From NCBI GenBank assembly GCA_002127295.1, contig NFUV01000001.1, positions 1,116,001 through 1,180,000 of the forward strand: a DNA stretch of 64,000 nucleotides. The letters are read 5' to 3'. A model generated the notes under the pieces. That model was not told the DNA's origin. It made no database searches and saw only the letters and a list, made by a program, of their open reading frames with translations. A program made the position numbers and the translations under genes. Positions 1 to 64,000 of the stretch are shown here, in pieces. Each line of letters begins with the position of its first letter. Positions within the stretch are counted from its first letter, which is position 1. The stretch is from Chitinophagaceae bacterium IBVUCB2. Its GTDB lineage: Bacteria; Bacteroidota; Bacteroidia; Chitinophagales; Chitinophagaceae.

Positions 1-1
1 C

Positions 2-451
2 ATTGGTGCTATCAATTCAAGAGAGCAATTAAATATCATTCAGAAATATATTGCAATCGGTAAAAAAGAAGGTGCGGAAATGTATGAAAGCAGTTGTGCC
101 TTACCCTCGAAAGGATTTTGGTGCAGGCCAACCATCTTTAGCAATGTGGCGCAAAGCAATCGTATAGCACAGGAAGAAATTTTTGGGCCAGTGTTATCTA
201 TTCTCACATTCCGTACAGATGATGAAGTAATTGAAAAAGCTAACAACTCACCTTATGGACTAAGTGCTGGTGTGTGGACGGATAAAGGTTCTAAGATTTT
301 CAATATGACAAAAAGAATGAGAGCCGGTGTAGTATGGGCAAATACATTCAACAAGTTCGATCCCTCTTCTCCATTCGGTGGCTATAAAGAAAGTGGGTTT
401 GGAAGAGAAGGTGGCTTGCATGGGTTGTCGGCGTATGTGAATATTGTTTAA
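2..451 (+). CDS. Aldehyde dehydrogenase, C-terminal part (cut by window start)
   Basis: The frame is open from the first complete codon at base 2, so the gene begins upstream of the window. What remains is the C-terminal portion of an NAD(P)-dependent aldehyde dehydrogenase. It shows the family motif EEIFGPVLS, the YGLSAGVWT stretch and the C-terminal PFGGYKESGFGREGG signature that forms part of the substrate pocket and oligomer interface. The catalytic Cys and Glu would lie upstream and cannot be seen. The stop codon (449-451) is followed at once by an AT-rich palindromic heptad repeat and then by a second ALDH-like gene on the same strand. The two probably work together (see the next gene). 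Substrate cannot be assigned. Confidence 0.93.
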   Translation: MGAINSREQLNIIQKYIAIGKKEGAEMYESSCALPSKGFWCRPTIFSNVAQSNRIAQEEIFGPVLSILTFRTDDEVIEKANNSPYGLSAGVWTDKGSKIFNMTKRMRAGVVWANTFNKFDPSSPFGGYKESGFGREGGLHGLSAYVNIV

Positions 452-523
452 GTAAAAAATCAAAAGTCAAAATTAAAAACACGCAGCTTTTGAATTTTGA
501 CTTTTAACTTTTGAATTTTTAAT
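451..523. repeat. AT-rich heptad palindrome between two ALDH genes
   Basis: Units with a 7-base period start at 451, 458, 465 and 472 (AGTA, AATC, AGTC, AATT, each followed by AAA). After a 6-base centre, complementary units start at 485, 492, 499, 506 and 513 (AGCT, GAAT, GACT, AACT, GAAT, each followed by TTT). The arms share a 13-base complementary core and could form a long hairpin. The first unit begins on the last base of the upstream stop codon and the repeat ends just before the next ATG at 525. The geometry matches the GC-richer heptads at 25843-26330, but no gene lies inside. Confidence 0.7.
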
Positions 524-524
524 T

Positions 525-1475
525 ATGGATAAAACAATTAAAAAATCTTCACTTAAAGTAAGTGAGAACGGTTTGGAGAAAACCAGTTCTCCAAAACGGC
601 TTGAAGTATTGAAGACCTATAAGATTTATATCGGCGGTCAGTTTCCAAGAACTGAATCAGGAAGATATTATCAACCTACCAATGCAGCAGGAAAAACGTT
701 AGCAAATGTATGCCTCAGTTCAAGAAAAGATTTTCGGGATGCTGTGGTAAGTGCTCGAGGTGCGGTAAGTGGGTGGAGTGGCCGTGCAGCTTTCAATCGC
801 AGCCAGATATTATACAGAATGGCAGAAATGCTGGAAGGAAGAAAAGCACAATTCATTGATGAGTTGATGCAACAAGATGCTACCAAAGCAAAAGCAGAGA
901 AAGAAGTGAATCTTGCTATCGATCGCCTGATATATTATGCCGGCTGGTGCGATAAATTTCAGCAAATTTTTAGTGCTGTAAATCCTGTAGCTTCTTCCCA
1001 TTTTAATTTTTCTGTTCCTGAGCCAACCGGAGTTGTTTCTATCATTGCACCGCAAGGCGATTCATTATTAGGATTGGTTTCCGTTATTGCACCCGTGATT
1101 GCAGGCGGTAACACATGTATCGTTTTAGCTTCTGAAACTAGGCCACTTTGTGCTGTTACTTTTGCGGAGGTATTGAACTCATCGGACCTTCCGGGAGGAG
1201 TTGTTAATATTTTAACAGGTAAGCCTGCAGAATTAGCCAGTTGGTTTGTAGATCATATGGACGTAAATGCAACCATTTATTGCGAAAACAATTCTGAGAT
1301 CAAGAAAATGATGCAGGAAAAATCGGCTTCAAACTTAAAACGCATCACCTTCTATGACAAGGTAAACTGGTACAATGAAGAAGGACAATCACCCTATTTT
1401 ATCATGGATACGCAGGAAGTAAAAACGACCTGGCATCCGGTGGAGAATATTGCTGGGGCAGGCGGAGGATATTAA
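525..1475 (+). CDS. Short ALDH-like protein lacking the catalytic domain
   Basis: A 316-residue protein that aligns by motif to the N-terminal cofactor-binding half of aldehyde dehydrogenases: YIGGQFPRTESG near residue 36, EPTGVVSIIAPQGD near 165, PVIAGGNTCIVLASE near 190, and DLPGGVVNILTG near 225. It ends soon after, with a glycine-rich tail (AGAGGGY). The catalytic Cys/Glu domain seen in full-length enzymes of about 480-500 residues is absent. It lies 73 bp downstream of a normal ALDH gene on the same strand. Known ALDH16-type proteins carry a second, degenerate ALDH domain in one polypeptide, so this may be a split version acting as a structural partner. That role is inference; a decaying paralogue is the alternative. 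Confidence 0.8.
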   Translation: MDKTIKKSSLKVSENGLEKTSSPKRLEVLKTYKIYIGGQFPRTESGRYYQPTNAAGKTLANVCLSSRKDFRDAVVSARGAVSGWSGRAAFNRSQILYRMAEMLEGRKAQFIDELMQQDATKAKAEKEVNLAIDRLIYYAGWCDKFQQIFSAVNPVASSHFNFSVPEPTGVVSIIAPQGDSLLGLVSVIAPVIAGGNTCIVLASETRPLCAVTFAEVLNSSDLPGGVVNILTGKPAELASWFVDHMDVNATIYCENNSEIKKMMQEKSASNLKRITFYDKVNWYNEEGQSPYFIMDTQEVKTTWHPVENIAGAGGGY

Positions 1476-1535
1476 AAAGACCTTTCTCTAAAAGAGAGTA
1501 AACTTTTGGTAAGATTTTTGAACCTTATACGATAT

Positions 1536-1994
1536 ATGAAATTCATTATTATACTCACATTTTTAGTTATTTCAACTAACTGTTTTGCGCAAAGTGATAC
1601 AACTTATACTCCGGCTGACAGCAACTCAGTTATTGTTCATAAAGACCCCCGCCTTGAATTGCTCGTAAAAAAACAGGCTCAAATTAATGAAGAAACAAGC
1701 CGGGATGGAAGAAGAACTGATAAAGGCTATCGCTTAATGATCATTAGTACTAATAACCGGGATGAGGCATTAGCAGCAAAAACGAAAGTATATACTTATT
1801 TTCCAGACCTGAAAGCATATATGTGGTACCAGTCGCCGTACTTTAAAGTAAAAGCCGGCAACTTTAAAGACAGAAAAGATGCGGAAGCTTTTCAAAAAAG
1901 ATTGAACAGTTATTTTCCGAAAGGAGTTTTCATCATGAAAGATGTGATTGAAGTGAAGTTGGGCAAAGGCATCGATGATGAAATAAATCCATAA
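1536..1994 (+). CDS. Secreted SPOR-domain protein
   Basis: The protein has 152 residues when started at the ATG at 1536, which gives a clean signal peptide (MKFIIILTFLVIS..., cleavage near CFA-Q). The upstream TTG at 1506 would add ten unconvincing residues. The C-terminal half (about residues 65-145) looks like a SPOR domain, the peptidoglycan-binding fold that recognises denuded glycan strands. It has the two-lobed pattern GYRLMIIS...YWYQ-type...FKVKAGNFKDRKDAEAFQKRL. It is probably periplasmic. It shares its orientation with the M20 gene downstream but a terminator-like hairpin at 2022-2045 separates them. The cell-division role typical of SPOR proteins is not demonstrated here. Confidence 0.8.
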   Translation: MKFIIILTFLVISTNCFAQSDTTYTPADSNSVIVHKDPRLELLVKKQAQINEETSRDGRRTDKGYRLMIISTNNRDEALAAKTKVYTYFPDLKAYMWYQSPYFKVKAGNFKDRKDAEAFQKRLNSYFPKGVFIMKDVIEVKLGKGIDDEINP

Positions 1995-2021
1995 AGCATT
2001 TCATAAAATCATTTATCAAAT

Positions 2022-2045
2022 AATCCCTGTTAGCCAACGGGGATT
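2022..2045 (+). terminator. Intrinsic terminator after the SPOR gene
   Basis: A ten-base-pair stem with one G-U pair (AATCCCTGTT against AACGGGGATT) and a 4-base loop is followed by TTCTATTTTTG. The T-rich tail is the same sequence that forms the -7 box of the next gene, so terminator and promoter are fused. Confidence 0.6.
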
Positions 2046-2048
2046 TTC

Positions 2049-2056
2049 TATTTTTG
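2049..2056 (+). promoter_or_regulatory. -7 box of the M20 gene, nearly leaderless
   Basis: TATTTTTG matches the Bacteroidota -7 consensus TAnnTTTG. It ends only four bases before the ATG at 2061, so transcription should start at or next to the start codon. No clear -33 TTTG is seen. Confidence 0.5.
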
Positions 2057-2060
2057 TTCC

Positions 2061-3239
2061 ATGCAAGAAAAAATCAAAGCCCTCGCTAAAAAGTATTTTG
2101 CTGAGTTTGTAGCTGTACGCCATCATTTACATGCAAACCCCGAATTGAGTTACCAGGAATTTGAAACGTCAAAATTTGTTCAGGGAAAACTAAAAGAACT
2201 CGAAATTCCTTTTGAAATAAAAGCAACAACAGGTGTAGTTGGTTTGATAAAAGGGCAAAATCCTGATAGCCGCATTATTGCTTTGCGTGCCGATATGGAC
2301 GCACTACCTATAAAAGAAGAAAATGACATCCCTTACAAATCGAAGAATGACGGTGTAATGCATGCCTGCGGACATGATGTGCATACTACTTGTTTATTAG
2401 GTGCTGCAAAAATTTTGACTGAATTAAAAGATGAATGGGAAGGAACGGTGAAGCTTATTTTTCAGCCGGGTGAAGAAAAAAATCCCGGCGGTGCTTCGCT
2501 GATGATAAAAGATGGAGTGTTGGCAAATCCAACACCACAAGCAATACTTGCATTGCATGTAAACACCATTTTAGAAGTTGGAGAATTAAGTTTTCGGAGC
2601 GGCAAAGTAATGGCCAGTGCTGATGAATTATATATTACGGTAAAAGGAAAAGGCGGACATGCAGCATCTCCACATTTAATTGTTGACCCGATTTTAATTG
2701 CTTCTCATTTAATTATTGCCCTGCAACAATTGATCAGCAGGAATAATAATCCGTTTAATCCATCTGTTCTTTCAATTACTTCCTTCAACGGTGGCAACAC
2801 CACGAATGTGGTACCCAATGAAGTGAAATTAATGGGAACTTTCCGGGCAATGGATGAAACATGGCGTTTTAAAGCACATGAATTGATGCGAAAATTAACG
2901 AATGACCTAGTTCGTTCAATGGGCGGAGAAGCTGAACTGCATATTGATGTTGGCTATCCATGTGTAATGAACAATGAAACAGTAACTGCTAATGCGATGA
3001 AAAAAGCAGCTGAATACATGGGCACCGATAAAGTAAGCGAAACAGAATTGCGAATGGGTGCTGAAGACTTTGGTTACTATGCTCAACAAATACCTGCCTG
3101 TTTCTATCGGCTCGGCACCATGAATAAAGCCAAAGGAATTATAGCTGGTGTACACACTCCTGTTTTTAATATAGATGAAGATGCAATTGAAATTGGAATG
3201 GGAATGATGGCCTGGTTGGGGGCAAGTGTAAAACCATAA
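2061..3239 (+). CDS. M20-family amidohydrolase (N-acyl amino acid type)
   Basis: A 392-residue metallopeptidase of the M20D group (hippurate, N-acetyl or indole-acyl amino acid hydrolases). The metal-binding motif HACGHDVH lies at residues 101-108. The general-base and ligand glutamates are in PGEEKNPGG (E138, E139). The dimerisation-domain motif GKGGHAASPH and the C-terminal metal-ligand histidine in AGVHTPVF are present. There is no signal peptide, so it is cytoplasmic. It probably removes an acyl group from an amino-acid conjugate or modified peptide; the natural substrate cannot be told. Transcription likely starts almost at the ATG from the box at 2049-2056. Confidence 0.9.
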   Translation: MQEKIKALAKKYFAEFVAVRHHLHANPELSYQEFETSKFVQGKLKELEIPFEIKATTGVVGLIKGQNPDSRIIALRADMDALPIKEENDIPYKSKNDGVMHACGHDVHTTCLLGAAKILTELKDEWEGTVKLIFQPGEEKNPGGASLMIKDGVLANPTPQAILALHVNTILEVGELSFRSGKVMASADELYITVKGKGGHAASPHLIVDPILIASHLIIALQQLISRNNNPFNPSVLSITSFNGGNTTNVVPNEVKLMGTFRAMDETWRFKAHELMRKLTNDLVRSMGGEAELHIDVGYPCVMNNETVTANAMKKAAEYMGTDKVSETELRMGAEDFGYYAQQIPACFYRLGTMNKAKGIIAGVHTPVFNIDEDAIEIGMGMMAWLGASVKP

Positions 3240-3304
3240 TTCCGCCAAAAAAAATAATATTCATACGGGTTTTTAGTAAATTCAAACTACTAAAATTAAC
3301 CTCC

Positions 3305-3676
3305 ATGAATAATTATTTAAAAGGCACTATTGCTTTGGCAACGATTTTTATTGTATTTATTCTTGCAGCTCAAAACGGTCCCGTAAAACAAACAGGAACA
3401 TCGTCTATACAGAAATTTGAGTATTGCCGGCTTTTTCAGGAAGCAAATTGGAATAGCTACACCGGTGGAAATACTACCACAAAATGCTGGGTTCAATTTA
3501 ATTACAATGGCGAAAGCTTCTATAAAGAAGATAAAACAAATATTGATAAAATAAATAGTGTAATGGACGGATTAAATTACCTGGGTTCATTAGGATGGGA
3601 TCTGACAACTTCTTACACAGAATCCGGAGATGGTTGGAGACAGCAAATTCATATATTGAAAAGGAAAAAGCAATAA
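3305..3676 (+). CDS. Small membrane-anchored or secreted protein, unknown
   Basis: The protein has 123 residues, with a hydrophobic N-terminal segment (about residues 6-22, TIALATIFIVFILAA) acting as a signal anchor or uncleaved signal. A mature part follows with two cysteines and the phrase LNYLGSLGWDLTTSY. That phrase resembles the 'LN.LG..GWELV' core of DUF4177-type small proteins, but the match is by eye and weak. It stands alone between the amidohydrolase and malic enzyme genes. No function is proposed. Confidence 0.7.
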   Translation: MNNYLKGTIALATIFIVFILAAQNGPVKQTGTSSIQKFEYCRLFQEANWNSYTGGNTTTKCWVQFNYNGESFYKEDKTNIDKINSVMDGLNYLGSLGWDLTTSYTESGDGWRQQIHILKRKKQ

Positions 3677-3737
3677 TTGTATTACATATATCTATCTAAT
3701 GTAATTACACTTCATTTTACCCGAAATTTTTATTCCG

Positions 3738-3744
3738 TACATTG
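3738..3744 (+). promoter_or_regulatory. Possible -7 box of maeB
   Basis: TACATTG, a shortened TAnnTTTG-type box, lies about 50 bases before the maeB ATG. The same TACATTG form is found before radC. It is weak evidence on its own. Confidence 0.3.
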
Positions 3745-3793
3745 CAGCCCGTTTTGATTGATAGCGAAGAAAGGAGAATATTAAATTTGAACC

Positions 3794-6136
3794 ATGTCAA
3801 ACGACTTACGCAAACAACAGGCCCTGGAATATCATGCAAAAGGAAGGCCCGGAAAAATAGAAGTAATACCTACCAAAGAAGCTAAAACTCAAAGAGACCT
3901 TTCATTGGCTTATTCTCCCGGCGTTGCTGCTCCTTGCCTGGAAATTGCAGAAAATATTGAGAACGTTTATAAGTACACCGCTAAAGGAAATTTAGTAGCC
4001 GTTATCAGTAATGGTACTGCAGTACTTGGACTGGGAGATATTGGCCCCGAAGCCAGCAAACCAGTAATGGAAGGAAAAGGAGTTCTCTTCAAAATTTTTG
4101 CAGACATAGATGTATTCGACATCGAGATAAATGAAAAAGATCCGGAAAAATTTGTACAGATTGTAAAAGCACTGGAACCAACTTTTGGAGGTATTAATCT
4201 CGAAGACATAAAAGCGCCGGAATGTTTTTATATAGAGCAGGAATTAAAGAAGCGGATGAATATTCCTGTAATGCATGATGACCAGCATGGTACTGCTATC
4301 ATTTCTGCGGCAGCGTTATTGAATGCATTGGAAATCCAAAAAAAGAAAATTGATAAGGTAAAGTTTGTAGTGAATGGTGCTGGTGCGGCAGCAATGGCCT
4401 GTATTATGTTATACGAAGCTCTCGGTGCCAAGCATGAGAACTTTTTACTTTTCGATAGAAAGGGAGTATTGCATAAAGGAAGAACAGATCTTGAGGCCTT
4501 CAAGCAAAAATTTGCCAATGCAAAAACAGAAATAACATTGGCCCAGGCAATGAAGGATGCGGATGTTTTTATCGGGCTAAGTGCCGGGAATGTAGTTAAT
4601 GCAGATATGGTAAAGAGTATGGCAAAGAACCCGATCGTATTTGCTATGGCTAACCCCGACCCTGAAATAAGTTGGGAAGATGCTACCGGTGCAAGAAAAG
4701 ATGTGATCATGGCTACTGGTCGTAGTGATTATCCTAACCAGGTAAATAATGTACTGGGCTTTCCGTATATATTTCGTGGTGCATTAGATGTAAGAGCCAA
4801 GCATATTAACGAAGAAATGAAAATGGCTGCTGTAAAAGCATTGGCAGAATTAGCAAAAACTCCTGTGCCGGATATTGTGAACATGGCTTACAACGAAAAG
4901 AATATCACTTTCGGAGAAAACTATATTATTCCAAAACCACTTGATCCGAGATTGTTAGCTACAGTTGCTCCGGCTGTGGCCAAAGCTGCCATGGAAAGTG
5001 GTGTAGCACAACACCCCATCACTAATTGGGATACTTATGTTACAGATCTTAATAACCGGTTAGGACTCGACAACCAGGTGATGAGAGTATTGGGTAATAA
5101 AGCCCGCAAAGATCCTAAACGAATTGTATTTGCTGAGGCTGACAATATAAAAATCCTGAAAGCAGCACAAATAATTTTTGATGAAGGAATTGGCTACCCG
5201 ATCTTGTTAGGTGATGAAATTAAAATTAAAAATATCGCCAATGCCAATGGAATAGATATTGAAGGGTTACCGATTTTTGACCCACGCAGCGATGCAATGG
5301 AAGAAAGAAGGAATAAATACGCCGAACTCTTTTTTGCAAAAAGAGGAAGAAAAGGTTTCAATGCCTATGAAGCGAAGAAGGTAATGAAAGACCGCAACTA
5401 CTATGGCTGTATGATGGTAGAATGTGGCGATGCAGATGCAATGATTTCTGGCCTGGCAAAAAATTATCCTGATACTATTCGACCAGCATTACATACCATC
5501 GGTACAGAAGAAGGTGTAAAGAAAATTGCTGGAATGTACCTGATGCTAACAAAAAAAGGTCCTTTGTTCTTAGCAGATACAACGGTTAATTTCAACCCAA
5601 CAGCGGAAGAATTAGCGGAGATTACTTTAATGGTAGCAAAAGAAGTACGCAACTTCAATATTATTCCCCGTATTGCTATGCTCAGCTACTCGAACTTTGG
5701 CAGCAGCAATTCTCCTGAAGCAACATTAGTGGCAAAAGCCAGAAAAATTGTAAAGGAAAAAATGCCCTCTTTATTAGTGGATGGAGAAATGCAGGCCAGT
5801 GTAGCGTTTAATAAAGAATTGATGAAGGAAAATTACCCGTTTAGCGAATTGGCGGATAAAGATGTAAACACATTGATATTTCCCAACCTTGCCTCTGGCA
5901 ATATTGCTTATAACCTGCTAAAAGAATTGGAAACAGCCGATGCGGTAGGGCCAATCTTGCTGGGATTGAAAAAACCGGTTCATATTCTCCAATTAGGAAG
6001 CTCTGTTCGTAATATTCTAAATATGGCACTGGTTGCAGTAGTAGATGCTCAGTTAAAAAGTAAGGCCTCTACGGAAGAAATTGTAAAGAAGTCCCGCTGG
6101 TGGAAGCGTTTCCGCAAAGTCAGTAAGGATTTATAG
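3794..6136 (+). CDS. maeB: NADP-dependent malic enzyme with phosphotransacetylase-like domain
   Basis: A 780-residue two-domain enzyme that oxidatively decarboxylates malate to pyruvate, generating NADPH. Residues 1-420 are the malic enzyme part: [18 protein letters not shown], the [12 protein letters not shown] motif, the Rossmann stretch [14 protein letters not shown], and [19 protein letters not shown]. Residues about 430-770 form the phosphotransacetylase-like domain ([55 protein letters not shown]). In family members this domain is regulatory, sensing acetyl-CoA, rather than catalytic. Length and order match Escherichia coli MaeB (about 760 residues). It is cytoplasmic. A terminator hairpin follows at 6167-6201. 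Confidence 0.96.
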
Positions 6137-6166
6137 GATCCGTCGATTTCGAACTGATTCATTAAA

Positions 6167-6201
6167 AGAAAAGCCAATAGTTAAACCCTAATGGCTTTTC
6201 T
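6167..6201 (+). terminator. Terminator after maeB
   Basis: A perfect 10-bp stem (AGAAAAGCCA at 6167-6176, TGGCTTTTCT at 6192-6201) has a 15-base loop and is followed by CCTTTC. An ATG at 6191 in the mlaE frame falls inside this hairpin and is therefore not the mlaE start. Confidence 0.55.
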
Positions 6202-6229
6202 CCTTTCATGCTGTATCTTAGCACATAAT

Positions 6230-6967
6230 ATGACGATTTTCAGCGACATAGGCCGATACCTTTTGATGCTTAAAGGAATGTTCTCAAAGCCGGAAAACGG
6301 AAAGATGTATTGGAAAGAATTTATTCACCAATGTACCGAAATCGGTTTTGGATCATTAGGTATTGTTGCTATCATTTCGGTTTTTATTGGTGCTGTTTCT
6401 ACTATACAAACTGCTTATCAGTTGGTAACCCCACTTATTCCCAAATCAACCATTGCACAAATTGTTAGAGATACAGTAATTCTTGAATTTGCTCCTACCC
6501 TCGTAAGTATCGTATTGGCAGGTGTTGCCGGTAGTCGCATAGCCAGTGAACTGGGTAATATGCGGGTAAGCGAACAAATAGATGCATTGGAAATAATGGG
6601 TATAAACACCAAAACCTATCTCATCCTGCCTAAAATAGTTGCAGCACTTTTAATGATCCCCTTATTGGTTGTAATGGCAATGGCTCTGGGAATTTGGGGA
6701 GGAAGATTAGCTGGTGTTGCTTCAGGTATTATTTCGGGCAGTGTGTTCGATAAAGGCTTGCTAGAATTTTTTGTTCCCTATAATGTAATTTTTGCCCTGA
6801 TAAAAGCCTATGTATACTCCTTTATCATTGCCAGTATACCGGCTTTTTACGGTTATTATGTAAAAGGTGGTGCATTAGAGATTGGAAGAGCCAGTACAAA
6901 AGCCGTCGTTGTTAGTTGCATATTAATATTATTTTCCGACTATATTTTATCAGCCTTGTTGTTATAG
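6230..6967 (+). CDS. mlaE: MlaE-family ABC transporter permease
   Basis: The protein has 245 residues from the ATG at 6230. It is the integral inner-membrane permease of an Mla/Mce-type phospholipid ABC transporter. It shows the hallmark MlaE segment (VILEFAPTLVSIVLAGVAGSRIASELG), then EQIDALEIMGINTKTYLILPKIVAALLMIPLL and several transmembrane helices. The ATP-binding partner starts 8 bp after its stop. The longer start at 6191 would lie in the maeB terminator hairpin and is rejected. Known MlaE proteins work with MlaF and an MCE-domain substrate-binding protein (MlaD). No MlaD gene is adjacent; the next gene is sucD. Confidence 0.93.
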   Translation: MTIFSDIGRYLLMLKGMFSKPENGKMYWKEFIHQCTEIGFGSLGIVAIISVFIGAVSTIQTAYQLVTPLIPKSTIAQIVRDTVILEFAPTLVSIVLAGVAGSRIASELGNMRVSEQIDALEIMGINTKTYLILPKIVAALLMIPLLVVMAMALGIWGGRLAGVASGIISGSVFDKGLLEFFVPYNVIFALIKAYVYSFIIASIPAFYGYYVKGGALEIGRASTKAVVVSCILILFSDYILSALLL

Positions 6968-6975
6968 TTCTATAC

Positions 6976-7791
6976 ATGATTGAAGTAAAAAACATAAAGA
7001 AGAGTTTTGGTGATAAAGTTGTCATTGAGAATGTGAGTGCCGTAATGAAAGCGGGGCAATGCAATCTTATTATTGGATCCAGCGGTAGCGGGAAAACGGT
7101 ATTGCAAAAATGCATGGTAGGGCTGTTCGAACCAGACGAAGGGGATGTGTTATACGATGGCAAGAACTTTACAACCATGAAGGGAGAGGAAAAAACGGAG
7201 ATACGTAAAGAAATTGGAATGTTATTTCAAGGTTCTGCTTTATTCGATAGCTTGAATGTTCAGGAGAATGTAATGTTTCCCCTGAGTATGTTTACGAAAG
7301 ACACTTACAAAAAAAAGCTTGACCGTGTAAATGAAGTGCTGGCAAGAGTAAACCTTGTGGATGCCAATAAAAAATTTCCTTCTGAATTGAGTGGGGGTAT
7401 GAAAAAAAGGGTGGCGCTGGCAAGAGCCGTTGTGTTGAATCCTAAATACCTTTTTTGTGATGAGCCTAATTCTGGCCTTGATCCATTAACCTCATTGGTA
7501 ATTGATAAGCTCATAAAAGAGATAACCATTGAGTATAATATTACAACGGTTATTAATACCCACGACATGAATAGTGTAATGGAAATTGGCAACTATATTC
7601 TTTACATGTACATGGGTAATAAAGAGTGGGAAGGCACTAACAAAGAAATCATTTTCAGTAAAAACCAGCGGCTCAACGAATTCATCTTTGCCTCTGACTT
7701 CTTGAAAGATGCAAAAGAAATGCGAATGCTGGAGGAAACAGGAAAAATTCCGAATGACCGGAATATGGACGACTTGTTGGACAAGACATAA
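6976..7791 (+). CDS. mlaF: MlaF-family ABC transporter ATP-binding protein
   Basis: A 271-residue ATPase started at the ATG at 6976; an earlier in-frame ATG at 6916 lies inside mlaE. Walker A GSSGSGKT is at residues 34-41. The Q-loop region MLFQGSALFDSLNV is typical of the Mla branch. The ABC signature LSGGMKKR, Walker B YLFCDEP followed by NSGLDPLTS, and the H-loop NTHD are all present. It forms a two-gene operon with mlaE and should energise phospholipid movement between the outer and inner membranes. The C-terminal 30 residues are charged and may contact the permease or regulate assembly. Direction of transport is not inferable. Confidence 0.94.
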   Translation: MIEVKNIKKSFGDKVVIENVSAVMKAGQCNLIIGSSGSGKTVLQKCMVGLFEPDEGDVLYDGKNFTTMKGEEKTEIRKEIGMLFQGSALFDSLNVQENVMFPLSMFTKDTYKKKLDRVNEVLARVNLVDANKKFPSELSGGMKKRVALARAVVLNPKYLFCDEPNSGLDPLTSLVIDKLIKEITIEYNITTVINTHDMNSVMEIGNYILYMYMGNKEWEGTNKEIIFSKNQRLNEFIFASDFLKDAKEMRMLEETGKIPNDRNMDDLLDKT

Positions 7792-7870
7792 TCAGGTATT
7801 CTTCTGACAACCCATTATTTTTTGCCTTTCCAAGGGTATGAATAGCTTTAACAAAACCCACCAAATCCCT

Positions 7871-7878
7871 TATTTTTG
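7871..7878 (+). promoter_or_regulatory. -7 box of sucD
   Basis: TATTTTTG matches TAnnTTTG and ends 23 bases before the sucD ATG at 7902, giving a normal short leader. Confidence 0.5.
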
Positions 7879-7901
7879 CGCCAACTTATTAAAGCATAAA
7901 C

Positions 7902-8780
7902 ATGAGTATTCTTGTCAATAAAAATTCGAAAGTTTTAGTACAGGGTTTTACGGGTACTGAAGGTACTTTCCATGCTACTCAAATGATCGAGTATGGAACA
8001 AATGTGGTGGGCGGTGTTACACCTGGAAAAGGCGGAGGCACACATTTGGATAAACCTATTTTTAATACGGTGGTGGATTGTGTAAAAGCTACTGGTGCCG
8101 ATGTAAGTATCATCTTTGTTCCCCCGGCATTTGCAGCTGATGCAATTATGGAAGCTGCTGATGCAGGTGTGGCTTTAGTGGTTTGTATTACAGAAGGTAT
8201 CCCGGTGCAGGATATGGTGAAAGTGAAAAATTATTTACAAGGAAAAACAACACGATTAATTGGCCCTAATTGCCCCGGCGTTATTACATCCAATGAATGT
8301 AAAGTGGGTATTATGCCCGGTTTTATTTTTAAACCAGGTCGCATTGGTATTGTTTCAAAATCAGGAACATTGACTTACGAGGCAGCCGACCAGGTAGCAA
8401 AAGCAGGACTTGGCATATCCACAGCAGTTGGTATTGGTGGCGACCCGATCATCGGAACTCCAACCCAAGATGCGGTTGAACTATTAATGAACGATCCCGA
8501 AACAGATGCTATCGTAATGATAGGCGAAATTGGTGGTGGTATGGAAGCAGAAGCTGCTAATTGGATAAAAGCAAACGGCAATAAAAAACCGGTAGTGGGA
8601 TTTATTGCTGGTCAAACTGCTCCTCCGGGTCGTCGTATGGGACATGCCGGAGCCATAGTAGGTGGTGCCGATGATACTGCAGCTGCTAAAATGAAGATCA
8701 TGGCAGAATGTGGAATACATGTAGTAAGCAGCCCTGCTGATATTGGGAAAAAAATGGCGGAAGTGTTGAAAGGGAAATAG
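7902..8780 (+). CDS. sucD: Succinate-CoA ligase, alpha subunit
   Basis: The 292-residue alpha subunit of succinyl-CoA synthetase, the TCA-cycle enzyme that couples succinyl-CoA cleavage to nucleotide triphosphate formation. Visible features are the N-terminal CoA-binding Rossmann motif ([16 protein letters not shown]), the GPNCPGVI segment, and the catalytic phosphohistidine motif GHAGAIVGG with the histidine at residue 248 (His246 in E. coli). Length matches the family. The beta subunit (sucC) is not in this window, so the subunits are encoded apart. It has its own promoter and is followed by a strong bidirectional terminator, so it is transcribed alone. Confidence 0.97.
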
Positions 8781-8834
8781 AGAATGGAAATTTTAAGTGG
8801 ATAGATTTTATATTCACAAATCTTTTATATAAAT

Positions 8835-8862
8835 AAAGCCCTCCTAAATTTAGGAGGGCTTT
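8835..8862. terminator. Bidirectional terminator between sucD and the DUF4476 gene
   Basis: A perfect 14-bp inverted repeat (arms AAAGCCCTCCTAAA and TTTAGGAGGGCTTT) with T-rich flanks in both directions lies between two convergent genes. Confidence 0.9.
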
Positions 8863-8908
8863 TTATTTCAAGGGTGGGTCTTTAAGTGTTAATTTACTTC
8901 ACTAATAA

Positions 8909-9622
8909 CTATCTCGATTCACGGATAAAACGGGCCAACTCATCTCTGCTGCTGCTATAGGTAAAAGCATCGTTCAATTCGAAGTAGCGTTGCTTATCAA
9001 CTGTTCTGCGGTAAGCAGCTTTAGCAACTTCTAACCTGTTATTTTCAAATGTAAAAAGTAACATCATTTCTTTTACCTGCTGAGTAGTAAAATTGTTTTT
9101 ACTAATAATAGTTTTCACGGAAACCAACCGGCTGCTTTCAAACCACTCTTTGCGGATTTGTTCTTTTACTGATTCAAAATCACGGGCAGTCATTACGTTG
9201 TTGTAGCCATTGTCCCAGCTTCCATCATCATATACATCTTCATCTTCAAACCATTCGTCGCTATCGTTATTGGCGATCCTTCTTTCGTCAACCAATACTT
9301 TACCAAAGCGGCTTACAGTTATATCAGTATGAAAACCTCTTTTCAGGTATACATTGCTGGCATAAATGATCTCTTGCTTTTTTGCCTGGCCAAAACCGTT
9401 ACCATTCTTCTTTTTATCACGGTAAATACGGATGTTGTGATTCCCTTCAGCAAGGTTACTGAGGGTGATACTGTTGTCTTGCATCTTAAACTTTCTTCCA
9501 TCAATTTCAATTGATAAGTTCATACCGTTAGAAACGGTGGCTACGCTTAATCGATTTCCATCGAAGGCAAGAAGAGAAAGTGAGAACAGTGAGCTTAATA
9601 AAAGGGTAGAAATTTTTTTCAT
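8909..9622 (-). CDS. Secreted DUF4476-domain protein
   Basis: A 237-residue protein with a Sec signal peptide (MKKISTLLLSSLFSLSLLA, cleavage near FDG). The first half (residues 25-110) contains a small beta-rich region with NIRIYRDKKKNGNG, as in peptidases' regulatory-like modules. The last 95 residues match DUF4476: DFESVKEQI, IISKNNFTTQQVKEMMLLFTFE, LEVAKAAYRRTVDKQRYFELNDAF. This helical domain is common in Bacteroidota secreted proteins and its role is unknown. The gene stands alone and converges on sucD across a shared terminator. Confidence 0.85.
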   Translation of the reverse strand: MKKISTLLLSSLFSLSLLAFDGNRLSVATVSNGMNLSIEIDGRKFKMQDNSITLSNLAEGNHNIRIYRDKKKNGNGFGQAKKQEIIYASNVYLKRGFHTDITVSRFGKVLVDERRIANNDSDEWFEDEDVYDDGSWDNGYNNVMTARDFESVKEQIRKEWFESSRLVSVKTIISKNNFTTQQVKEMMLLFTFENNRLEVAKAAYRRTVDKQRYFELNDAFTYSSSRDELARFIRESR

Positions 9623-9975
9623 GGTTCAATTTTTAGGTTATTAAAATTATTTCTACAACCATAATTTCAAAGCATATGCCATCGTAACAAATATTATTGC
9701 AACAAAAAGTTAAAGGAAGAAACGGTTTCACAACAGCAATTGCAGGTTTATGCGGGAGTGCTTGATGGAAAAGGATTCCATGTCACTCTTTCGTTGAGTC
9801 GTTAATATTCTTATTTCGAGAATTATTTTCAAATTGCTTTTTATTGGCAGCCAAATTGCTTTCATATCGTCTGTATAAACAGAATAGGCAGGTCAGTTTA
9901 TGAAATTCATTTCCTTCCTGCATCTTATGGGCGCATAAGATTAATTACCTTGTATTAAATATTAAAAGCATAAGA
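9623..9975. other. 353-bp intergenic region between divergent genes
   Basis: This stretch separates the DUF4476 gene (leftward) from the macroglobulin gene (rightward). It should hold both promoters; a TACCTTG box at 9946-9952 is a candidate for the rightward gene. An open stretch at 9716-9805 ends in a stop and reads like the C-terminus of a protein (VYAGVLDGKG...). It has no start codon and may be a gene remnant. Nothing else is recognisable. Confidence 0.4.
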
Positions 9976-12900
9976 ATGCAACAATTAAGATCGATAATTT
10001 TTATAACCCTCTTAGCTGGTTTTTTTACCATGAATGCCAATAGCCAAAACACTTTAAAGAACTACGAAGCAGCCTGGAAAAAAGTGGAAGAATTTACCAA
10101 TAATGGTTTGCCGAAGTCTGCCCTGGAAGAAGTAAAAAAAATATATACCCTTGCAAAAAAAGAAAAGCAAGATGCACAGGTAATAAAAGCTTTAGTTTAT
10201 ATAACATCGCTGCAAACAGGAAACCGGGAAGATAATGCTGCCTTATCAATTGCTGAAATTGAAAAAGAAATAACGATTAGTAAAGAGCCTGTTGCTTCCA
10301 TTTTGAAAAGCTATCTCGCCAATCGTTACTGGAACTATTATCAAAACAATCGTTGGAAAATATATGACCGTACGAAGACTGTAAATTTCAGCACGACGGA
10401 TATCGCTACCTGGAATGCGGAGGATTTTCATGTAACGATAAGCTCCCTCTATTTATCCTCCATAAAAGAAGAAAAGCTTTTACAGCAAACAAAGTTGAGT
10501 TCCTATGAGGCCATCATTATTAAAGGTAATATGCGACACCTCCGCCCTACTTTGTATGATTTGCTGGCACACAGGGCTATTACCTACTTTGAAAATGATG
10601 AACGGGATATTAAGAAACCTGCCTATGCTTTTGAAATTAACCAGGCCAGTGCTTTTGATCCCGCTGCTGATTTTATAACCCGAAAGTTTACAACAAATGA
10701 TTCATTGTCTTTACAACACAAGGCTTTATTAATTTATCAAAAGCTCATTTCTTTCCACTTAAAAGATGCAAAACCCGATGCATTAATTGATGCCGACATT
10801 AAAAGGATTGAATTTGTAAAAGATAAATCTACTCATCCTGATAAAGACAAGCTTTATTTCTCAGCCATTAATCATATTGCCAATCAATATGCTTCTGCCC
10901 CGGCCGCATCCCAAGCCTGGTACCTCTTGGCCGCTTATCATAATGAAAAAGCTAACAGTTATAAGCCATATGGCGATACCACATATCGTTATGCAAGAAT
11001 CAAAGCAAAGGAAATAGCTGAAAAGATCGTATTACAAAAAGATTCCTCCGAAGGAAAAATAAATGCGCAAAACTTACTGAAGCAACTAAACATTAAATCA
11101 TTGCAATTTAGTGTAGAAAAGGTAAATGTCCCCGGGCAGCCATTCCGGGTGTTTGTGAATTACAAAAATTTCAATACCCTGTATATCCGGGTAATAAAGG
11201 CTACTGAAAAAATAAAAACATTACTGGTCAACCAATCAGATGAAAATTATTGGTCAACACTTATCGAAGCCACCCCAGTAAAAAGCTGGCAGCAAGCTTT
11301 ACCTGCTACTAACGATATGCAGCAACATGCGGTTGAAATAAAAGCAGATGCTTTATCCAATGGAGATTATGTACTGCTTGCTTCGAACGAAAAAAGTTTT
11401 ACCGGTAAAAATAACATTATTGGAGCAAGGCTATTTCATGTGTCTGCCATCAGCTATGTAAACAATAACAATGATTTTTTTGTATTAGATCGAAACACAG
11501 GAAAACCTCTTGAAAAGGCAGCTGTACAGGTATGGGAACAGAAATATGATTATAAAGAATCAAAATACATCAAAGAAAAAGGGAAAGCCTATACAACAGA
11601 TGCAAATGGATTCTTTAAAATGGAAAGAATCAAAGAAGGTAATAATAAAAGCTACAGTAACTATTCGTACCTGCTGGAAGTTGTACATAATGATGATCGC
11701 CTATTTATGAACGACCTGGTATATGATTACTATTACTACAATAATACAGAGAATGCTGAACCTAAAGTCAGCACTACTATTCATCTCTTTACAGACAGAA
11801 GTCTTTACCGGCCCGGCCAAACAGTATATTTCAAAGGAATTGTTTTAAGCAGAAACCCAAAAGATAATACAGGCGGTGTAAGAAATGGCTATACAACTAC
11901 TGTGACACTTAGAGATGCAAACTATAAAAATGTTGACACCATTAAAATAACAACCAACGAATATGGCTCCTTTAATGGAAAATTTCAATTGCCTCAAACA
12001 GGTATGAATGGGCAGTTTACCATTTTTACAAAAGACGATGGCGGCAATAGTGTCTTTCATGTAGAAGAATATAAACGTCCAAAATTCTATGTAGATTATC
12101 AACCCATCAAAGGCACTTATAAAGTAAATGATAAAATAACAGTTACTGGTTTTGCCAAAGCCTATGCCGGTAATAATATTGATGGTGCAATGGTAAAATA
12201 CAGGATTGTTCGCCAACCCCGGTTTTTATACCCCTGGTTATTCTGGCGTTGGTGGCAACCGCCTGCAGAGGAAATGGAAATTGCTCATGGCGAAGTGAAG
12301 ACCGATAAAGACGGAAAATTTGTGGTAGAATTCACCGCTATTCCTGATCTCAAGATCGAGAAAAAGTTTGAGCCAGTATTTGATTACACCATTTATGCCG
12401 ATGTTACAGATATTAATGGTGAAACCCGTAGTGGAGAAAAATCAATATCGGTCAGTTACAAATCATTACTTCTTACCGCAACTATTCCTGCTACATTGCC
12501 TGCAGATAGTTTGAAAAAATTGATCATTCGTACAGAAAATATGAATGGTGAATTTGAGGCTGCTACCGTTAAAGTAACGATCACCAAATTAAAGGAAGAA
12601 AAAAGATTGATCCGTGACCGTTACTGGGAAAGACCTGATCAATTTGTAATGACTAAAGAAGAATATATTAAAAATTTTCCGTACGATGAGTATGATAATG
12701 AAACGGATTTCAGGAACTGGGAAAAAGGGCAACAAGTATTAATCAAATCTGATTCTACAAAACTGAATGGGGAATGGTCGTTAGCGAATATAAAATACAA
12801 TCCTGGTTTTTATATTATAGAAGTAGAAACAAAAGATAAAAATGGCGAAACAGTAAAAGATGTTAAGTTCATAGAATTGTTTGATGAAAAAAGCAACCAG

Positions 12901-15900
12901 CTTAATATTCCGGCTTATTTATGGACTGGTAATAATAAAACTACCGTAGAGCCCGGCGAAACAGCTAAAATTGGAATTGGTACTGCCGCTGATGACCTTT
13001 TCGTAGTACGGCAACTTGATAAAAAGTTCGCTAATCAATCGTACGATTTTATACAACTCAATAATCAAAAACTAACATTTACTTTCCCGGTTAGTGAAGC
13101 CGACCGGGGTGGATATGGTGTAAGCTGGATGTTTGTAAAACATAATCGATATTACCAGTTAAGCCAATCAATTAATATTCCCTGGACAAATAAGGATCTT
13201 ACAATAGAGTATGCCACCTACCGTGATAAAACATTGCCGGGCAGCGAAGAAAAATGGAAAGTAAAGATCAGCGGATATAAAAAAGAAAAAGTAGCTGCTG
13301 AAATGCTTGCCAGTATGTATGATGCCTCATTAGACCAGTTCTATCCACACAGCTGGTATAAACCCAGTATCTGGCCTTCCTATTATGGAGGTCGTAACTG
13401 GTCGGGCACACAGAATTTCGATAAGTATGATTCTTACCAGCGATATATTGCTGATGAAGAAAGTAAATATGTAGACAAGCGATACGATTATCTTTTATAT
13501 AATGATGATGAAATAAGTTATTATGGTGGTGGCGCTACCAGAACAATGATGGGAAGAGTACCCGGTGTAGTAGCAGAATCAGCACCTCCGGAAGAAGAAG
13601 CTAAGCAAAAAAACACAAAAGAAGACTCAGATGCTGATGGTGTACTCGATAATGCAAATCAGGTGCAAAAGACAAAAGAACCATCTGAAAAGCCATCAGG
13701 TGATGTAAAAATTCGTAAAAACTTCAACGAAACAGCTTTCTTTTTTCCTGATTTGAAAACTGACAGCACTGGTGCAATTGAGTTTTCATTTACTATGCCT
13801 GAAGCTTTAACCAAATGGAAATTCAAGGCCCTGGCACATACCAAAGAAGCTGCCTTTGCAATTAGCACTAAAGAGATCATTACCCAAAAAGACCTGATGG
13901 TACAACCCAATGCCCCAAGGTTTTTAAGAGAAGGAGATAAATTAGAATTCAGTACTAAAATTGTAAATCTTTCCGATAAGGAATTAACAGGCACGACAGA
14001 GTTTCAATTATTCGATGCAGAAACCAATGAACGGGTTGATGGACGTTTTAAAAGTGTAATACCTAACCAGTACTTTACAGTAGCGGCCGGACAAAGTGAA
14101 GTGGTAAAATTTCCTATTGAAATTCCTTACCATTTCAACAAGGCATTAACATGGAGAATTGTTGCAAAAGCAGGCAATTTTAGTGATGGTGAAGAAAATA
14201 TTTTACCAGTGCTTACCAATAGAATGTTGGTTACAGAAACCATCACTTTACCAATGCGGGGAGCAGGCACAAAGAATTTTTCTTTCGATAAATTACTGAA
14301 CAGCGGAAAGAGTGAAAGCTTACAGCACTTTGGCTTAACGGTTGAATATACTTCTAATCCTGCATGGTATGCCGTACAGGCTTTACCGTACTTAATGGAA
14401 TACCCATACGAATGTGCTGAGCAAAACTGGAATCGCTATTATGCCAATACATTAGCCACTTATATTTCTAATTCCTCTCCACGCATTAAGCAGGTATTTG
14501 ACAAATGGAAAATAAAAGACACCGCTGCATTGATGAGCAACTTACAAAAGAACCAGGAATTAAAAGCAGTATTGCTGGAAGAGACGCCGTGGGTATTGCA
14601 GGCAAAAAATGAGGCTGAACAAAAAAGAAATATTGCCTTGCTTTTTGATATGGTAAAGATGAGTGAACAACTCAACAATACTTATAACAAATTAAAGCAA
14701 ATGCAAAGCCCGAATGGCGGTTTTGTATGGTTTTCTGGTGGCCCGGATGATCGTTACATCACACAATATATTACTACAGGTATTGGCCACTTAAAAAAAC
14801 TAAAAGGCATTGCCGCAGGACAGGATGATAAATTAAAAGATATCCTGTCAATTGCCATCCCTTACCTGGATAGAAAGATCAAAGAAGATTATGATAATCT
14901 GGTAAAAAACAAAGTAAATCTTGCACAACAAAATATTGGATACTTACAGGTGCAATATTTATATATGCGTAGCTTCTTTCCTGAATATAAAATAGATGCT
15001 GCTTCACAGACGGCCTATAACTATTATTACAAACAGGCACAGCAGTTTTGGGTAAAACAAAGCAAATACATGCAAGGTATGACTGCTTTAGCACTCAACA
15101 GAACTGGTGATACTAAAACACCAGCGGCTATTTTAAAATCCTTGAAGGAAACTTCAATCACTAATGAAGAATTGGGAATGTACTGGAAAGATCAACGTAA
15201 TGGTTGGTTCTGGTACGAGGCACCAATTGAAACACATGCATTGCTAATTGAAGCTTTCCAGGAAGTAGGTAAAGACACTAAAACAGTGGATGATCTGAGA
15301 ACCTGGCTATTGAAAAACAAACAAACCAATAATTGGAAAACAACAAAAGCCACTGCTGAAGCCTGCTATGCCTTATTGCTCCAAGGAACAGAATGGTTAA
15401 GCAATGAACCGACGGTACAAATAAAACTAGGAAGCACAACAATAAATTCAGCAGATAATAAACAAGAAGCAGGAACTGGTTACTTCAAAAAAATAATTGA
15501 AGGAAAACAAGTAAAACCTGAAATGGGAAATATCACTGTGAACGTTAGCTCTCAAAGTTCGAATGTAAGTGCTTCCTGGGGTGGTGTTTACTGGCAGTAT
15601 TTTGAAGACCTTGATAAAATAACAACCGCTTCCACTCCGCTTAAATTAACCAAGAAGTTGTTTGTTGAAAAAAATACAGATCGTGGGCCGGTAATTACTC
15701 CAATAAATGAAGGTGGTATAATTAAAGTAGGCGATAAAATAAAAGTAAGAGTTGAATTAAGAGTGGACCGTGATATGGAGTATGTTCATATGAAAGACAT
15801 GCGGGCATCCGCTTTAGAACCCGTAAACGTATTGAGCCAGTACAAATGGCAGGGAGGATTGGGCTATTATGAAAGTACAAAAGATGCCAGTACCAATTTC

Positions 15901-16056
15901 TTCTTCAGCTATTTGAGAAAAGGCACTTATGTTTTTGAATATACACTCTTTGCCACACATACGGGTAATTTTAGTAATGGAGTGACGACGATACAAAGTA
16001 TGTATGCGCCGGAGTTTACGAGCCATTCAGAAGGTGTCAGAATTAATGTTGAATAA
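9976..16056 (+). CDS. Alpha-2-macroglobulin family protein with intact thioester motif
   Basis: A 2026-residue secreted protein with a signal peptide (MQQLRSIIFITLLAGFF, cleavage near NSQ). About 370 helical N-terminal residues precede the macroglobulin domains. The MG2-type strand FTDRSLYRPGQTVYFKG lies near residue 610. The later A2M core (WKFKALAHTKE..., DLMVQPNAPRFLREGD) is near residue 1280-1320. The thioester motif CAEQ lies at residues 1480-1483, followed by the alpha-helical thioester domain (SPNGGFVWFSGGPDDRYITQYI). Family knowledge: bacterial A2Ms trap proteases by covalent capture in the periplasm. The signal appears to be an ordinary Sec type, not a lipobox, and no penicillin-binding protein 1C gene is nearby, unlike the classic proteobacterial pair. 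The protease-trapping function is inferred from the motif. Confidence 0.9.
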   Translation: MQQLRSIIFITLLAGFFTMNANSQNTLKNYEAAWKKVEEFTNNGLPKSALEEVKKIYTLAKKEKQDAQVIKALVYITSLQTGNREDNAALSIAEIEKEITISKEPVASILKSYLANRYWNYYQNNRWKIYDRTKTVNFSTTDIATWNAEDFHVTISSLYLSSIKEEKLLQQTKLSSYEAIIIKGNMRHLRPTLYDLLAHRAITYFENDERDIKKPAYAFEINQASAFDPAADFITRKFTTNDSLSLQHKALLIYQKLISFHLKDAKPDALIDADIKRIEFVKDKSTHPDKDKLYFSAINHIANQYASAPAASQAWYLLAAYHNEKANSYKPYGDTTYRYARIKAKEIAEKIVLQKDSSEGKINAQNLLKQLNIKSLQFSVEKVNVPGQPFRVFVNYKNFNTLYIRVIKATEKIKTLLVNQSDENYWSTLIEATPVKSWQQALPATNDMQQHAVEIKADALSNGDYVLLASNEKSFTGKNNIIGARLFHVSAISYVNNNNDFFVLDRNTGKPLEKAAVQVWEQKYDYKESKYIKEKGKAYTTDANGFFKMERIKEGNNKSYSNYSYLLEVVHNDDRLFMNDLVYDYYYYNNTENAEPKVSTTIHLFTDRSLYRPGQTVYFKGIVLSRNPKDNTGGVRNGYTTTVTLRDANYKNVDTIKITTNEYGSFNGKFQLPQTGMNGQFTIFTKDDGGNSVFHVEEYKRPKFYVDYQPIKGTYKVNDKITVTGFAKAYAGNNIDGAMVKYRIVRQPRFLYPWLFWRWWQPPAEEMEIAHGEVKTDKDGKFVVEFTAIPDLKIEKKFEPVFDYTIYADVTDINGETRSGEKSISVSYKSLLLTATIPATLPADSLKKLIIRTENMNGEFEAATVKVTITKLKEEKRLIRDRYWERPDQFVMTKEEYIKNFPYDEYDNETDFRNWEKGQQVLIKSDSTKLNGEWSLANIKYNPGFYIIEVETKDKNGETVKDVKFIELFDEKSNQLNIPAYLWTGNNKTTVEPGETAKIGIGTAADDLFVVRQLDKKFANQSYDFIQLNNQKLTFTFPVSEADRGGYGVSWMFVKHNRYYQLSQSINIPWTNKDLTIEYATYRDKTLPGSEEKWKVKISGYKKEKVAAEMLASMYDASLDQFYPHSWYKPSIWPSYYGGRNWSGTQNFDKYDSYQRYIADEESKYVDKRYDYLLYNDDEISYYGGGATRTMMGRVPGVVAESAPPEEEAKQKNTKEDSDADGVLDNANQVQKTKEPSEKPSGDVKIRKNFNETAFFFPDLKTDSTGAIEFSFTMPEALTKWKFKALAHTKEAAFAISTKEIITQKDLMVQPNAPRFLREGDKLEFSTKIVNLSDKELTGTTEFQLFDAETNERVDGRFKSVIPNQYFTVAAGQSEVVKFPIEIPYHFNKALTWRIVAKAGNFSDGEENILPVLTNRMLVTETITLPMRGAGTKNFSFDKLLNSGKSESLQHFGLTVEYTSNPAWYAVQALPYLMEYPYECAEQNWNRYYANTLATYISNSSPRIKQVFDKWKIKDTAALMSNLQKNQELKAVLLEETPWVLQAKNEAEQKRNIALLFDMVKMSEQLNNTYNKLKQMQSPNGGFVWFSGGPDDRYITQYITTGIGHLKKLKGIAAGQDDKLKDILSIAIPYLDRKIKEDYDNLVKNKVNLAQQNIGYLQVQYLYMRSFFPEYKIDAASQTAYNYYYKQAQQFWVKQSKYMQGMTALALNRTGDTKTPAAILKSLKETSITNEELGMYWKDQRNGWFWYEAPIETHALLIEAFQEVGKDTKTVDDLRTWLLKNKQTNNWKTTKATAEACYALLLQGTEWLSNEPTVQIKLGSTTINSADNKQEAGTGYFKKIIEGKQVKPEMGNITVNVSSQSSNVSASWGGVYWQYFEDLDKITTASTPLKLTKKLFVEKNTDRGPVITPINEGGIIKVGDKIKVRVELRVDRDMEYVHMKDMRASALEPVNVLSQYKWQGGLGYYESTKDASTNFFFSYLRKGTYVFEYTLFATHTGNFSNGVTTIQSMYAPEFTSHSEGVRINVE

Positions 16057-16090
16057 TGTTTGGATCAACGACTTTACAAATTCTATTTAC

Positions 16091-16118
16091 ATTGCCCCGG
16101 TCTTAAGACCGGGGCAAT
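16091..16118 (+). terminator. GC-rich terminator after the macroglobulin gene
   Basis: A perfect 14-bp inverted repeat (ATTGCCCCGGTCTT and its complement) with no spacer is followed by TATTTT. The related string ACCGGGCTTTAGC follows at about 16127, and CCCCGGCTAAAG occurs near 57143. This may therefore be a copy of a dispersed palindromic repeat as well as a terminator. Confidence 0.75.
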
Positions 16119-16147
16119 TATTTTCTACCGGGCTTTAGCTCAAAACC

Positions 16148-16155
16148 TATTTTTG
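16148..16155 (+). promoter_or_regulatory. -7 box next to the FAD oxidoreductase start
   Basis: TATTTTTG (TAnnTTTG type) ends four bases before the ATG at 16160, implying an almost leaderless mRNA, as for the M20 gene. Confidence 0.5.
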
Positions 16156-16159
16156 TAAG

Positions 16160-17227
16160 ATGCAAATAGATTATCTCATCATCGGCCAGGGAATTTCAGG
16201 TACCTGGTTAAGCTATTTTTTTCAAAAAGAAAGTAAATCCTTTCTTGTAATTGATAATAATTACAAACTTGCTCCTTCAAGAATTGCTGCTGGTATTATC
16301 AATCCTGTTACAGGCCGCCGCCATGCAGAAGTATGGATGGCCAATAAAATTCTTCCTTTTTCGCTGGGTGCTTATTTACAGATTGGAAATGAATTAGGAA
16401 TTAGTGCAGTTTCTCAAAAAAATATTATTGATTTCTTTCCCAGCCCGCAAATGCGCCAAAGTTTTATGCAACGGGTTGAAGAAAAATCAGATTATGTTAC
16501 CAGCTACCCGGACCAAAATCATTTTCTGCCCCAATTCAATTATGATTTTGGTTGTGGTGAAATAAAACCGGTTTACACCGTACATCTTGAAACACTATTA
16601 CCTGCCTGGCGAAAACAGTTATTAGCAAACAATCAAGTCCTCGAAGAAGAATTTGATATTACCCTGCTACAAGTAAGCACAGATAAAATACAATACAAAA
16701 ACATCACTGCTAATAAAATCATTTTTTGTGATGGCAACAGCAGTGCTTCTAATCCTTATTTTAATTTATTACCTTTTGCTCCTAACAAAGGAGAAATGCT
16801 GCTGATAGAAGCTCCCGATTTATCTCCTGCTCATATTTATAAAAAGGGAATGATGCTGGTTCCATTATCAACCCCGGGAGAATGGTGGGTGGGTTCCAAT
16901 TATGCCTGGGAATTTGACAATGAAAACCCCACTGAAGAATTCCGCAGTAAGACCGAACAATTATTAAAGCATTGGTTAAAAGTTCCTTTTACAATCACCG
17001 ATCATCTCTGCGGAATCCGCCCTGCCACATTGGAGCGAAGACCATTCGTTGGCTTTCATCCATTGCATCCTTCAGTGGGAATTTTAAATGGTATGGGCAC
17101 AAAAGGCTGCTCCCTATCTCCTTTTTTCGCAAAACAATTGGCAAATCATCTCGTACACAATGAACCCATCAATTCCGAAGCAGCCATAAATCGCTTCAGT
17201 AAAATTCTTTCCCGCAGCATTTCTTAG
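16160..17227 (+). CDS. FAD-dependent oxidoreductase, DAO family
   Basis: A 355-residue flavoprotein of the D-amino-acid oxidase/glycine oxidase fold. The dinucleotide-binding motif GQGISG is at residues 9-14, followed by the acidic end of the second strand (LVIDNN). The DAO-type arginine-rich stretch AAGIINPVTGRRHAEVW comes next. The C-terminal FAD-contacting motif is GILNGMGTKGCSLSPFFAKQLA. LCGIRPATLERRPFVGFH matches the 'G.RP.t.d..P.iG' element of the family. It is cytoplasmic. It probably oxidises an amine or amino-acid-like substrate, which is not identifiable. It stands alone between the macroglobulin gene and aspS. Confidence 0.85.
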   Translation: MQIDYLIIGQGISGTWLSYFFQKESKSFLVIDNNYKLAPSRIAAGIINPVTGRRHAEVWMANKILPFSLGAYLQIGNELGISAVSQKNIIDFFPSPQMRQSFMQRVEEKSDYVTSYPDQNHFLPQFNYDFGCGEIKPVYTVHLETLLPAWRKQLLANNQVLEEEFDITLLQVSTDKIQYKNITANKIIFCDGNSSASNPYFNLLPFAPNKGEMLLIEAPDLSPAHIYKKGMMLVPLSTPGEWWVGSNYAWEFDNENPTEEFRSKTEQLLKHWLKVPFTITDHLCGIRPATLERRPFVGFHPLHPSVGILNGMGTKGCSLSPFFAKQLANHLVHNEPINSEAAINRFSKILSRSIS

Positions 17228-17296
17228 TCTTTCAAACTGCACCAGAACACTTGCTAAAAGTGGCCCGAAAACCATAGAAAATAGGCCTTGCATAGT

Positions 17297-17304
17297 TATC
17301 TTTG
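17297..17304 (+). promoter_or_regulatory. -7 box of aspS with a long leader
   Basis: TATCTTTG (TAnnTTTG) lies 124 bases upstream of the aspS ATG, so the mRNA would carry a leader of more than 110 nt. The TTG inside this box is in frame with aspS and would be a false start. Confidence 0.55.
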
Positions 17305-17427
17305 CCGCTCGTTGAAGGAAAGGGTAAATACAATTATTTAGCCAGCGACATTACTACTATCATCGTCTGTTGTGTCACTCACTTCATCGTCCCGGAATTC
17401 TATTCAACAATATCGAAGTTTACAATT

Positions 17428-19257
17428 ATGTACAGAACTCACACTTGTGGCGAATTAAGAGTAGCACAAAAAGGCACTGAAGTTACTTTGGCAGGCTGGG
17501 TGCAAACCGTAAGAAAATTAGGCACCGCTATCACTTTTGTTGATCTGCGTGACCGTTATGGCATCACTCAATTATTAATGGGCGAAGACCTTACAAAACA
17601 ATTAGATGAAAATCCTTTGGGACGTGAGTTTGTATTGCAGGCAACAGGTGTTGTAAACGAACGCAGCAATAAAAATCCAAACATCCCAACAGGTGAAATT
17701 GAGATCACTGTTACTTCTTTTAAAATATTGAACAAATCTGCAGTGCCGCCATTCACTATACAGGATGATACAGATGGCGGAGATGACTTGCGAATGAAAT
17801 ATCGCTTTCTTGATCTGAGAAGAAATGCAGTTAAGAAAAATCTTGAATTGCGCTATGCAGTAAACCGTGCCGCCAGGAATTATTTACACCAGAATAATTT
17901 CATGGATATAGAAACACCGTTTCTTATCAAATCAACACCGGAAGGTGCAAGAGATTTTGTGGTACCCAGCAGAATGAATGCCGGTCAATTTTATGCATTG
18001 CCGCAATCACCACAAACATTCAAGCAATTATTAATGGTAAGCGGTTATGATCGTTATTACCAGATCGTCAAATGTTTCCGGGATGAAGATCTGAGAGCCG
18101 ACCGTCAACCAGAGTTTACACAGATTGATTGTGAAATGGCATTCGTAGAGCAGGAAGATATTCTGAACATGTTTGAAGGAATGATTAAATCAATCTTCAA
18201 AGATGTAAAAGGAATTGACTATACAGAAAAAGTGCAACGCATGACATGGGAAGATGCTATGTGGAATTATGGTAACGACAAACCAGATATCCGCTTCGAC
18301 ATGAAAGTACTGAACCTGAAAAAGCCATCCACTGTTTATACGGACAAACAAGATAACGCCACATTAATAAACGGAGCCGATTTCAAAGTGTTTGATGAAG
18401 CAGAAACTGTGGTAGCGATAGCTGTACCGGGTTGCAGCGAATACAGCCGTAAACAAACCGATGAATTAACGGAATGGGTAAAACGTCCTCAAATAGGAAT
18501 GAAAGGCCTGGTGTTTATTAAAGTAAATGCCGACGGAACTTATAAAAGCAGTGTAGATAAATTTTATAGCGAAGAAAAATTAAAAGCCATTGCTGATGCT
18601 GCAAATGCCAAAGCTGGTGATTTGATTTTGATATTGGCCGGTGCAGAAGAAAGAACCAGAAAAGCCATCAGTGATCTGAGAATGGAAATGGCTACCCGTT
18701 TAGGATTAAGAAAAGACACCGAATTCAAACTATTATGGGTGTTAGACTTCCCGTTATTTGAATATGATGAAGAAGGAAATCGTTGGGTAGCCCGTCACCA
18801 TCCGTTCACATCTCCAAAGCCTACACAAATAGAAACAATGATCTATAACAATCCTGTTATTGAGAATGCTGCTGAATACTTAAAACATCCATATGCCAAC
18901 ATTAAAGCGAATGCTTATGATATGGTATTGAATGGCAATGAAATTGGCGGTGGTTCTATCCGTATTTTCCAGCGGGAGTTACAGGAAAAAATGTTTGCGG
19001 CCCTCGGCATGAACGAAGAAGAACAACTGCACAAATTTGGTTTCTTACTCGGCGCCTTTGAATATGGCGCACCGCCGCATGGAGGTATTGCTTTTGGTTT
19101 CGACAGGCTTTGTGCTATTCTCGGCGGCAGCGAAAGCATCCGTGACTTTATTGCATTCCCAAAAAATAATAGTGGAAGAGATGTAATGTTAGATGCACCT
19201 GCTACTATTGATGAGAAACAGTTTGAAGAGTTACAGATAAAGCTGAATTTGAAATAA
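17428..19257 (+). CDS. aspS: Aspartyl-tRNA synthetase
   Basis: A 609-residue class II synthetase that charges tRNA with aspartate. The ATG at 17428 gives the expected N-terminus ([11 protein letters not shown]). The anticodon-binding OB fold spans residues 1-120 ([26 protein letters not shown]). Motif 2 is [18 protein letters not shown]. The bacterial insertion domain lies in the middle, and motif 3 is [15 protein letters not shown]. An upstream in-frame extension to 17302 starts inside the promoter box and has no family similarity. The GAD insertion makes it the bacterial type; whether it also charges tRNA-Asn depends on GatCAB and AsnRS elsewhere. Confidence 0.97.
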
Positions 19258-19394
19258 ATTTTTTAAAGCGCCTTTAAGTGTAGGCTTAACCCGAACCATA
19301 CATACAAAAATCATAATTACTAATATTGTACAGAACGATGAAGAGTGCGACGCAATAGACGATGATCAGTGTTAATGTCGCTTGTTATAAAAAA

Positions 19395-21440
19395 TTAAGC
19401 ATTCAATAGTTTTTTCAACAATTCTGTCACCTTCCCTGCATTCGGCAACATAGCCTGTTCCAGGATCATATTCATCGGGACAGCAGGTGTATTCAATGCC
19501 CCTAAAACTTCCACTGCTGCATCTAACGATTGAAAACAGTTTTTAGAAATTCTTCCCGCCAATGCTTCTGCAAAAGAATTGTTTTGTTGTTCTTCTGTCA
19601 GCACCAAACATTTGCCATGGGCTTTAACTCTGGCAAAAATAAGTTCTTCATCCAGCGGGAATAATGTACGCAGATCAACTACTTCAATTTGCTGGTTAAA
19701 ATTCTTTGCAGCCGCTTTTGCCCAATACACTCCCATTCCATAAGTAATCACTACACAGCTTTCGCCATCGGCAATTGCATTGTCAGATGCATTGAGAATA
19801 ATATTTGCTTTGCCAAACGGCAGTATATAATCTTTAGAAGGTTCTGCTGTTTTTGCGTCTTCCGTTCCGGGTACTTTGCTCCAATAGAGCCCTTTATGCT
19901 CCAGCATTACCACAGGATTTGGGTCGTAGTAAGCTGCCTTCATCAATCCTTTCATATCGGCAGCATTGGATGGATAGGCCACTTTAATTCCTTTGATAGA
20001 AAGCACCGTTGTTTCTACACTTCCGCTATGATAAGGACCGCCACCACCGTAAGCCCCAACGGGCACTCTTAAAATCATGGAGACTGGAAATTTTCCGCAA
20101 CTGAGATAGCAACTTTTAGAAACTTCTGTCACCAATTGATTAAACCCGGGGTATATATAATCGGCGAACTGCACTTCCACAATTGGTTTTAATCCGACAG
20201 CACTCATACCAACAGTCGATCCTACTACATATGCTTCTTGAATAGCCGTATTAAAGACCCTGTTGTCTCCGAACTGTTCTCCCAATGTTGCAGCTTCTCT
20301 AAAAACCCCACCTAATCTTTTTCCAACGTCTTGTCCATATAAAACTGCTTCAGGATGCTGTTCCATTATTTCACGGATAGCAAATAAGGCCGCATCTACC
20401 ATCACAATTTTAGCAGCACCGGCAGGAGTTCTTTCACCTTTTTCTTCAATAATTTTTGTTGACGCAAATACATGTTCCATTACAGTTGCTGCATCAGGTT
20501 CCGGAGAAGCAACTGCTTTTGCAAAATCACTGGCTACTAATTCGGCTGCTTCTTTTTCTATTTGTAATAGATCATTTTCACTAACCCCTCTCTCCAATAA
20601 TTTGTTTCTGAGTTTTGGAGTAGGATCATCTTGTAAATGCTTTGCCCAATCATTATCTGTCCTGTAAAATTCCTTTCTTACGCCACTTGTATGGTGACCA
20701 AGCAATGGTACCTGTGCATGTACGAGATAAGGTTTTCTTTCTCTGCGTACAAACTCCACTACATCTTTCATTACTAAATAAGAAGCTTCAAAATCACTAC
20801 CATCTACCTGCACCCTGTTCATGCCCTTAAAGCCAGCCGCAAATTCAAAAGCATTCATGGCCCTTGCTTCTTCAGCCGTTACACTTATACCCCAGTTGTT
20901 ATCTTGTACTAAATATATAATGGGCAATTGCTTTAGCACTGCAAATTGAAATGCTTCACTTACTTCTCCTTCGGTTATACTTGCGTCACCAAGTGAACAA
21001 ACAACTACAGCCCCACTACTTGCAGAATTTAATACTTCTTTATATTTCACCCCTTGTGCAATACCAGTGGTAGGTATTGCCTGCATACCTGTTGCACTGC
21101 TTTGATGGATCATCGTTGGTTTATCAGCACTACGATAATTGGGATGAGAATAATATTCCCGGCCACCGGTAAAGATATCATTGCCTTTTGCCAGTAATTG
21201 CAGCATCTGTTCGTATGGCGAAAAACCAATACCCATGATGAGACTTTCATCCCGGTAATAAGGGCTTACAAAATCCTGTGCTTCTAATTGAAAAGCGGTG
21301 GCTAATTGTATAGCCTCATGCCCTCTTGAAGTGGAGTGAACATATTTACAGATAGAACGATTCGCTTCATACGTTTCAGCCATCGCCTTTACCTGGCTCA
21401 TGAGGCGATAAGCCTTCAATAAAATAGTAGTGTCGATCAT
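19395..21440 (-). CDS. Fused E1 alpha-beta component of a 2-oxoacid dehydrogenase
   Basis: The protein has 681 residues when started at the ATG at 21440. Alpha and beta parts of a thiamine-diphosphate E1 (branched-chain 2-oxoacid or pyruvate dehydrogenase type) are joined in one chain. Residues about 1-320 are E1-alpha: STSRGHEAIQLATAF, the TPP motif GDASITEGEVSEAFQ ending in NNWG, and the phosphorylation-loop region YHPN-like YYSHPNYRSADKP. Residues about 350-680 are E1-beta: LYGQDVGKRLGGVFREAATL, FNTAIQEAYVVGSTVG, VPVGAYGGGGPYHSG. The -7 box at 21465-21472 lies between this start and the earlier ATG at 21491, excluding the longer form. E2 and E3 genes are not in the window. The exact 2-oxoacid substrate is uncertain. 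Confidence 0.92.
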   Translation of the reverse strand: MIDTTILLKAYRLMSQVKAMAETYEANRSICKYVHSTSRGHEAIQLATAFQLEAQDFVSPYYRDESLIMGIGFSPYEQMLQLLAKGNDIFTGGREYYSHPNYRSADKPTMIHQSSATGMQAIPTTGIAQGVKYKEVLNSASSGAVVVCSLGDASITEGEVSEAFQFAVLKQLPIIYLVQDNNWGISVTAEEARAMNAFEFAAGFKGMNRVQVDGSDFEASYLVMKDVVEFVRRERKPYLVHAQVPLLGHHTSGVRKEFYRTDNDWAKHLQDDPTPKLRNKLLERGVSENDLLQIEKEAAELVASDFAKAVASPEPDAATVMEHVFASTKIIEEKGERTPAGAAKIVMVDAALFAIREIMEQHPEAVLYGQDVGKRLGGVFREAATLGEQFGDNRVFNTAIQEAYVVGSTVGMSAVGLKPIVEVQFADYIYPGFNQLVTEVSKSCYLSCGKFPVSMILRVPVGAYGGGGPYHSGSVETTVLSIKGIKVAYPSNAADMKGLMKAAYYDPNPVVMLEHKGLYWSKVPGTEDAKTAEPSKDYILPFGKANIILNASDNAIADGESCVVITYGMGVYWAKAAAKNFNQQIEVVDLRTLFPLDEELIFARVKAHGKCLVLTEEQQNNSFAEALAGRISKNCFQSLDAAVEVLGALNTPAVPMNMILEQAMLPNAGKVTELLKKLLNA

Positions 21441-21464
21441 TGAGAGCAAGCAATAAATAAGGAG

Positions 21465-21472
21465 CAAATTTA
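21465..21472 (-). promoter_or_regulatory. -7 box of the E1 gene
   Basis: TAAATTTG on the minus strand matches TAnnTTTG. It lies 24 bases before the ATG at 21440. Confidence 0.5.
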
Positions 21473-21522
21473 AGGGAAAGCTTTCCAGCATTCTATTTCA
21501 TCCAATAGCTATTCTATTAATA

Positions 21523-21557
21523 AGAATAGCCATCCCGTTTTACCGGAATGGCTATCT
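21523..21557 (-). terminator. Terminator after the FAH-family gene
   Basis: An imperfect stem (GATAGCCATTCCGG against CGGGATGGCTATTC on the minus strand) with a short A-rich loop is followed on that strand by TTATTAAT. Confidence 0.6.
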
Positions 21558-21608
21558 TGTTGCAGTTGGTTTCGCTTGCCTGGCCGGATATTATCCGCCA
21601 CGCTGCTT

Positions 21609-22220
21609 TTATTTTACTTCGAGAGTAAACATGCTGTCGTCCTCAATAAATCCTTCCAGCTCATCGCCTACAACCACTTCGCCTACACCGGCAGGCGTAC
21701 CGGTAAAGATCACATCACCAATATTCACAGAGAAGTAATTTGAAATGTAAGCTACAATTTCATCAAATGTGTGAATCATCATTGATGAATTACTTTGCTG
21801 AACGAGTTCCTTGTTTTTGTATAAACAGAAATTAATGTCTTTCTTATTCTTAATACTGGCAAGTGGTGTCCATTTTCCAATTACAGCAGAATTATCCCAT
21901 GCTTTCGCTTTTTCCCACGGAAGTCCTTTTTCCTTTAACTGATTTTGGATATCTCTGGCTGTAAAATCAATACCAGCAGTAATAGCATCGTAATATTTGC
22001 TGGCGAATTTTTCTTGAATATATTTTCCATTCTTACTGATGCGCAAAACCAGCTCACATTCATAGTGAAGCTCATTCGTAAACTCAGGATAATAGAACGG
22101 TGTATGGGGCTGCAACATGGCGCTTTTAGGCTTCATAAAGATTACAGGTTCGTCTGGAACCTCGTTACCTAATTCTTCGGCATGAGCAACGTAGTTTCTG
22201 CCTACACAAAAAATTTTCAT
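21609..22220 (-). CDS. Fumarylacetoacetate hydrolase family protein
   Basis: A 203-residue, single-domain FAH-fold enzyme. It has the N-terminal MKIFCVGRNYVAHAEELGNE, the metal-site region LHYECELVLRI with its E-x-E, AGIDFTARDIQ, KAWDNSAVIGKW and the C-terminal FTGTPAGVGEV. Family members cleave C-C bonds in acylpyruvates or hydrate/decarboxylate oxaloacetate-like compounds using Mg2+. The short length matches the acylpyruvase/oxaloacetate decarboxylase subgroup rather than true fumarylacetoacetase. It is cytoplasmic and ends in its own terminator. Confidence 0.9.
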   Translation of the reverse strand: MKIFCVGRNYVAHAEELGNEVPDEPVIFMKPKSAMLQPHTPFYYPEFTNELHYECELVLRISKNGKYIQEKFASKYYDAITAGIDFTARDIQNQLKEKGLPWEKAKAWDNSAVIGKWTPLASIKNKKDINFCLYKNKELVQQSNSSMMIHTFDEIVAYISNYFSVNIGDVIFTGTPAGVGEVVVGDELEGFIEDDSMFTLEVK

Positions 22221-22372
22221 AAACGAAAGGTGGTGGTTTTAGTAAATACATCGGATACATTGCTCATACGGCTGTTTATCCCATATATTCAGGTGGTCTA
22301 TCAGTATGTCTATTGGATTTATTTGCGATAATCGCAGGTCGGGCAGCTAAATTAAGTAATGAATCTCATTTA

Positions 22373-22948
22373 TCATAGCGAAAACTCCTGATTATTTATC
22401 TTATTCATAGCCGTTGCAAGACCTTGTGTGGCAAAGCATTCAATGGCTTCTACTGATTTTTCTATTTTAAGCTTTACCAACGGCTCTTCCTCCTTTCTCC
22501 ATTTGCCCAGCACAAAATCAGCCTGCAACCCCTTTGGATAGTCGTTTCCGATGCCAAATCTTAGCCTTGCATAATTCGTTGTACCCAGTAACTCATGAAT
22601 ACTTTTCAACCCATTGTGGCCTCCATCCGTTCCCCCCGGTTTTATTCTTAATTTATTGAATGGGATGGCCACCTCGTCTACAATTACCAGGATATTTTCC
22701 AGCTGAATTTTTTCTTTATCCATCCAGTATTTTACCGCCTTACCGCTAAGGTTCATATAAGTTGTTGGGCAAATACAGATGAATTGTTTCCCCTTCCATT
22801 TAATAGCTGCCATATACGCCAGCCTGTCCACTTTTAAGCTTGCCTGGTGTTTTTGTACAAATGCATTCACTACATCAAAGCCAATGTTATGTCTTGTATG
22901 AGCATACTCATCACCAATATTTCCCAAGCCTACGATTAAAAATTTCAT
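22373..22948 (-). CDS. pth: Peptidyl-tRNA hydrolase
   Basis: A 191-residue enzyme that recycles tRNA from drop-off peptidyl-tRNA. The family N-terminus FLIVGLGNIGDEYAHTRHNIGFDVV carries the catalytic His (in TRHNIG) and the conserved Asn of GLGN. TYMNLSGKAV, IVDEVAIPFNKLRIKPGGTDGGHNGLKSI and RLRFGIGNDYP follow. One difference from the usual 'DDLDLP' is DEVAIP. It lies downstream of rplY and prs on the same strand, a common bacterial order, but a terminator at 22989-23019 lies between rplY and pth. Confidence 0.96.
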   Translation of the reverse strand: MKFLIVGLGNIGDEYAHTRHNIGFDVVNAFVQKHQASLKVDRLAYMAAIKWKGKQFICICPTTYMNLSGKAVKYWMDKEKIQLENILVIVDEVAIPFNKLRIKPGGTDGGHNGLKSIHELLGTTNYARLRFGIGNDYPKGLQADFVLGKWRKEEEPLVKLKIEKSVEAIECFATQGLATAMNKINNQEFSL

Positions 22949-22988
22949 GTGGTATTATCAAAATCAAATATCGGGTATACCGATTAAA

Positions 22989-23019
22989 AAACCCGTCTCG
23001 TATAAAACGGGACGGGTTT
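22989..23019 (-). terminator. Terminator after rplY
   Basis: On the minus strand AAACCCGTCCCGT pairs with ACGAGACGGGTTT (one mismatch). It is followed by TTTTAATCG, a standard intrinsic terminator. Confidence 0.8.
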
Positions 23020-23040
23020 AAATATTATTAAGAGAATTGA

Positions 23041-23691
23041 CTACTTCTTAGCAGCAGCTTTAGCAGGTGCAGCAGCAGCGGCTGGAGCAGCAGCTCCGGC
23101 AGCAGGCTTAGCAGCAGCAGGCGTTGCAGCAGCTTCTTCTTGTTTCAACTGCCTTGTCAATACTACAGAAGCAATTGGAATACGGGGAGAATTAAGAATT
23201 TCGTAGTTGTCTAACTTTACATCTTCTACCCTGATGTTACCGTTCAACTCAAGATTGTCAATGCTAACTTCAATTTGCTCTTTCAGGTATTTTGGTAAAG
23301 TTTTTACCTTCAGTGATTTCATTTTGGTAATTAACTTACCTCCGTCTTTTACTCCCTTAGAAGTTCCTACAAACTTCAACGGAATATCAGCGATCACTTT
23401 TTTATCTTCTACCAGCTCCAGCAAATCAACGTGGATTAATTTATCGTCCACTTTGTCAAACTGCAAATCCTTAAGAATAGTTCTGTAAGTTTTGCCATCT
23501 AATTTTACTTCAGCAATCTGGAAGCTTGGGGTGTACACTAAATTTTTGAAAGCTTTAGCAGGAGCATGAAAGCTGATCTCTGCAGAGCCGCCATAAATTA
23601 CACCGGGCACCAGTTCCTGAGAGCGGAGTTGTCGGGTGGCGCCTTTGCCGAATCCGGTCCTCAGTTGTCCTTCGATTGTAATTGATTTCAT
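23041..23691 (-). CDS. rplY: 50S ribosomal protein L25 (CTC family)
   Basis: A 216-residue long form of L25, which binds 5S rRNA. The N-terminal L25 domain (residues 1-90) has GQLRTGFGKGATRQLRSQELVPGVIYGG. The CTC/TL5 beta domain follows (residues 95-185, VIADIPLKFVGTSKGVKDGGKL, LPKYLKEQIEVSIDNLELN). The last 35 residues are almost only Ala, Pro and Lys, a low-complexity tail not needed for the fold. It lies between prs upstream and pth downstream, the usual grouping. A heptad repeat sits in the 107-bp gap to prs. Confidence 0.95.
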   Translation of the reverse strand: MKSITIEGQLRTGFGKGATRQLRSQELVPGVIYGGSAEISFHAPAKAFKNLVYTPSFQIAEVKLDGKTYRTILKDLQFDKVDDKLIHVDLLELVEDKKVIADIPLKFVGTSKGVKDGGKLITKMKSLKVKTLPKYLKEQIEVSIDNLELNGNIRVEDVKLDNYEILNSPRIPIASVVLTRQLKQEEAAATPAAAKPAAGAAAPAAAAAPAKAAAKK

Positions 23692-23763
23692 TTCTTAATT
23701 TTTATTTTGCGTTAATAGATACTCTTTACTTATTATTGTTTCAATTCAAAATTCCAACGACCC

Positions 23764-23798
23764 TACTCCTGGCTCACGACTCATAACTCCTGACTCAA
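23764..23798 (-). repeat. Five heptad units abutting the prs stop codon
   Basis: NACT units start every 7 bases on the plus strand (23764, 23771, 23778, 23785, 23792), with the second degenerate (GGCT). The array ends on the base before the prs stop codon (23799-23801). In prs sense it reads as AGTC-type units directly after the stop, the same arrangement as at radC, the DUF3467 gene and tonB. No inverted partner array is seen. Confidence 0.65.
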
Positions 23799-24746
23799 TT
23801 ATTTATCTCTTCTTTGCGAATGAATAAAGAGACTGGTTATACTCTTATTCTCATACGCATTTCTGATAGCTACTGCAAAAAGTTCGGCTACACTCAGCAC
23901 TTTAATTTTCTCCGTTTCTTTCTTCACTGGTATGGTATCACACACTATCAATTCTTCCAGTACACTGTTTTCAATATTCTCATATGCCTTACCACTCAGT
24001 ACCGGGTGTGTAATTAAAGCTCTTACACTTCTTGCTCCTTTTTCTTTTAAAAGACCTGCACTTTTTGCCAATGTTCCGCCGGTATCGCAGATATCATCAA
24101 TAATCACAACATCCCTACCCGTCACATCTCCTATTACCACCATGCTGGCAATCTCGTTAGCCCTTTTACGGTGCTTATCGCAGATTACCATTTCTGCATT
24201 AAAATAACTGGCAATTTCCCTGATGCGATTCGTTGCTCCCACATCGGGGGCGGCAAAGGTAAGGTTTTCAAGCTTAAGATTCTCTATGTAAGGGATAAAA
24301 ACAGCATGGCTGTCGAGATGGTCAACTGGTATATCAAAATACCCCTGAATTTGCGGAGCATGGAGATCCATTGTAATAACCCTATCTGCTCCTGCAGCTA
24401 CTAACATATTGGCTACCAGCTTACTTCCAATAGCCACCCGGGGTCTATCCTTTCTATCCTGGCGGGCATAACCATAGTAAGGTAATACTGCAATTACTTT
24501 GTATGCAGAAGCTCTTCTGGCTGCATCGATCATCAGGAGTAGCTCCATCAGATTTTCAGCAGGCGAAAAGGTGCTTTGAACCAGGAAAACATAATCTCCC
24601 CTAACGCTTTCAAGAAAGATGGGCGAAATTTCGCCATCGCTGAAACGCTGGATATTTACTTTGCCGAGCCTGGTACCGTATCGTTTACAAATTTGTTCGG
24701 CTAATTGCTGAGAACCAGTGCCGGAAAAAATTTTTGCGGATTGCAT
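23799..24746 (-). CDS. prs: Ribose-phosphate pyrophosphokinase
   Basis: A 315-residue enzyme that makes PRPP from ribose 5-phosphate and ATP for nucleotide, His and Trp synthesis. Motifs are the N-terminal FSGTGSQQLAEQICKRYG, FSDGEISP, the ATP-binding YYGYARQDRKDRPRVAIGSKLVA (flag loop), MDLHAPQIQGYFDIPVDHL, and the PRPP-binding loop VVIIDDICDTGGTLAKSA. Length is standard. It is probably the first gene of the prs-rplY group; a TATCTTCG box lies just upstream on the minus strand. Confidence 0.97.
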   Translation of the reverse strand: MQSAKIFSGTGSQQLAEQICKRYGTRLGKVNIQRFSDGEISPIFLESVRGDYVFLVQSTFSPAENLMELLLMIDAARRASAYKVIAVLPYYGYARQDRKDRPRVAIGSKLVANMLVAAGADRVITMDLHAPQIQGYFDIPVDHLDSHAVFIPYIENLKLENLTFAAPDVGATNRIREIASYFNAEMVICDKHRKRANEIASMVVIGDVTGRDVVIIDDICDTGGTLAKSAGLLKEKGARSVRALITHPVLSGKAYENIENSVLEELIVCDTIPVKKETEKIKVLSVAELFAVAIRNAYENKSITSLFIHSQRRDK

Positions 24747-24831
24747 AGGTGAAAAATGTGCGGCGAAGATATTACTATCAACCCAATCACCATTGGCAAC
24801 TTTTAAAAATATTGACCGGAAACATAATTCC

Positions 24832-25041
24832 TTACCGCATGGCCACCGTAGCTGAAGAAGCTGGCGTTGGAGTTACTGGTAAAGACTTTTGCTCATTTAG
24901 CGGTTTTGCCGGGCTTGCGTTGCAGCTGTAAAACAAAGAAGAACAGATAAAAACAGAAAATAACAGGGCCACTACGTACACACAGGCAAAGAAAAGAATG
25001 GGGTGCAAAGCCCCAACGGGAGTAAATGTTTTGGTTTTCAT
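24832..25041 (-). CDS. Possible small single-pass membrane protein
   Basis: A 69-residue frame. A short polar start (MKTKTFTPVGALHP) is followed by one long hydrophobic segment (about residues 15-40, ILFFACVYVVALLFSVFICSSLF). A Cys and a Pro/Ser/Thr-rich tail come next. Codon choice looks like its neighbours. The hydrophobic helix plus polar tail would be unusual for random sequence, but no homologue is recognised and no clear promoter is seen. It lies between the prs and radC starts. It is called only as a candidate. Confidence 0.38.
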   Translation of the reverse strand: MKTKTFTPVGALHPILFFACVYVVALLFSVFICSSLFYSCNASPAKPLNEQKSLPVTPTPASSATVAMR

Positions 25042-25115
25042 CTTATCAGATTTTAGTGTTTTTCAATAGGGCGGATATTTCTTCTGATGGCTTGTGTCTG
25101 CACCACAAAGTGGTA

Positions 25116-25145
25116 TTGACTGAAACAAATTTATTAGTTACATTG
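25116..25145 (+). promoter_or_regulatory. radC promoter, nearly leaderless
   Basis: TTG at 25116-25118 and TACATTG at 25139-25145 are spaced by 20 bases, as expected for a Bacteroidota -33/-7 pair. The box ends five bases before the radC ATG. Confidence 0.5.
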
Positions 25146-25150
25146 GCCAG

Positions 25151-25843
25151 ATGCAAGAGCACAAGTACTCAATTAAAGAGTGGTCAAAAGACGACAGGCC
25201 AAGAGAAAAACTACTCGCCACAGGTGCAGAAAACCTCAGCAATTCGGAACTATTGGCCATCCTAATACATAATGGCACCCGGCAGAAATCTGCAGTAGAT
25301 GTAGCCAAAGAGGTAATGAAGCTCGGGAAAGATAGCCTCGCTGAGTTAGGCAAACTTTCCATAAAAGAGCTGATGAAAATTAAGGGTATTGGCGAAGCAA
25401 AGGCCATCACCATAGTTGCTGCTCTCGAGTTAGGCAGAAGAAGGCAGGCTGGAGAAATCATGCATAAACCATTAGTCAGTTCCAGCAAGGATATTGCTGA
25501 TTTTTTGCAAACAAAACTAAAGGATTACCGGCATGAAGTATTTGCTGTACTCTTTCTAAACAGGGCTAATAAAATAAATCATTTTGAAGTTGTCAGCGAA
25601 GGTGGTATTACCGGAACAGTAGCCGACCCCAGAATAATTCTTCGCAAGGCATTAGAAGAAGATGCAGTAAATATTATTCTTTGCCACAATCACCCATCCG
25701 GCAGTTTAAAACCAAGCAAGGCCGATGAACAACTTACTCAAAAAATAAAACAAGCCGCCCTGTTTTTTGATATAACAGTACTCGACCATTTAATAGTAAG
25801 CGAAGATGGTTATTATAGTTTTGCAGATGAGGGAATATTATGA
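25151..25843 (+). CDS. radC: RadC-family JAB/MPN protein
   Basis: A 230-residue cytoplasmic protein of the RadC/YicR family. An N-terminal region (residues 1-95) begins IKEWSKDDRPREKLLATGAENLSNSELLAI and has a helix-hairpin-helix (LMKIKGIGEAKAITIVAALELG). The JAB/MPN metalloprotein domain has the full JAMM signature (HNHPSGSLKPSKAD; His, His, Asp spacing intact) and an upstream acidic residue. The family was once linked to DNA repair but its true activity is unsettled. The stop TGA overlaps the first unit of the heptad repeat that begins the S23 cassette. Confidence 0.94.
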   Translation: MQEHKYSIKEWSKDDRPREKLLATGAENLSNSELLAILIHNGTRQKSAVDVAKEVMKLGKDSLAELGKLSIKELMKIKGIGEAKAITIVAALELGRRRQAGEIMHKPLVSSSKDIADFLQTKLKDYRHEVFAVLFLNRANKINHFEVVSEGGITGTVADPRIILRKALEEDAVNIILCHNHPSGSLKPSKADEQLTQKIKQAALFFDITVLDHLIVSEDGYYSFADEGIL

Positions 25844-25877
25844 GTCGGAAGTTTGGAGTCGTTAGTCGGGAGATGGG
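25843..25877 (+). repeat. Left heptad array of the S23 cassette
   Basis: Units start at 25843, 25850, 25857, 25864 and 25871: AGTC, AGTT, AGTC, AGTC, AGAT, each plus three bases rich in G and T. The first unit begins on the final A of the radC TGA. Confidence 0.75.
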
Positions 25878-25907
25878 AAAGTCATTAAAGTAGTAAATAA
25901 TTTTTTT

Positions 25908-26270
25908 ATGGGTTACTATAAAGATTTGCTTGCTTTTAAAAAAGGATACGAGTTGGCGATGGAGATTTTTAGTATTAGTAAAAGATTTCCGGCAGAAGAA
26001 AAATATTCGCTTATTGACCAGATTAGAAGATCTTCCCGATCTGTTTGTACAAATTTGGTAGAAGCTTATAGAAGAAGGCGATATAAAGATTATTTTATAA
26101 GTAAATTAAATGATTGTGAAACGGAGAATGCTGAAACCCAAGTATGGCTCGATTTCTCCAATGATTGTAAATATATTACTCAGGAAGAATACAATCATCT
26201 CTCTTCAAAAAACGATGAAGTGGGAAAACTAATCTGGTATATGATTAATAACCCTCAAAAATTTAGCTAA
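25908..26270 (+). CDS. S23-type four-helix-bundle protein
   Basis: A 120-residue protein of the S23/four-helix-bundle family. It has KDLLAFKKGYELAMEIFSISKRFPAEEKYSLIDQIRRSSRSVCTNLVEAYRRRRYKDYF, then an acidic helix (NDCETENAETQVWLDFS) and a final helix. The pattern 'L..QirRs..Si..NI.Eg..R' is the family hallmark. Members include proteins encoded by intervening sequences in bacterial 23S rRNA and are related to the Avd accessory protein of diversity-generating retroelements. They form pentamers and are thought to bind nucleic acid. No reverse transcriptase or variable repeat is nearby, so a retroelement role is not supported here. The gene is the sole cargo between inverted heptad arrays. Confidence 0.92.
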   Translation: MGYYKDLLAFKKGYELAMEIFSISKRFPAEEKYSLIDQIRRSSRSVCTNLVEAYRRRRYKDYFISKLNDCETENAETQVWLDFSNDCKYITQEEYNHLSSKNDEVGKLIWYMINNPQKFS

Positions 26271-26295
26271 AGAAGAAAGCATAAATGAAGGGGCC

Positions 26296-26330
26296 GACTC
26301 CTAACTCCTGACTAACGACTCCCGACTAAT
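26296..26330 (-). repeat. Right heptad array of the S23 cassette
   Basis: Plus-strand units start at 26296, 26303, 26310, 26317 and 26324: GACT, AACT, GACT, GACT, GACT, each plus three bases. It is inverted relative to the left array and reaches into the stop codon of the DUF3467 gene on the minus strand. Confidence 0.75.
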
Positions 26331-26638
26331 TATGCTTGCGCTGTAGGACCTCCAAAATTCATTGGCAATTGTATTTCTTCCAGGTCTTTAATGGTTCCAT
26401 TGATAGCCTCATACTTCTGTATATTCTCTGTCATAGCTTTCATAAAGCGTTTGGCATGTTGCGGTGTCAAAATAATTCTCGACTTCACTTTACTCTTAGG
26501 TGTGCCGGGCATAACATTTACAAAATCGATTACAAATTCTGCATGTGAGTGAGTGATGATTGCAAGATTAGCATATGTTCCTTCTGCTACTTCTTCTGAA
26601 ATTTCGATATTTAACTGGTTGGGTTGTTGCTCTGTCAT
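26330..26638 (-). CDS. DUF3467-domain protein
   Basis: A 102-residue cytoplasmic protein matching DUF3467 along its whole length: NQLNIEISEEVAEGTYANLAIITHSHAEFVIDFVNVMPG, then VKSRIILTPQHAKRFMKAMTENIQKYE. The family is small, conserved in Bacteroidota and of unknown function. The gene is monocistronic, with an upstream terminator at 26689-26722 isolating it from the sus operon. Confidence 0.93.
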   Translation of the reverse strand: MTEQQPNQLNIEISEEVAEGTYANLAIITHSHAEFVIDFVNVMPGTPKSKVKSRIILTPQHAKRFMKAMTENIQKYEAINGTIKDLEEIQLPMNFGGPTAQA

Positions 26639-26688
26639 AAATGAGTTTATGCTGCGAAACTACTAAATAGAATATTGGTATTAAAAGC

Positions 26689-26722
26689 AAAAAAGCTGCT
26701 CCGATATCGGAACAGCTTTTTT
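26689..26722 (-). terminator. Terminator of the SusC-SusD-lipoprotein operon
   Basis: A 17-bp near-perfect inverted repeat (arms beginning AAAAAAGCTG, centre CCGATATCGG) has T-runs in both directions. It ends minus-strand transcription from the sus operon before the DUF3467 gene. Confidence 0.85.
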
Positions 26723-26747
26723 ACAAATATTAATACTAACTAAGAAC

Positions 26748-27665
26748 TTAGATTTTCTGTAATACTGTTTTAAATGCACCTGAGAAAGAACCTAAGTCAA
26801 CAGAGTATGCTCCGGTAAAAGTTATTCTTTGTGCACAAGGCTCTACAAAACTCTGGGTAACATTCTGTACCACCGTGATGTAAGGTCTGCCATAGTTAGC
26901 AGGTGCCCAGCCATAAGAATCGCCCATTTGCGCCTTAGGGTCAACAAAAAGTGCCAGATTACCGGTATTCACTGTAAAAACAACCGGAATAGGGTTAACT
27001 ACAGTACAAGTTGCGCAATTCCATGTAATTGAAAACTGGGTAGCAGAAACTTGACTAACTGTAACTGTTTGACCGGGTTGAAATTCATCCCAGTCGTCTT
27101 GAATTACAGTATAAGTTCCCTGGAAAACAGCTGGGTTATAGGCACAGATAGCGCCATAACGAACAAACTGTGAGTAGCCTGGCTGGTTAACGGGACCTGA
27201 AGCCGAACCGATACTACCAATCGGGAATGTTTCATATTTGCTACCGCCATCTGTATAAACATCAGCGCCAAAATCATACGTATCACCTAAAACGATAGGT
27301 GTACCAAAAAGTGTGGCGATCTGCGCTGCAGTTACAGTAAAGCTGCTAGGAAAAGTGGTAACATTAGCCTGGAAAATTTTTACATTGGAGTTAGATCCAT
27401 TTTTTCTTACTACAATATCTACTTTAGGGGGAGTTTTTGCCCCGGCAAAATACATAGATACATTAAACTTACCCAAGAAGCCTGGCAAGTTAGTAAGGTC
27501 AATGGCCTGACTACCACTATTATCAATTTTTACCATTACGGCAGGTACTGGCTCAATCTGAGACCAATATTCTTCCCTAATAGGGCTGTCATCTTTTTTA
27601 CAGCCTGTAAATGCCAGGATGCCTGCTAAAAGTATGAGGATTATTCTATTATTTTTCATATTCAT
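26748..27665 (-). CDS. Outer-membrane lipoprotein, third gene of the sus operon
   Basis: A 305-residue protein from the ATG at 27665 (an ATG two codons later at 27659 is equally possible). A lipoprotein signal (IILILLAGILAFTGC) puts Cys at the lipobox, followed by KKDD, typical for surface-exposed Bacteroidota lipoproteins. The mature part is beta-rich, with stretches such as FSITWNCATCTVVNPIPVVF and four or more cysteines. No enzymatic motif is seen. It starts 28 bp after SusD on the same strand and so is probably an accessory substrate-binding protein in the SusE/SusF position, though I cannot match it to those families by sequence. The longer frame to 27761 runs into the SusD gene. Confidence 0.8.
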   Translation of the reverse strand: MNMKNNRIILILLAGILAFTGCKKDDSPIREEYWSQIEPVPAVMVKIDNSGSQAIDLTNLPGFLGKFNVSMYFAGAKTPPKVDIVVRKNGSNSNVKIFQANVTTFPSSFTVTAAQIATLFGTPIVLGDTYDFGADVYTDGGSKYETFPIGSIGSASGPVNQPGYSQFVRYGAICAYNPAVFQGTYTVIQDDWDEFQPGQTVTVSQVSATQFSITWNCATCTVVNPIPVVFTVNTGNLALFVDPKAQMGDSYGWAPANYGRPYITVVQNVTQSFVEPCAQRITFTGAYSVDLGSFSGAFKTVLQKI

Positions 27666-27693
27666 GTTTTTATTAATTACGTTAAATCCTAAA

Positions 27694-29391
27694 TTATGGT
27701 TTCCAGAATACTTTATATGTAGCCGGAGTTTTCTGAGCCGGAGCATTACTGTTAAATTCAATTTCCGACTGGCTCCATGGTAATGAAAGAGGATAAGCTA
27801 TCGGATTCGCAACCGGAATTTTTTCCTGCGGAATAACCTGGAAATTACCATTTATCGGAGGTTGTACAAAACCACCCGGAGCTTGTGCAGGATTATTAGG
27901 ATCGAACATGATAGGATAACCTGTTCTGCGATAGTCAGTATAATTATCTACTGAGTTTCCAAAACGGGATAACCATTTTTGTGTCATGATGTGCTCCAAT
28001 TTTCTGGCAGTGCTGCCTGCATCATAAGCCGCTAAAACATCTGTTTTATATGTTGTAACAGTAGGTAAAGTTGCTATGGCTGGAACAGTTTGGTTTATTG
28101 ATTTAATATAGGTAGTAATAACATAATCAATTTGCGCAAAAGATGCATCCAAGGCAGCACTAAACACATTTCTTGCATTACCCGGTGCCAGTCCAACATT
28201 TATTAATTCAGCTTCCAGGTATAACCTGTCAGCATAGGTAAGCATACGTTGAGGAGCTGCACCAGTGCCCGCTGTAGCAGGGCCCGAAGGACCAGTACCA
28301 CTAATACTTGTACCAGCACCGTCATCATAACGGCCACCAACAGGATAAATACCCAGTAATGTATAAGTATTACTGTTAGACCCATCTCTGTAAGGACCAG
28401 AAGAACCAAATACAATTGAAATATAACCACCATCACGGTATTCCGTCCTGTTCTCTGGTACACCTGTAGCTGTTTTTTGATTATACATGTAATATGGAAT
28501 ACGAGGGTCGGTAACACCTGCGTAAATAGCCGGGTTCAAGCCTTTCATCATTTCATATAACCATGGGCTTGGAAGCTGTCCACCTCTTTGAGTACCAGTA
28601 TAATCACCATATCCGGGATACCTGTCATCCGTTGCTCCAAAAGGACCGAAAGGTAATAGGAAACTCTCATTTTGTGCATTGATCAACTGGGCAGGGTTTG
28701 CCAATAATGCAGTTACCTGTGCACTAACATTCTGTACCAACCGCATTTGAGTGTACATCTTCAATTTAATGGTGTTAGCCGCTTTTATCCATCTGCCGGT
28801 ATTACCACCATAGATCACATCATCTGCTCCTGGTTTTGAAGGGTTAACAGCAGGATTATTAATATCCGCAATCCCTTCATCTAATAAAGCAATCAATTTT
28901 GGATAGATCGTAGCATCATCATCGAATTTGGGTTGTTTTACGCCGGCTTTAAACTGGTTAAAGTCAGTGTAAGGAATATCACCCCAGATATCTACCATCA
29001 TACTGAAAGTATATGCTTTCAATATTTTTGCAACACCTGCATAAGCGAGACGCCCTTCTGCAGTTCCTTGCTCTATTATCACATCTACATTGGAAAGCGC
29101 TGCATATAAGCTAAACCAGGCACCGTCCATGTTAGGTCCCGTCATACTATAACGGTCAAAACTTGCACGGCCCGTAATTTGGTGGGTATAAGCACCCAAG
29201 CCATTACCTAAACCAGTACCGAGGGCAAAATTGCCACCGATAGAACGTTCAGCTGCTGTAAGAAGGGTTGACACCGGCACTACGGTCGGGTCGTTCAGGT
29301 TTTTATTTACATCTAAGTACTTTTTACAGCCAGTGCTTAATAGCACCGTTCCTGCTGCAAAAAAGTATAGAAAATATTTTAGTCGTATCAT
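27694..29391 (-). CDS. SusD/RagB-family outer-membrane lipoprotein
   Basis: A 565-residue lipoprotein (signal ending LLSTGC, then KKYLDVNKNLNDPTVVP, the classic SusD start). TPR-like helical segments such as SNVDVIIEQGTAEGRLAYAGVAKILKAYTF and DIWGDIPYTDF match the SusD-like superfamily group 2. A C-terminal motif reads WLSRFGNSVDNYTDYRRTGYP. SusD proteins sit on the cell surface as lids on SusC channels and capture the ligand. It lies 20 bp downstream of the SusC gene. The ligand is unknown: no glycoside hydrolase or peptidase is encoded in the operon. Confidence 0.96.
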   Translation of the reverse strand: MIRLKYFLYFFAAGTVLLSTGCKKYLDVNKNLNDPTVVPVSTLLTAAERSIGGNFALGTGLGNGLGAYTHQITGRASFDRYSMTGPNMDGAWFSLYAALSNVDVIIEQGTAEGRLAYAGVAKILKAYTFSMMVDIWGDIPYTDFNQFKAGVKQPKFDDDATIYPKLIALLDEGIADINNPAVNPSKPGADDVIYGGNTGRWIKAANTIKLKMYTQMRLVQNVSAQVTALLANPAQLINAQNESFLLPFGPFGATDDRYPGYGDYTGTQRGGQLPSPWLYEMMKGLNPAIYAGVTDPRIPYYMYNQKTATGVPENRTEYRDGGYISIVFGSSGPYRDGSNSNTYTLLGIYPVGGRYDDGAGTSISGTGPSGPATAGTGAAPQRMLTYADRLYLEAELINVGLAPGNARNVFSAALDASFAQIDYVITTYIKSINQTVPAIATLPTVTTYKTDVLAAYDAGSTARKLEHIMTQKWLSRFGNSVDNYTDYRRTGYPIMFDPNNPAQAPGGFVQPPINGNFQVIPQEKIPVANPIAYPLSLPWSQSEIEFNSNAPAQKTPATYKVFWKP

Positions 29392-29411
29392 AATTCAAAA
29401 ATTAAGTGTTA

Positions 29412-32400
29412 TTAAAATGCAACATTGATGTTGAAACCAAATCTTCTTGTGCTAGGGGCGCCAGATAATTCAACACCTTGCACTGCACTTGAACCCAATG
29501 AATTGATTTCAGGATCGTAATTAGTGTACTTTGGCAGGTTTGGTGCCATATACCATAAATTACGACCACTAAGTGATAATGAGATACCAGATAATTTCAG
29601 GCTTTTTACAAATTTAGCAGGTAGATCATAACCCAAAGTTACTTCTCTAAGTCTGTAAACTGTACCATCATAAACACTGAACTCATCAATACCGTTGATA
29701 GCGAAAGACTGAGAAATACCACTACCACCAGAGAAATATAGATCATTAGTAGTAATCTGTGTTTGATTTGGCACAGTTTTACCAGCGATCAACAAAGGCA
29801 CAAAATAAGGCTGACCATCAGCACCTGTTATAGGTGTTGGGTTACCATAAATTCCTTTTATAACTCTGTTATACTCTCTATCCTCAGTATCTCTTGTTAC
29901 ACCACGACCAAGAAGTGAACTAATTGTCTCAGAGAAAAAGTCTCCACCTTTAGTCATATCCCAAAGAACGCCTAAAGAGAATCCTTTATAGCTAACGGTG
30001 TTAGTAATACCCATTTTCCAATCTGGATTTGGATCACCAATCATGCCAAGTCTGTTCACATTTTCTATTACCCATCCTGTTGTTGCATCAATCAGCAACT
30101 GGCCATCATCTGCACGGGCAGGAGTTGTTCCTCTTAAATAACCATAAGGGAAACCTGCTTCAATATAGTTAAGACCACCAATGATATCTCTTGTAAGACC
30201 ATCAACGAGTTTCTCTACATAGTTCTTGTTTTTAGTAAAAACACCTCTTACTTCCCAAGTCAAATCTTTTGTAACAATTGGTCTAACAGTAAGGCCTGCT
30301 TCGATACCGATATTACTGATTTCACCGAGGTTTGTGTAGAACGACTGGTATCCAGCAGTTACAGGAACTGAAATTGGATAAATCAAATCAGTAGAACGTT
30401 TGTCGTACCAGGTAAATTCACCACTAACTCTGCGCTTAAATAACTGGAAGTCTGTACCAATCTCAAGCTCTGTTGTAAACTCAGGAGTAAGTAATGGATC
30501 GTAAGTAGTAGTACCACGAACAGCACGGGGCTGACCAAGGAAACTTGTTCCAAGTATACCGAATACATCTTCACCATTCTGAGGGTTTGCATCGTTACCC
30601 ACTTTTGCATAACCAACTCTGATTTTACCATAATCTAACCAGTTAGATTTTAGTTTGAAAGCGTCTGTCCAAACCAATGATCCGGAAACACCAGGGTAGA
30701 AATAGCTGGCATTATCGTATGGAAGAGTGGATGTACGATCCTGACGACCCGTTACGTTTATGAAAGCAAAGTTTTTGTAACCAAGTGTTGCATCAGCAAA
30801 CACACCTATCAATCTTCTTCTTGATCTGCTATCAGCCAGGAAGGTTTTTGTGTTTGTATTAATCAGGTTATAAACGTTTGGAACAACGAAGTCTGAACCT
30901 CTGTTAGCTTGTCTTCTTCCAATACGCTGATTGAATTCATTACCTACTTTAAAGTCCAGGCTCCAATCTTTACCAACCTTAGGAGTAAATACAGCTACTA
31001 TAGTTGACTGTAATTCCTGCTGGCGGAAAGCATCTTCAGTAATATGACCCACAGCTGCAGGGATACCACCAATAGTTCCGTATGAACTTTCATCCACGAT
31101 TTCATCTCTGAAAAGGTTAGCCTGGTTTACACCAAACGTATAGTTCAAAGAAACAGCATTACTTACTTTGTAAGAAGCTCTGAACGTTCCCACAATTCTT
31201 TCCTCGATCGTAGTAATTACATTATGATAAGCACCCCATATTGGGTTTGTATATTGGTTATCGTTAAATCCGATCTGCTGACCAGCTCTTGTTTGAGAAG
31301 GATAGCCTGCAATATCCCAGTTTCTTGCCATCAGGAAGGTACGACCCCACTGTGTAAGGAATGACTGGCCCTGACCAAAGAAACCACCTTTTTGTTTAGA
31401 CCTTGTATATGCAACGTTACCACCGAGGGTAATTTTGTTCATTTTAGTTTGTCCACCAACGCTGATGTTATTTCTTATATAACTTGAATTCTCTACATAG
31501 CCCAGGTGATTTACGTTAGAAAGTGTTGCACCAAAAGTAGTGTTACCCTCACCGCCATTAATACCGATAGAATTTTCAAACAATCTACCTGTATTGAACA
31601 TATCCTTAACGTTGTTGGGAACTGCTTTGTAAGCAGTTCTGCCCGTACCGCTGAATAACTCAGGGTAGTTAGCAAACATTGTTGCAAATGTTGCGGCTGG
31701 AATTGAGTCAATTCCTGATGCAGCTGTACCTATTATGTTACCAGAACCATCATAAATATTACCTTGTCCAAATTTACCTCCCCATGAACCATTTGATGAT
31801 TGTACACGGAAGTTAGCACCAGCTCCATATTTATTCTGGAAATCTGGTAAATCTGCAATTGTTTCTAAACTAACGCCGCTTTTATATGATACGTTCAAAG
31901 GTTTTGCACCTTTTTTACCGCTACCAGATTTAGTTGTAATTACGATTACACCTCTTGAAGCTCTTGAACCATACAATGAAGCAGCTGCAGCACCTTTTAA
32001 AATGTTGAAACTTTCAATATCGTTAGGGTCAAGGTTAGCTAAACCGCTACCATAAGCACCACCACCAGAAACCTGGCTACTGGTACTAACTGTTGTATTA
32101 CTGTAAGGAACACCATCAACTACAATTAAAGGCTGTGTTTCCAAACCAAAAGAAGATACCCCCCTGATTTGAATACGTGTAGCTGAACCCGGTACACCTT
32201 GTGAAGCTCTTATATCAACACCAGGCACTTTACCTTGCAAACCTTTTAAAAGATCTGGCTCTGATTTCTGCAATACTGTATTAGGGTCAACTTTTGAAAC
32301 TGCGTATCCTAACGCTTTTTCAGTACGTCTGATACCCAAAGCTGTTACAACAACTTCCTGACCTGTAACGATTGCCTTCTTTACAGAAATGTTGATTGTA

Positions 32401-32660
32401 CTAGCAGCTCCTACAGTTACATCGGTAGGCTCTAGACCTGCACCGGTAACTAAAAGAACATCCCCGCTTTTAGCAAGAATGCGGAACTGACCATTATTGT
32501 CAGCAGCCACACCAGTACGGGTTCCTTTGATCTTGATTGATGCGCCAGGGACTGGGGCGCCAGTTTCATCAGTCACAGTACCGGTAATCGTCCGGTCTTG
32601 ACCAAATGCCAATGCTGTAAACAGCATCAGCACTGCAAGCAGTGATGCAATTTTTCTCAT
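29412..32660 (-). CDS. SusC/RagA-family TonB-linked outer-membrane transporter
   Basis: A 1082-residue protein. The signal peptide is MRKIASLLAVLMLFTALAFG. A carboxypeptidase-regulatory-like domain follows (residues 22-100, ITGTVTDETGAPVPGASIKIKG). The TonB plug comes next (LQGKVPGVDIRASQGVPGS, RIQIRGVSSFGLETQPLIVVDGVPYSN) with the IESFNILKGAAAASLYGSRASRGVI motif. The rest is a large beta-barrel. It imports a nutrient across the outer membrane with SusD and the TonB system; a TonB gene is at 48638-49450. It is first in a three-gene operon. A weak TACATTG box on the minus strand at 32769-32775 may drive it, giving a leader of about 100 nt. Confidence 0.97.
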   Translation of the reverse strand: MRKIASLLAVLMLFTALAFGQDRTITGTVTDETGAPVPGASIKIKGTRTGVAADNNGQFRILAKSGDVLLVTGAGLEPTDVTVGAASTINISVKKAIVTGQEVVVTALGIRRTEKALGYAVSKVDPNTVLQKSEPDLLKGLQGKVPGVDIRASQGVPGSATRIQIRGVSSFGLETQPLIVVDGVPYSNTTVSTSSQVSGGGAYGSGLANLDPNDIESFNILKGAAAASLYGSRASRGVIVITTKSGSGKKGAKPLNVSYKSGVSLETIADLPDFQNKYGAGANFRVQSSNGSWGGKFGQGNIYDGSGNIIGTAASGIDSIPAATFATMFANYPELFSGTGRTAYKAVPNNVKDMFNTGRLFENSIGINGGEGNTTFGATLSNVNHLGYVENSSYIRNNISVGGQTKMNKITLGGNVAYTRSKQKGGFFGQGQSFLTQWGRTFLMARNWDIAGYPSQTRAGQQIGFNDNQYTNPIWGAYHNVITTIEERIVGTFRASYKVSNAVSLNYTFGVNQANLFRDEIVDESSYGTIGGIPAAVGHITEDAFRQQELQSTIVAVFTPKVGKDWSLDFKVGNEFNQRIGRRQANRGSDFVVPNVYNLINTNTKTFLADSRSRRRLIGVFADATLGYKNFAFINVTGRQDRTSTLPYDNASYFYPGVSGSLVWTDAFKLKSNWLDYGKIRVGYAKVGNDANPQNGEDVFGILGTSFLGQPRAVRGTTTYDPLLTPEFTTELEIGTDFQLFKRRVSGEFTWYDKRSTDLIYPISVPVTAGYQSFYTNLGEISNIGIEAGLTVRPIVTKDLTWEVRGVFTKNKNYVEKLVDGLTRDIIGGLNYIEAGFPYGYLRGTTPARADDGQLLIDATTGWVIENVNRLGMIGDPNPDWKMGITNTVSYKGFSLGVLWDMTKGGDFFSETISSLLGRGVTRDTEDREYNRVIKGIYGNPTPITGADGQPYFVPLLIAGKTVPNQTQITTNDLYFSGGSGISQSFAINGIDEFSVYDGTVYRLREVTLGYDLPAKFVKSLKLSGISLSLSGRNLWYMAPNLPKYTNYDPEINSLGSSAVQGVELSGAPSTRRFGFNINVAF

Positions 32661-32836
32661 GTTAACGTTAATTTTTAAAATTTAAATACGTTGATTATCA
32701 GGTAAAACCGTCTATTTCCAGGGTAAGGGTTGCAATAAAAGACACAGATGCCTTTGAAAATGCTGCCGCAATGTAAAAAAATTTTTAACAATTAGTTTAA
32801 AAACAAAAAAAAATGTTGTGTTTCTTTACTTTATGT

Positions 32837-34885
32837 TCAAAAAATCCACCTGCCCTGTAGCTTTATTTCAGTTCTCCTGTTACCACTAATCTCATCCAGT
32901 CCAGATCCTACAGAATTCTTGTTTTGATAAACTGTTTGTGCCAATCGAAGCCAGAAAGATAGCTTCTTAGTTAAATCGTAGTTGATTGTCAGGTAGTAGC
33001 GAAAGCCTTTATCAAAAAAAGCAGGTATGGAATACCCATACAAAACATCATTTTCATAAGCATATATCCTTGAGTTATAGCCACCTGTTTCAAAATATTG
33101 AAGTCGAAATACCCCAGAATAACGGGCCAGCATGGGCTTGTAAAGAAAATCTATATATGAAAGGAAGCCAGTTTCTTTATTAACCCCTTTATTATTATAC
33201 CAAAGCAGTTCTGTTCTGTTCCGCAGCGTTATAGCTGGGGTAATTTTATAGCTAAGCTGGGTTCTCCAGCTTTGGCGGGGAATTTTTACCAGGAAATTGG
33301 TAACGGTAGTATTATCCGATTGATTCGACTGTTTTGTCTCGGTTCTGAACCTTGTATAAATTTCTACACCCCGGTAAGGCGTATATGTAAGTTGTGCTAA
33401 AAAATCTTTTCCGCTACTCGGTGCATCCACCAGAAACTTTAACCACGGAAATTTATACAAATCAGCATACGCATCAAAACGCCACGCAGCGGCAGGTCGT
33501 ATTGTAATACCTGCATAAAAGCCAGTTTCATTAGTAGGAAAAGTATTTTCCGTAAAAGCATTACCGTTTACAGCCTGGTAAGCTTTATTAATTGTTCGCT
33601 GCACAAAGGATATATCTACTCTTGGATCTACACTTATTAATGCCCCATTAATAAATGCTTTGTTTAAATTTTTATCCGCCGCAGCTTCACCAAAAAAATG
33701 AAGATTCTTATAGGTATAGCTATAATCAATACTGAAATTATACCAGTTGCTTCCACTGATGGCATATAAGTTATACGGCTCATCTCTCTTTTGCACGGGT
33801 AAAGAAAAATTATAATAAATACCATTTATACCAATATGCCAGCGGTTGCTTTTGTAGGTAATATTTCCACCGGTTGTTGTTTGGGTAAGATTATTTCTAT
33901 CTGCTACTTCGCTGGCAGTTCGGTTATAGCCTGATGTAAGAAAAGAAGAAATAAAATCCTCGTTATTTACCGTGTCAGCAGCAAAATTTGCACTCAGCTT
34001 TCTTATAGAAGCAAACAGCGTTGCCTGCATTTTATTTTTTTGAATAGTGATACCGGCACCCCGGTGAAAATAAAATTCGCCGGCAGAATTATAGGGCCGC
34101 AGTATGGCAGACTGCCTCTTCACTCCCATTACATCTACACTTTTTTTAAATGCAAGGCCCTGCCATTGAATAAGACCCTGTCCCATATTTACTGTAAAAT
34201 CGCCAAGGGCTAGTGCCTGTATTGCTCCAATTTTCCGAACAAAAAGATGAAAAGAATAGAAATCAAACCCCTTGTTTTGTTTGCCTTTAAAAAACTGCTC
34301 ACCGGCATCTTTATCTCCCACTACACCAAACTGCAATAAATTTTTATAGGTGTAGCGATAACGCATAAAGATTCGCTGCGGGCTACCCAGGTATTTTGTA
34401 CCGGTGGTAGATTTATCAAATCCCTTTGCTTTTTCCAATACTTGTGTAAGCCGAAGCAGTAGACTATGCTCCCCTTCAGAAAATCTTTTTTTCATATCTG
34501 TTGAAAGAGATACAGGACTTGCCACTATTACAAATGGAATAATTTTTCGGATAGTAAACACATCCCATGAAGGCACTGCCTGTAATTCGTAAATATGAAG
34601 AAACCGGCCCAACAAATTTCTATAGAGCACCAGGTTTACTATTTGTAAATCTGAGAGTATCCGCAATTGTTTTAATTCATCGGCATCAGCTGTATTTAGA
34701 TTGATAGGATTTTTGCGAAATTGTTCAAGGTCCTGGAGATAAGTATCATCTTCAGTCTCTTCTTCGGTAGCATCCGTTTGATTTTCTAATTGCTGCTCTG
34801 TACTGATAGGAATTTCCTGTGCACCAATAAAAGTTGAGTAGTGAATCGCCACTGCCATCAGCAGTATCGTCAATACGTTTTTCAA
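32837..34885 (-). CDS. Outer-membrane beta-barrel with ComEA-like helix-hairpin-helix
   Basis: A 682-residue protein with a signal peptide (MKNVLTILLMAVAI..., cleavage near IGAQ). An acidic linker precedes a ComEA-type double helix-hairpin-helix at residues 55-115 (NPINLNTADADELKQLRILS, RNLLGRFLHIYELQAV). The rest reads as alternating beta-strands with aromatic belts (RIFMRYRYTYKNLLQFG, QASIDYSYTYKNLHFF-like) ending in an aromatic WIF, as outer-membrane barrels do. HhH domains bind DNA non-specifically. Whether this one does, or only uses the fold for protein contact, is not shown. Its ATG overlaps the stop of the PorV/PorQ-like gene by 4 bp (ATGA), so the two are co-translated. Confidence 0.8.
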   Translation of the reverse strand: MKNVLTILLMAVAIHYSTFIGAQEIPISTEQQLENQTDATEEETEDDTYLQDLEQFRKNPINLNTADADELKQLRILSDLQIVNLVLYRNLLGRFLHIYELQAVPSWDVFTIRKIIPFVIVASPVSLSTDMKKRFSEGEHSLLLRLTQVLEKAKGFDKSTTGTKYLGSPQRIFMRYRYTYKNLLQFGVVGDKDAGEQFFKGKQNKGFDFYSFHLFVRKIGAIQALALGDFTVNMGQGLIQWQGLAFKKSVDVMGVKRQSAILRPYNSAGEFYFHRGAGITIQKNKMQATLFASIRKLSANFAADTVNNEDFISSFLTSGYNRTASEVADRNNLTQTTTGGNITYKSNRWHIGINGIYYNFSLPVQKRDEPYNLYAISGSNWYNFSIDYSYTYKNLHFFGEAAADKNLNKAFINGALISVDPRVDISFVQRTINKAYQAVNGNAFTENTFPTNETGFYAGITIRPAAAWRFDAYADLYKFPWLKFLVDAPSSGKDFLAQLTYTPYRGVEIYTRFRTETKQSNQSDNTTVTNFLVKIPRQSWRTQLSYKITPAITLRNRTELLWYNNKGVNKETGFLSYIDFLYKPMLARYSGVFRLQYFETGGYNSRIYAYENDVLYGYSIPAFFDKGFRYYLTINYDLTKKLSFWLRLAQTVYQNKNSVGSGLDEISGNRRTEIKLQGRWIF

Positions 34886-35712
34886 TTTCTATTGTTATTA
34901 AAATTATAAAGCAGTAACAGGCCGGGAGTAAGACCCAGCTGCTGATGATAACTGGTAGTTATATCCAACCGGAATGATTGCAGCATTAATCCTATTCCCA
35001 GCCAACCAGAAGAAGTAGCGGATGAAACTCCCACTCTTGCCAATAGTTGTGGAATAAATTTATACTGCATTCCTCCATTTACATTGATTGGCTGATTTTC
35101 TTCTTTTTGTAATTCAATGCTTACGAAAAATTTTTCAGATGCCTCGTATCCAAACCCGGCAGTATAAACTGATGATAATTTTTCTTCTTGTGTTTTTCCA
35201 AACTTTCCACCAACCGGGTTGTTTACATGTACTCCTGCATGTAACCTGTCTGTAATATGCAATACGGTTCCCAATTCAAAACTTATTGCTGTTGCATTAC
35301 CATACCCGGATACACTGATCCCATTGTAGTTAAACTGAGCCCCGATGTCCACTTTATTTCCCAATTTCCTTCCGTAAGCAATTCCTAATTGTGTTTCGTT
35401 ATAATCAGTAAAGCCCGAATACATTGCTTTCAACCCAAAATTGCCAGAGCTGGTTAACACAGCAGCTGCAGCAGTATAATTATTCAGTTCAGCTAATAAA
35501 AACCTTCTTTCTCCATATACAGCAACAGCTGTATTTTTTAATTGAGCCAGTGATGCCTGGTTTGCGGTAAAAGAAAATACATCTGCATGGTTAGTACTGT
35601 AGGCGCCAAGACCGGTGTAACTGGCCGCAATGGGGCGACGAAGCGTTTGTCCGGAAGTATTATTAACCGCCAGCAATACAATAACAAATAACCAGTTATT
35701 TATTTTTCCCAA
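34882..35712 (-). CDS. PorV/PorQ-like outer-membrane protein
   Basis: A 276-residue protein with a signal peptide (LFVIVLLAVNNTSGQ). The N-terminus reads YTGLGAYSTNHADVFSFTANQASLAQL, resembling the 'NPA.LA' opening of OmpP1/FadL-type and PorV/PorQ barrels. About a dozen amphipathic beta-strands follow, ending with LLLLYNF. It is shorter than typical PorV (about 380). In T9SS, PorV shuttles cargo from the translocon and PorQ helps attachment. Neither role can be assigned here. It is translationally coupled to the HhH barrel gene and divergent from folD. Confidence 0.65.
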   Translation of the reverse strand: MGKINNWLFVIVLLAVNNTSGQTLRRPIAASYTGLGAYSTNHADVFSFTANQASLAQLKNTAVAVYGERRFLLAELNNYTAAAAVLTSSGNFGLKAMYSGFTDYNETQLGIAYGRKLGNKVDIGAQFNYNGISVSGYGNATAISFELGTVLHITDRLHAGVHVNNPVGGKFGKTQEEKLSSVYTAGFGYEASEKFFVSIELQKEENQPINVNGGMQYKFIPQLLARVGVSSATSSGWLGIGLMLQSFRLDITTSYHQQLGLTPGLLLLYNFNNNRN

Positions 35713-35779
35713 GCAGTTTAATTTAAAAAGTAAGTTACAAGTATAGGCTTTCGTTTCAAAAAAAAAGATGCTAACAGCT

Positions 35780-35787
35780 TACCTTTG
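35780..35787 (+). promoter_or_regulatory. -7 box of folD, nearly leaderless
   Basis: TACCTTTG (TAnnTTTG) ends four bases before the ATG at 35792. It lies downstream of the alternative ATG at 35768, which is thus outside the transcript. Confidence 0.6.
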
Positions 35788-35791
35788 CGCC

Positions 35792-36667
35792 ATGCAAATT
35801 TTAGATGGGAAAAAAGCGGCTCAGGCTATAAAAGATGAATTAAAAATGGATGTAGCACAGTTAGCCGCTGAAGGCAAAAAAATACCCCACCTCGCCGCTA
35901 TATTGGTAGGCACAAACGGAGCAAGTGAAACTTATGTGGCCGCCAAAGTAAAAGCTTGTGAGGAATCGGGTTTTAAATCTACATTGATACGTTTTGAAAA
36001 CGATATTTCTGCAAACAAACTATTGGATAAAATATACGAACTAAATACTGACCCGGATATTGATGGAATATTAGTACAACTTCCTTTGCCCAAACATATT
36101 TCTGATGAAGAAGTAATTAACGCCATTGACCCGGATAAAGATGTAGATGGCTTTCACCCGGTAAGCGTAGGGAGAATGGTACAAAATCTCCCAACTTTTA
36201 TTCCTGCTACACCACACGGCATTATGCTCTTGCTAAAGCATTATAAAATTGATACGAAGGGAAAACATGCAGTAGTAGTCGGCCGGAGTAATATTGTGGG
36301 AAGGCCAATGAGTATTTTGTTAAGTGCCAATACAAATCCCGGAAATTGTACTGTAACGATATGCCATTCTCATACACACAATTTAAAAGAGCTATGCCTG
36401 CAGGCTGATATTATCGTGGCCGCATTGGGCAAACCTGAATTTGTAACTGCAGACATGGTTAAAGAAGGTGCTGTGGTTGTTGATGTAGGTATTACAAGAG
36501 TAGAAGATACTGCTAAAAAAAGTGGTTTTAAATTAAAAGGCGATGTTGCTTTTGATGAAGTATCACCAAAATGCTCATGGATAACACCTGTTCCCGGTGG
36601 TGTAGGACCGATGACAATTGCTGCGTTACTAAAAAATACTTATCACTCTTGCAGAATGAAGAATTAG
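35792..36667 (+). CDS. folD: Methylenetetrahydrofolate dehydrogenase/cyclohydrolase
   Basis: A 291-residue bifunctional enzyme interconverting 5,10-methylene-, 5,10-methenyl- and 10-formyl-tetrahydrofolate. It starts [17 protein letters not shown]. Catalytic motif [16 protein letters not shown] carries the Tyr-x3-Lys pair. [13 protein letters not shown] and [13 protein letters not shown] follow, then the NADP-binding [17 protein letters not shown] and C-terminal [15 protein letters not shown]. Start choice rests on the promoter at 35780-35787 and family length. queE follows after 3 bp, so the two form an operon. Confidence 0.96.
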
Positions 36668-36670
36668 AAA

Positions 36671-37291
36671 ATGATAGCAGAAAAGAAAACTACAGTTGCT
36701 CTGCCGGTAATGGAACATTTTTATACATTACAGGGTGAAGGCTATCACCAGGGCAAGGCTGCTTATTTTATTAGGCTTGGCGGTTGTGATGTTGGTTGTG
36801 TATGGTGTGATGTAAAAGAAAGTTGGGATGCAGAGAAACATCCGAAGTATGGAATTAACAGTCTGGTTAAGGAAGTAAAAAAAACGCCAGCAGGAATAGT
36901 TGTTATTACCGGCGGTGAGCCTTTGATGCATAACCTGGACGAATTGACCACTGCATTAAAAAAAGCAGGATTGCAAACCAATATTGAAACATCCGGGGCA
37001 CATCCGTTAAGTGGCACCTGGGATTGGATCTGTCTTTCTCCAAAAAAATTCAAAGCACCACTACCAGAAGTAGTCCCCTATGCCAACGAATTAAAAGTGG
37101 TGATTTTTAATAAATCAGATTTTGAATGGGCAGAAAAATATGCAGCACAGGTTTCTTCTTCCTGTAAATTATTCCTGTCTCCGGAATGGGATAAAAAAGA
37201 AGTGGTCACACCGTGGATGATTGACTATATTAAAGCCAACCCTAAATGGGAACTTAGTTTACAGATACATAAGTATATCAATGTGCCATAA
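36671..37291 (+). CDS. queE: 7-carboxy-7-deazaguanine synthase
   Basis: A 206-residue radical SAM enzyme of queuosine biosynthesis, converting carboxytetrahydropterin to 7-carboxy-7-deazaguanine. It shows EHFYTLQGEGYHQGKAAYFIRLGGCDVGC-type opening with the 4Fe-4S cysteines at residues 39, 43 and 46 (CDVGCVWC). The SAM-contact region VVITGGEPLMHNL and IETSGAHPL follow. The short length fits QueE, which has a reduced barrel. It is downstream of folD in one operon. Other queuosine genes are not in the window. Confidence 0.94.
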   Translation: MIAEKKTTVALPVMEHFYTLQGEGYHQGKAAYFIRLGGCDVGCVWCDVKESWDAEKHPKYGINSLVKEVKKTPAGIVVITGGEPLMHNLDELTTALKKAGLQTNIETSGAHPLSGTWDWICLSPKKFKAPLPEVVPYANELKVVIFNKSDFEWAEKYAAQVSSSCKLFLSPEWDKKEVVTPWMIDYIKANPKWELSLQIHKYINVP

Positions 37292-37391
37292 ATGCCGGGC
37301 AATTTGTAAGCAACCTTCTGTTTAACATTTTCTTCTTCGATCGGGAATAAATTTCGAGTAGCTTCGTTATAGAATCTCCAATCTTATATCA

Positions 37392-39305
37392 ATGAAAAAA
37401 CTTCTTCTTTTCGCAGCCCTTTCTTTTTTCTCCCATACTGCATTTTCGCAATACGACCCGGAAAAAGTAAACAAGAAAGCGGTTGAATTATATAACCAGG
37501 CATTGGAAAGAGCACAAGATGGAAATTTGGCCAGTGCTGCAGGTATGCTTTTAAAATGTATTGAGATTGATAAAAAATACGTTGATGCTTATCTTTCATT
37601 GGCCGGTGTGTATGGACAATTAAAAAGTTATAAAAGCAGTACTGAATATTACGAGAAAGCATTTTTAATTGATTCCAACTATACTATAGAATATAAATTG
37701 CCTTATTCCATCAATCTTGCAGGACAAGGCGAGTTTGATAAAGCGCTGTTTGCTATCAATGAACTGTTGAATAAAAATCCACCGAAAGGTTCATCCACTT
37801 ACAAAGCTGCTGAATTTAGAAAAAAGTCGTATGAATTTGCTGTTGACTTTGCTAAAAAAAACACTAACAAAAACTATGTATTTGCGCCTCAGAATATTGG
37901 CGGAAATATCAACACCAGCGAACCAGAATATTTTCCTTCGGTAAGTATTGATGGGAAAGAATTTGTTTTTACAAGACGCCTGAATAATTACAACGAAGAT
38001 TTTTTTTCCAGCAACCTAACTAATAAAAATTGGGATAAAGCTCTACCATTAAAAGGCGATGTGAATACTCCACAGAACGAAGCTGGACAAAATATTTCAC
38101 AAGACGGGCAGTGGTTAGTCTTTACGGCTAATGGCCGGCAACAGGGATTTGGCAATTTTGATATTTACATTTCGTATCTCACGCCAACGGGTTGGAGCGA
38201 AGCCACTAACCTTGGGGGAAGAGTCAATTCAGATCAATGGGATTCACAACCTTGCTTATCGCCTGATAAAAGAGAACTCTATTTTGCCAGCCGTCGTATG
38301 GGCGGTTATGGTGGAAGTGATATTTATGTTTGCCGCATGCAAGCCAATGGTCGTTGGGGCGAAGCAGAAAATCTTGGCCCGGAAATTAACACAACCGGTG
38401 ACGATCAATGTCCATTCATACATGCAGACAATCAAACGTTGTATTTTGTATCTAATGGTTTACAAGGCTATGGTGGTAATGATTTGTTTTATGCAAGAAA
38501 AGGACCTGGCGGTGTGTGGAGCAAACCCATGAACATGGGCTATCCTATCAATACTATTAATGATGAAGGGACTCTATTTATTGCAGCAGACGGTGTAACT
38601 GCTTACTATGCCAGCGACAGAAGTGATTCCAAAGGCGGACATGATATTTATAGTTTTGAATTACCGGTGAACGTTCGTCCCTATAAAACACTCTGGGTAA
38701 AAGGACAAGTGTTTGATAAAAAAACAACCAAAGGCTTACCATCATCAGTTGAACTGATCGACCTCGCTAGCAACCAGGTAATAACCAAGGTGCAAACGGA
38801 TGAAACGGGCAATTATTTTATAACACTACCAGTAGGAAAAGATTATGCATTTAATGTAAATCGCCAGGGTTATTTATTCTTCTCTGATAATTTTTTAATG
38901 AGTGGTGTGTCACCTGATTCTACTTATCAAAAAAACATACCACTGCAACCAATCGAAGCAAATGCAAGCATTGTATTGAAAAATATTTTCTTTGACGTAA
39001 ATAAGTTTGAACTAAAAACAGAGTCACAAGCCGAGTTGGATAAATTAATTCAGTTACTTACTGAAAACCCAACTATAAAAATTGAAATTGGCGGCCATAC
39101 CGATAATATAGGTAAGCCTGCAGACAATCTTGCATTGAGCAATAACAGGGCAAAAGCTGTAATCAATTACCTGGCTACTAAAAATATACCTGGCGCAAGA
39201 TTAATTGCAAAAGGTTATGGTGAAACAAAACCTGTTGCTGATAATAAAACAGAAGAAGGCCGGGCATTAAACCGCAGAACAGAAATGAAAATTATAAGTC
39301 AGTAA
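37392..39305 (+). CDS. OmpA-family protein with TPR, beta-propeller and CRD (PorE-like)
   Basis: A 637-residue exported protein (signal MKKLLLFAALSFFSHTAFS). Domain order is: TPR-like helices at residues 25-150 (ELYNQALERAQDGNLASAAGMLLKCIEID); PD40/WD40-like propeller repeats at about 170-415 (EPEYFPSVSIDGKEFVFTRR, DSQPCLSPDKRELYFASRR, GGNDLFYARK); a carboxypeptidase-regulatory-like domain at about 430-510; and an OmpA peptidoglycan-binding domain at about 525-637 (NIFFDVNKFELKTESQAELDKL, GHTDNIG, NRRTEMKI). This TPR-propeller-CRD-OmpA order is that of PorE, which links the T9SS apparatus to the cell wall in Porphyromonas. Other OmpA proteins share it, so PorE identity is probable but not certain. 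Signal is Sec type rather than a clear lipobox. Confidence 0.85.
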   Translation: MKKLLLFAALSFFSHTAFSQYDPEKVNKKAVELYNQALERAQDGNLASAAGMLLKCIEIDKKYVDAYLSLAGVYGQLKSYKSSTEYYEKAFLIDSNYTIEYKLPYSINLAGQGEFDKALFAINELLNKNPPKGSSTYKAAEFRKKSYEFAVDFAKKNTNKNYVFAPQNIGGNINTSEPEYFPSVSIDGKEFVFTRRLNNYNEDFFSSNLTNKNWDKALPLKGDVNTPQNEAGQNISQDGQWLVFTANGRQQGFGNFDIYISYLTPTGWSEATNLGGRVNSDQWDSQPCLSPDKRELYFASRRMGGYGGSDIYVCRMQANGRWGEAENLGPEINTTGDDQCPFIHADNQTLYFVSNGLQGYGGNDLFYARKGPGGVWSKPMNMGYPINTINDEGTLFIAADGVTAYYASDRSDSKGGHDIYSFELPVNVRPYKTLWVKGQVFDKKTTKGLPSSVELIDLASNQVITKVQTDETGNYFITLPVGKDYAFNVNRQGYLFFSDNFLMSGVSPDSTYQKNIPLQPIEANASIVLKNIFFDVNKFELKTESQAELDKLIQLLTENPTIKIEIGGHTDNIGKPADNLALSNNRAKAVINYLATKNIPGARLIAKGYGETKPVADNKTEEGRALNRRTEMKIISQ

Positions 39306-39306
39306 T

Positions 39307-41487
39307 TTATTTTGAACCTAACCATAATTTTCCTGTAACTGATTTTCCATTTTGAAGTAATTGGTAATGATAAATACCCCGGGGGAAATCAGGAGTTGAA
39401 ATTTCTGTTGTTCCCGAATTAATTGTCCTTACAAATACCAACTGCCCGTTTGATGCAAACAATTTGAATGAGGCAACTTCTGTTACACCCGTATTATTAT
39501 AAAAATAGATTTTATTCCCAGTCTCTCCTGCCCAAATTTTCCATTGTGAAGTTTTATCGCCTTCGATAAAAATGATGGAAGAAAATTTCTCTTGTCCGTC
39601 TATATCTACCATTCTTAGTCTGTAAAACCATCCATAAGGCCCGGCATTTTTATCGGGATAAGTGTAATTAATAACCTGATTGCTGTTGCCTGCTGCTGCC
39701 ACAAAATCAATATCATTAAATAAAGTGCCGTTGCTGCTCCGTTGAATATAAAAAACTTTTGAATTCTGTTCCTGGGCAGTACTCCATTTAAGTTGGTTGG
39801 CAGAAACATTCACTCTCTCTCCCGTGAATGAAACAAGTGTTACCGGTAATGTACTACAAGAGCCGGATGCAATAGTAGTCATAGGTCCGGCACCACATGC
39901 GGTCGGATTAAAACAAGTTGGAGTAGTGGAATAAGCGATGCGGGCATTAGCTCCGGCAATATCGTTAGTTGAAAGAATTCTGTTGGATGAACCGTTCGCT
40001 ATTGCAAAGTGCATTACAGCCCCGGGACTAATTACATGTTGCAAACCATGATGGTGACCTAGCTCATGTAAGGCTACTGTTTCAAAATCATATTCATTTA
40101 TGGCGGGGGTAGCAGGCCCATATTCCCATGTAAGCCCTCCCGGAATGTCCCGAAATTGTATATCCAATTCATCAGCACACCATATTGTATTTTGTTGTTC
40201 ACAAAACCCCGGAATAGCACTGCCCGAAAATCTGGTAGTTGCTCTTGCTAAAACATTTGCTGGTAATCCAGGATCAAACAATACAATATTCACACCGTCA
40301 TCTCCAAAACCAGTTGCGGTATTTGCTCCAATTCTCCAGTTCATCCCGGTATTACAACGCCATGTTATCAAAGCCCTTTCAAAAGAAGCTCTTGCAGCAG
40401 CATTGCCCGAAAAACCAGAAGTAGTATTATACTGATAAGTATAGCCACCGAATGTATTCATATTCCTAAAATAATATCGCTGACGAGTGTCACCGGGAAA
40501 TCCAAAAAAATCTGAATTGATAGCGCTATGGCCGTAATTAACTATGAGCGAACTACCAGAAACATCGGCCGCATTAACTCTTATGGGACCAGTTCCCCCA
40601 TCTTGGGGAACTTTCACTGTTATACTTGCATCTGTCCAAGCAACGATATCACTTGCTACCCCCGAAGAAATAAATGTAGCTCCTCCATTATTTGCGTTTG
40701 AAAAAAATACAGTACCTGGCGAAGTTCCAAAGCCAGAACCAGTTATAGTAATAAAATCAGCCGGATCAATGGTGCCACCACGAGTTGGATTTGGCGAAAA
40801 AGTGGTTATCGCTTCTATTTGATTTGGCGGAACTGATAGTGTGTTTCTTGATTGAAATATTTCTCCGGATGGCTTTTTGGCTACTTGCCCTGTCAAATTA
40901 TTGATTGACTGAAAAAAATCTTGCTCCTTTTTTTTGCTTCTGTCGGATATATCATAGTACTCGTTGTTGCTATTGGCAAAGGCTCCCTGTGCATCAGCGT
41001 AAGCCAGTAATTGCAAAGCTTGTGGATTTTGCCGGCGAAAATTTTTATCATCATTCACCAGGTTATCCGCTTCCAGCATCAGCACATATTCATGCTGTTG
41101 GTCCAATTGAAGAGAAGGATTTACCAATGTAGCTTTATTCCCATATACACCACCCAGCGTTATAACATAAAGCGTTTCAACAGCACTATGATTTTTTAGC
41201 CAGGCATTTACTTTTAATTTATTAAGTGTGTTTATATTTCCGGTTGCTTGGTCAACATACGTATGTTTTTCTACTACCTGGCCCAATACAATATAGCCGG
41301 CATTGCTGACCCGCTGTTCTAAAGAAACCGGGTAATACATACATTGCGATGAAAGTTTCTGAATAGATAATAAGAATACAAGAAGCAGGCTGAAGAAGCC
41401 AATAGCAGGTTTGTTCACAGATTGATTGATTTTATAAGATAAATATAATACATCTTTTACGACAAAAGAAGTGTTCCTGACAACCAC
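39307..41487 (-). CDS. T9SS-exported zinc metalloprotease with IPT/TIG domain
   Basis: A 726-residue protein. A hydrophobic signal segment (AIGFFSLLLVFLLSIQKLSSQ) begins about residue 29. The true start may be the GTG at 41418 rather than the first ATG. An IPT/TIG immunoglobulin-like domain lies at about residues 225-315 (TITGSGFGTSPGTVFFSNA). The catalytic zinc motif HELGHHHGLQH is at 474-484, a HExxHxxGxxH metzincin signature. The last 80 residues form a type A T9SS sorting domain (SFKLFASNGQLVFVRTI, FPRGIYHYQLLQNGK, GKLWLGSK). It should be secreted or surface-attached by the T9SS and degrade extracellular protein. Only 1 bp separates its stop from the convergent PorE-like gene. Confidence 0.88.
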   Translation of the reverse strand: MVVRNTSFVVKDVLYLSYKINQSVNKPAIGFFSLLLVFLLSIQKLSSQCMYYPVSLEQRVSNAGYIVLGQVVEKHTYVDQATGNINTLNKLKVNAWLKNHSAVETLYVITLGGVYGNKATLVNPSLQLDQQHEYVLMLEADNLVNDDKNFRRQNPQALQLLAYADAQGAFANSNNEYYDISDRSKKKEQDFFQSINNLTGQVAKKPSGEIFQSRNTLSVPPNQIEAITTFSPNPTRGGTIDPADFITITGSGFGTSPGTVFFSNANNGGATFISSGVASDIVAWTDASITVKVPQDGGTGPIRVNAADVSGSSLIVNYGHSAINSDFFGFPGDTRQRYYFRNMNTFGGYTYQYNTTSGFSGNAAARASFERALITWRCNTGMNWRIGANTATGFGDDGVNIVLFDPGLPANVLARATTRFSGSAIPGFCEQQNTIWCADELDIQFRDIPGGLTWEYGPATPAINEYDFETVALHELGHHHGLQHVISPGAVMHFAIANGSSNRILSTNDIAGANARIAYSTTPTCFNPTACGAGPMTTIASGSCSTLPVTLVSFTGERVNVSANQLKWSTAQEQNSKVFYIQRSSNGTLFNDIDFVAAAGNSNQVINYTYPDKNAGPYGWFYRLRMVDIDGQEKFSSIIFIEGDKTSQWKIWAGETGNKIYFYNNTGVTEVASFKLFASNGQLVFVRTINSGTTEISTPDFPRGIYHYQLLQNGKSVTGKLWLGSK

Positions 41488-41507
41488 CTACCAATCAATT
41501 CTTCCAG

Positions 41508-41515
41508 TATATTTG
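41508..41515 (+). promoter_or_regulatory. -7 box of dprA
   Basis: TATATTTG (TAnnTTTG) ends 13 bases before the dprA ATG at 41529. Confidence 0.5.
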
Positions 41516-41528
41516 ATTTTGCCTCATC

Positions 41529-42629
41529 ATGAAACCTGATCTGCTTTATCAGCTTGCATTAACGTTTATCCCTAACATAGGCCCCGTGCAGGCAAAAATT
41601 TTACTACAGCATTGCGAAGCTGAAGAAATCTTTCATGCAAAAAAAAGCTTCCTGGAAAAAATTGAAGGCATCGGGCCTGTGAGGGCTGAATCCATAAAAA
41701 CCTTTACCGGTTTTGACAGAGCGGAAGAAGAAATAAAGTTTATTGAAAAATATAAGATCAAAACTTTGTTTCTTACAGATGAACAATATCCCAAACGTTT
41801 ATTAAACTGTTACGATTCTCCCACCCTGCTATTTTACAAAGGCAATGCTGATTTAAATGCATCGAAGATTGTTGCCATTATCGGCACCCGCAGCCATACG
41901 GAATATGCTAAACAGGTAACGGAAAAGTTAGTAAAAGAATTATCGGCTCAAAATATTTTAGTAATCAGCGGTCTTGCTTTTGGTGTCGACGCTATTGCTC
42001 ATAAAGCTTCCCTTAAAAATGATTTGCCAACAATAGGCATATTGGCACATGGGCTCGATAAAATTTATCCTGCTGAACATACAAACCTGGCGAAAGACAT
42101 GGTAAAAAACAATGGAGGATTACTTACTGAATTCTGGAGTAAAACAAAACCGGACAAACATAATTTTCCTTCCCGCAACCGCATAGTAGCCGGTATGAGT
42201 GATGCTGTAATTGTTATTGAAACAGACATTAAAGGCGGCAGTATGATCACCGCCGAATTAGCCAATGGATACAACAAAGATGTATTTGCCATTCCCGGTA
42301 AATTAACGGACACAAAAAGTGCAGGTTGTAATTACCTTATAAAAAATAACAAGGCCATGTTACTATCAGGCGCTAATGAATTGATTGAAACAATGGGCTG
42401 GCAGGAAACAAAAAAAGCAAAGTCTAAAAAACAAAAAGAGTTATTTATTGAGTTAACCCCAAATGAAAAAACGATAATAGCTATATTAAGAGAAAAAGAA
42501 ACCGCTCATATTGATGAAATAAATAGCAAAAGTGGCTTAAATAGCAGTGCGGTTGCCGCTGGTATATTAAGCCTTGAGTTGCAGAATGTGATAGTATCTT
42601 TACCGGGCAAATTATATCAGCTTAGCTGA
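41529..42629 (+). CDS. dprA: DNA-processing protein A
   Basis: A 366-residue protein that loads RecA on incoming single-stranded DNA during natural transformation. An N-terminal HhH region (residues 10-60) has TFIPNIGPVQAKILL and IEGIGPVRAESI. The Rossmann-like DprA core (about 90-290) has KIVAIIGTRSHTEYAKQ, LVISGLAFGVDAIAHKASL, PSRNRIVAGMSDAVIVIE and GSMITAELANGYNKDVFAIPG. The C-terminal winged helix spans about 310-366. All conserved segments are present, so it is likely functional. It is divergent from the metalloprotease gene. Confidence 0.95.
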   Translation: MKPDLLYQLALTFIPNIGPVQAKILLQHCEAEEIFHAKKSFLEKIEGIGPVRAESIKTFTGFDRAEEEIKFIEKYKIKTLFLTDEQYPKRLLNCYDSPTLLFYKGNADLNASKIVAIIGTRSHTEYAKQVTEKLVKELSAQNILVISGLAFGVDAIAHKASLKNDLPTIGILAHGLDKIYPAEHTNLAKDMVKNNGGLLTEFWSKTKPDKHNFPSRNRIVAGMSDAVIVIETDIKGGSMITAELANGYNKDVFAIPGKLTDTKSAGCNYLIKNNKAMLLSGANELIETMGWQETKKAKSKKQKELFIELTPNEKTIIAILREKETAHIDEINSKSGLNSSAVAAGILSLELQNVIVSLPGKLYQLS

Positions 42630-42705
42630 TTTTTTGAGGCAACAAATAAAGTGTTTTTGTTGTCTTTAGCTCAATAATACCAGAATTACAGCCGTTTTAC
42701 ACCTG

Positions 42706-44733
42706 ATGAATAGATTATTACAACCCGTTGGCCTGCTTATGCTTTGTTTATTCGGGCTTTTTACAACGCCGGTATTTTCTCAATGTACTACGTTAGGACA
42801 AACTCCAGCCACAGCTTTCCCGGTTTGCGGCACAAAAGTATTTCAGCAAACTACGGTTCCCTTTTGTAATACTTCAAATTTGACTGTTCCGGGATGTACT
42901 AACGCCACATACCAGGACAAAAACCCTTTTTATTATAAGTTTACTTGCTATGTTTCCGGCACATTAGGTTTTGTAATTACACCCAACCAACCAAACGAGG
43001 ATTATGACTGGCAATTGTATGATATTACCGGTAAGAACCCCAATACTATTTTTACTGACCCTTCAACTGTAGTTACAGGAAATTGGTCGGGGAGTTCTGG
43101 TCCTACCGGAACATCAGCAACTGGTGTAAATTTTATCCAGTGTGCATCGGATCCTTCGGTTGCTTTCCCAACTTTTGCAGCGATGCCCAACCTTATTGCT
43201 GGTCATGAATATTTATTAATGATAAGTCATTATTCAGACACACCTAACGGCTATGATCTATCTTTTACTAATGGGGGAAATGCCGTTATCACCGACCCGT
43301 TACAACCGATCATGCAAAAAGTAACACCGGATTGTGATGGCACAAAAATTACTTTAAAGCTGAATAAAAAAATTCGTTGCACTACTATTACTGCCTCCGG
43401 GTCTGAGTTTAGTTTATCCCCTGCAGTCGCCACCGTTATTTCAGCTGTTACTGATTCCTGTGCTTTTGGTTTTGACTTTGACGAAGTAATGTTAACGCTG
43501 TCCGCTCCGCTTACCAGCAACATTTATGAACTAATCATTAATAACGGCACTGATGCAAATACGCTACTCGATATCTGCGGCAATGAAATTCCGCAAGGAA
43601 CCAGAATTCAGTTTGAATATATTATACCACAACCAATTCTTGCGGACAGTGTAGGCAAACCTGCTTGTGCTACCGATTCTATATTGGTGTATTACCCAAA
43701 AAAAATCAGGTGCTCTACCGTTTCACCCAATGGTGGTGATTTTACAGTAACCGGTCCAACCCCTGTTACTGTTATTGGTGCCACAGGAAATTGCTTGAAC
43801 GACCTGACTGATTATGTTGTTGTAAAATTTGCTTCGCCCATTCTTACACAAGGCAATTATATTTTGTCTATAGACCCGGGAATTGATGGTAGCCCTGTAT
43901 TTGATTTATGTGGGCAACCAATTCTGCCTCAAACATTATCTTTCTCTACTGCCGATACAGTTAATGCAGGTTTCACTTTTACCAATGCAATGGGTTGTCA
44001 GCGGGACACATTGGCTTTTTCGCACAACGGTGCTAATGGTGTAAACAAATGGAATTGGATTTTTAATAACGGCAATCCTGTAACTACGCAATCACATACA
44101 ATAATATGGCCGGCTAAAAGTTCTAATACCGTTCAGCTGATTGTTGATAACGGAACTTGCAGAGATACGTCTAACAGCAATATTGAATTGGACAATGAAG
44201 TGAAAGCTATTTTCACTATGCCTTCTATTATTTGCCCGGAAGATTTACTGGAAGTAAAAAACGAAAGCGAAGGATTGATTGATGCGTGGAGATGGAATTT
44301 TGATGTTGTTAGTACCAGCAATCTAAAAGACCCGTTGCCTTTCCTGATGCCCACATTAAACCGGGAAGCTTATTACACTGTAAAACTTGTTGCTTCTAAT
44401 AATACAATTGGTTGTAGCGATAGTACCCGAAAAACATTAACGGTACTGGACAATTGTTTGATAGCCGTTCCCACTGGATTTACTCCCAACAACGATGGGC
44501 TCAATGATTTCTTTCGACCAAATAATGCAATTAAGGCCGATAATTACGAATTCAAAGTGTATAACCGCTGGGGCCAACTAGTTTTTTCTACTAACAACTG
44601 GCAGGATAAATGGGATGGCCGCATAAACGGCGAATTACAAACTACCGGTGTGTATGTATGGATGTTAAAGTACACTCACAGGGATACGGGAAAGGCAATT
44701 TTTCAAAAAGGTACAGTAACATTAATAAGGTAG
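42706..44733 (+). CDS. Surface protein with T9SS type B C-terminus, paralogue 1
   Basis: A 675-residue secreted protein (signal ...LFTTPVFSQ). After a cysteine-rich N-terminal module (residues 25-200, KNPFYYKFTCYVSGTLGFVI, DWQLYDITG) come two similar Ig-like repeats (about 205-310 and 310-425, each with a 'K.IRC.T...G..F' core). Two PKD-like modules follow (AFSHNGANGVNKWNWIF; ESEGLIDAWRWNFDVV). The last 90 residues are the gliding-motility/CHU_C type B sorting domain: PTGFTPNNDGLNDFFRP, YEFKVYNRWGQLVF, KWDGRINGELQTTGVYVWML, FQKGTVTLIR. It should be exported by T9SS. The function of the passenger is unknown. A close paralogue follows directly. Confidence 0.92.
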   Translation: MNRLLQPVGLLMLCLFGLFTTPVFSQCTTLGQTPATAFPVCGTKVFQQTTVPFCNTSNLTVPGCTNATYQDKNPFYYKFTCYVSGTLGFVITPNQPNEDYDWQLYDITGKNPNTIFTDPSTVVTGNWSGSSGPTGTSATGVNFIQCASDPSVAFPTFAAMPNLIAGHEYLLMISHYSDTPNGYDLSFTNGGNAVITDPLQPIMQKVTPDCDGTKITLKLNKKIRCTTITASGSEFSLSPAVATVISAVTDSCAFGFDFDEVMLTLSAPLTSNIYELIINNGTDANTLLDICGNEIPQGTRIQFEYIIPQPILADSVGKPACATDSILVYYPKKIRCSTVSPNGGDFTVTGPTPVTVIGATGNCLNDLTDYVVVKFASPILTQGNYILSIDPGIDGSPVFDLCGQPILPQTLSFSTADTVNAGFTFTNAMGCQRDTLAFSHNGANGVNKWNWIFNNGNPVTTQSHTIIWPAKSSNTVQLIVDNGTCRDTSNSNIELDNEVKAIFTMPSIICPEDLLEVKNESEGLIDAWRWNFDVVSTSNLKDPLPFLMPTLNREAYYTVKLVASNNTIGCSDSTRKTLTVLDNCLIAVPTGFTPNNDGLNDFFRPNNAIKADNYEFKVYNRWGQLVFSTNNWQDKWDGRINGELQTTGVYVWMLKYTHRDTGKAIFQKGTVTLIR

Positions 44734-44844
44734 AATTAGCTAATTTTAGGAATTGCACTTGTGGCTGTGAAACAGCTTTCTTCAATTTGTATAGGAAATT
44801 AATTTCTCGACTTACTCTTTCATTAAAAAATTTGAAAAAGACTG

Positions 44845-46971
44845 GTGAAAGCAACTGTTTACGATATTACTACCTACCTAAAAAATCAGTTACGTTTTTC
44901 GGATAAAGGGAAATATGTGCTGGTTGTAATAATATTTTTAGTTGCCAGCAATACTATTTTTGGTCAGCGTCCGCCACCACCTGAAATATGCGACACCGTT
45001 AAAACTCCCGGCACATTACCCAATACAGCAATTCCAATTTGCGACAAAGGTGTTTACTATACTCCACATCCCTTGCGGTGTGTTGGAGGGCCGGTAAGAG
45101 TTGGTAATCATTGCCGCTTAAACCCTTTGTTTCCACCTGAGGATATACCTTATGAAATTTTTTCGCCGGTTTATTACAAATTCAAATGTTATAAGTCTGG
45201 CACTTTTGGTTTTACTATCCGACCTGTTTCGCCATACGTAAATCTTGATTGGCAACTTTATGATATTACTACAACAACTCCGCTACTGGCTATAAGAAGT
45301 TCGCAAAATGTAATTGCTGGGAACTGGTCACCTCTTGCAGGAATTACTGGAACGGAAACATTGGGTCTTCCATATGTAGTTTGCAAACCACAAATGAATA
45401 TCGAACCACAATCTCCATACTCCGGTATGCCAGATTTAATTGAAGGACATGAATACATGTTACTGATTGCTAACTCCAGGCTTAATACTGAAGATTACAC
45501 TTTGACAATTGATGGCGGCACAGCTGATATAAAAGATCCAATAGTACCGCATCTTGAAAAAGCTACTGCTGAGTGCAGCGGACAGGAAATAATTGTAAAG
45601 CTTAATAAAGAAATTCGCTGTTCTAGTCTTTCATTAAATGGAAGTGAATTTACTATTTCACCTGCGGGTCCTTCCGTTGCCAGTGCAAGAGTACTTAGCT
45701 GCAATGCCATCCAGGGATTTACAGAATTAGCTATTACTTTATCTTCAAGATTAAATGATGGCAGCTACCAACTTGTTATTAAAAACGGAACTGATGGTAA
45801 TACGTTGGTTGATTTTTGCAACACCCCTATTCCCGTAAATGAACAAACTCCATTTAGTTTTGTAACACCACAGCCAATTTTAGCAGATAGTATTGGCACT
45901 CCGGATTGTGTTCCTGATTCTATAAAACTTTATTTTCCGAAACGTATCAGCTGTGCCAGTATTTCGGCAAATGGTAGCGATTTTTTAGTGACGGGTCCTT
46001 CTACTGTTGCTGTTAAAAGTGCTTCAGGCAAATGTATTGATGGGAAAACTGATTATGTGATTATTAAATTCGATTCTCCTATCCTCGCAAAAGACACATA
46101 CACATTAACATTAAAACCGGGTGATGATGGTAGCGTACTTGTAGATGAATGTGGTGAAGAATCTCCTCCGCAAAATATCAACTTTCTGGTGGCCGATACG
46201 GTGAATGCCAATTTTACTTACAACATTTTGTTGGGTTGTCAGCGGGATACACTAACTTTTTCTCATAGCGGGGCAAACGATGTAAACAAGTGGCTCTGGA
46301 AATTCAATGACAAAATAATCACCACACAAAACCATACAATCATCTGGCCGGCTAAAAGTAATAACGAAATAGAATTGATTGTAAGCAACAGCGGCTGCAG
46401 GGATACCGCTGCTGTTTCTATAAAACTAGATAATGAAGTAAAAGCCCTATTTAATATGCCATCCATTACTTGTCCCGAAGACAAATTGCAAGTAATTAAT
46501 AACAGCGAAGGAGTAGTTGATGCATGGAGATGGAACTTTGATATTGTATCTACCAGTAACTTAAAAGAACCGCCACCATTTCTTATGCCGTCTCATAACC
46601 GGGAAGCATATTACAGCGTAAAATTAGTTGCCTACAATAATACAATTGGGTGTAGCGACAGCACTAAAAAAACATTAACTGTTTTAGACAATTGCTCTGG
46701 CAGTGTTCCAACTGGATTTACCCCAAACAACGATGGCTTAAACGATTTTTTTCGGCCGCATAATGCCCTTAAGGGTGATAATTATGAATTCAAAGTATTT
46801 AACCGTATTGGGCAGCTGGTTTTTCAAACCCGTAACTGGCAGGATAAATGGGATGGTCGTATAAACGGTATAGTACAAACAACAGGAGTGTATGTATGGA
46901 TGCTAAGCTATACGCACCGGGATACCGGTAAACCAGTTTTTCAGAAAGGAATAGTTACATTGATACGATAA
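44845..46971 (+). CDS. Surface protein with T9SS type B C-terminus, paralogue 2
   Basis: A 708-residue protein with the same architecture as the preceding gene: a YYKFKCYKSGTFGF...DWQLYDIT module, two Ig-like repeats containing K.IRCSS/KRISCAS, two PKD-like modules (HSGANDVNKWLWKF; NNSEGVVDAWRWNFDI), and a type B C-terminus (PTGFTPNNDGLNDFFRP, FQKGIVTLIR). No in-frame ATG precedes the signal-like segment (YVLVVIIFLVASNTIFGQ). The frame opens at a GTG at 44845 after a stop at 44833, so the start is a GTG or further inside at GTG near 44917. The two genes are 111 bp apart and clearly a tandem duplication. Confidence 0.9.
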   Translation: MKATVYDITTYLKNQLRFSDKGKYVLVVIIFLVASNTIFGQRPPPPEICDTVKTPGTLPNTAIPICDKGVYYTPHPLRCVGGPVRVGNHCRLNPLFPPEDIPYEIFSPVYYKFKCYKSGTFGFTIRPVSPYVNLDWQLYDITTTTPLLAIRSSQNVIAGNWSPLAGITGTETLGLPYVVCKPQMNIEPQSPYSGMPDLIEGHEYMLLIANSRLNTEDYTLTIDGGTADIKDPIVPHLEKATAECSGQEIIVKLNKEIRCSSLSLNGSEFTISPAGPSVASARVLSCNAIQGFTELAITLSSRLNDGSYQLVIKNGTDGNTLVDFCNTPIPVNEQTPFSFVTPQPILADSIGTPDCVPDSIKLYFPKRISCASISANGSDFLVTGPSTVAVKSASGKCIDGKTDYVIIKFDSPILAKDTYTLTLKPGDDGSVLVDECGEESPPQNINFLVADTVNANFTYNILLGCQRDTLTFSHSGANDVNKWLWKFNDKIITTQNHTIIWPAKSNNEIELIVSNSGCRDTAAVSIKLDNEVKALFNMPSITCPEDKLQVINNSEGVVDAWRWNFDIVSTSNLKEPPPFLMPSHNREAYYSVKLVAYNNTIGCSDSTKKTLTVLDNCSGSVPTGFTPNNDGLNDFFRPHNALKGDNYEFKVFNRIGQLVFQTRNWQDKWDGRINGIVQTTGVYVWMLSYTHRDTGKPVFQKGIVTLIR

Positions 46972-46980
46972 GAATTTGAT

Positions 46981-47012
46981 TTTGCCCATAATACCTGCAG
47001 AACTTATCTTTG
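46981..47012 (+). promoter_or_regulatory. guaB promoter, nearly leaderless
   Basis: TTTG at 46981-46984 and TATCTTTG at 47005-47012 are spaced by 20 bases, a full Bacteroidota -33/-7 pair. The -7 box ends three bases before the guaB ATG. Confidence 0.75.
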
Positions 47013-47015
47013 CAC

Positions 47016-48509
47016 ATGGCAACAAGAAATTCTCCCCAAAAACAAGTCTCTAATAATTATTTCGGCGAAGGACTAACCTTCGATGATGTATTGCTAATGC
47101 CCGGCTACAGCCAGGTGCTGCCCCGTGATGTAAACATCCAAAGTAAACTGACCAAAGACATAACACTGAATGTACCCCTTCTTTCCGCCGCAATGGACAC
47201 TGTTACTGAAGCCTCATTGGCCACTGCACTGGCAAGAGAAGGCGGGCTTGGTATCCTGCACAAAAATATGACCATTGAAAAGCAAGCCGAACATGTTCGC
47301 AAAGTAAAGAGAAGCGAAAGCGGTTTGATCATAGACCCCGTTACATTACTCGCCGATGCTACTATTGGTGACGCATTGAAACTGATGCGGGAAAATAAAA
47401 TAGGCGGTATTCCCATTTTAGATAAAACCGGAAAACTAGTTGGCATCCTTACCAACCGGGATTTACGTTTTGAAGATAATCCGAAAAGAAAAGTGAGTGA
47501 AGTAATGACGAAGGAAAATCTTTATACCGCACCTGAAGGAACGGACCTGAAAAAAGCTGAGCAGTTGTTCAAAAAAACGAAGGTTGAAAAATTACCAATC
47601 ATTAATAAACAAGGAAAGCTGACAGGTCTTTTTACATATAGTGATATTTTAAAATTAAAAAGTCACCCGAACGCAGTGAAAGATGCATTTGGAAGATTAC
47701 TGGTAGGTGCTGGTGTTGGTATCACCAAAGATCTATTAGATAGAGTTTCAGCATTACAAACGGTAGGTGCTGATGTAATTGCTTTGGATAGTGCACATGG
47801 GCATAGCAAGGGTGTGATCGATGCTTTGAAAAGTGTAAAAAAGAATTTCAAAAATATCAACGTCATTGCAGGCAATGTTGGAACCGCTGTTGGCGCAAAA
47901 GCATTGGCGGATGCAGGTGCTGATGCAGTAAAAGTTGGTATCGGACCGGGTTCTATTTGTACTACCAGAATTGTAGCTGGTGCCGGTGTGCCACAATTAA
48001 CGGCTGTTACTGAAGCGGCCTCCGTATTAAAACAAAAGGGAGTTCCCATCATTGCTGATGGTGGTATTCGCTATACGGGGGATATGGTAAAAGCATTGGC
48101 CTTTGGCGCCAACTGTGTAATGATGGGAAGCATATTTGCTGGCACAGAAGAAAGTCCCGGTGAAACAATTATTTATGAAGGAAGAAAGTTCAAAGAGTAC
48201 CGGGGTATGGGTTCGCTGGGTGCTATGGCTACGGGCAGCAGCGATCGTTACTTCCAGGATGTGGAAGATGATGTAAAGAAATTTGTTCCGGAAGGAATAG
48301 AAGGCCGTGTTGCTTATAAAGGCACTTTGAAAGAAATCGTTTATCAATACACTGGTGGATTAAGAGCTGGTATGGGTTATTGCGGTGCAGCTACTATTGC
48401 TGATCTGCAAAAAGCAACATTTGTAAAAATTACCAATGCCGGTATGCGGGAAAGCCATGCGCATGATATTGAAATAACAAAAGAGGCACCGAATTATAGC
48501 AGGAGATAA
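47016..48509 (+). CDS. guaB: Inosine-5'-monophosphate dehydrogenase
   Basis: A 497-residue enzyme making XMP from IMP with NAD, the committed step to GMP. It starts MATRNSPQ at 47016; the in-frame TTG at 47010 is part of the promoter. Motifs are [14 protein letters not shown], two CBS domains at about 95-210 ([37 protein letters not shown]), [14 protein letters not shown], the catalytic-cysteine loop [37 protein letters not shown] and the flap [10 protein letters not shown]. Single-gene unit, ending before the hairpin at 48566-48598. Confidence 0.97.
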
Positions 48510-48565
48510 TGGGAGCAGCCAATTATTAATTAATAATTGCTTCTTAGCAAAAAGACTTTACAAAT

Positions 48566-48598
48566 ACGAAGAGTCATTCAAAATGAATGACTCTTCGT
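48566..48598. terminator. Strong hairpin between guaB and tonB
   Basis: A perfect 15-bp stem (arm ACGAAGAGTCATTCA) with an AAA triloop lies between convergent genes and is a likely bidirectional terminator. T-runs are weak. The arms contain GAGTC/GACTC, echoing the adjacent heptads. Confidence 0.7.
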
Positions 48599-48633
48599 GT
48601 CTTACGACTCATGACTCCAGACTAAAGACTCCT
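48599..48633 (-). repeat. Five heptad units next to the tonB stop codon
   Basis: Plus-strand units start at 48599, 48606, 48613, 48620 and 48627 (GTCT, then four GACT, each plus three bases). Four bases follow before the tonB stop codon at 48638-48640. In tonB sense they read as AGTC units just after the stop, as at prs. Confidence 0.65.
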
Positions 48634-48637
48634 ACTC

Positions 48638-49450
48638 TCACTCACTCTGCACATCAAATGTTATCGGTTGTCTTCTATAAGCTTTTACCTGGTTCCCGTT
48701 TTGAATAGCTGGTTCCCATTTAGCTGCTTTTCGTAATACTCTTATCGCTTCTTCTTCCATTCCATAGCCATGGCTGGTTAATGCTTTAATATCACTTACA
48801 TTTCCATTTACATCTACTACAAATTGTATTACTACTGAATAGCGACCGGCAGGAGCATTATTATCTATGGGCACTTCAGCATTTACATTTCTTTCTAAAA
48901 ATGCTCTCCAGTTACCATTAAACTTCGCTTCAATTTCTACTGTGGTAAAAATATCTGGCTCTTTCTTTACGGGTACATCCACAATCCCTTTCTCAACACC
49001 TTCGCTTGGCGGAGTAGCAATTCCTACAAATGGGTCGCCATCTTGTGTTTTTACATCAACCTGAGCATCTTTCATACCCGTAACATCTGGCGGTGGTTCA
49101 GTGAACTTATTATCATCCACAATTACCATCTGTGTATGCTTTATAGTTTTCACCTTTACTTCTTCGATCTTTTTCTCAGGTTCCACAAGGGGCTCGATCT
49201 TTTTTTCTTCCGGTTTAATCTCAGTAATCGTCATCCCTTCTTTGATTACATACTGCCGGTCCACTTTTTTTAAAGACCCCGCAATCGCAGCACCTCCAAT
49301 AGATACTGCAAGAATAGTAACCGTAATTAATAATGATTTTTTAATTCGTCGCTCATAAGTTGATCTTAACTCATAAGCTCCGTACTCTTTGTTGCGACCA
49401 TCAAAGATGAGGTCGATCAGCGGTGCTGATAGAATTTTGTTTGTTTGCAT
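48638..49450 (-). CDS. tonB: Energy transducer TonB
   Basis: The protein has 270 residues from the ATG at 49450. A cytoplasmic N-terminus includes the motif IFDGRNKEYGAYELRSTYERR, common in Bacteroidota TonB proteins. One transmembrane helix (LLITVTILAVSIGGAAIAG, about residues 39-58) is followed by a Pro/Glu/Lys-rich periplasmic spacer (KPEEKKIEPLVEPEKKIEEVK). The C-terminal TonB domain (about 185-270) has GRYSVVIQFVVDVNGNVSDI and EEEAIRVLRKAAKWEPAIQNG. It passes proton-motive energy from ExbB/ExbD to outer-membrane receptors such as the SusC here. ExbBD genes are not in the window. Confidence 0.94.
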   Translation of the reverse strand: MQTNKILSAPLIDLIFDGRNKEYGAYELRSTYERRIKKSLLITVTILAVSIGGAAIAGSLKKVDRQYVIKEGMTITEIKPEEKKIEPLVEPEKKIEEVKVKTIKHTQMVIVDDNKFTEPPPDVTGMKDAQVDVKTQDGDPFVGIATPPSEGVEKGIVDVPVKKEPDIFTTVEIEAKFNGNWRAFLERNVNAEVPIDNNAPAGRYSVVIQFVVDVNGNVSDIKALTSHGYGMEEEAIRVLRKAAKWEPAIQNGNQVKAYRRQPITFDVQSE

Positions 49451-49513
49451 GGTTATACTTTTTAGTGAGATAAAAAGCCAAACCAATTTCCATAAAGTTT
49501 TGTAAAAAAACTA

Positions 49514-50896
49514 TTATGCAGTATTACCACTTTCAGCAGAAGTTTGTTTATATCGTTGATAAAAGAAAGAAAACAGCAACAACAATACCCCAATAGAGAT
49601 ATAAGAAATGATTTTTTCTACGGTTGAAAAATTTGCCCGGTCAATAACAACGAGTTTTAATAATGTAAACCCCGTTAATAAAATTGACATCAATCGCAAC
49701 CAGGCCATTTTACTGGTTATGCCTGCTACAAAAAGTACAATGGCAATAACAAGCCAAATTATTGTTACCGTTACACCGTCCCATTGCATACCCGCATAAA
49801 AAACTAAACTAAGTACTGCAAAGGAAGAAAGATAATTCAATAATAACTTTTCTGCTGGCAGTAAAAAACGAACCAGCACAGTCTGAATGGTAAATATAAA
49901 ACAAGCTACTCCCGTAACAGCAGCAGCACTTATAGCATCAATTTTTGAATTAGTAAAAATAAGTAAGGCTGCAACGTATGTCAGCACACTATTAATTAGA
50001 AAAAGCTGTAATTCGATTATGCCGATTGGTTGTTTTCTTTTGATAGAAAAACCAAAAGCAGCCAGTGTAAATAATAAATAAAACGCCGCCATAATTAGAA
50101 TGGCACTTTGCTGCATGGATTGTTCATAGCGGGTTACAGCCCATCCAATAAATAAAATCCAGCTTACCAGCATTGCCAGTCGCACCATCCCTTTCCATTC
50201 TTTTTTATACGAAAGAAAAACAATGCCTGTATTTATCAAAATAATATAAGCAAATAATAGATCTGCCCTATCTGAATTGGCACTGATGAGAAATGGAATT
50301 CCATAGGCGCCTGTCATTCCCAGGATGGCAATTTCCTGCCGGTTATAAACAATGGCAGTAAAAGCAGTTAAGATCGTTATGGCTGCCATTATGAAAAAAG
50401 CCCATCCAAAAGAAAACAACTGGTAATAGGCAAAGGCCGCATATGTAGTGAAGTAAAAGGATGCCATCGCACCACTAAAAAGTATGGCACTAAATAATTC
50501 GTACTTGCCTTTTAATCGGGCAGATAAAATATATAATATCACACCAGCTGCATAGGCTAATATTATCCGCATCCCAACTGATATTAATTCTTTATCTACA
50601 GCATATTTTACTCCAATGGAAATACCTGCCACCAACACTACTATGCCGGTCAGGTGCAATAATTTCAAACCAATAAAGCTTTCTAAGCCTGCTGACGACT
50701 CCCGTTTAAATGAAGGAATTTCCCAACTATTCTTTTTTACTGGAGCAACATTATCTTCTTTTTTTTCAGCTGTTGTTTCAAGAATATGGCTATTCTCTTT
50801 AAGTTGATTAATCTCCTTCTTAAAAAAATCAACCTGTGCGGATAGTTTTTCTAATTCCTCTTCTAGCTGCTGTATTTTTCGTTGGTCCCCTATCAT
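49514..50896 (-). CDS. DUF2339 polytopic membrane protein (short form)
   Basis: The protein has 460 residues from the ATG at 50896; a TTG four codons earlier is a less likely start. An N-terminal coiled coil (residues 1-35, IQQLEEELEKLSAQVDFFKKEINQLKE) and a polar linker precede about twelve hydrophobic helices. The conserved opening GLKLLHLTGIVVLVAGISIGVKYAVDKELI is the DUF2339 signature. Many members are much longer, with roughly twice as many helices, so this looks like a reduced version. Function is unknown. It is on the same strand as tonB, 63 bp upstream of it, and could be co-transcribed. Confidence 0.85.
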   Translation of the reverse strand: MIGDQRKIQQLEEELEKLSAQVDFFKKEINQLKENSHILETTAEKKEDNVAPVKKNSWEIPSFKRESSAGLESFIGLKLLHLTGIVVLVAGISIGVKYAVDKELISVGMRIILAYAAGVILYILSARLKGKYELFSAILFSGAMASFYFTTYAAFAYYQLFSFGWAFFIMAAITILTAFTAIVYNRQEIAILGMTGAYGIPFLISANSDRADLLFAYIILINTGIVFLSYKKEWKGMVRLAMLVSWILFIGWAVTRYEQSMQQSAILIMAAFYLLFTLAAFGFSIKRKQPIGIIELQLFLINSVLTYVAALLIFTNSKIDAISAAAVTGVACFIFTIQTVLVRFLLPAEKLLLNYLSSFAVLSLVFYAGMQWDGVTVTIIWLVIAIVLFVAGITSKMAWLRLMSILLTGFTLLKLVVIDRANFSTVEKIISYISIGVLLLLFSFFYQRYKQTSAESGNTA

Positions 50897-51041
50897 GGTA
50901 TAATTCAATACCTGAAAATAGTAAAACGAGTTTATTCAGTCAGATTTTATCTGTTAAGAAGGATGATGGCAATAATCAGGCTAATAATCAGGGAGTTGCT
51001 ACCCTCATCAACAACTTCTATTTTTACATAAATCAATTGGC

Positions 51042-52634
51042 TTGAAAAGATTCCTTAATTTATATATAGCTATCGGAGGTGGATTATTATTATTTGCTGC
51101 GTGGCCGGTATCTCCACTAACATTTCTGTTATTCATATCCTGGATACCGCTATTGTGGCTGGAATCGAAAGTTGAAAGCCGTAAGAAATTTTTTGGCCTC
51201 ACTTATATCACCATGTTAGTTTGGAATGTAGCAACTACCTGGTGGATATGGAATGCATCACCTCCAGGTGCCGTTGGTGCTTTTTTGGCAAATAGTTTAC
51301 TAATGTGCTTTCCGTGGCTCGGTTTTAAAATTGCTAAAAAATGGTTGGGTGAAACCGCAAGTTACATTTCGCTGATTGCATTTTGGATGTGTTTTGAATA
51401 TATTCATTTACAGGATTGGGGATTAAGCTGGCCCTGGCTCACTCTAGGTAATGGCTTTGCCACACATCCGGAATGGGTGCAATGGTATGAATACACTGGA
51501 ACAAGTGGCGGAACATTGTGGATATTGCTAGTGAACATTTTTTTATTCCTGCACTTAAAAAATAATTTCAACCGGGAAGGTGCGAAAAATTATAAAAATT
51601 TATTGGCAGGAGTTTTATTACTAATTCTTCCAATAGCTTTTTCATTAATAAGTACTACTCATAAAAAAATACCTGGGGATAGATCAAATATTGTAATTGT
51701 TCAACCAAACATAGACCCCTATGAAAAAGTATCAGAACTAACCGGCTCATTTGAAGCACAATTACAAAAACTGATCAGCACCACAGAAAAACAAGTGGAT
51801 GAAAACACCGCATTGATCGTTTGGCCCGAAACAGCATTGTACACGGCTTCAAGAATGGATGAACAAAATCTAAAACAAAATTATTTTCTTAATCCTCTTT
51901 GGGCAATGTTGAACAAATATCCAAACGCATCTCTTTTTACTGGTATAGAAAGCTTCAGGATGTTTGACAAAGCCACTAAACAATCAGAAGAGTTTGATGG
52001 TTTCCATTATGAATCATACAACGGTTCCGTAATATTGGATAGTAATGGTGCGAAATCATTTTATCACAAATCAATGCTGGTACCAGGGGTAGAAACATTA
52101 CCCTGGTTTTTAAAATTTATTGATAAATGGTTCGCCAAATTTGGCGGCACTACCGCAGGTTATGCAAGACAATCAGATAGAACAGTACTGGAAGCAAAAG
52201 GCGGGTATAAAATAGCTCCTTCTATTTGCTACGAGAGTATTTATGGAGAATATATGAGCAAGTATGTACGCAATGGTGCTAATCTTATATGCATTATTAC
52301 AAATGATGGATGGTGGAAAAAGACTCCCGGTCATAAACAACACATGAACTATGCAAGGTTAAGAGCAATTGAAACAAGAAGATGGGTGGCGAGAAGTGCT
52401 AACACCGGTATCAGCTGTTTTATTGATGAATCTGGAAACGTCATTAACCCGCAGCCTTACAATACGGCGGCGGCCATAAAATTGAATGTACCAATCCTTT
52501 CTTCAATAACATTTTTTGTAAAATATGGTGATCTACTTTCAAAAATTATGATTGCAATCAGCATTCTATTGTTAGGGTGGAGTATTACATTAAAAATTCG
52601 GGATAAATTTTTTAAAAAGAAGCAAGCAGTATAA
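51042..52634 (+). CDS. lnt: Apolipoprotein N-acyltransferase
   Basis: A 530-residue inner-membrane enzyme that adds the third acyl chain to lipoproteins. Six or so N-terminal transmembrane helices are followed by a nitrilase-fold periplasmic domain. The catalytic triad is visible: E263 in WPETALY, K343 in YHKSMLVPGVETLPW, and C396 in SICYESIYG. NDGWW and RLRAIETRRWVARSANTG complete the family pattern. No ATG or GTG is available upstream, so initiation at TTG 51042 is proposed. The presence of Lnt fits the lipoproteins encoded in the sus operon. An alpha/beta hydrolase gene follows 17 bp later. Confidence 0.95.
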   Translation: MKRFLNLYIAIGGGLLLFAAWPVSPLTFLLFISWIPLLWLESKVESRKKFFGLTYITMLVWNVATTWWIWNASPPGAVGAFLANSLLMCFPWLGFKIAKKWLGETASYISLIAFWMCFEYIHLQDWGLSWPWLTLGNGFATHPEWVQWYEYTGTSGGTLWILLVNIFLFLHLKNNFNREGAKNYKNLLAGVLLLILPIAFSLISTTHKKIPGDRSNIVIVQPNIDPYEKVSELTGSFEAQLQKLISTTEKQVDENTALIVWPETALYTASRMDEQNLKQNYFLNPLWAMLNKYPNASLFTGIESFRMFDKATKQSEEFDGFHYESYNGSVILDSNGAKSFYHKSMLVPGVETLPWFLKFIDKWFAKFGGTTAGYARQSDRTVLEAKGGYKIAPSICYESIYGEYMSKYVRNGANLICIITNDGWWKKTPGHKQHMNYARLRAIETRRWVARSANTGISCFIDESGNVINPQPYNTAAAIKLNVPILSSITFFVKYGDLLSKIMIAISILLLGWSITLKIRDKFFKKKQAV

Positions 52635-52651
52635 AAGGGGCATCATAAATT

Positions 52652-53440
52652 ATGACCAAATCATTCTTCTATCAAAACAAAAAAATAGTGTACCGTGTAT
52701 TTGGCACCGGTATGCCCGTAATTCTTGTACATGGTTTTGGTGAAGATGGAACTGTATGGGATCAGCAAGCTGAATATCTTAAAGAAAATTTCAAGGTCAT
52801 TATTCCAGATCTGCCAGGCAGCGGTCAATCTGAATTAATTGATGATATGAGTATAGAAGGAATGGCAGAAGTTATTCATTCTATCATACATGAAGAAGAT
52901 ATTGATGCTTGTCCGGTAATTGGTCATAGCATGGGCGGCTATATTACTTTAGCCCTGGTAGAAAAATATTATAACCATGTTTCCGCTTTCGGTCTTTTTC
53001 ATTCCTCCGCCTTTGCCGACAGTGAAGAAAAAATAGCAACCCGCAGGAAAGGAATTGCATTCATAAAAGAACATGGTGGATTTGAATTTTTAAAAACCGC
53101 AACTCCCAATCTCTTTTCGACAACTACGAAGGATGAACGGCCGGAATTGATAGATGAACAGATAGCTTCATTAAGCAGCTTTTCAGGGGCTGCACTGGTC
53201 TCTTATTACGAAGCCATGATACAGCGACCCGACAGAACTAATATTTTAAAAGAAGCAACTGTACCTGTGCTTTTTGCGATGGGAAAATACGACAACGCCA
53301 TACCCCTTGCTGATGGCCTGAAACAGTGTCATCTTCCTGAAAAATCGTACATTCATATTTTGCAACAATCCGGTCATATGGGCATGCTGGAAGAGACTGA
53401 GAAAACAAACCTGCTTTTGGAGAAATTTTTGCTGCAATAA
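52652..53440 (+). CDS. Alpha/beta hydrolase
   Basis: A 262-residue cytoplasmic hydrolase. The oxyanion motif HGFGEDGTVWD lies near residue 25. The nucleophile elbow GHSMGG has Ser93. The acid is probably Asp in GKYDNAIP, and the catalytic His is in SGHMGMLEE. The fold and helical cap (residues about 120-195) are those of small esterases, haloperoxidase-like and C-C hydrolases. Substrate cannot be deduced. It shares an operon with lnt, with no evident functional link. Confidence 0.9.
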   Translation: MTKSFFYQNKKIVYRVFGTGMPVILVHGFGEDGTVWDQQAEYLKENFKVIIPDLPGSGQSELIDDMSIEGMAEVIHSIIHEEDIDACPVIGHSMGGYITLALVEKYYNHVSAFGLFHSSAFADSEEKIATRRKGIAFIKEHGGFEFLKTATPNLFSTTTKDERPELIDEQIASLSSFSGAALVSYYEAMIQRPDRTNILKEATVPVLFAMGKYDNAIPLADGLKQCHLPEKSYIHILQQSGHMGMLEETEKTNLLLEKFLLQ

Positions 53441-53468
53441 TGAAATTCAATTCTTACCCCGCTGTTTC

Positions 53469-56096
53469 ATGAAGAGATTCTTACTGGCCATATCATTTCT
53501 GTTTGTATTGTCAGCTTCTTCTGATGCAGCACATATAAAGGGCGGTTTTTTTACTTATAGATACCTGGGAATTAGTGGAGGCAACTTACAATATACAGTA
53601 ACCCTGACAGTTTATATGATTTGCGGTCCTAGCCAGGGCCAGGTGTCTGACCCTATTAACTTTAGTATTTTTAATGCTGCAACTGGCCAGTTTTTACAAG
53701 ATGCAAGTGTTGGTATAACCAGTAGGTTTGACCTAGGAAAAACCTATGATGAGCCTTGTATTACTGGCAATCAAATAGCATGTTATTATACTGTTCTTGT
53801 TTATGAGCTTCCTTTATTGGAGCTTCCGGTTACACCAGGTGGTTATACAATCGCCTATCAGCGTTGTTGCCGCATAGGAGGTATAAATAATGTTGCTGCA
53901 AGCGGTAGCGTTGGGAATACCTTCGCCATCACTATTCCTGGAACTTCTGTAGGTCAAAATGCAGAAGCAAACAATAGTCCTACTTTTTTAGTAAATGACA
54001 CTGCGGTTGTTTGCGCCAATAGTTTTTTTCAATATTCATTTCAGGCGTCTGATAGCGACCCGAATGATTCATTAGCTTACGAATTTTGTGATGCAATAGG
54101 AGGCGCTTCGCAAGGTAATCCTGCACCAGTTACTGCCTCTGGTCCGCCGTATAGTTCTGTGCCTTATAATTCACCTTTTAGTGGTTCGCAACCAATGGGA
54201 TCAGGAGTTACTATTGATCCACGAACCGGGTTAATAAGTGGTGTAGCACCAACCTCAGGTACATATGTTGTTTGTGTTTGTGTAAAGGAATATCGGAATG
54301 GGGTACTTATTGGTATAACCAGAAAAGAATTGCATGTAGATGTTGGTGATTGTAATCCCTTGCAAGCAAGACTCGACCCAAAGCCAACCACCTGTGATGG
54401 TTTCACAGTTAATTTTCAAAATGATGCATTGGGCAATCCCGCTGGTACAGAATACCATTGGACTTTTGGTGAACCATCCAGCGGAAGTGCCGACACATCT
54501 TTGCTTGCCACTCCAACACATACCTATGCGGATACAGGTGTTTATACTGTAAAATTAAGAGTTGCATTAGCAGGTGGTATTTGCGCTGATAGTGCCTCTT
54601 TCCAGGTAAGAGTGTTTCCCGGTTTTTTCCCTGGCTTTGAATATATAGGCAGTTGCTTTCAAAATCCTTTCCGCTTCCGTGATACGACTAATACGAGATA
54701 TGGAGTTGTAAATAGCTGGCGATGGAATTTTGGAGATCCAACTACTACTTCAGATATCTCAAGTCTTCAAAACCCTCAATGGACTTATGCAGGCCCGGGG
54801 CTTAAGACTGTATCATTAATTGTTACCAACAGTAAAGGCTGTGTTGATACTGCTAATGTTGAAATTGATGTATTGGACAGACCAAATCTTACATTAGGTT
54901 TCAGAGATACTTTAATATGTGTTCCTGATAATGTACAATTAAATGCTGCCACCACAGGCACAGGTACTTTTAGCTGGACCCCTCTTACTAATATAACTAA
55001 CCCCAATACTGCTACTCCTACTGTTAACCCTACATCCACCACCCGGTATTATGTGAATTTGAATGAGAATGGCTGTTTTGCCCGGGATTCAGTAGAAGTT
55101 AGGGTAGTTGGGTTTGTAACGTTGCAGGCAATTAATGATACAACCATTTGCCAGGGAGATGAGATACAATTGAACGCTAATTCCGATGGTCTTCAATTTA
55201 ACTGGACACCTGTAGCAAATCTTGACAACCCTAATATTATTAATCCAATTGCTACCACCATAGATACCACAAGATATTTTATTACTGCAAGAATAGGAAG
55301 TTGTACTGCTACTGATTTTGTAGATGTTATTACTGTTCCCTATCCTGTTGCCAATGCAGGACCACCACAAACAATTTGCTACAATACCTCAGCGCAATTA
55401 AGTGGCTCGCATGATGGCAGTAGTTTTTTCTGGACACCCACTACCTATCTCAATGATCCGACTATATTAAACCCTGTTGCATCACCGCCAAGAACAACAC
55501 AATTCGTACTTTCTTCACTTGATACAAAAGGTTGCCCCAAACCTGGCAGAGACACTGTATTAATAACAGTAAATCCAAGAGTAAGGGCATTTGCCGGTAG
55601 GGATACTTCTGTAATTGTTGGCCAGCCTTTACAGTTTGGCGGAACGGGTGGTGTGAATTATGTATGGACCCCTTCCAGTTATCTCAGCAACCCTACTATT
55701 GCAAATCCCATTGGCCTTTACGGAGCTGAGGTAGATAGCATCCGGTATAAATTGGTAGTAAGAGATGCTGCCGGCTGCCCTGATTCCGCTACTGTAAAAG
55801 TGACGGTGTTTAAAACCAAGGCATATGTTTTTGTTCCAACTGCCTTTACGCCTAACAATGACGGTCTGAATGATTTTATAGCCCCGATTGCGGTGGGTAT
55901 GCAACGCATCAACTACTTCAGTATTTATAATCGCTGGGGACAATTGGTTTTTACCACCACGGTAAATGGCCGTGGCTGGGATGGACGTATTAGCGGCGCT
56001 GTTCAAACCACTGGTGTATTTGTATGGATGGTGAGTGCGGTTGATTATACAGGCAAGCCTTATTTTCAAAAAGGAACCGTGGCGTTGATACGGTAA
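53469..56096 (+). CDS. Large PKD-containing surface protein with T9SS type B C-terminus
   Basis: An 875-residue secreted protein (signal MKRFLLAISFLFVLSASSDA). The N-terminal domain has AAHIKGGFFTYRYLG and AYQRCCRIGGINN, a module common in Bacteroidota gliding-motility C-terminal proteins. A cadherin-like/Ig region (TIDPRTGLISGVAPTSGTYVV) follows. PKD domains include EYHWTFGEPSSGSADTS and VNSWRWNFGDPTTTS. Three similar modules containing 'W(T)P...L.NP....P' strings come next (SWTPLTNITNPNTATPTV; NWTPVANLDNPNIINPIA; FWTPTTYLNDPTILNPVA; VWTPSSYLSNPTIANPIG). The CHU_C type B sorting domain ends the chain (PTAFTPNNDGLNDFIAP, FQKGTVALIR). It is probably a cell-surface adhesin-like protein; function is unproven. 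Confidence 0.92.
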   Translation: MKRFLLAISFLFVLSASSDAAHIKGGFFTYRYLGISGGNLQYTVTLTVYMICGPSQGQVSDPINFSIFNAATGQFLQDASVGITSRFDLGKTYDEPCITGNQIACYYTVLVYELPLLELPVTPGGYTIAYQRCCRIGGINNVAASGSVGNTFAITIPGTSVGQNAEANNSPTFLVNDTAVVCANSFFQYSFQASDSDPNDSLAYEFCDAIGGASQGNPAPVTASGPPYSSVPYNSPFSGSQPMGSGVTIDPRTGLISGVAPTSGTYVVCVCVKEYRNGVLIGITRKELHVDVGDCNPLQARLDPKPTTCDGFTVNFQNDALGNPAGTEYHWTFGEPSSGSADTSLLATPTHTYADTGVYTVKLRVALAGGICADSASFQVRVFPGFFPGFEYIGSCFQNPFRFRDTTNTRYGVVNSWRWNFGDPTTTSDISSLQNPQWTYAGPGLKTVSLIVTNSKGCVDTANVEIDVLDRPNLTLGFRDTLICVPDNVQLNAATTGTGTFSWTPLTNITNPNTATPTVNPTSTTRYYVNLNENGCFARDSVEVRVVGFVTLQAINDTTICQGDEIQLNANSDGLQFNWTPVANLDNPNIINPIATTIDTTRYFITARIGSCTATDFVDVITVPYPVANAGPPQTICYNTSAQLSGSHDGSSFFWTPTTYLNDPTILNPVASPPRTTQFVLSSLDTKGCPKPGRDTVLITVNPRVRAFAGRDTSVIVGQPLQFGGTGGVNYVWTPSSYLSNPTIANPIGLYGAEVDSIRYKLVVRDAAGCPDSATVKVTVFKTKAYVFVPTAFTPNNDGLNDFIAPIAVGMQRINYFSIYNRWGQLVFTTTVNGRGWDGRISGAVQTTGVFVWMVSAVDYTGKPYFQKGTVALIR

Positions 56097-56228
56097 TGGC
56101 AGACAATTATTTTTCAATCAGTACCACTGCATTTTCAATTCATTCCAATTTTTCTTTCTTCTAATCATTTCAACATTCCATCCTGATGTGATAAAATATC
56201 TTTTATCTTAGCCAGATAATAAAAACTC

Positions 56229-56996
56229 ATGCAAAAAATCGTTTTCATCACAGGTGCTACAGCTGGATTTGGAGAGGCCTGTACTTATAAATTTGCTGCA
56301 CATGGCTATGATATTATTATTAACGGCAGAAGAACTGATCGTTTGCAGGTATTAGCGGATGAGTTGGAAAACAAATACAACATTGCGGTACTCCAATTAC
56401 CATTTGATGTTCAAAATGAAAAAGCTGTTTTTGAATCGATAGAAAATATTCCTGCTGACTGGAAATCAATTGACATATTAATTAACAATGCGGGGCTGGC
56501 ATTGGGAAGAGATTATTTTAATGAAGCAGATGTAAATGATTGGAATACGATGATCGATACGAATGTGAAAGGTTTTTTGTATGTAGCCAAAGCCGTTTCG
56601 CAGTTGATGACAAAACAAAACAAAGGACATATAATCAACATGGGTTCCATCGCCGGAAAGGAAGTATATGAAAAAGGCAATGTGTACTGTGCAACCAAGT
56701 TTGCAGTAGATGCCCTAAGCCAGGCTATGCGGATTGATTTGCTTCGATATAATATTAAAGTGACGTCTATTAACCCTGGTGCGGCTGAAACCGAGTTTTC
56801 GGTAGTTCGGTTCAAAGGTGATGAAGGCACAGCGAAAAAAATATATGATGGATTGAAACCACTTTCAGCTGGAGATGTAGCAGATGTAATCTTTTACTGT
56901 GCCACATTGCCACCACATGTTTGTATCAACGACTTATCTATTACCTGCCTGCAACAGGCAAATACTATTTATTTCAACCGGGCCAATCCTGCTTGA
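56229..56996 (+). CDS. Short-chain dehydrogenase/reductase (YdfG-like)
   Basis: A 255-residue classical SDR. The cofactor motif TGATAGFGEA is at residues 8-17, followed by NGRRTDRL, suggesting NADP preference. NNAGLALG follows, with catalytic Ser in NMGSIAGKE and Tyr153-x3-Lys157 in VYCATKFA. INPGAAETEFS and the C-terminal region resemble the YdfG/serine 3-dehydrogenase group, which acts on 3-hydroxy acids and related aldehydes. Substrate assignment is tentative. It stands alone. Confidence 0.92.
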   Translation: MQKIVFITGATAGFGEACTYKFAAHGYDIIINGRRTDRLQVLADELENKYNIAVLQLPFDVQNEKAVFESIENIPADWKSIDILINNAGLALGRDYFNEADVNDWNTMIDTNVKGFLYVAKAVSQLMTKQNKGHIINMGSIAGKEVYEKGNVYCATKFAVDALSQAMRIDLLRYNIKVTSINPGAAETEFSVVRFKGDEGTAKKIYDGLKPLSAGDVADVIFYCATLPPHVCINDLSITCLQQANTIYFNRANPA

Positions 56997-57200
56997 TTAA
57001 TATCAAAAAGCTTTGATTTTAACATGGAATTCCATTTATTTGTACACCTTCTGTAATCTTACCCGCCTGTTGGCCTGAATGTTGCCGTAGTTGCCCTTCG
57101 AAAATGTACCTGAATAGAAAGTTTTTCTCTTAAAAATTAAATCCCCGGCTAAAGTCCATATATATTTATGCTGCACTTGTATCATCATACTATATCTGTT

Positions 57201-57716
57201 ATGAAAAAACCGTACCTCTTAGCCGCAGCACTTCTTATAATCAGTTCTACCGTCTTCTCACAGGATGTTATTCGCCTGCAATCTTGCAGTAACGATATGA
57301 TTTCCCGCCAGGTAGATAGCCTTAAAAGTTTATACGGAAAAGATGGATATGTATTATTGAAAGAAGCTTCAATTAATATGGAAAGTGAATTTGAGATGCC
57401 GGTAATTGTTCCGCTTACACAAGGAAGCTGGTACCAGTTTGTTTTCATAGGCGATTACAATTCCCGTCTTTATGAAGTAAGGATGTACGATTGGCAGGAA
57501 AGACAAGTTGTTTTCCGTCAGAAAAAATGGGGAGAAATTGATGGCAATGTTATCAGTTATTCTTATATCCCTCAATTCTCTGAATTTCATATGATGAAGC
57601 CGGTTCAGGTAAACAAACAAAAGAAAAAGAATCTTTGCGGTTATGTAATGCTGTTTAAAAGAACTGGTGAAGGGAATGCTAATACACTCCCTGCTACTCC
57701 TTCTTCTGACAAGTAA
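57201..57716 (+). CDS. Secreted protein of unknown function
   Basis: The protein has 171 residues from the ATG at 57201, which directly begins a signal peptide (MKKPYLLAAALLIISSTVFS, cleavage before QDV). An upstream ATG at 57168 would put eleven residues in front of it. The mature protein has SCSNDMISRQVDSLKSLYGKDGYVLLKEASINME, then a beta-rich part with many aromatics (GSWYQFVFIGDY, VRMYDWQERQVVFRQKKWGEIDG). No family is recognised. It is followed by a perfect bidirectional terminator shared with sprA. Confidence 0.8.
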   Translation: MKKPYLLAAALLIISSTVFSQDVIRLQSCSNDMISRQVDSLKSLYGKDGYVLLKEASINMESEFEMPVIVPLTQGSWYQFVFIGDYNSRLYEVRMYDWQERQVVFRQKKWGEIDGNVISYSYIPQFSEFHMMKPVQVNKQKKKNLCGYVMLFKRTGEGNANTLPATPSSDK

Positions 57717-57737
57717 ACTTTAATTAAAATAATTCAT

Positions 57738-57774
57738 AATAAAAACCCAGTCAATAATTGACTGGGTTTTTATT
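57738..57774. terminator. Bidirectional terminator between the secreted-protein gene and sprA
   Basis: A perfect 17-bp stem (arm AATAAAAACCCAGTCAA) with a TAA triloop and T/A runs on both sides lies between convergent genes. Confidence 0.93.
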
Positions 57775-57962
57775 ATACCTAAAGCTAGTAGTAAAGCAAT
57801 TAGAAAATTTGAGCTTTGTCATTTATACCGCAGCTATGTATCTAAGTATCTATATCAAATAAAAAATGTACGTTTAAATTCTTGCCAATTAAAATACTTT
57901 TTATCATCAAGGACAATGAAGATTAAGCATTTTGTTCTTTATAAAGTATCATTATAAAGAGC

Positions 57963-60900
57963 TTACTGCGCCAGCGAAATTCTTACCTGCAATCCTGCTC
58001 TTGTATTGGTTACCGGGAAAGCATTACTGATCTTAGGGATACTCCGGTTTTGTTCAAAGTAAAGTTTCATACTTACCCGGTTGTTAAGAATATAATCTAT
58101 TGATGGGGCTATACGAATAACTTTTTGACCCGATGTTCCAAAGGAGGTACCCTGATCTAATTTACTGTTCGCTGTAGCATCATCCCGCAGGCTGAAATCA
58201 AATCTGAAGGTGACATCATTATCCAGCTTCATCTTGCCAATCTTCTTGATCAACGGGAACCCTTTCTTTCTCCAGTTAAAACCAAATGTAACCTCGGTAG
58301 AACGATTTTCTGCTAACTGGTAATCAATCAAGCTAAGACTTAGCTGGCGGCTTTTCCTGAATTCAAATCTTGTAGTAAGTTGATTGCTGAAGGTCATATC
58401 AATTTCAATCAATGGATCAAAGGCTTCTGCAATAGTAATATTTGGAACCAGGAAGAAGGGAATATAGTTTCCAGTTAAAGGATCTACAAAGTTTGGATAA
58501 CCTACTCTAAACGGATCCGCAAATAACAGGGCTGTATTAAAGCTGTTCATGCTAAAGGTACTATGATAGCCGTGACGAATAGTGAAGTTGGTAAATATTT
58601 TATCCAACCCTGGTATTCTGGATAATCCGTTGTAAGTAATTGCCCAGTTGGGTTTTGGTAAAATTCCAGAGAAAGGATTTGACCTGATATTTGGATTGCT
58701 GTTCTTCGTAAGGTTAATGCTTCCCGGATCTTTTTTGGTATAGGCTGCAATGAACGCAGGGATCACTACATCCTGTGCATAACGACCATACCCTTGTATA
58801 TATCCATCAGGACCGGTTGGGTTACCGGTGGCATAAGGATTTATTCCCCCTAACTTTTGTGAAAGCAACAGCCTGTTATTCTCAAATGTTTTAAATGTTT
58901 CGGAAATAACATTCGGATCAAACTTGGTGAACAAAGTTTGGTAAGAAATATAACTAACAGTAAAGCTACCTAATGCATAAGGATTGAGGCGGGTCAAGCC
59001 AACATTATCAAACTTACTGGTGTCTTTATATAATTCAGAATACTGTTTATCAAAAGTCTTATCCAGGTTAATATCAATATTAAAATCCCGGAACGGACTT
59101 ACCTGAGCCGTAATGTTAAGACGTTGATTAAATCGTTGCTGAATTAAAGCAGAAACTAAAGTATCAGTAGATAATAACCCCTTCGCCCCAAAACGGTTTA
59201 TCCAGTTCGTATCTGGTTGGTAACCGAAAATATAACCAAAGCCCGGCTGACCACTCTTTAAGTTTTGTCCAAGCACTCTTGTGCTATCCATATAACCCGG
59301 TAATGTGGTTCCAAAATCTTCTGTATACTGAATACCCACTCTCTTCAATGCAGTTGCTATTTGCAAGAAAGCTTTCGGTATGCCTCCAATTTCCGGCAAT
59401 TGGTTAGGATCTTTTCTCTCCTTTATTTTCTTAGCCTTAATTTTTTTAATCCGCTTAATCTTGCCATTCTTATTTCTAATAGTATCATACCGAACTACAC
59501 CGTCGCCAGTATTAAGTTGGGGTTGATTCGGTGGTGGAGGTGTAACACCTTTGTTATCATCAGCTGTTGCCGGGTTACTTTTTACGTCATTACTTTTCTT
59601 GTTATTCCCATTTTTATTATCCACACCATCTTTGCCCCCACCGCTATTATTTGTCCTGGGTTGTCTTGGAGTATTTGAATTTACGGCACGCAGAAATCTC
59701 GACTTGTTATACAACTCTTCAAACTTCAGTTCGCCATTAATAGTTCTTGTTTGTGTATTACCTAACGTATTACCCAGCAATCTTGCTTCTGGTAATAAAG
59801 AAGCTGCCAGCCAGTTATACTTTGTATTATAGCTGGCACGGAGTGTCGTCCAATCCAGGAACGGAATTTTTTGTGTTGGTACGTTATAGGTAATCGTTGC
59901 TTCCTGTCGATAATTTGTATTTCTTCCTCCTTTAAATAAATTATCTCGTATAGAATCTTTTTCCTGTTTTGTATCAATACGTCCGAAAGGTTCATCAATT
60001 CTGGCGTTGTTTACTGCATTAAAATCAATAGAGATTGATCTTGTCAGGTTCCATTGCAAAATATAATAACGGTCGAAAGTAAAATACTTATTGTAGGTCT
60101 CTGGTATTTTATACGGACCTCCTCCCACATTGCGTGGTCGTATAGCTCCAAACTGGCGGAAAACATCTGCACGGAAAGATATCTGTGAAGGAGCATAATT
60201 AAAATTAATATCCTTAATAAGCATCAGCCATTTTGATTTTGACTTAATCAAATTCTTAAATGGTTCAAATGGTCTTGTTTGGGGCGCATAGGTATATCCT
60301 ACTGCTCCACGGGTACGGCGTATCTCATCTCTTTCTATCAGCGGGTTGTGACTCAGTGTTTGTAAATAAGAATAATTAAAATCGAAATTGGTAATACTCC
60401 ATGGCTTTGGACGTTTACCGTCTGTTTTTAATTTTCTAACATTGGTTAGATTGATTGTTTTAATAGTAGTTATATCCTGTGACTCGTTTCTGATAGAATC
60501 TTTTATAGTAGCATCAGCTTCCTTAATTTTTTCCTTCAGTTTTATATCCAGGTCATAAGGATCATACTCCGGTGTACTGCTGCTACGGCTGATACCTGCA
60601 TATACCGGTATCTGGAGACCTAATTTTTTAGGGAATAATTTTCCGGCTTCAATTGTGGCAGAAGCATCAATCGTATATACATCTTCCCTGCTTCTTTCAT
60701 TTACTCTTTGCTCTAATGTACCAAAGCCGCTGCTTCTTGCGGTAGCTGATAAACTAAATGTTCCAAGATCGGCTAATCGTATATCAGTACGGGCCAGTGC
60801 TGCCCAGCCACCTTTTTCATCTAATTGAGAAAAACGTAGTTCATTGAACCAGACTTCTGTACAAGCAAGCTCCAAGTTTGTATTTTCTACAGCAAGTAGC

Positions 60901-63900
60901 ATACCCCTCACTTCACCAAGATTAGGATTTCCTATAATAGCATAAGTCCGGCCATTCGGCAAAGTTTCTTTGTAGTATTCTGTTGGTGGTATGCCCAGTT
61001 TATTCCTTCGCTTTTTTAACTCTGTTAAATCCTGCAGTTGAAAATCCAGATTATTGGCTTCAGGCCAGATGCGTAAGCTATCTGTTTCACCAAAATCTGT
61101 AATCGTTAATGGAATTTTCACTTCATAATAATTACCGGAAAAATCATTTCCCATTCTTACTACACCATTTAAATCTCCATCTTGTACTTGCTGATTACCC
61201 TGTACTGATTCTGCATGTATGAACATAGATAAACGTCCGTACTGACGCATATCGAGGTTCATAGTTTTAAAAACACCACGGGCCTCATCTTTTTGAAGTC
61301 CGCAAACTTGCATGCTAAGTGCCTGCTCGTTTAAGAAAAGCGACACATTATTGTTGCTTAACTGTTGCTGTCTTTCAATACCGGGAGGAATCCGATAAAT
61401 TATGGGCTGCCGCTGATCGTTCTCTTCTACGTTTACCGCTAAAACATTTACCTGTGTAGGATCAGGGTTTGGCAGGTTAGTGTACAAACCAGTAGTATCG
61501 ATTTCATTCCTGAATTTTCTCCATTGGTTACGGATTAACTCCAACTTACCGAAGCGCATTACCACTGAATCAGCAAAGCCAGTTGCAAACATGCGGATAA
61601 ATCGGATAGACTTAAAGTCAGGTATGTTTCCAATCTTTTGAGTAAACTGTGCTACGGGTATGCGGAAGAGATACCATTTTTCAACACGGTCTGTTCCATC
61701 AGCTAATTTTACGGTAGGTGTTCTTACATCGGTAATAAAGTTTGATCCTGCTATCATATTCGGAAGAATGTCTACTTCGTACTCGAAGTACTCCTCCACT
61801 TCATTCATGGTATTATCCCGGTTCAATTCCTCGGCATCGGGATATTGTGTAAACGCATTTACAAACTGTGAGTTATCAGTAGCTATTGGTGAGTTGCCAT
61901 GAGGGTTGTTTATGTTTTTATATCGTTGCAAAATACCCGTAGCTGGTGATTGATCAAAAGAAGGATCCCGATAAGGTTTAAAATTATCGGCTGAAGGGTC
62001 CAAGGATGCCCGTTGAAAAATTGGAGACGCAGCACCAAAGTTTGTTTGTAAACTGTTTAGGTAAGGAGAAAATTTTGTTTTTTCTTCCTCATCTTGTAAA
62101 CCATCAAATCCTACATCCTGAAACTGCCTGTCATTTGGATCAATATTAAATGCATTGGTAACCTGTAGTGGGTTTGCAGGCACTTTACCCCAAACGGTTG
62201 TATTATCTACGGGAGCATTGTTTGTAGGTGTTGGTAATCCATTCTCATATTGTCGCTTACCATCTCTCAAAACATCTTCTGAAATATTACCCAGGTTAAA
62301 AAATAATTTACCGCCGGCGGGATTGGCAGTGTTTCGTATAAAAGGATCTTGCAACCAAAACTCTATGTATTCAATATTACCTGTTTCAAAATCTGTCTGA
62401 TCTATATTGCGCATTAACCCACCCCATGACTGCTGAGGATTAGTTAGTCTTCCATTGGCATCTACCCTTGTATTTCTTGATTCATAATTGTAAGGACCTT
62501 TGTCTTTTGGATAAAAGGCCAGATCAAATGTGGTAAGCAATCCTTCACCGAATTGGGGGTTACGTTTTGGAAATATCTCCCGCATGAACACCTGTCGTGT
62601 TTCCGGTTTAGATAATTCAGCTAAATCGTTTTGAAGCGGGTTATTGGCATTTCTTCTTTCCTGTAATACAGCTTCTATATTATACCATGCAATTTTAGCC
62701 CTGTTATATCCGCTTTGCAGATCATTATTAAGTGCAGACTCCGGGAACAAACCATTTCCTTGTGGTACAGAAGCGAGAGTCCAGCTTAGTAATGGAAACC
62801 GAAGATCAATACTTGCACGGGTACCTTCAAAGTCATCAATATAAGACTGACCGGCTTCTCCTTTACCAATTAATTTTGAGTGACCCGGATCTAAGAAAGC
62901 AGCTTCAGCATATGCTGTAATAGATGACATTGTTTTAGTTGAATAGAACGGTAGTTTATCCAACCATTTAGTAAGACGGGGTAAGTTGTTCCGGTAATCC
63001 ACATCAACCCCATACATCCTGTTCTTAATAGGATCTTCACCATACAGCGTTTTGGCAAAGAATGGCCGTTCTCCTAATTGAACAACCGTAGCACCGAGGC
63101 TCAATTTTTTATTAGCTATGTAGTCAAGACGAAGCCCGAGGAAATTTTTCTGCTGTAGTGCAAATGCGCCATTATTTTCGGAAGTAACGGTAACAGGCAC
63201 ACCGGAATTAATTATTGCCTGGTTGGTAACCCGCAATGTTCCTAAATCATAGTTTACTTCGTAATCAACATTCTCCTGTAATATTTGTCCGTTGGCTGTT
63301 ACAGTAACAGAGCCGCGGGGAACATTATATCCAATTTGATAATCGCTGCCACCACCGGATGAGCCAGATGATTTTGAACGACCTACTATTTTAAACCGGT
63401 TAAGATTTGCATAGGTTTGTGCAATTGCTTTAATAGTATCATATAAAGGATAGTATAAATATTTATCCCGCAAAGCTTGTGTAGGATATACATAGTCAAG
63501 GTCACGGCCAAAAGGCTCCAACACCGGGAATATGATTCTACTCTGTTGTGATATTACAGTATATCCTTCTATAAAATCAAACACCCCATCCGGTTGCGGG
63601 TCGTTTTGATTATTCAACCGGTCGAGATTGGTTAATGAAATAATTGGTTGTCCCTGGTAAGGAGGGCTTACATCTGCGGGTGGCAAATATCTTTTTTCAC
63701 CAAGACTTGGCTCCTCGTAAGTAAGATCTAATTTAAAATCTTGTCTTTCCAATTGGCCAAACCCTACTGAATAAACATTCTTCATCATCAAATCCCAGAT
63801 AGGAAGATTTGTACGTTGTGAAGTAGCCTTTAATAATTTAAGAAATAATACCCGCTGCGAAGTACCGGTTGTATCGGGTGGTACGTCTTGAGAAAACTCT

Positions 63901-64000
63901 CCAACCTGGAATACTCTTCCATTGTAAGTGTACTGGTAAGCGATACCTAATACTTCATCTGCCTGCAATGGTTGATTAAGCGATAAAAAACCTATCTGGT
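57963..64000 (-). CDS. sprA: T9SS translocon protein SprA (5' end outside window)
   Basis: At least 2012 residues of SprA (Sov), the giant outer-membrane barrel that forms the type IX secretion channel. The frame stays open to the window edge (reading ...GFLSLNQPLQADEVLGIAYQYT), so several hundred N-terminal residues, including the signal peptide, are missing. Typical segments are DFIEGYTVISQQSRIIFPVLEPFG, GEAGQSYIDDFEGTRASIDLR, IEFWLQDPF, VTEVWFNELR-like TEVWFNELRFSQLDEKGGWAA, and DYILNNRVSMKLYFEQNRSIP at the end. A Lys-, Asn- and Gly-rich stretch with low complexity lies near 59360-59660. It should export the type A and type B CTD proteins encoded elsewhere in the window. Confidence 0.96.
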   Translation of the reverse strand, partial: QIGFLSLNQPLQADEVLGIAYQYTYNGRVFQVGEFSQDVPPDTTGTSQRVLFLKLLKATSQRTNLPIWDLMMKNVYSVGFGQLERQDFKLDLTYEEPSLGEKRYLPPADVSPPYQGQPIISLTNLDRLNNQNDPQPDGVFDFIEGYTVISQQSRIIFPVLEPFGRDLDYVYPTQALRDKYLYYPLYDTIKAIAQTYANLNRFKIVGRSKSSGSSGGGSDYQIGYNVPRGSVTVTANGQILQENVDYEVNYDLGTLRVTNQAIINSGVPVTVTSENNGAFALQQKNFLGLRLDYIANKKLSLGATVVQLGERPFFAKTLYGEDPIKNRMYGVDVDYRNNLPRLTKWLDKLPFYSTKTMSSITAYAEAAFLDPGHSKLIGKGEAGQSYIDDFEGTRASIDLRFPLLSWTLASVPQGNGLFPESALNNDLQSGYNRAKIAWYNIEAVLQERRNANNPLQNDLAELSKPETRQVFMREIFPKRNPQFGEGLLTTFDLAFYPKDKGPYNYESRNTRVDANGRLTNPQQSWGGLMRNIDQTDFETGNIEYIEFWLQDPFIRNTANPAGGKLFFNLGNISEDVLRDGKRQYENGLPTPTNNAPVDNTTVWGKVPANPLQVTNAFNIDPNDRQFQDVGFDGLQDEEEKTKFSPYLNSLQTNFGAASPIFQRASLDPSADNFKPYRDPSFDQSPATGILQRYKNINNPHGNSPIATDNSQFVNAFTQYPDAEELNRDNTMNEVEEYFEYEVDILPNMIAGSNFITDVRTPTVKLADGTDRVEKWYLFRIPVAQFTQKIGNIPDFKSIRFIRMFATGFADSVVMRFGKLELIRNQWRKFRNEIDTTGLYTNLPNPDPTQVNVLAVNVEENDQRQPIIYRIPPGIERQQQLSNNNVSLFLNEQALSMQVCGLQKDEARGVFKTMNLDMRQYGRLSMFIHAESVQGNQQVQDGDLNGVVRMGNDFSGNYYEVKIPLTITDFGETDSLRIWPEANNLDFQLQDLTELKKRRNKLGIPPTEYYKETLPNGRTYAIIGNPNLGEVRGMLLAVENTNLELACTEVWFNELRFSQLDEKGGWAALARTDIRLADLGTFSLSATARSSGFGTLEQRVNERSREDVYTIDASATIEAGKLFPKKLGLQIPVYAGISRSSSTPEYDPYDLDIKLKEKIKEADATIKDSIRNESQDITTIKTINLTNVRKLKTDGKRPKPWSITNFDFNYSYLQTLSHNPLIERDEIRRTRGAVGYTYAPQTRPFEPFKNLIKSKSKWLMLIKDINFNYAPSQISFRADVFRQFGAIRPRNVGGGPYKIPETYNKYFTFDRYYILQWNLTRSISIDFNAVNNARIDEPFGRIDTKQEKDSIRDNLFKGGRNTNYRQEATITYNVPTQKIPFLDWTTLRASYNTKYNWLAASLLPEARLLGNTLGNTQTRTINGELKFEELYNKSRFLRAVNSNTPRQPRTNNSGGGKDGVDNKNGNNKKSNDVKSNPATADDNKGVTPPPPNQPQLNTGDGVVRYDTIRNKNGKIKRIKKIKAKKIKERKDPNQLPEIGGIPKAFLQIATALKRVGIQYTEDFGTTLPGYMDSTRVLGQNLKSGQPGFGYIFGYQPDTNWINRFGAKGLLSTDTLVSALIQQRFNQRLNITAQVSPFRDFNIDINLDKTFDKQYSELYKDTSKFDNVGLTRLNPYALGSFTVSYISYQTLFTKFDPNVISETFKTFENNRLLLSQKLGGINPYATGNPTGPDGYIQGYGRYAQDVVIPAFIAAYTKKDPGSINLTKNSNPNIRSNPFSGILPKPNWAITYNGLSRIPGLDKIFTNFTIRHGYHSTFSMNSFNTALLFADPFRVGYPNFVDPLTGNYIPFFLVPNITIAEAFDPLIEIDMTFSNQLTTRFEFRKSRQLSLSLIDYQLAENRSTEVTFGFNWRKKGFPLIKKIGKMKLDNDVTFRFDFSLRDDATANSKLDQGTSFGTSGQKVIRIAPSIDYILNNRVSMKLYFEQNRSIPKISNAFPVTNTRAGLQVRISLAQ

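Follow-up and report, generated by a model that had tools for sequence, protein, structure and literature searches.

S23 Genes between Inverted Arrays of Seven- or Eight-Nucleotide Units: A Recurrent Intergenic Arrangement in Bacteria

1. Introduction

The window considered here is a stretch of 64,000 nucleotides from Chitinophagaceae bacterium IBVUCB2 (assembly GCA_002127295.1, contig NFUV01000001.1, positions 1,116,001 to 1,180,000). Between radC and a DUF3467 gene, it holds a small gene of the S23 family with an array of seven-nucleotide units on either side, one array being inverted with respect to the other. The question raised by this locus is whether such arrays belong to the S23 gene or to the place in which it lies, and whether they serve as the two halves of an RNA stem or as sites for the protein. 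A preliminary description regarded the locus as an intergenic relative of the intervening sequences (IVS) of 23S rRNA, in which S23 ORFs occur, and as either a small non-autonomous element or an RNA-processed cassette. Genomes and loci are designated below by G and L numbers, G000 being the window's own genome.

2. The Locus and Its Protein

The left neighbour, radC (25151..25843, forward strand, PF04002), is co-directional with S23, and the right neighbour, the DUF3467 gene (26330..26638, reverse strand, PF11950), is convergent; the radC stop and the DUF3467 end are spaced by 486 bases. The upstream arm (25843..25878, forward strand, C-poor) consists of five heptads of the form AGTC, AGTT, or AGAT plus three nucleotides, which are in order AGTCGGA, AGTTTGG, AGTCGTT, AGTCGGG, and AGATGGG. 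Its first A, at 25843, doubles as the final base of the radC stop codon TGA (25841-25843). The downstream arm (26296..26329, reverse strand, with a period-7 segment at 26297-26327) consists of five inverted heptads starting at 26296, 26303, 26310, 26317, and 26324 and reading GACT, AACT, GACT, GACT, and GACT; it stops 2 nt short of the DUF3467 stop (26330). Direct reading thus bears out the five plus five inverted heptads of strict period 7 in the preliminary description, with exact tetranucleotides in 3/5 and 4/5 units, and the arm match counted there by hand as about 23/28 compares well with the computed best pairing of 29 nt at 83% complementarity. The arrays and the ORF had also been said to occupy the entire gap between radC and DUF3467, which overstates the case, as non-array spacers of 29 nt (left arm to ATG) and 25 nt (S23 stop to right arm) remain. 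Two arrays elsewhere in the window lack an S23 gene. One is a solo AGTC-type array with the same unit as the window arms (48606..48630, reverse strand; G000:C1:1164606-1164630). The other is a solo inverted pair of period-7 arrays of a different unit (450..524, no strand assigned, arms 450-479 and 488-524), located between two co-directional ORFs.

The enclosed gene (25908..26270, forward strand) encodes an S23/23S_rRNA_IVP four-helix-bundle protein of 120 aa. It matches the PF05635 profile with 104.6 bits (curated cut-off 33.8) and TIGR02436 with 95.8 bits, and its AlphaFold model has a pLDDT of 96.4. Searched with Foldseek, this model finds as best matches 2gsc and 2rld (TMq 0.79-0.89 to their chains), then Avd, 4dwl; the DGR RNP 8ube is a further fold match. 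Each of the two S23 relatives, 2gsc and 2rld, has five chains per crystal entry. No enzymatic motif of S23 is known to us. One S23 relative has been described as a toroidal homopentamer (PMC4990558, citing Lin et al. 2006, as far as the accessible text of that paper goes).

Substitution patterns show strong purifying selection on S23 in the pairs that could be measured. Omega of the S23 gene at nuoC-nuoD in Mesorhizobium is 0.081 over 22 pairs and 0.067 over 105 pairs; one S23 pair of the window's genus gives 0.13, the window's own AGTC clade having no usable pair. For this reason "small non-autonomous element" may undersell the cassette (omega 0.07-0.08 in Mesorhizobium). Typical plasmid or phage cargo was considered and ruled against, as far as one S23 query shows: it matched 32 records among 72,556 from plasmids and none among 50,697 from phages.

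3. Arms around S23 Genes across the Genus and Beyond

S23 is present in 30 of 42 genomes of the genus, with 0-16 copies each and 210 matches in total. The sample comprises 110 of these 210 loci, mostly better-scoring ones (112 found, minus the duplicate L007 and the short-flank L086; L483 is a repeat of L122). Inverted arms, scored as an inverted match of at least 11 between the two 160-nt flanks, are found at 91/110 S23 loci versus 19/330 cross-locus pairings of flanks, and clear inverted arms are absent at 19 of the 110. Among control ORFs from the window and two 400-kb samples the figure is 27/704, so that the comparison of S23 genes with other genes, suggested in the preliminary description, favours its finding.

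The arms are periodic as well. Period 7, followed by 14 and 8, is prominent among the 110 loci: 17/21 matches are reached by 30 upstream and 35 downstream flanks, and by 0-2 flanks for each of the periods 3-6, 9-13, and 15. When scored by segment, 96 flanks on the upstream side and 81 on the downstream side lie above the 95% point of shuffles, and 76/110 loci do so on both sides; in 75 of these 76 the two arms have concordant periods (60 at 7, 15 at 8). These thresholds come from mononucleotide shuffles, and the non-S23 ORF control stands in for a stricter one. In that control, 26/704 ORFs have periodic flanks on both sides and 7 combine both features, one of the 7 being a hidden S23 gene; in G012, bracketed non-S23 ORFs amount to 6/326 after removal of hidden S23. 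Arrays mostly consist of 4-5 units. The 5′ arm is poor in C (7%), with G exceeding C in 86/94 cases, and the 3′ arm is its mirror in 76/81.

The cassettes are also placed in a regular way. The upstream gene is co-directional with S23 at 92/105 loci as compared with 447/665 background genes (Fisher p 1e-5), the upstream arm begins no more than 15 nt from the preceding gene in 60/92 cases, and the downstream arm finishes equally close to the following gene in 52/78. These short distances, together with the co-directional upstream gene, indicate that cassettes tend to fill intergenic gaps in the sense orientation to the upstream transcript. When the window locus is folded as RNA, the arms form the closing stem (z -7.5), and none of 100 shuffles is equally stable.

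The arrangement extends to other phyla. The sample beyond the genus is the best 80 of at least 590 loci found in named genomes with one peptide pattern; L250 was skipped for its short flank (n=79), and the upstream flank of L258, a run of N, is counted once in every period. Within this best 80 of at least 590, inverted arms occur at 57/79 loci versus 11/237 in the control, and 22/79 are without clear inverted arms; flank periods are 7 (45 upstream, 49 downstream) and 8 (13 and 11), with 0-3 for the others. Armed loci in this sample come from Bacteroidota, Planctomycetales, Deltaproteobacteria, Clostridia, Omnitrophica, Acidobacteriales, Betaproteobacteria, Mesorhizobium, Cloacimonadota, and the cyanobacterium Phormidium, among others.

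4. Presence, Absence, and Replacement at Fixed Sites

At the radC/DUF3467 junction, 30 DUF3467 loci were read and 27 were scorable, the window's own included. Eight carry an S23 cassette, 14 have only 3-40 bp between the genes, and 5 have 89-146 bp without S23. The empty junction in relatives, for which the preliminary description had proposed to look, is thus found in some species, and the 14/27 junctions of 3-40 bp accord with an intergenic counterpart of the rRNA IVS that is present in some genomes and absent from others. One of the five junctions of 89-146 bp, that of G009, contains mirrored short repeats, as seen by eye. Filled junctions are not all alike: the S23 proteins of G012 and G023 are 82% and 70% identical to that of the window and have AGTC arms, those of G001 and G026 are 28% identical and have AGTTC arms, and that of G017 is 29% identical with a different unit. 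As the DUF3467 protein of G001/G026 is 97% identical to the window's beside an S23 only 28% identical, one site has been used by two distinct cassettes, even between close relatives.

A second site with such turnover is nuoC-nuoD in Mesorhizobium, where 119 genomes were searched and 117 matched (56 with one piece among the matches listed are unscored). A cassette of 463-503 bp is present in 28 genomes, and the filled sites contain at least three unit types. The 33 scorable split sites comprise 29 with abutting genes (-9 to +25), 3 with other ORFs, and 1 with a partly deleted S23. Two of the 29 abutting sites were read and confirmed as empty, with a direct join of stop to start, and no target-site duplication is evident between filled sites and these two. 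The other inserts, in G059, G111, and G107, appear by eye to be unrelated ORFs and not solo hairpins. An S23 copy on two Calothrix plasmids was tried as a boundary marker and discarded: the annotated blocks around both look alike, and the cassette ends are unreadable.

5. Covariation of Unit and Period with the S23 Lineage

Units differ widely from locus to locus. Those of the genus include AGTCGGG, AGTTCGG, TAAGTTA, GACCGTT, GTGAATG, and GTTGCTG, and the period-8 units include GTTTAAAG or GTTGACAG. The two arms of one locus are alike (similarity 0.65 versus 0.12 between loci), and unit similarity declines with S23 distance: Mantel r is 0.38-0.49 over 107 S23 proteins (L046, L047, and L069 left out), and none of 2000 permutations reaches r. 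The period follows the protein too: a tree of 205 S23 proteins requires 23 changes of period, compared with 34-43 in 300 shuffles; 35 of 240 S23 without a clear period were left out of this tree. A mutual-information scan of the same 205 proteins yielded no clear candidate for residues setting period 7 versus 8.

Close S23 pairs have an arm similarity of 0.57 when syntenic (71 pairs) and 0.34 without homologous neighbours (113 pairs), random pairs being at 0.116. Since arm similarity is retained in close pairs that do not share neighbours, gene and arms move together. The order of unit variants behaves differently from unit identity: the observed score between arms is 16.3 and the shuffled one 15.6 (Wilcoxon p 0.13, n=61), so that unit order is unmatched between arms beyond unit identity. 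Selection for an exact hairpin was accordingly set aside, the unit-shuffle test being negative (n=61, p 0.13), and the stem itself as the selected feature is not supported.

6. Arrays without S23

Arrays of this kind also occur away from S23 genes. The pattern AGTCNNNAGTCNNNAGTC (AGTC x3) has 16 matches in 11 arrays of the window's own genome and 1 in the reversed control; 10 of the 11 arrays lie away from S23 genes, and three AGTC arrays of this genome (L003, L012, and L016) adjoin an inverted partner. Samples of 400 kb from G000 and from G012 contain 7 and 22 intergenic arrays of period 7, 0 and 8 of period 8, and 0-3 of other periods. In the G012 portion, 24/30 listed period-7/8 arrays are away from annotated S23, and at least one further pair flanks a hidden S23. 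Across the genus, AGTC x3 reaches up to 183 matches per genome (reversed control 0-25), and GTBAAT x3 has 96 overlapping matches in G009 and 95 in G030 (reversed controls 0).

Twenty stretches of G009, chosen mainly where opposite matches stood close, were read: 14 have both arms near each other, 5 have one arm, and 1 is spread out. In 14/14 of the pairs the C-poor arm comes first and the mirror arm second, giving REP-like hairpins. Their loops are short and mostly differ, by eye, when examined for the shared interior of a MITE. The unit variants of these dispersed pairs are, also by eye, out of register between arms. A role as bidirectional terminators was considered and dropped, since convergent genes flank 4/24 solo arrays in G012 against a background of 21/192, showing no clear preference.

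The number of dispersed arrays varies with the S23 content of the genome. GTBAAT arrays elsewhere than at S23 have a median of 19.5 in genomes with a matching sampled S23 versus 0 without (p 0.0007), and the figures for AGTC are 22.5 versus 2.5 (p 0.02); the deduction for arrays at S23 itself is an estimate and not a count in G004, G015, and G032. AGTC and GTBAAT arrays are both lacking in 12/12 S23-less genomes, most of which are small (1.5-2.6 Mb), a confounder for this comparison. There are exceptions. AGTC matches number 28-146 without an AGTC-armed S23 among those sampled in G001 (5/7 S23 sampled), G009 (13/16), G015 (5/10), G026 (3/4), G032 (5/14), G034 (4/10), and G041 (5/9), and G001 has 32 GTBAAT matches without a matching sampled S23. 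A targeted search for AGTC-type S23 in five of these seven AGTC-rich genomes found none among their S23 genes, which are partly sampled; one was found in G004. Solo arrays of G012 are, overall, not nearer to the arms of resident S23 genes (0.34) than to those of other genomes (0.28-0.36). Specificity of solo arrays for the resident S23 is therefore not retained as a general rule, the aggregate test in G012 being negative and the genome-level test positive with clear exceptions.

Cyanobacteria provide a further case. Arrays of TAACTGA have been reported in Beggiatoaceae, cyanobacteria, and Bacteroidetes, with S1, Csp, and CsrA among the candidate binders in the accessible text (MacGregor 2015, PMC4679880). 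The five of 194 cyanobacteria richest in TAACTGA x3 are G264 (464), G266 (323), G300 (174), G341 (98), and G326 (74), with a reversed control of 0 each. Among 24 cyanobacterial genomes searched for S23, part of the matches being read, TAACTGA flanks an intact S23 gene in G264, G266, and G300 and, in G326, a remnant of S23 that scores under the family cut-off; neither of the two S23 loci read in G341 showed it. The repeat is confined to the downstream arm in G264 and G266, where the upstream arm is a mirrored one-base variant. More than one TAACTGA occurs in the flanks of 4/66 S23 loci read (some of them non-cyanobacterial), all four in four of the five TAACTGA-richest cyanobacteria.

7. Interpretation

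The architecture of the cassette, its recurrence, its turnover at sites, the correspondence of unit and period with S23 lineage, its sense orientation, and the existence of S23-less arrays are the observations with which an interpretation has to begin. The reading that we hold to have a slightly better than even chance is that of a widespread cassette whose S23 pentamer reads its own arrays, the dispersed arrays being sites served in trans and the IVS being the same cassette in rRNA. The cassette would be transcribed by read-through from the upstream gene. The S23 homopentamer would bind its cognate unit on the C-poor strand, perhaps with one subunit per unit, and the bound form would most simply be single-stranded RNA or DNA, because sites spaced 7 or 8 nt apart do not stay on the same side of B-form DNA and a nearly C-less 5′ arm cannot fold on itself. 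The arms would thus represent the protein's own binding sites, serving autoregulation as well as mobility or maintenance of the cassette. Dispersed arrays would be non-autonomous sites for the protein acting in trans, comparable to REPs and their RAYTs, and the IVS of 23S rRNA may be the same cassette inserted into an rRNA gene. Heptad recognition by the S23 protein, as put forward in the preliminary description, is plausible. The agreement between five units in the window and a predicted five subunits is no more than suggestive, array length ranging from 2 to 18 units. As the arms are linked to the gene and the compared genomes are related, covariation of arms and protein could reflect joint descent without recognition.

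The alternative closest to the preliminary description is RNA processing, in which the arms pair in a read-through transcript and RNase III frees the host mRNA; the arms would be selected for pairing, and S23 would be cargo or accessory. Several facts agree with it: the window arms form the closing helix (z -7.5, 0/100 shuffles as stable), the upstream gene is co-directional (92/105 versus 447/665), and the IVS of Coxiella, with heptamers before S23p, has a 28-bp stem cut by RNase III in the accessible text of PMC4990558. Nevertheless, the order of unit variants is unmatched between arms (p 0.13), dispersed pairs are mismatched by eye, and pairing alone requires neither a 7- or 8-nt period nor a unit that tracks the protein. 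Of the earlier "RNA-processed cassette" there remains the capacity of the arms to pair in RNA, and the matched order expected of a selected stem is missing. Processing as the main explanation is unlikely, and recognition by the protein is favoured over stem pairing because the arms share unit and period but not order and because the period tracks the protein tree.

It is distinctly unlikely that another enzyme spreads the arrays (a Y1/RAYT protein, a GxxExxY PD-(D/E)XK protein, or a reverse transcriptase), with S23 as its specificity subunit in the way that Avd serves the DGR RT. The fold matches to Avd 4dwl and the DGR RNP 8ube speak for it. So does PDDEXK_3 (GxxExxY, PD-(D/E)XK), which is present in 24/42 genus genomes, all 24 S23-bearing, and is bracketed by inverted repeats at 20/28 loci (control 6/84). 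Against these stand the absence of PDDEXK_3 from 6/30 S23 genomes, its periodic arrays on both sides at only 2/28 loci, and the data on Y1: no Y1_Tnp match was found in G000, G004, G026, or G029, all of which have arrays, and Y1 loci of the genus have periodic flanks on both sides in 1/26 cases (inverted flanks in 9/26). RAYT as the maker of the arrays is thus not supported, and a Y1 transposase appears dispensable; PDDEXK_3 as a partner of S23 is a lead only. Least probable of the readings weighed is that arrays are ordinary, independent intergenic repeats or hairpins in which S23 genes merely land. It would fit the 10/11 AGTC arrays of G000 and the 24/30 listed arrays of G012 away from annotated S23, the AGTC-rich genomes without a matching sampled S23, and the bracketing of other ORFs (6/326 in G012). 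It does not fit the excess of inverted arms at S23 genes (91/110 versus 27/704), unit and period that track the S23 tree, or the lack of both array types in 12/12 S23-less genomes.

Reading of the arrays by the S23 pentamer would offer one candidate answer to three puzzles, namely, the role of S23/IVP, the binder of the heptamers of cyanobacteria and Bacteroidota, and the origin of the rRNA IVS. If S23 reads the unit, nature provides many variants of a small single-domain nucleic-acid reader of varying code, each variant accompanied by its own target. The data suggest a widespread and overlooked partnership between the S23 family and short genome-scattered repeats across many phyla. A broader proposal is possible, although we regard it as rather doubtful. 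S23 proteins would be pan-bacterial toroidal pentamers, TRAP-like rings in which every subunit reads one unit of a tandem array of 7- or 8-nt period and whose code can be re-programmed. Each protein would have its cognate array both around its gene and, as a trans network, dispersed over the genome; the heptamer repeats of cyanobacteria and Bacteroidota, TAACTGA, and the IVS would form one system, and Avd would be a derived member that a reverse transcriptase has recruited.

8. Comparison with Known Systems

REPs are conserved palindromes served by RAYTs, which are Y1 HUH transposases. The S23 cassettes resemble this system in that a gene is bracketed by its associated repeat and inward pairs are dispersed in the genome; dispersed repeats, partly as inward pairs, are indeed found in the AGTC arrays of G000 and the hairpins of G009. 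They differ in that S23 is a four-helix bundle and not a HUH transposase, and in having tandem 7/8-nt arrays of changing unit in place of a conserved palindrome.

The cyanobacterial STRR are heptanucleotide repeats in intergenic arrays of period 7 in Nostocales. The S23 loci of Nostoc and Phormidium have period-7 arms, a likeness in period. The TAACTGA repeats share with the S23 arrays an intergenic, heptameric, and patchy nature as well as some phyla (PMC4679880). In the accessible text of that paper S23 is absent from the candidate binders, and here an S23 gene (three cases) or remnant (one) was found flanked by them in cyanobacteria.

Avd is like the window S23 in fold (4dwl; 8ube) and is known, from the accessible text of PMC10053308, as the partner of a nucleic-acid enzyme. 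The window S23 is unlike Avd in scoring 43 bits with the DivGenRetAVD equivalog model, below its cut-off of 80; its neighbours are radC and DUF3467, and no template/variable repeat pair is known at this locus.

Apart from the Coxiella heptamers, nothing was found in the accessible text of open-licence PMC papers, preprints excluded, that ties S23 genes in general to flanking arrays. Within that literature the S23 cassettes appear to be a novel class, differing in a tested defining feature from each of the IVS, REP/RAYT, and Avd. The nearest relative is the 23S rRNA IVS of Coxiella burnetii. As described in the accessible text of Warrier et al. (PMC4990558), it carries tandem heptamers directly before S23p, in strain-variable number, and a terminal stem of 28 bp, which RNase III cuts; the heptamers are not generalised there beyond Coxiella. 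Its S23p ORF is decaying according to its authors, whereas the S23 gene of the Mesorhizobium set is under purifying selection. The Coxiella IVS and the window locus have in common the protein family, an S23 ORF between terminal inverted repeats, and heptamers upstream; unlike the IVS, the window element lies between the protein genes radC and DUF3467 and not in 23S rRNA, and it has arrays on both sides.

Inverted Repeats at PDDEXK_3 Genes

Genes of the GxxExxY (PDDEXK_3) family are bracketed by inverted repeats at 20 of 28 loci in the genus, compared with 6 of 84 controls (loci L432-L461). Some of these repeats are built of 8-nt-like units, such as CGCAAAGA, and periodic arrays on both sides are found at only 2 of the 28 loci. 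S23 is present in every genus genome that has the family (24/24), and the genome of IBVUCB2 itself carries two such genes, at C1:2068936-2069286 (L435) and C1:2076481-2076822 (L459). A PDDEXK_3 gene with its inverted repeats could possibly represent a sister cassette with a nuclease fold.

Array Units and Solo Arrays

Arrays also occur in the window apart from the S23 cassette. A solo AGTC array, whose unit is that of the cassette, adjoins a gene end at 48606-48630, and a mirrored pair of period-7 arrays with a different unit lies at 450-524, between two co-directional genes and without S23. In another genome, AGCTATC-type heptad arrays bracket a gene (L192, G012:C3:297299-297954) within what resembles, judging by the protein sequences, a ribosomal protein operon. 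The arms of some S23 cassettes (L031, L038) contain TTTAGGG-like units, whose letters are identical to those of plant telomere repeats; this is probably a coincidence of C-poor heptads.

Junctions Occupied by S23 Genes and Other Inserts

The nuoC-nuoD junction of Mesorhizobium takes further small inserts (L308-L310), with the flanking pieces 212-385 bp apart. The inserts look like ORFs unrelated to S23, so small sequences in general may insert preferentially at this junction, as at a hot spot. In two strains of Flavobacterium columnare, a gene for a four helix bundle is reported to have the same neighbours in both, the genes for guanylate kinase and for nicotinate-nucleotide adenylyltransferase, one on either side (PMC5524665). 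The interval between these two neighbours is a further gene-to-gene gap. Another article reports 18 genes of the 23S_rRNA_IVP family in cas loci (PMC3936711).

Comparison with REP/RAYT Systems

Inverted hairpins of CCCCGAAGGGG or CCCCGAATGGGG type are found at four Y1 transposase genes (L410, L411, L422, and L430), in genomes that hold S23 arrays as well. These genes with their hairpins look like a classical REP/RAYT system.
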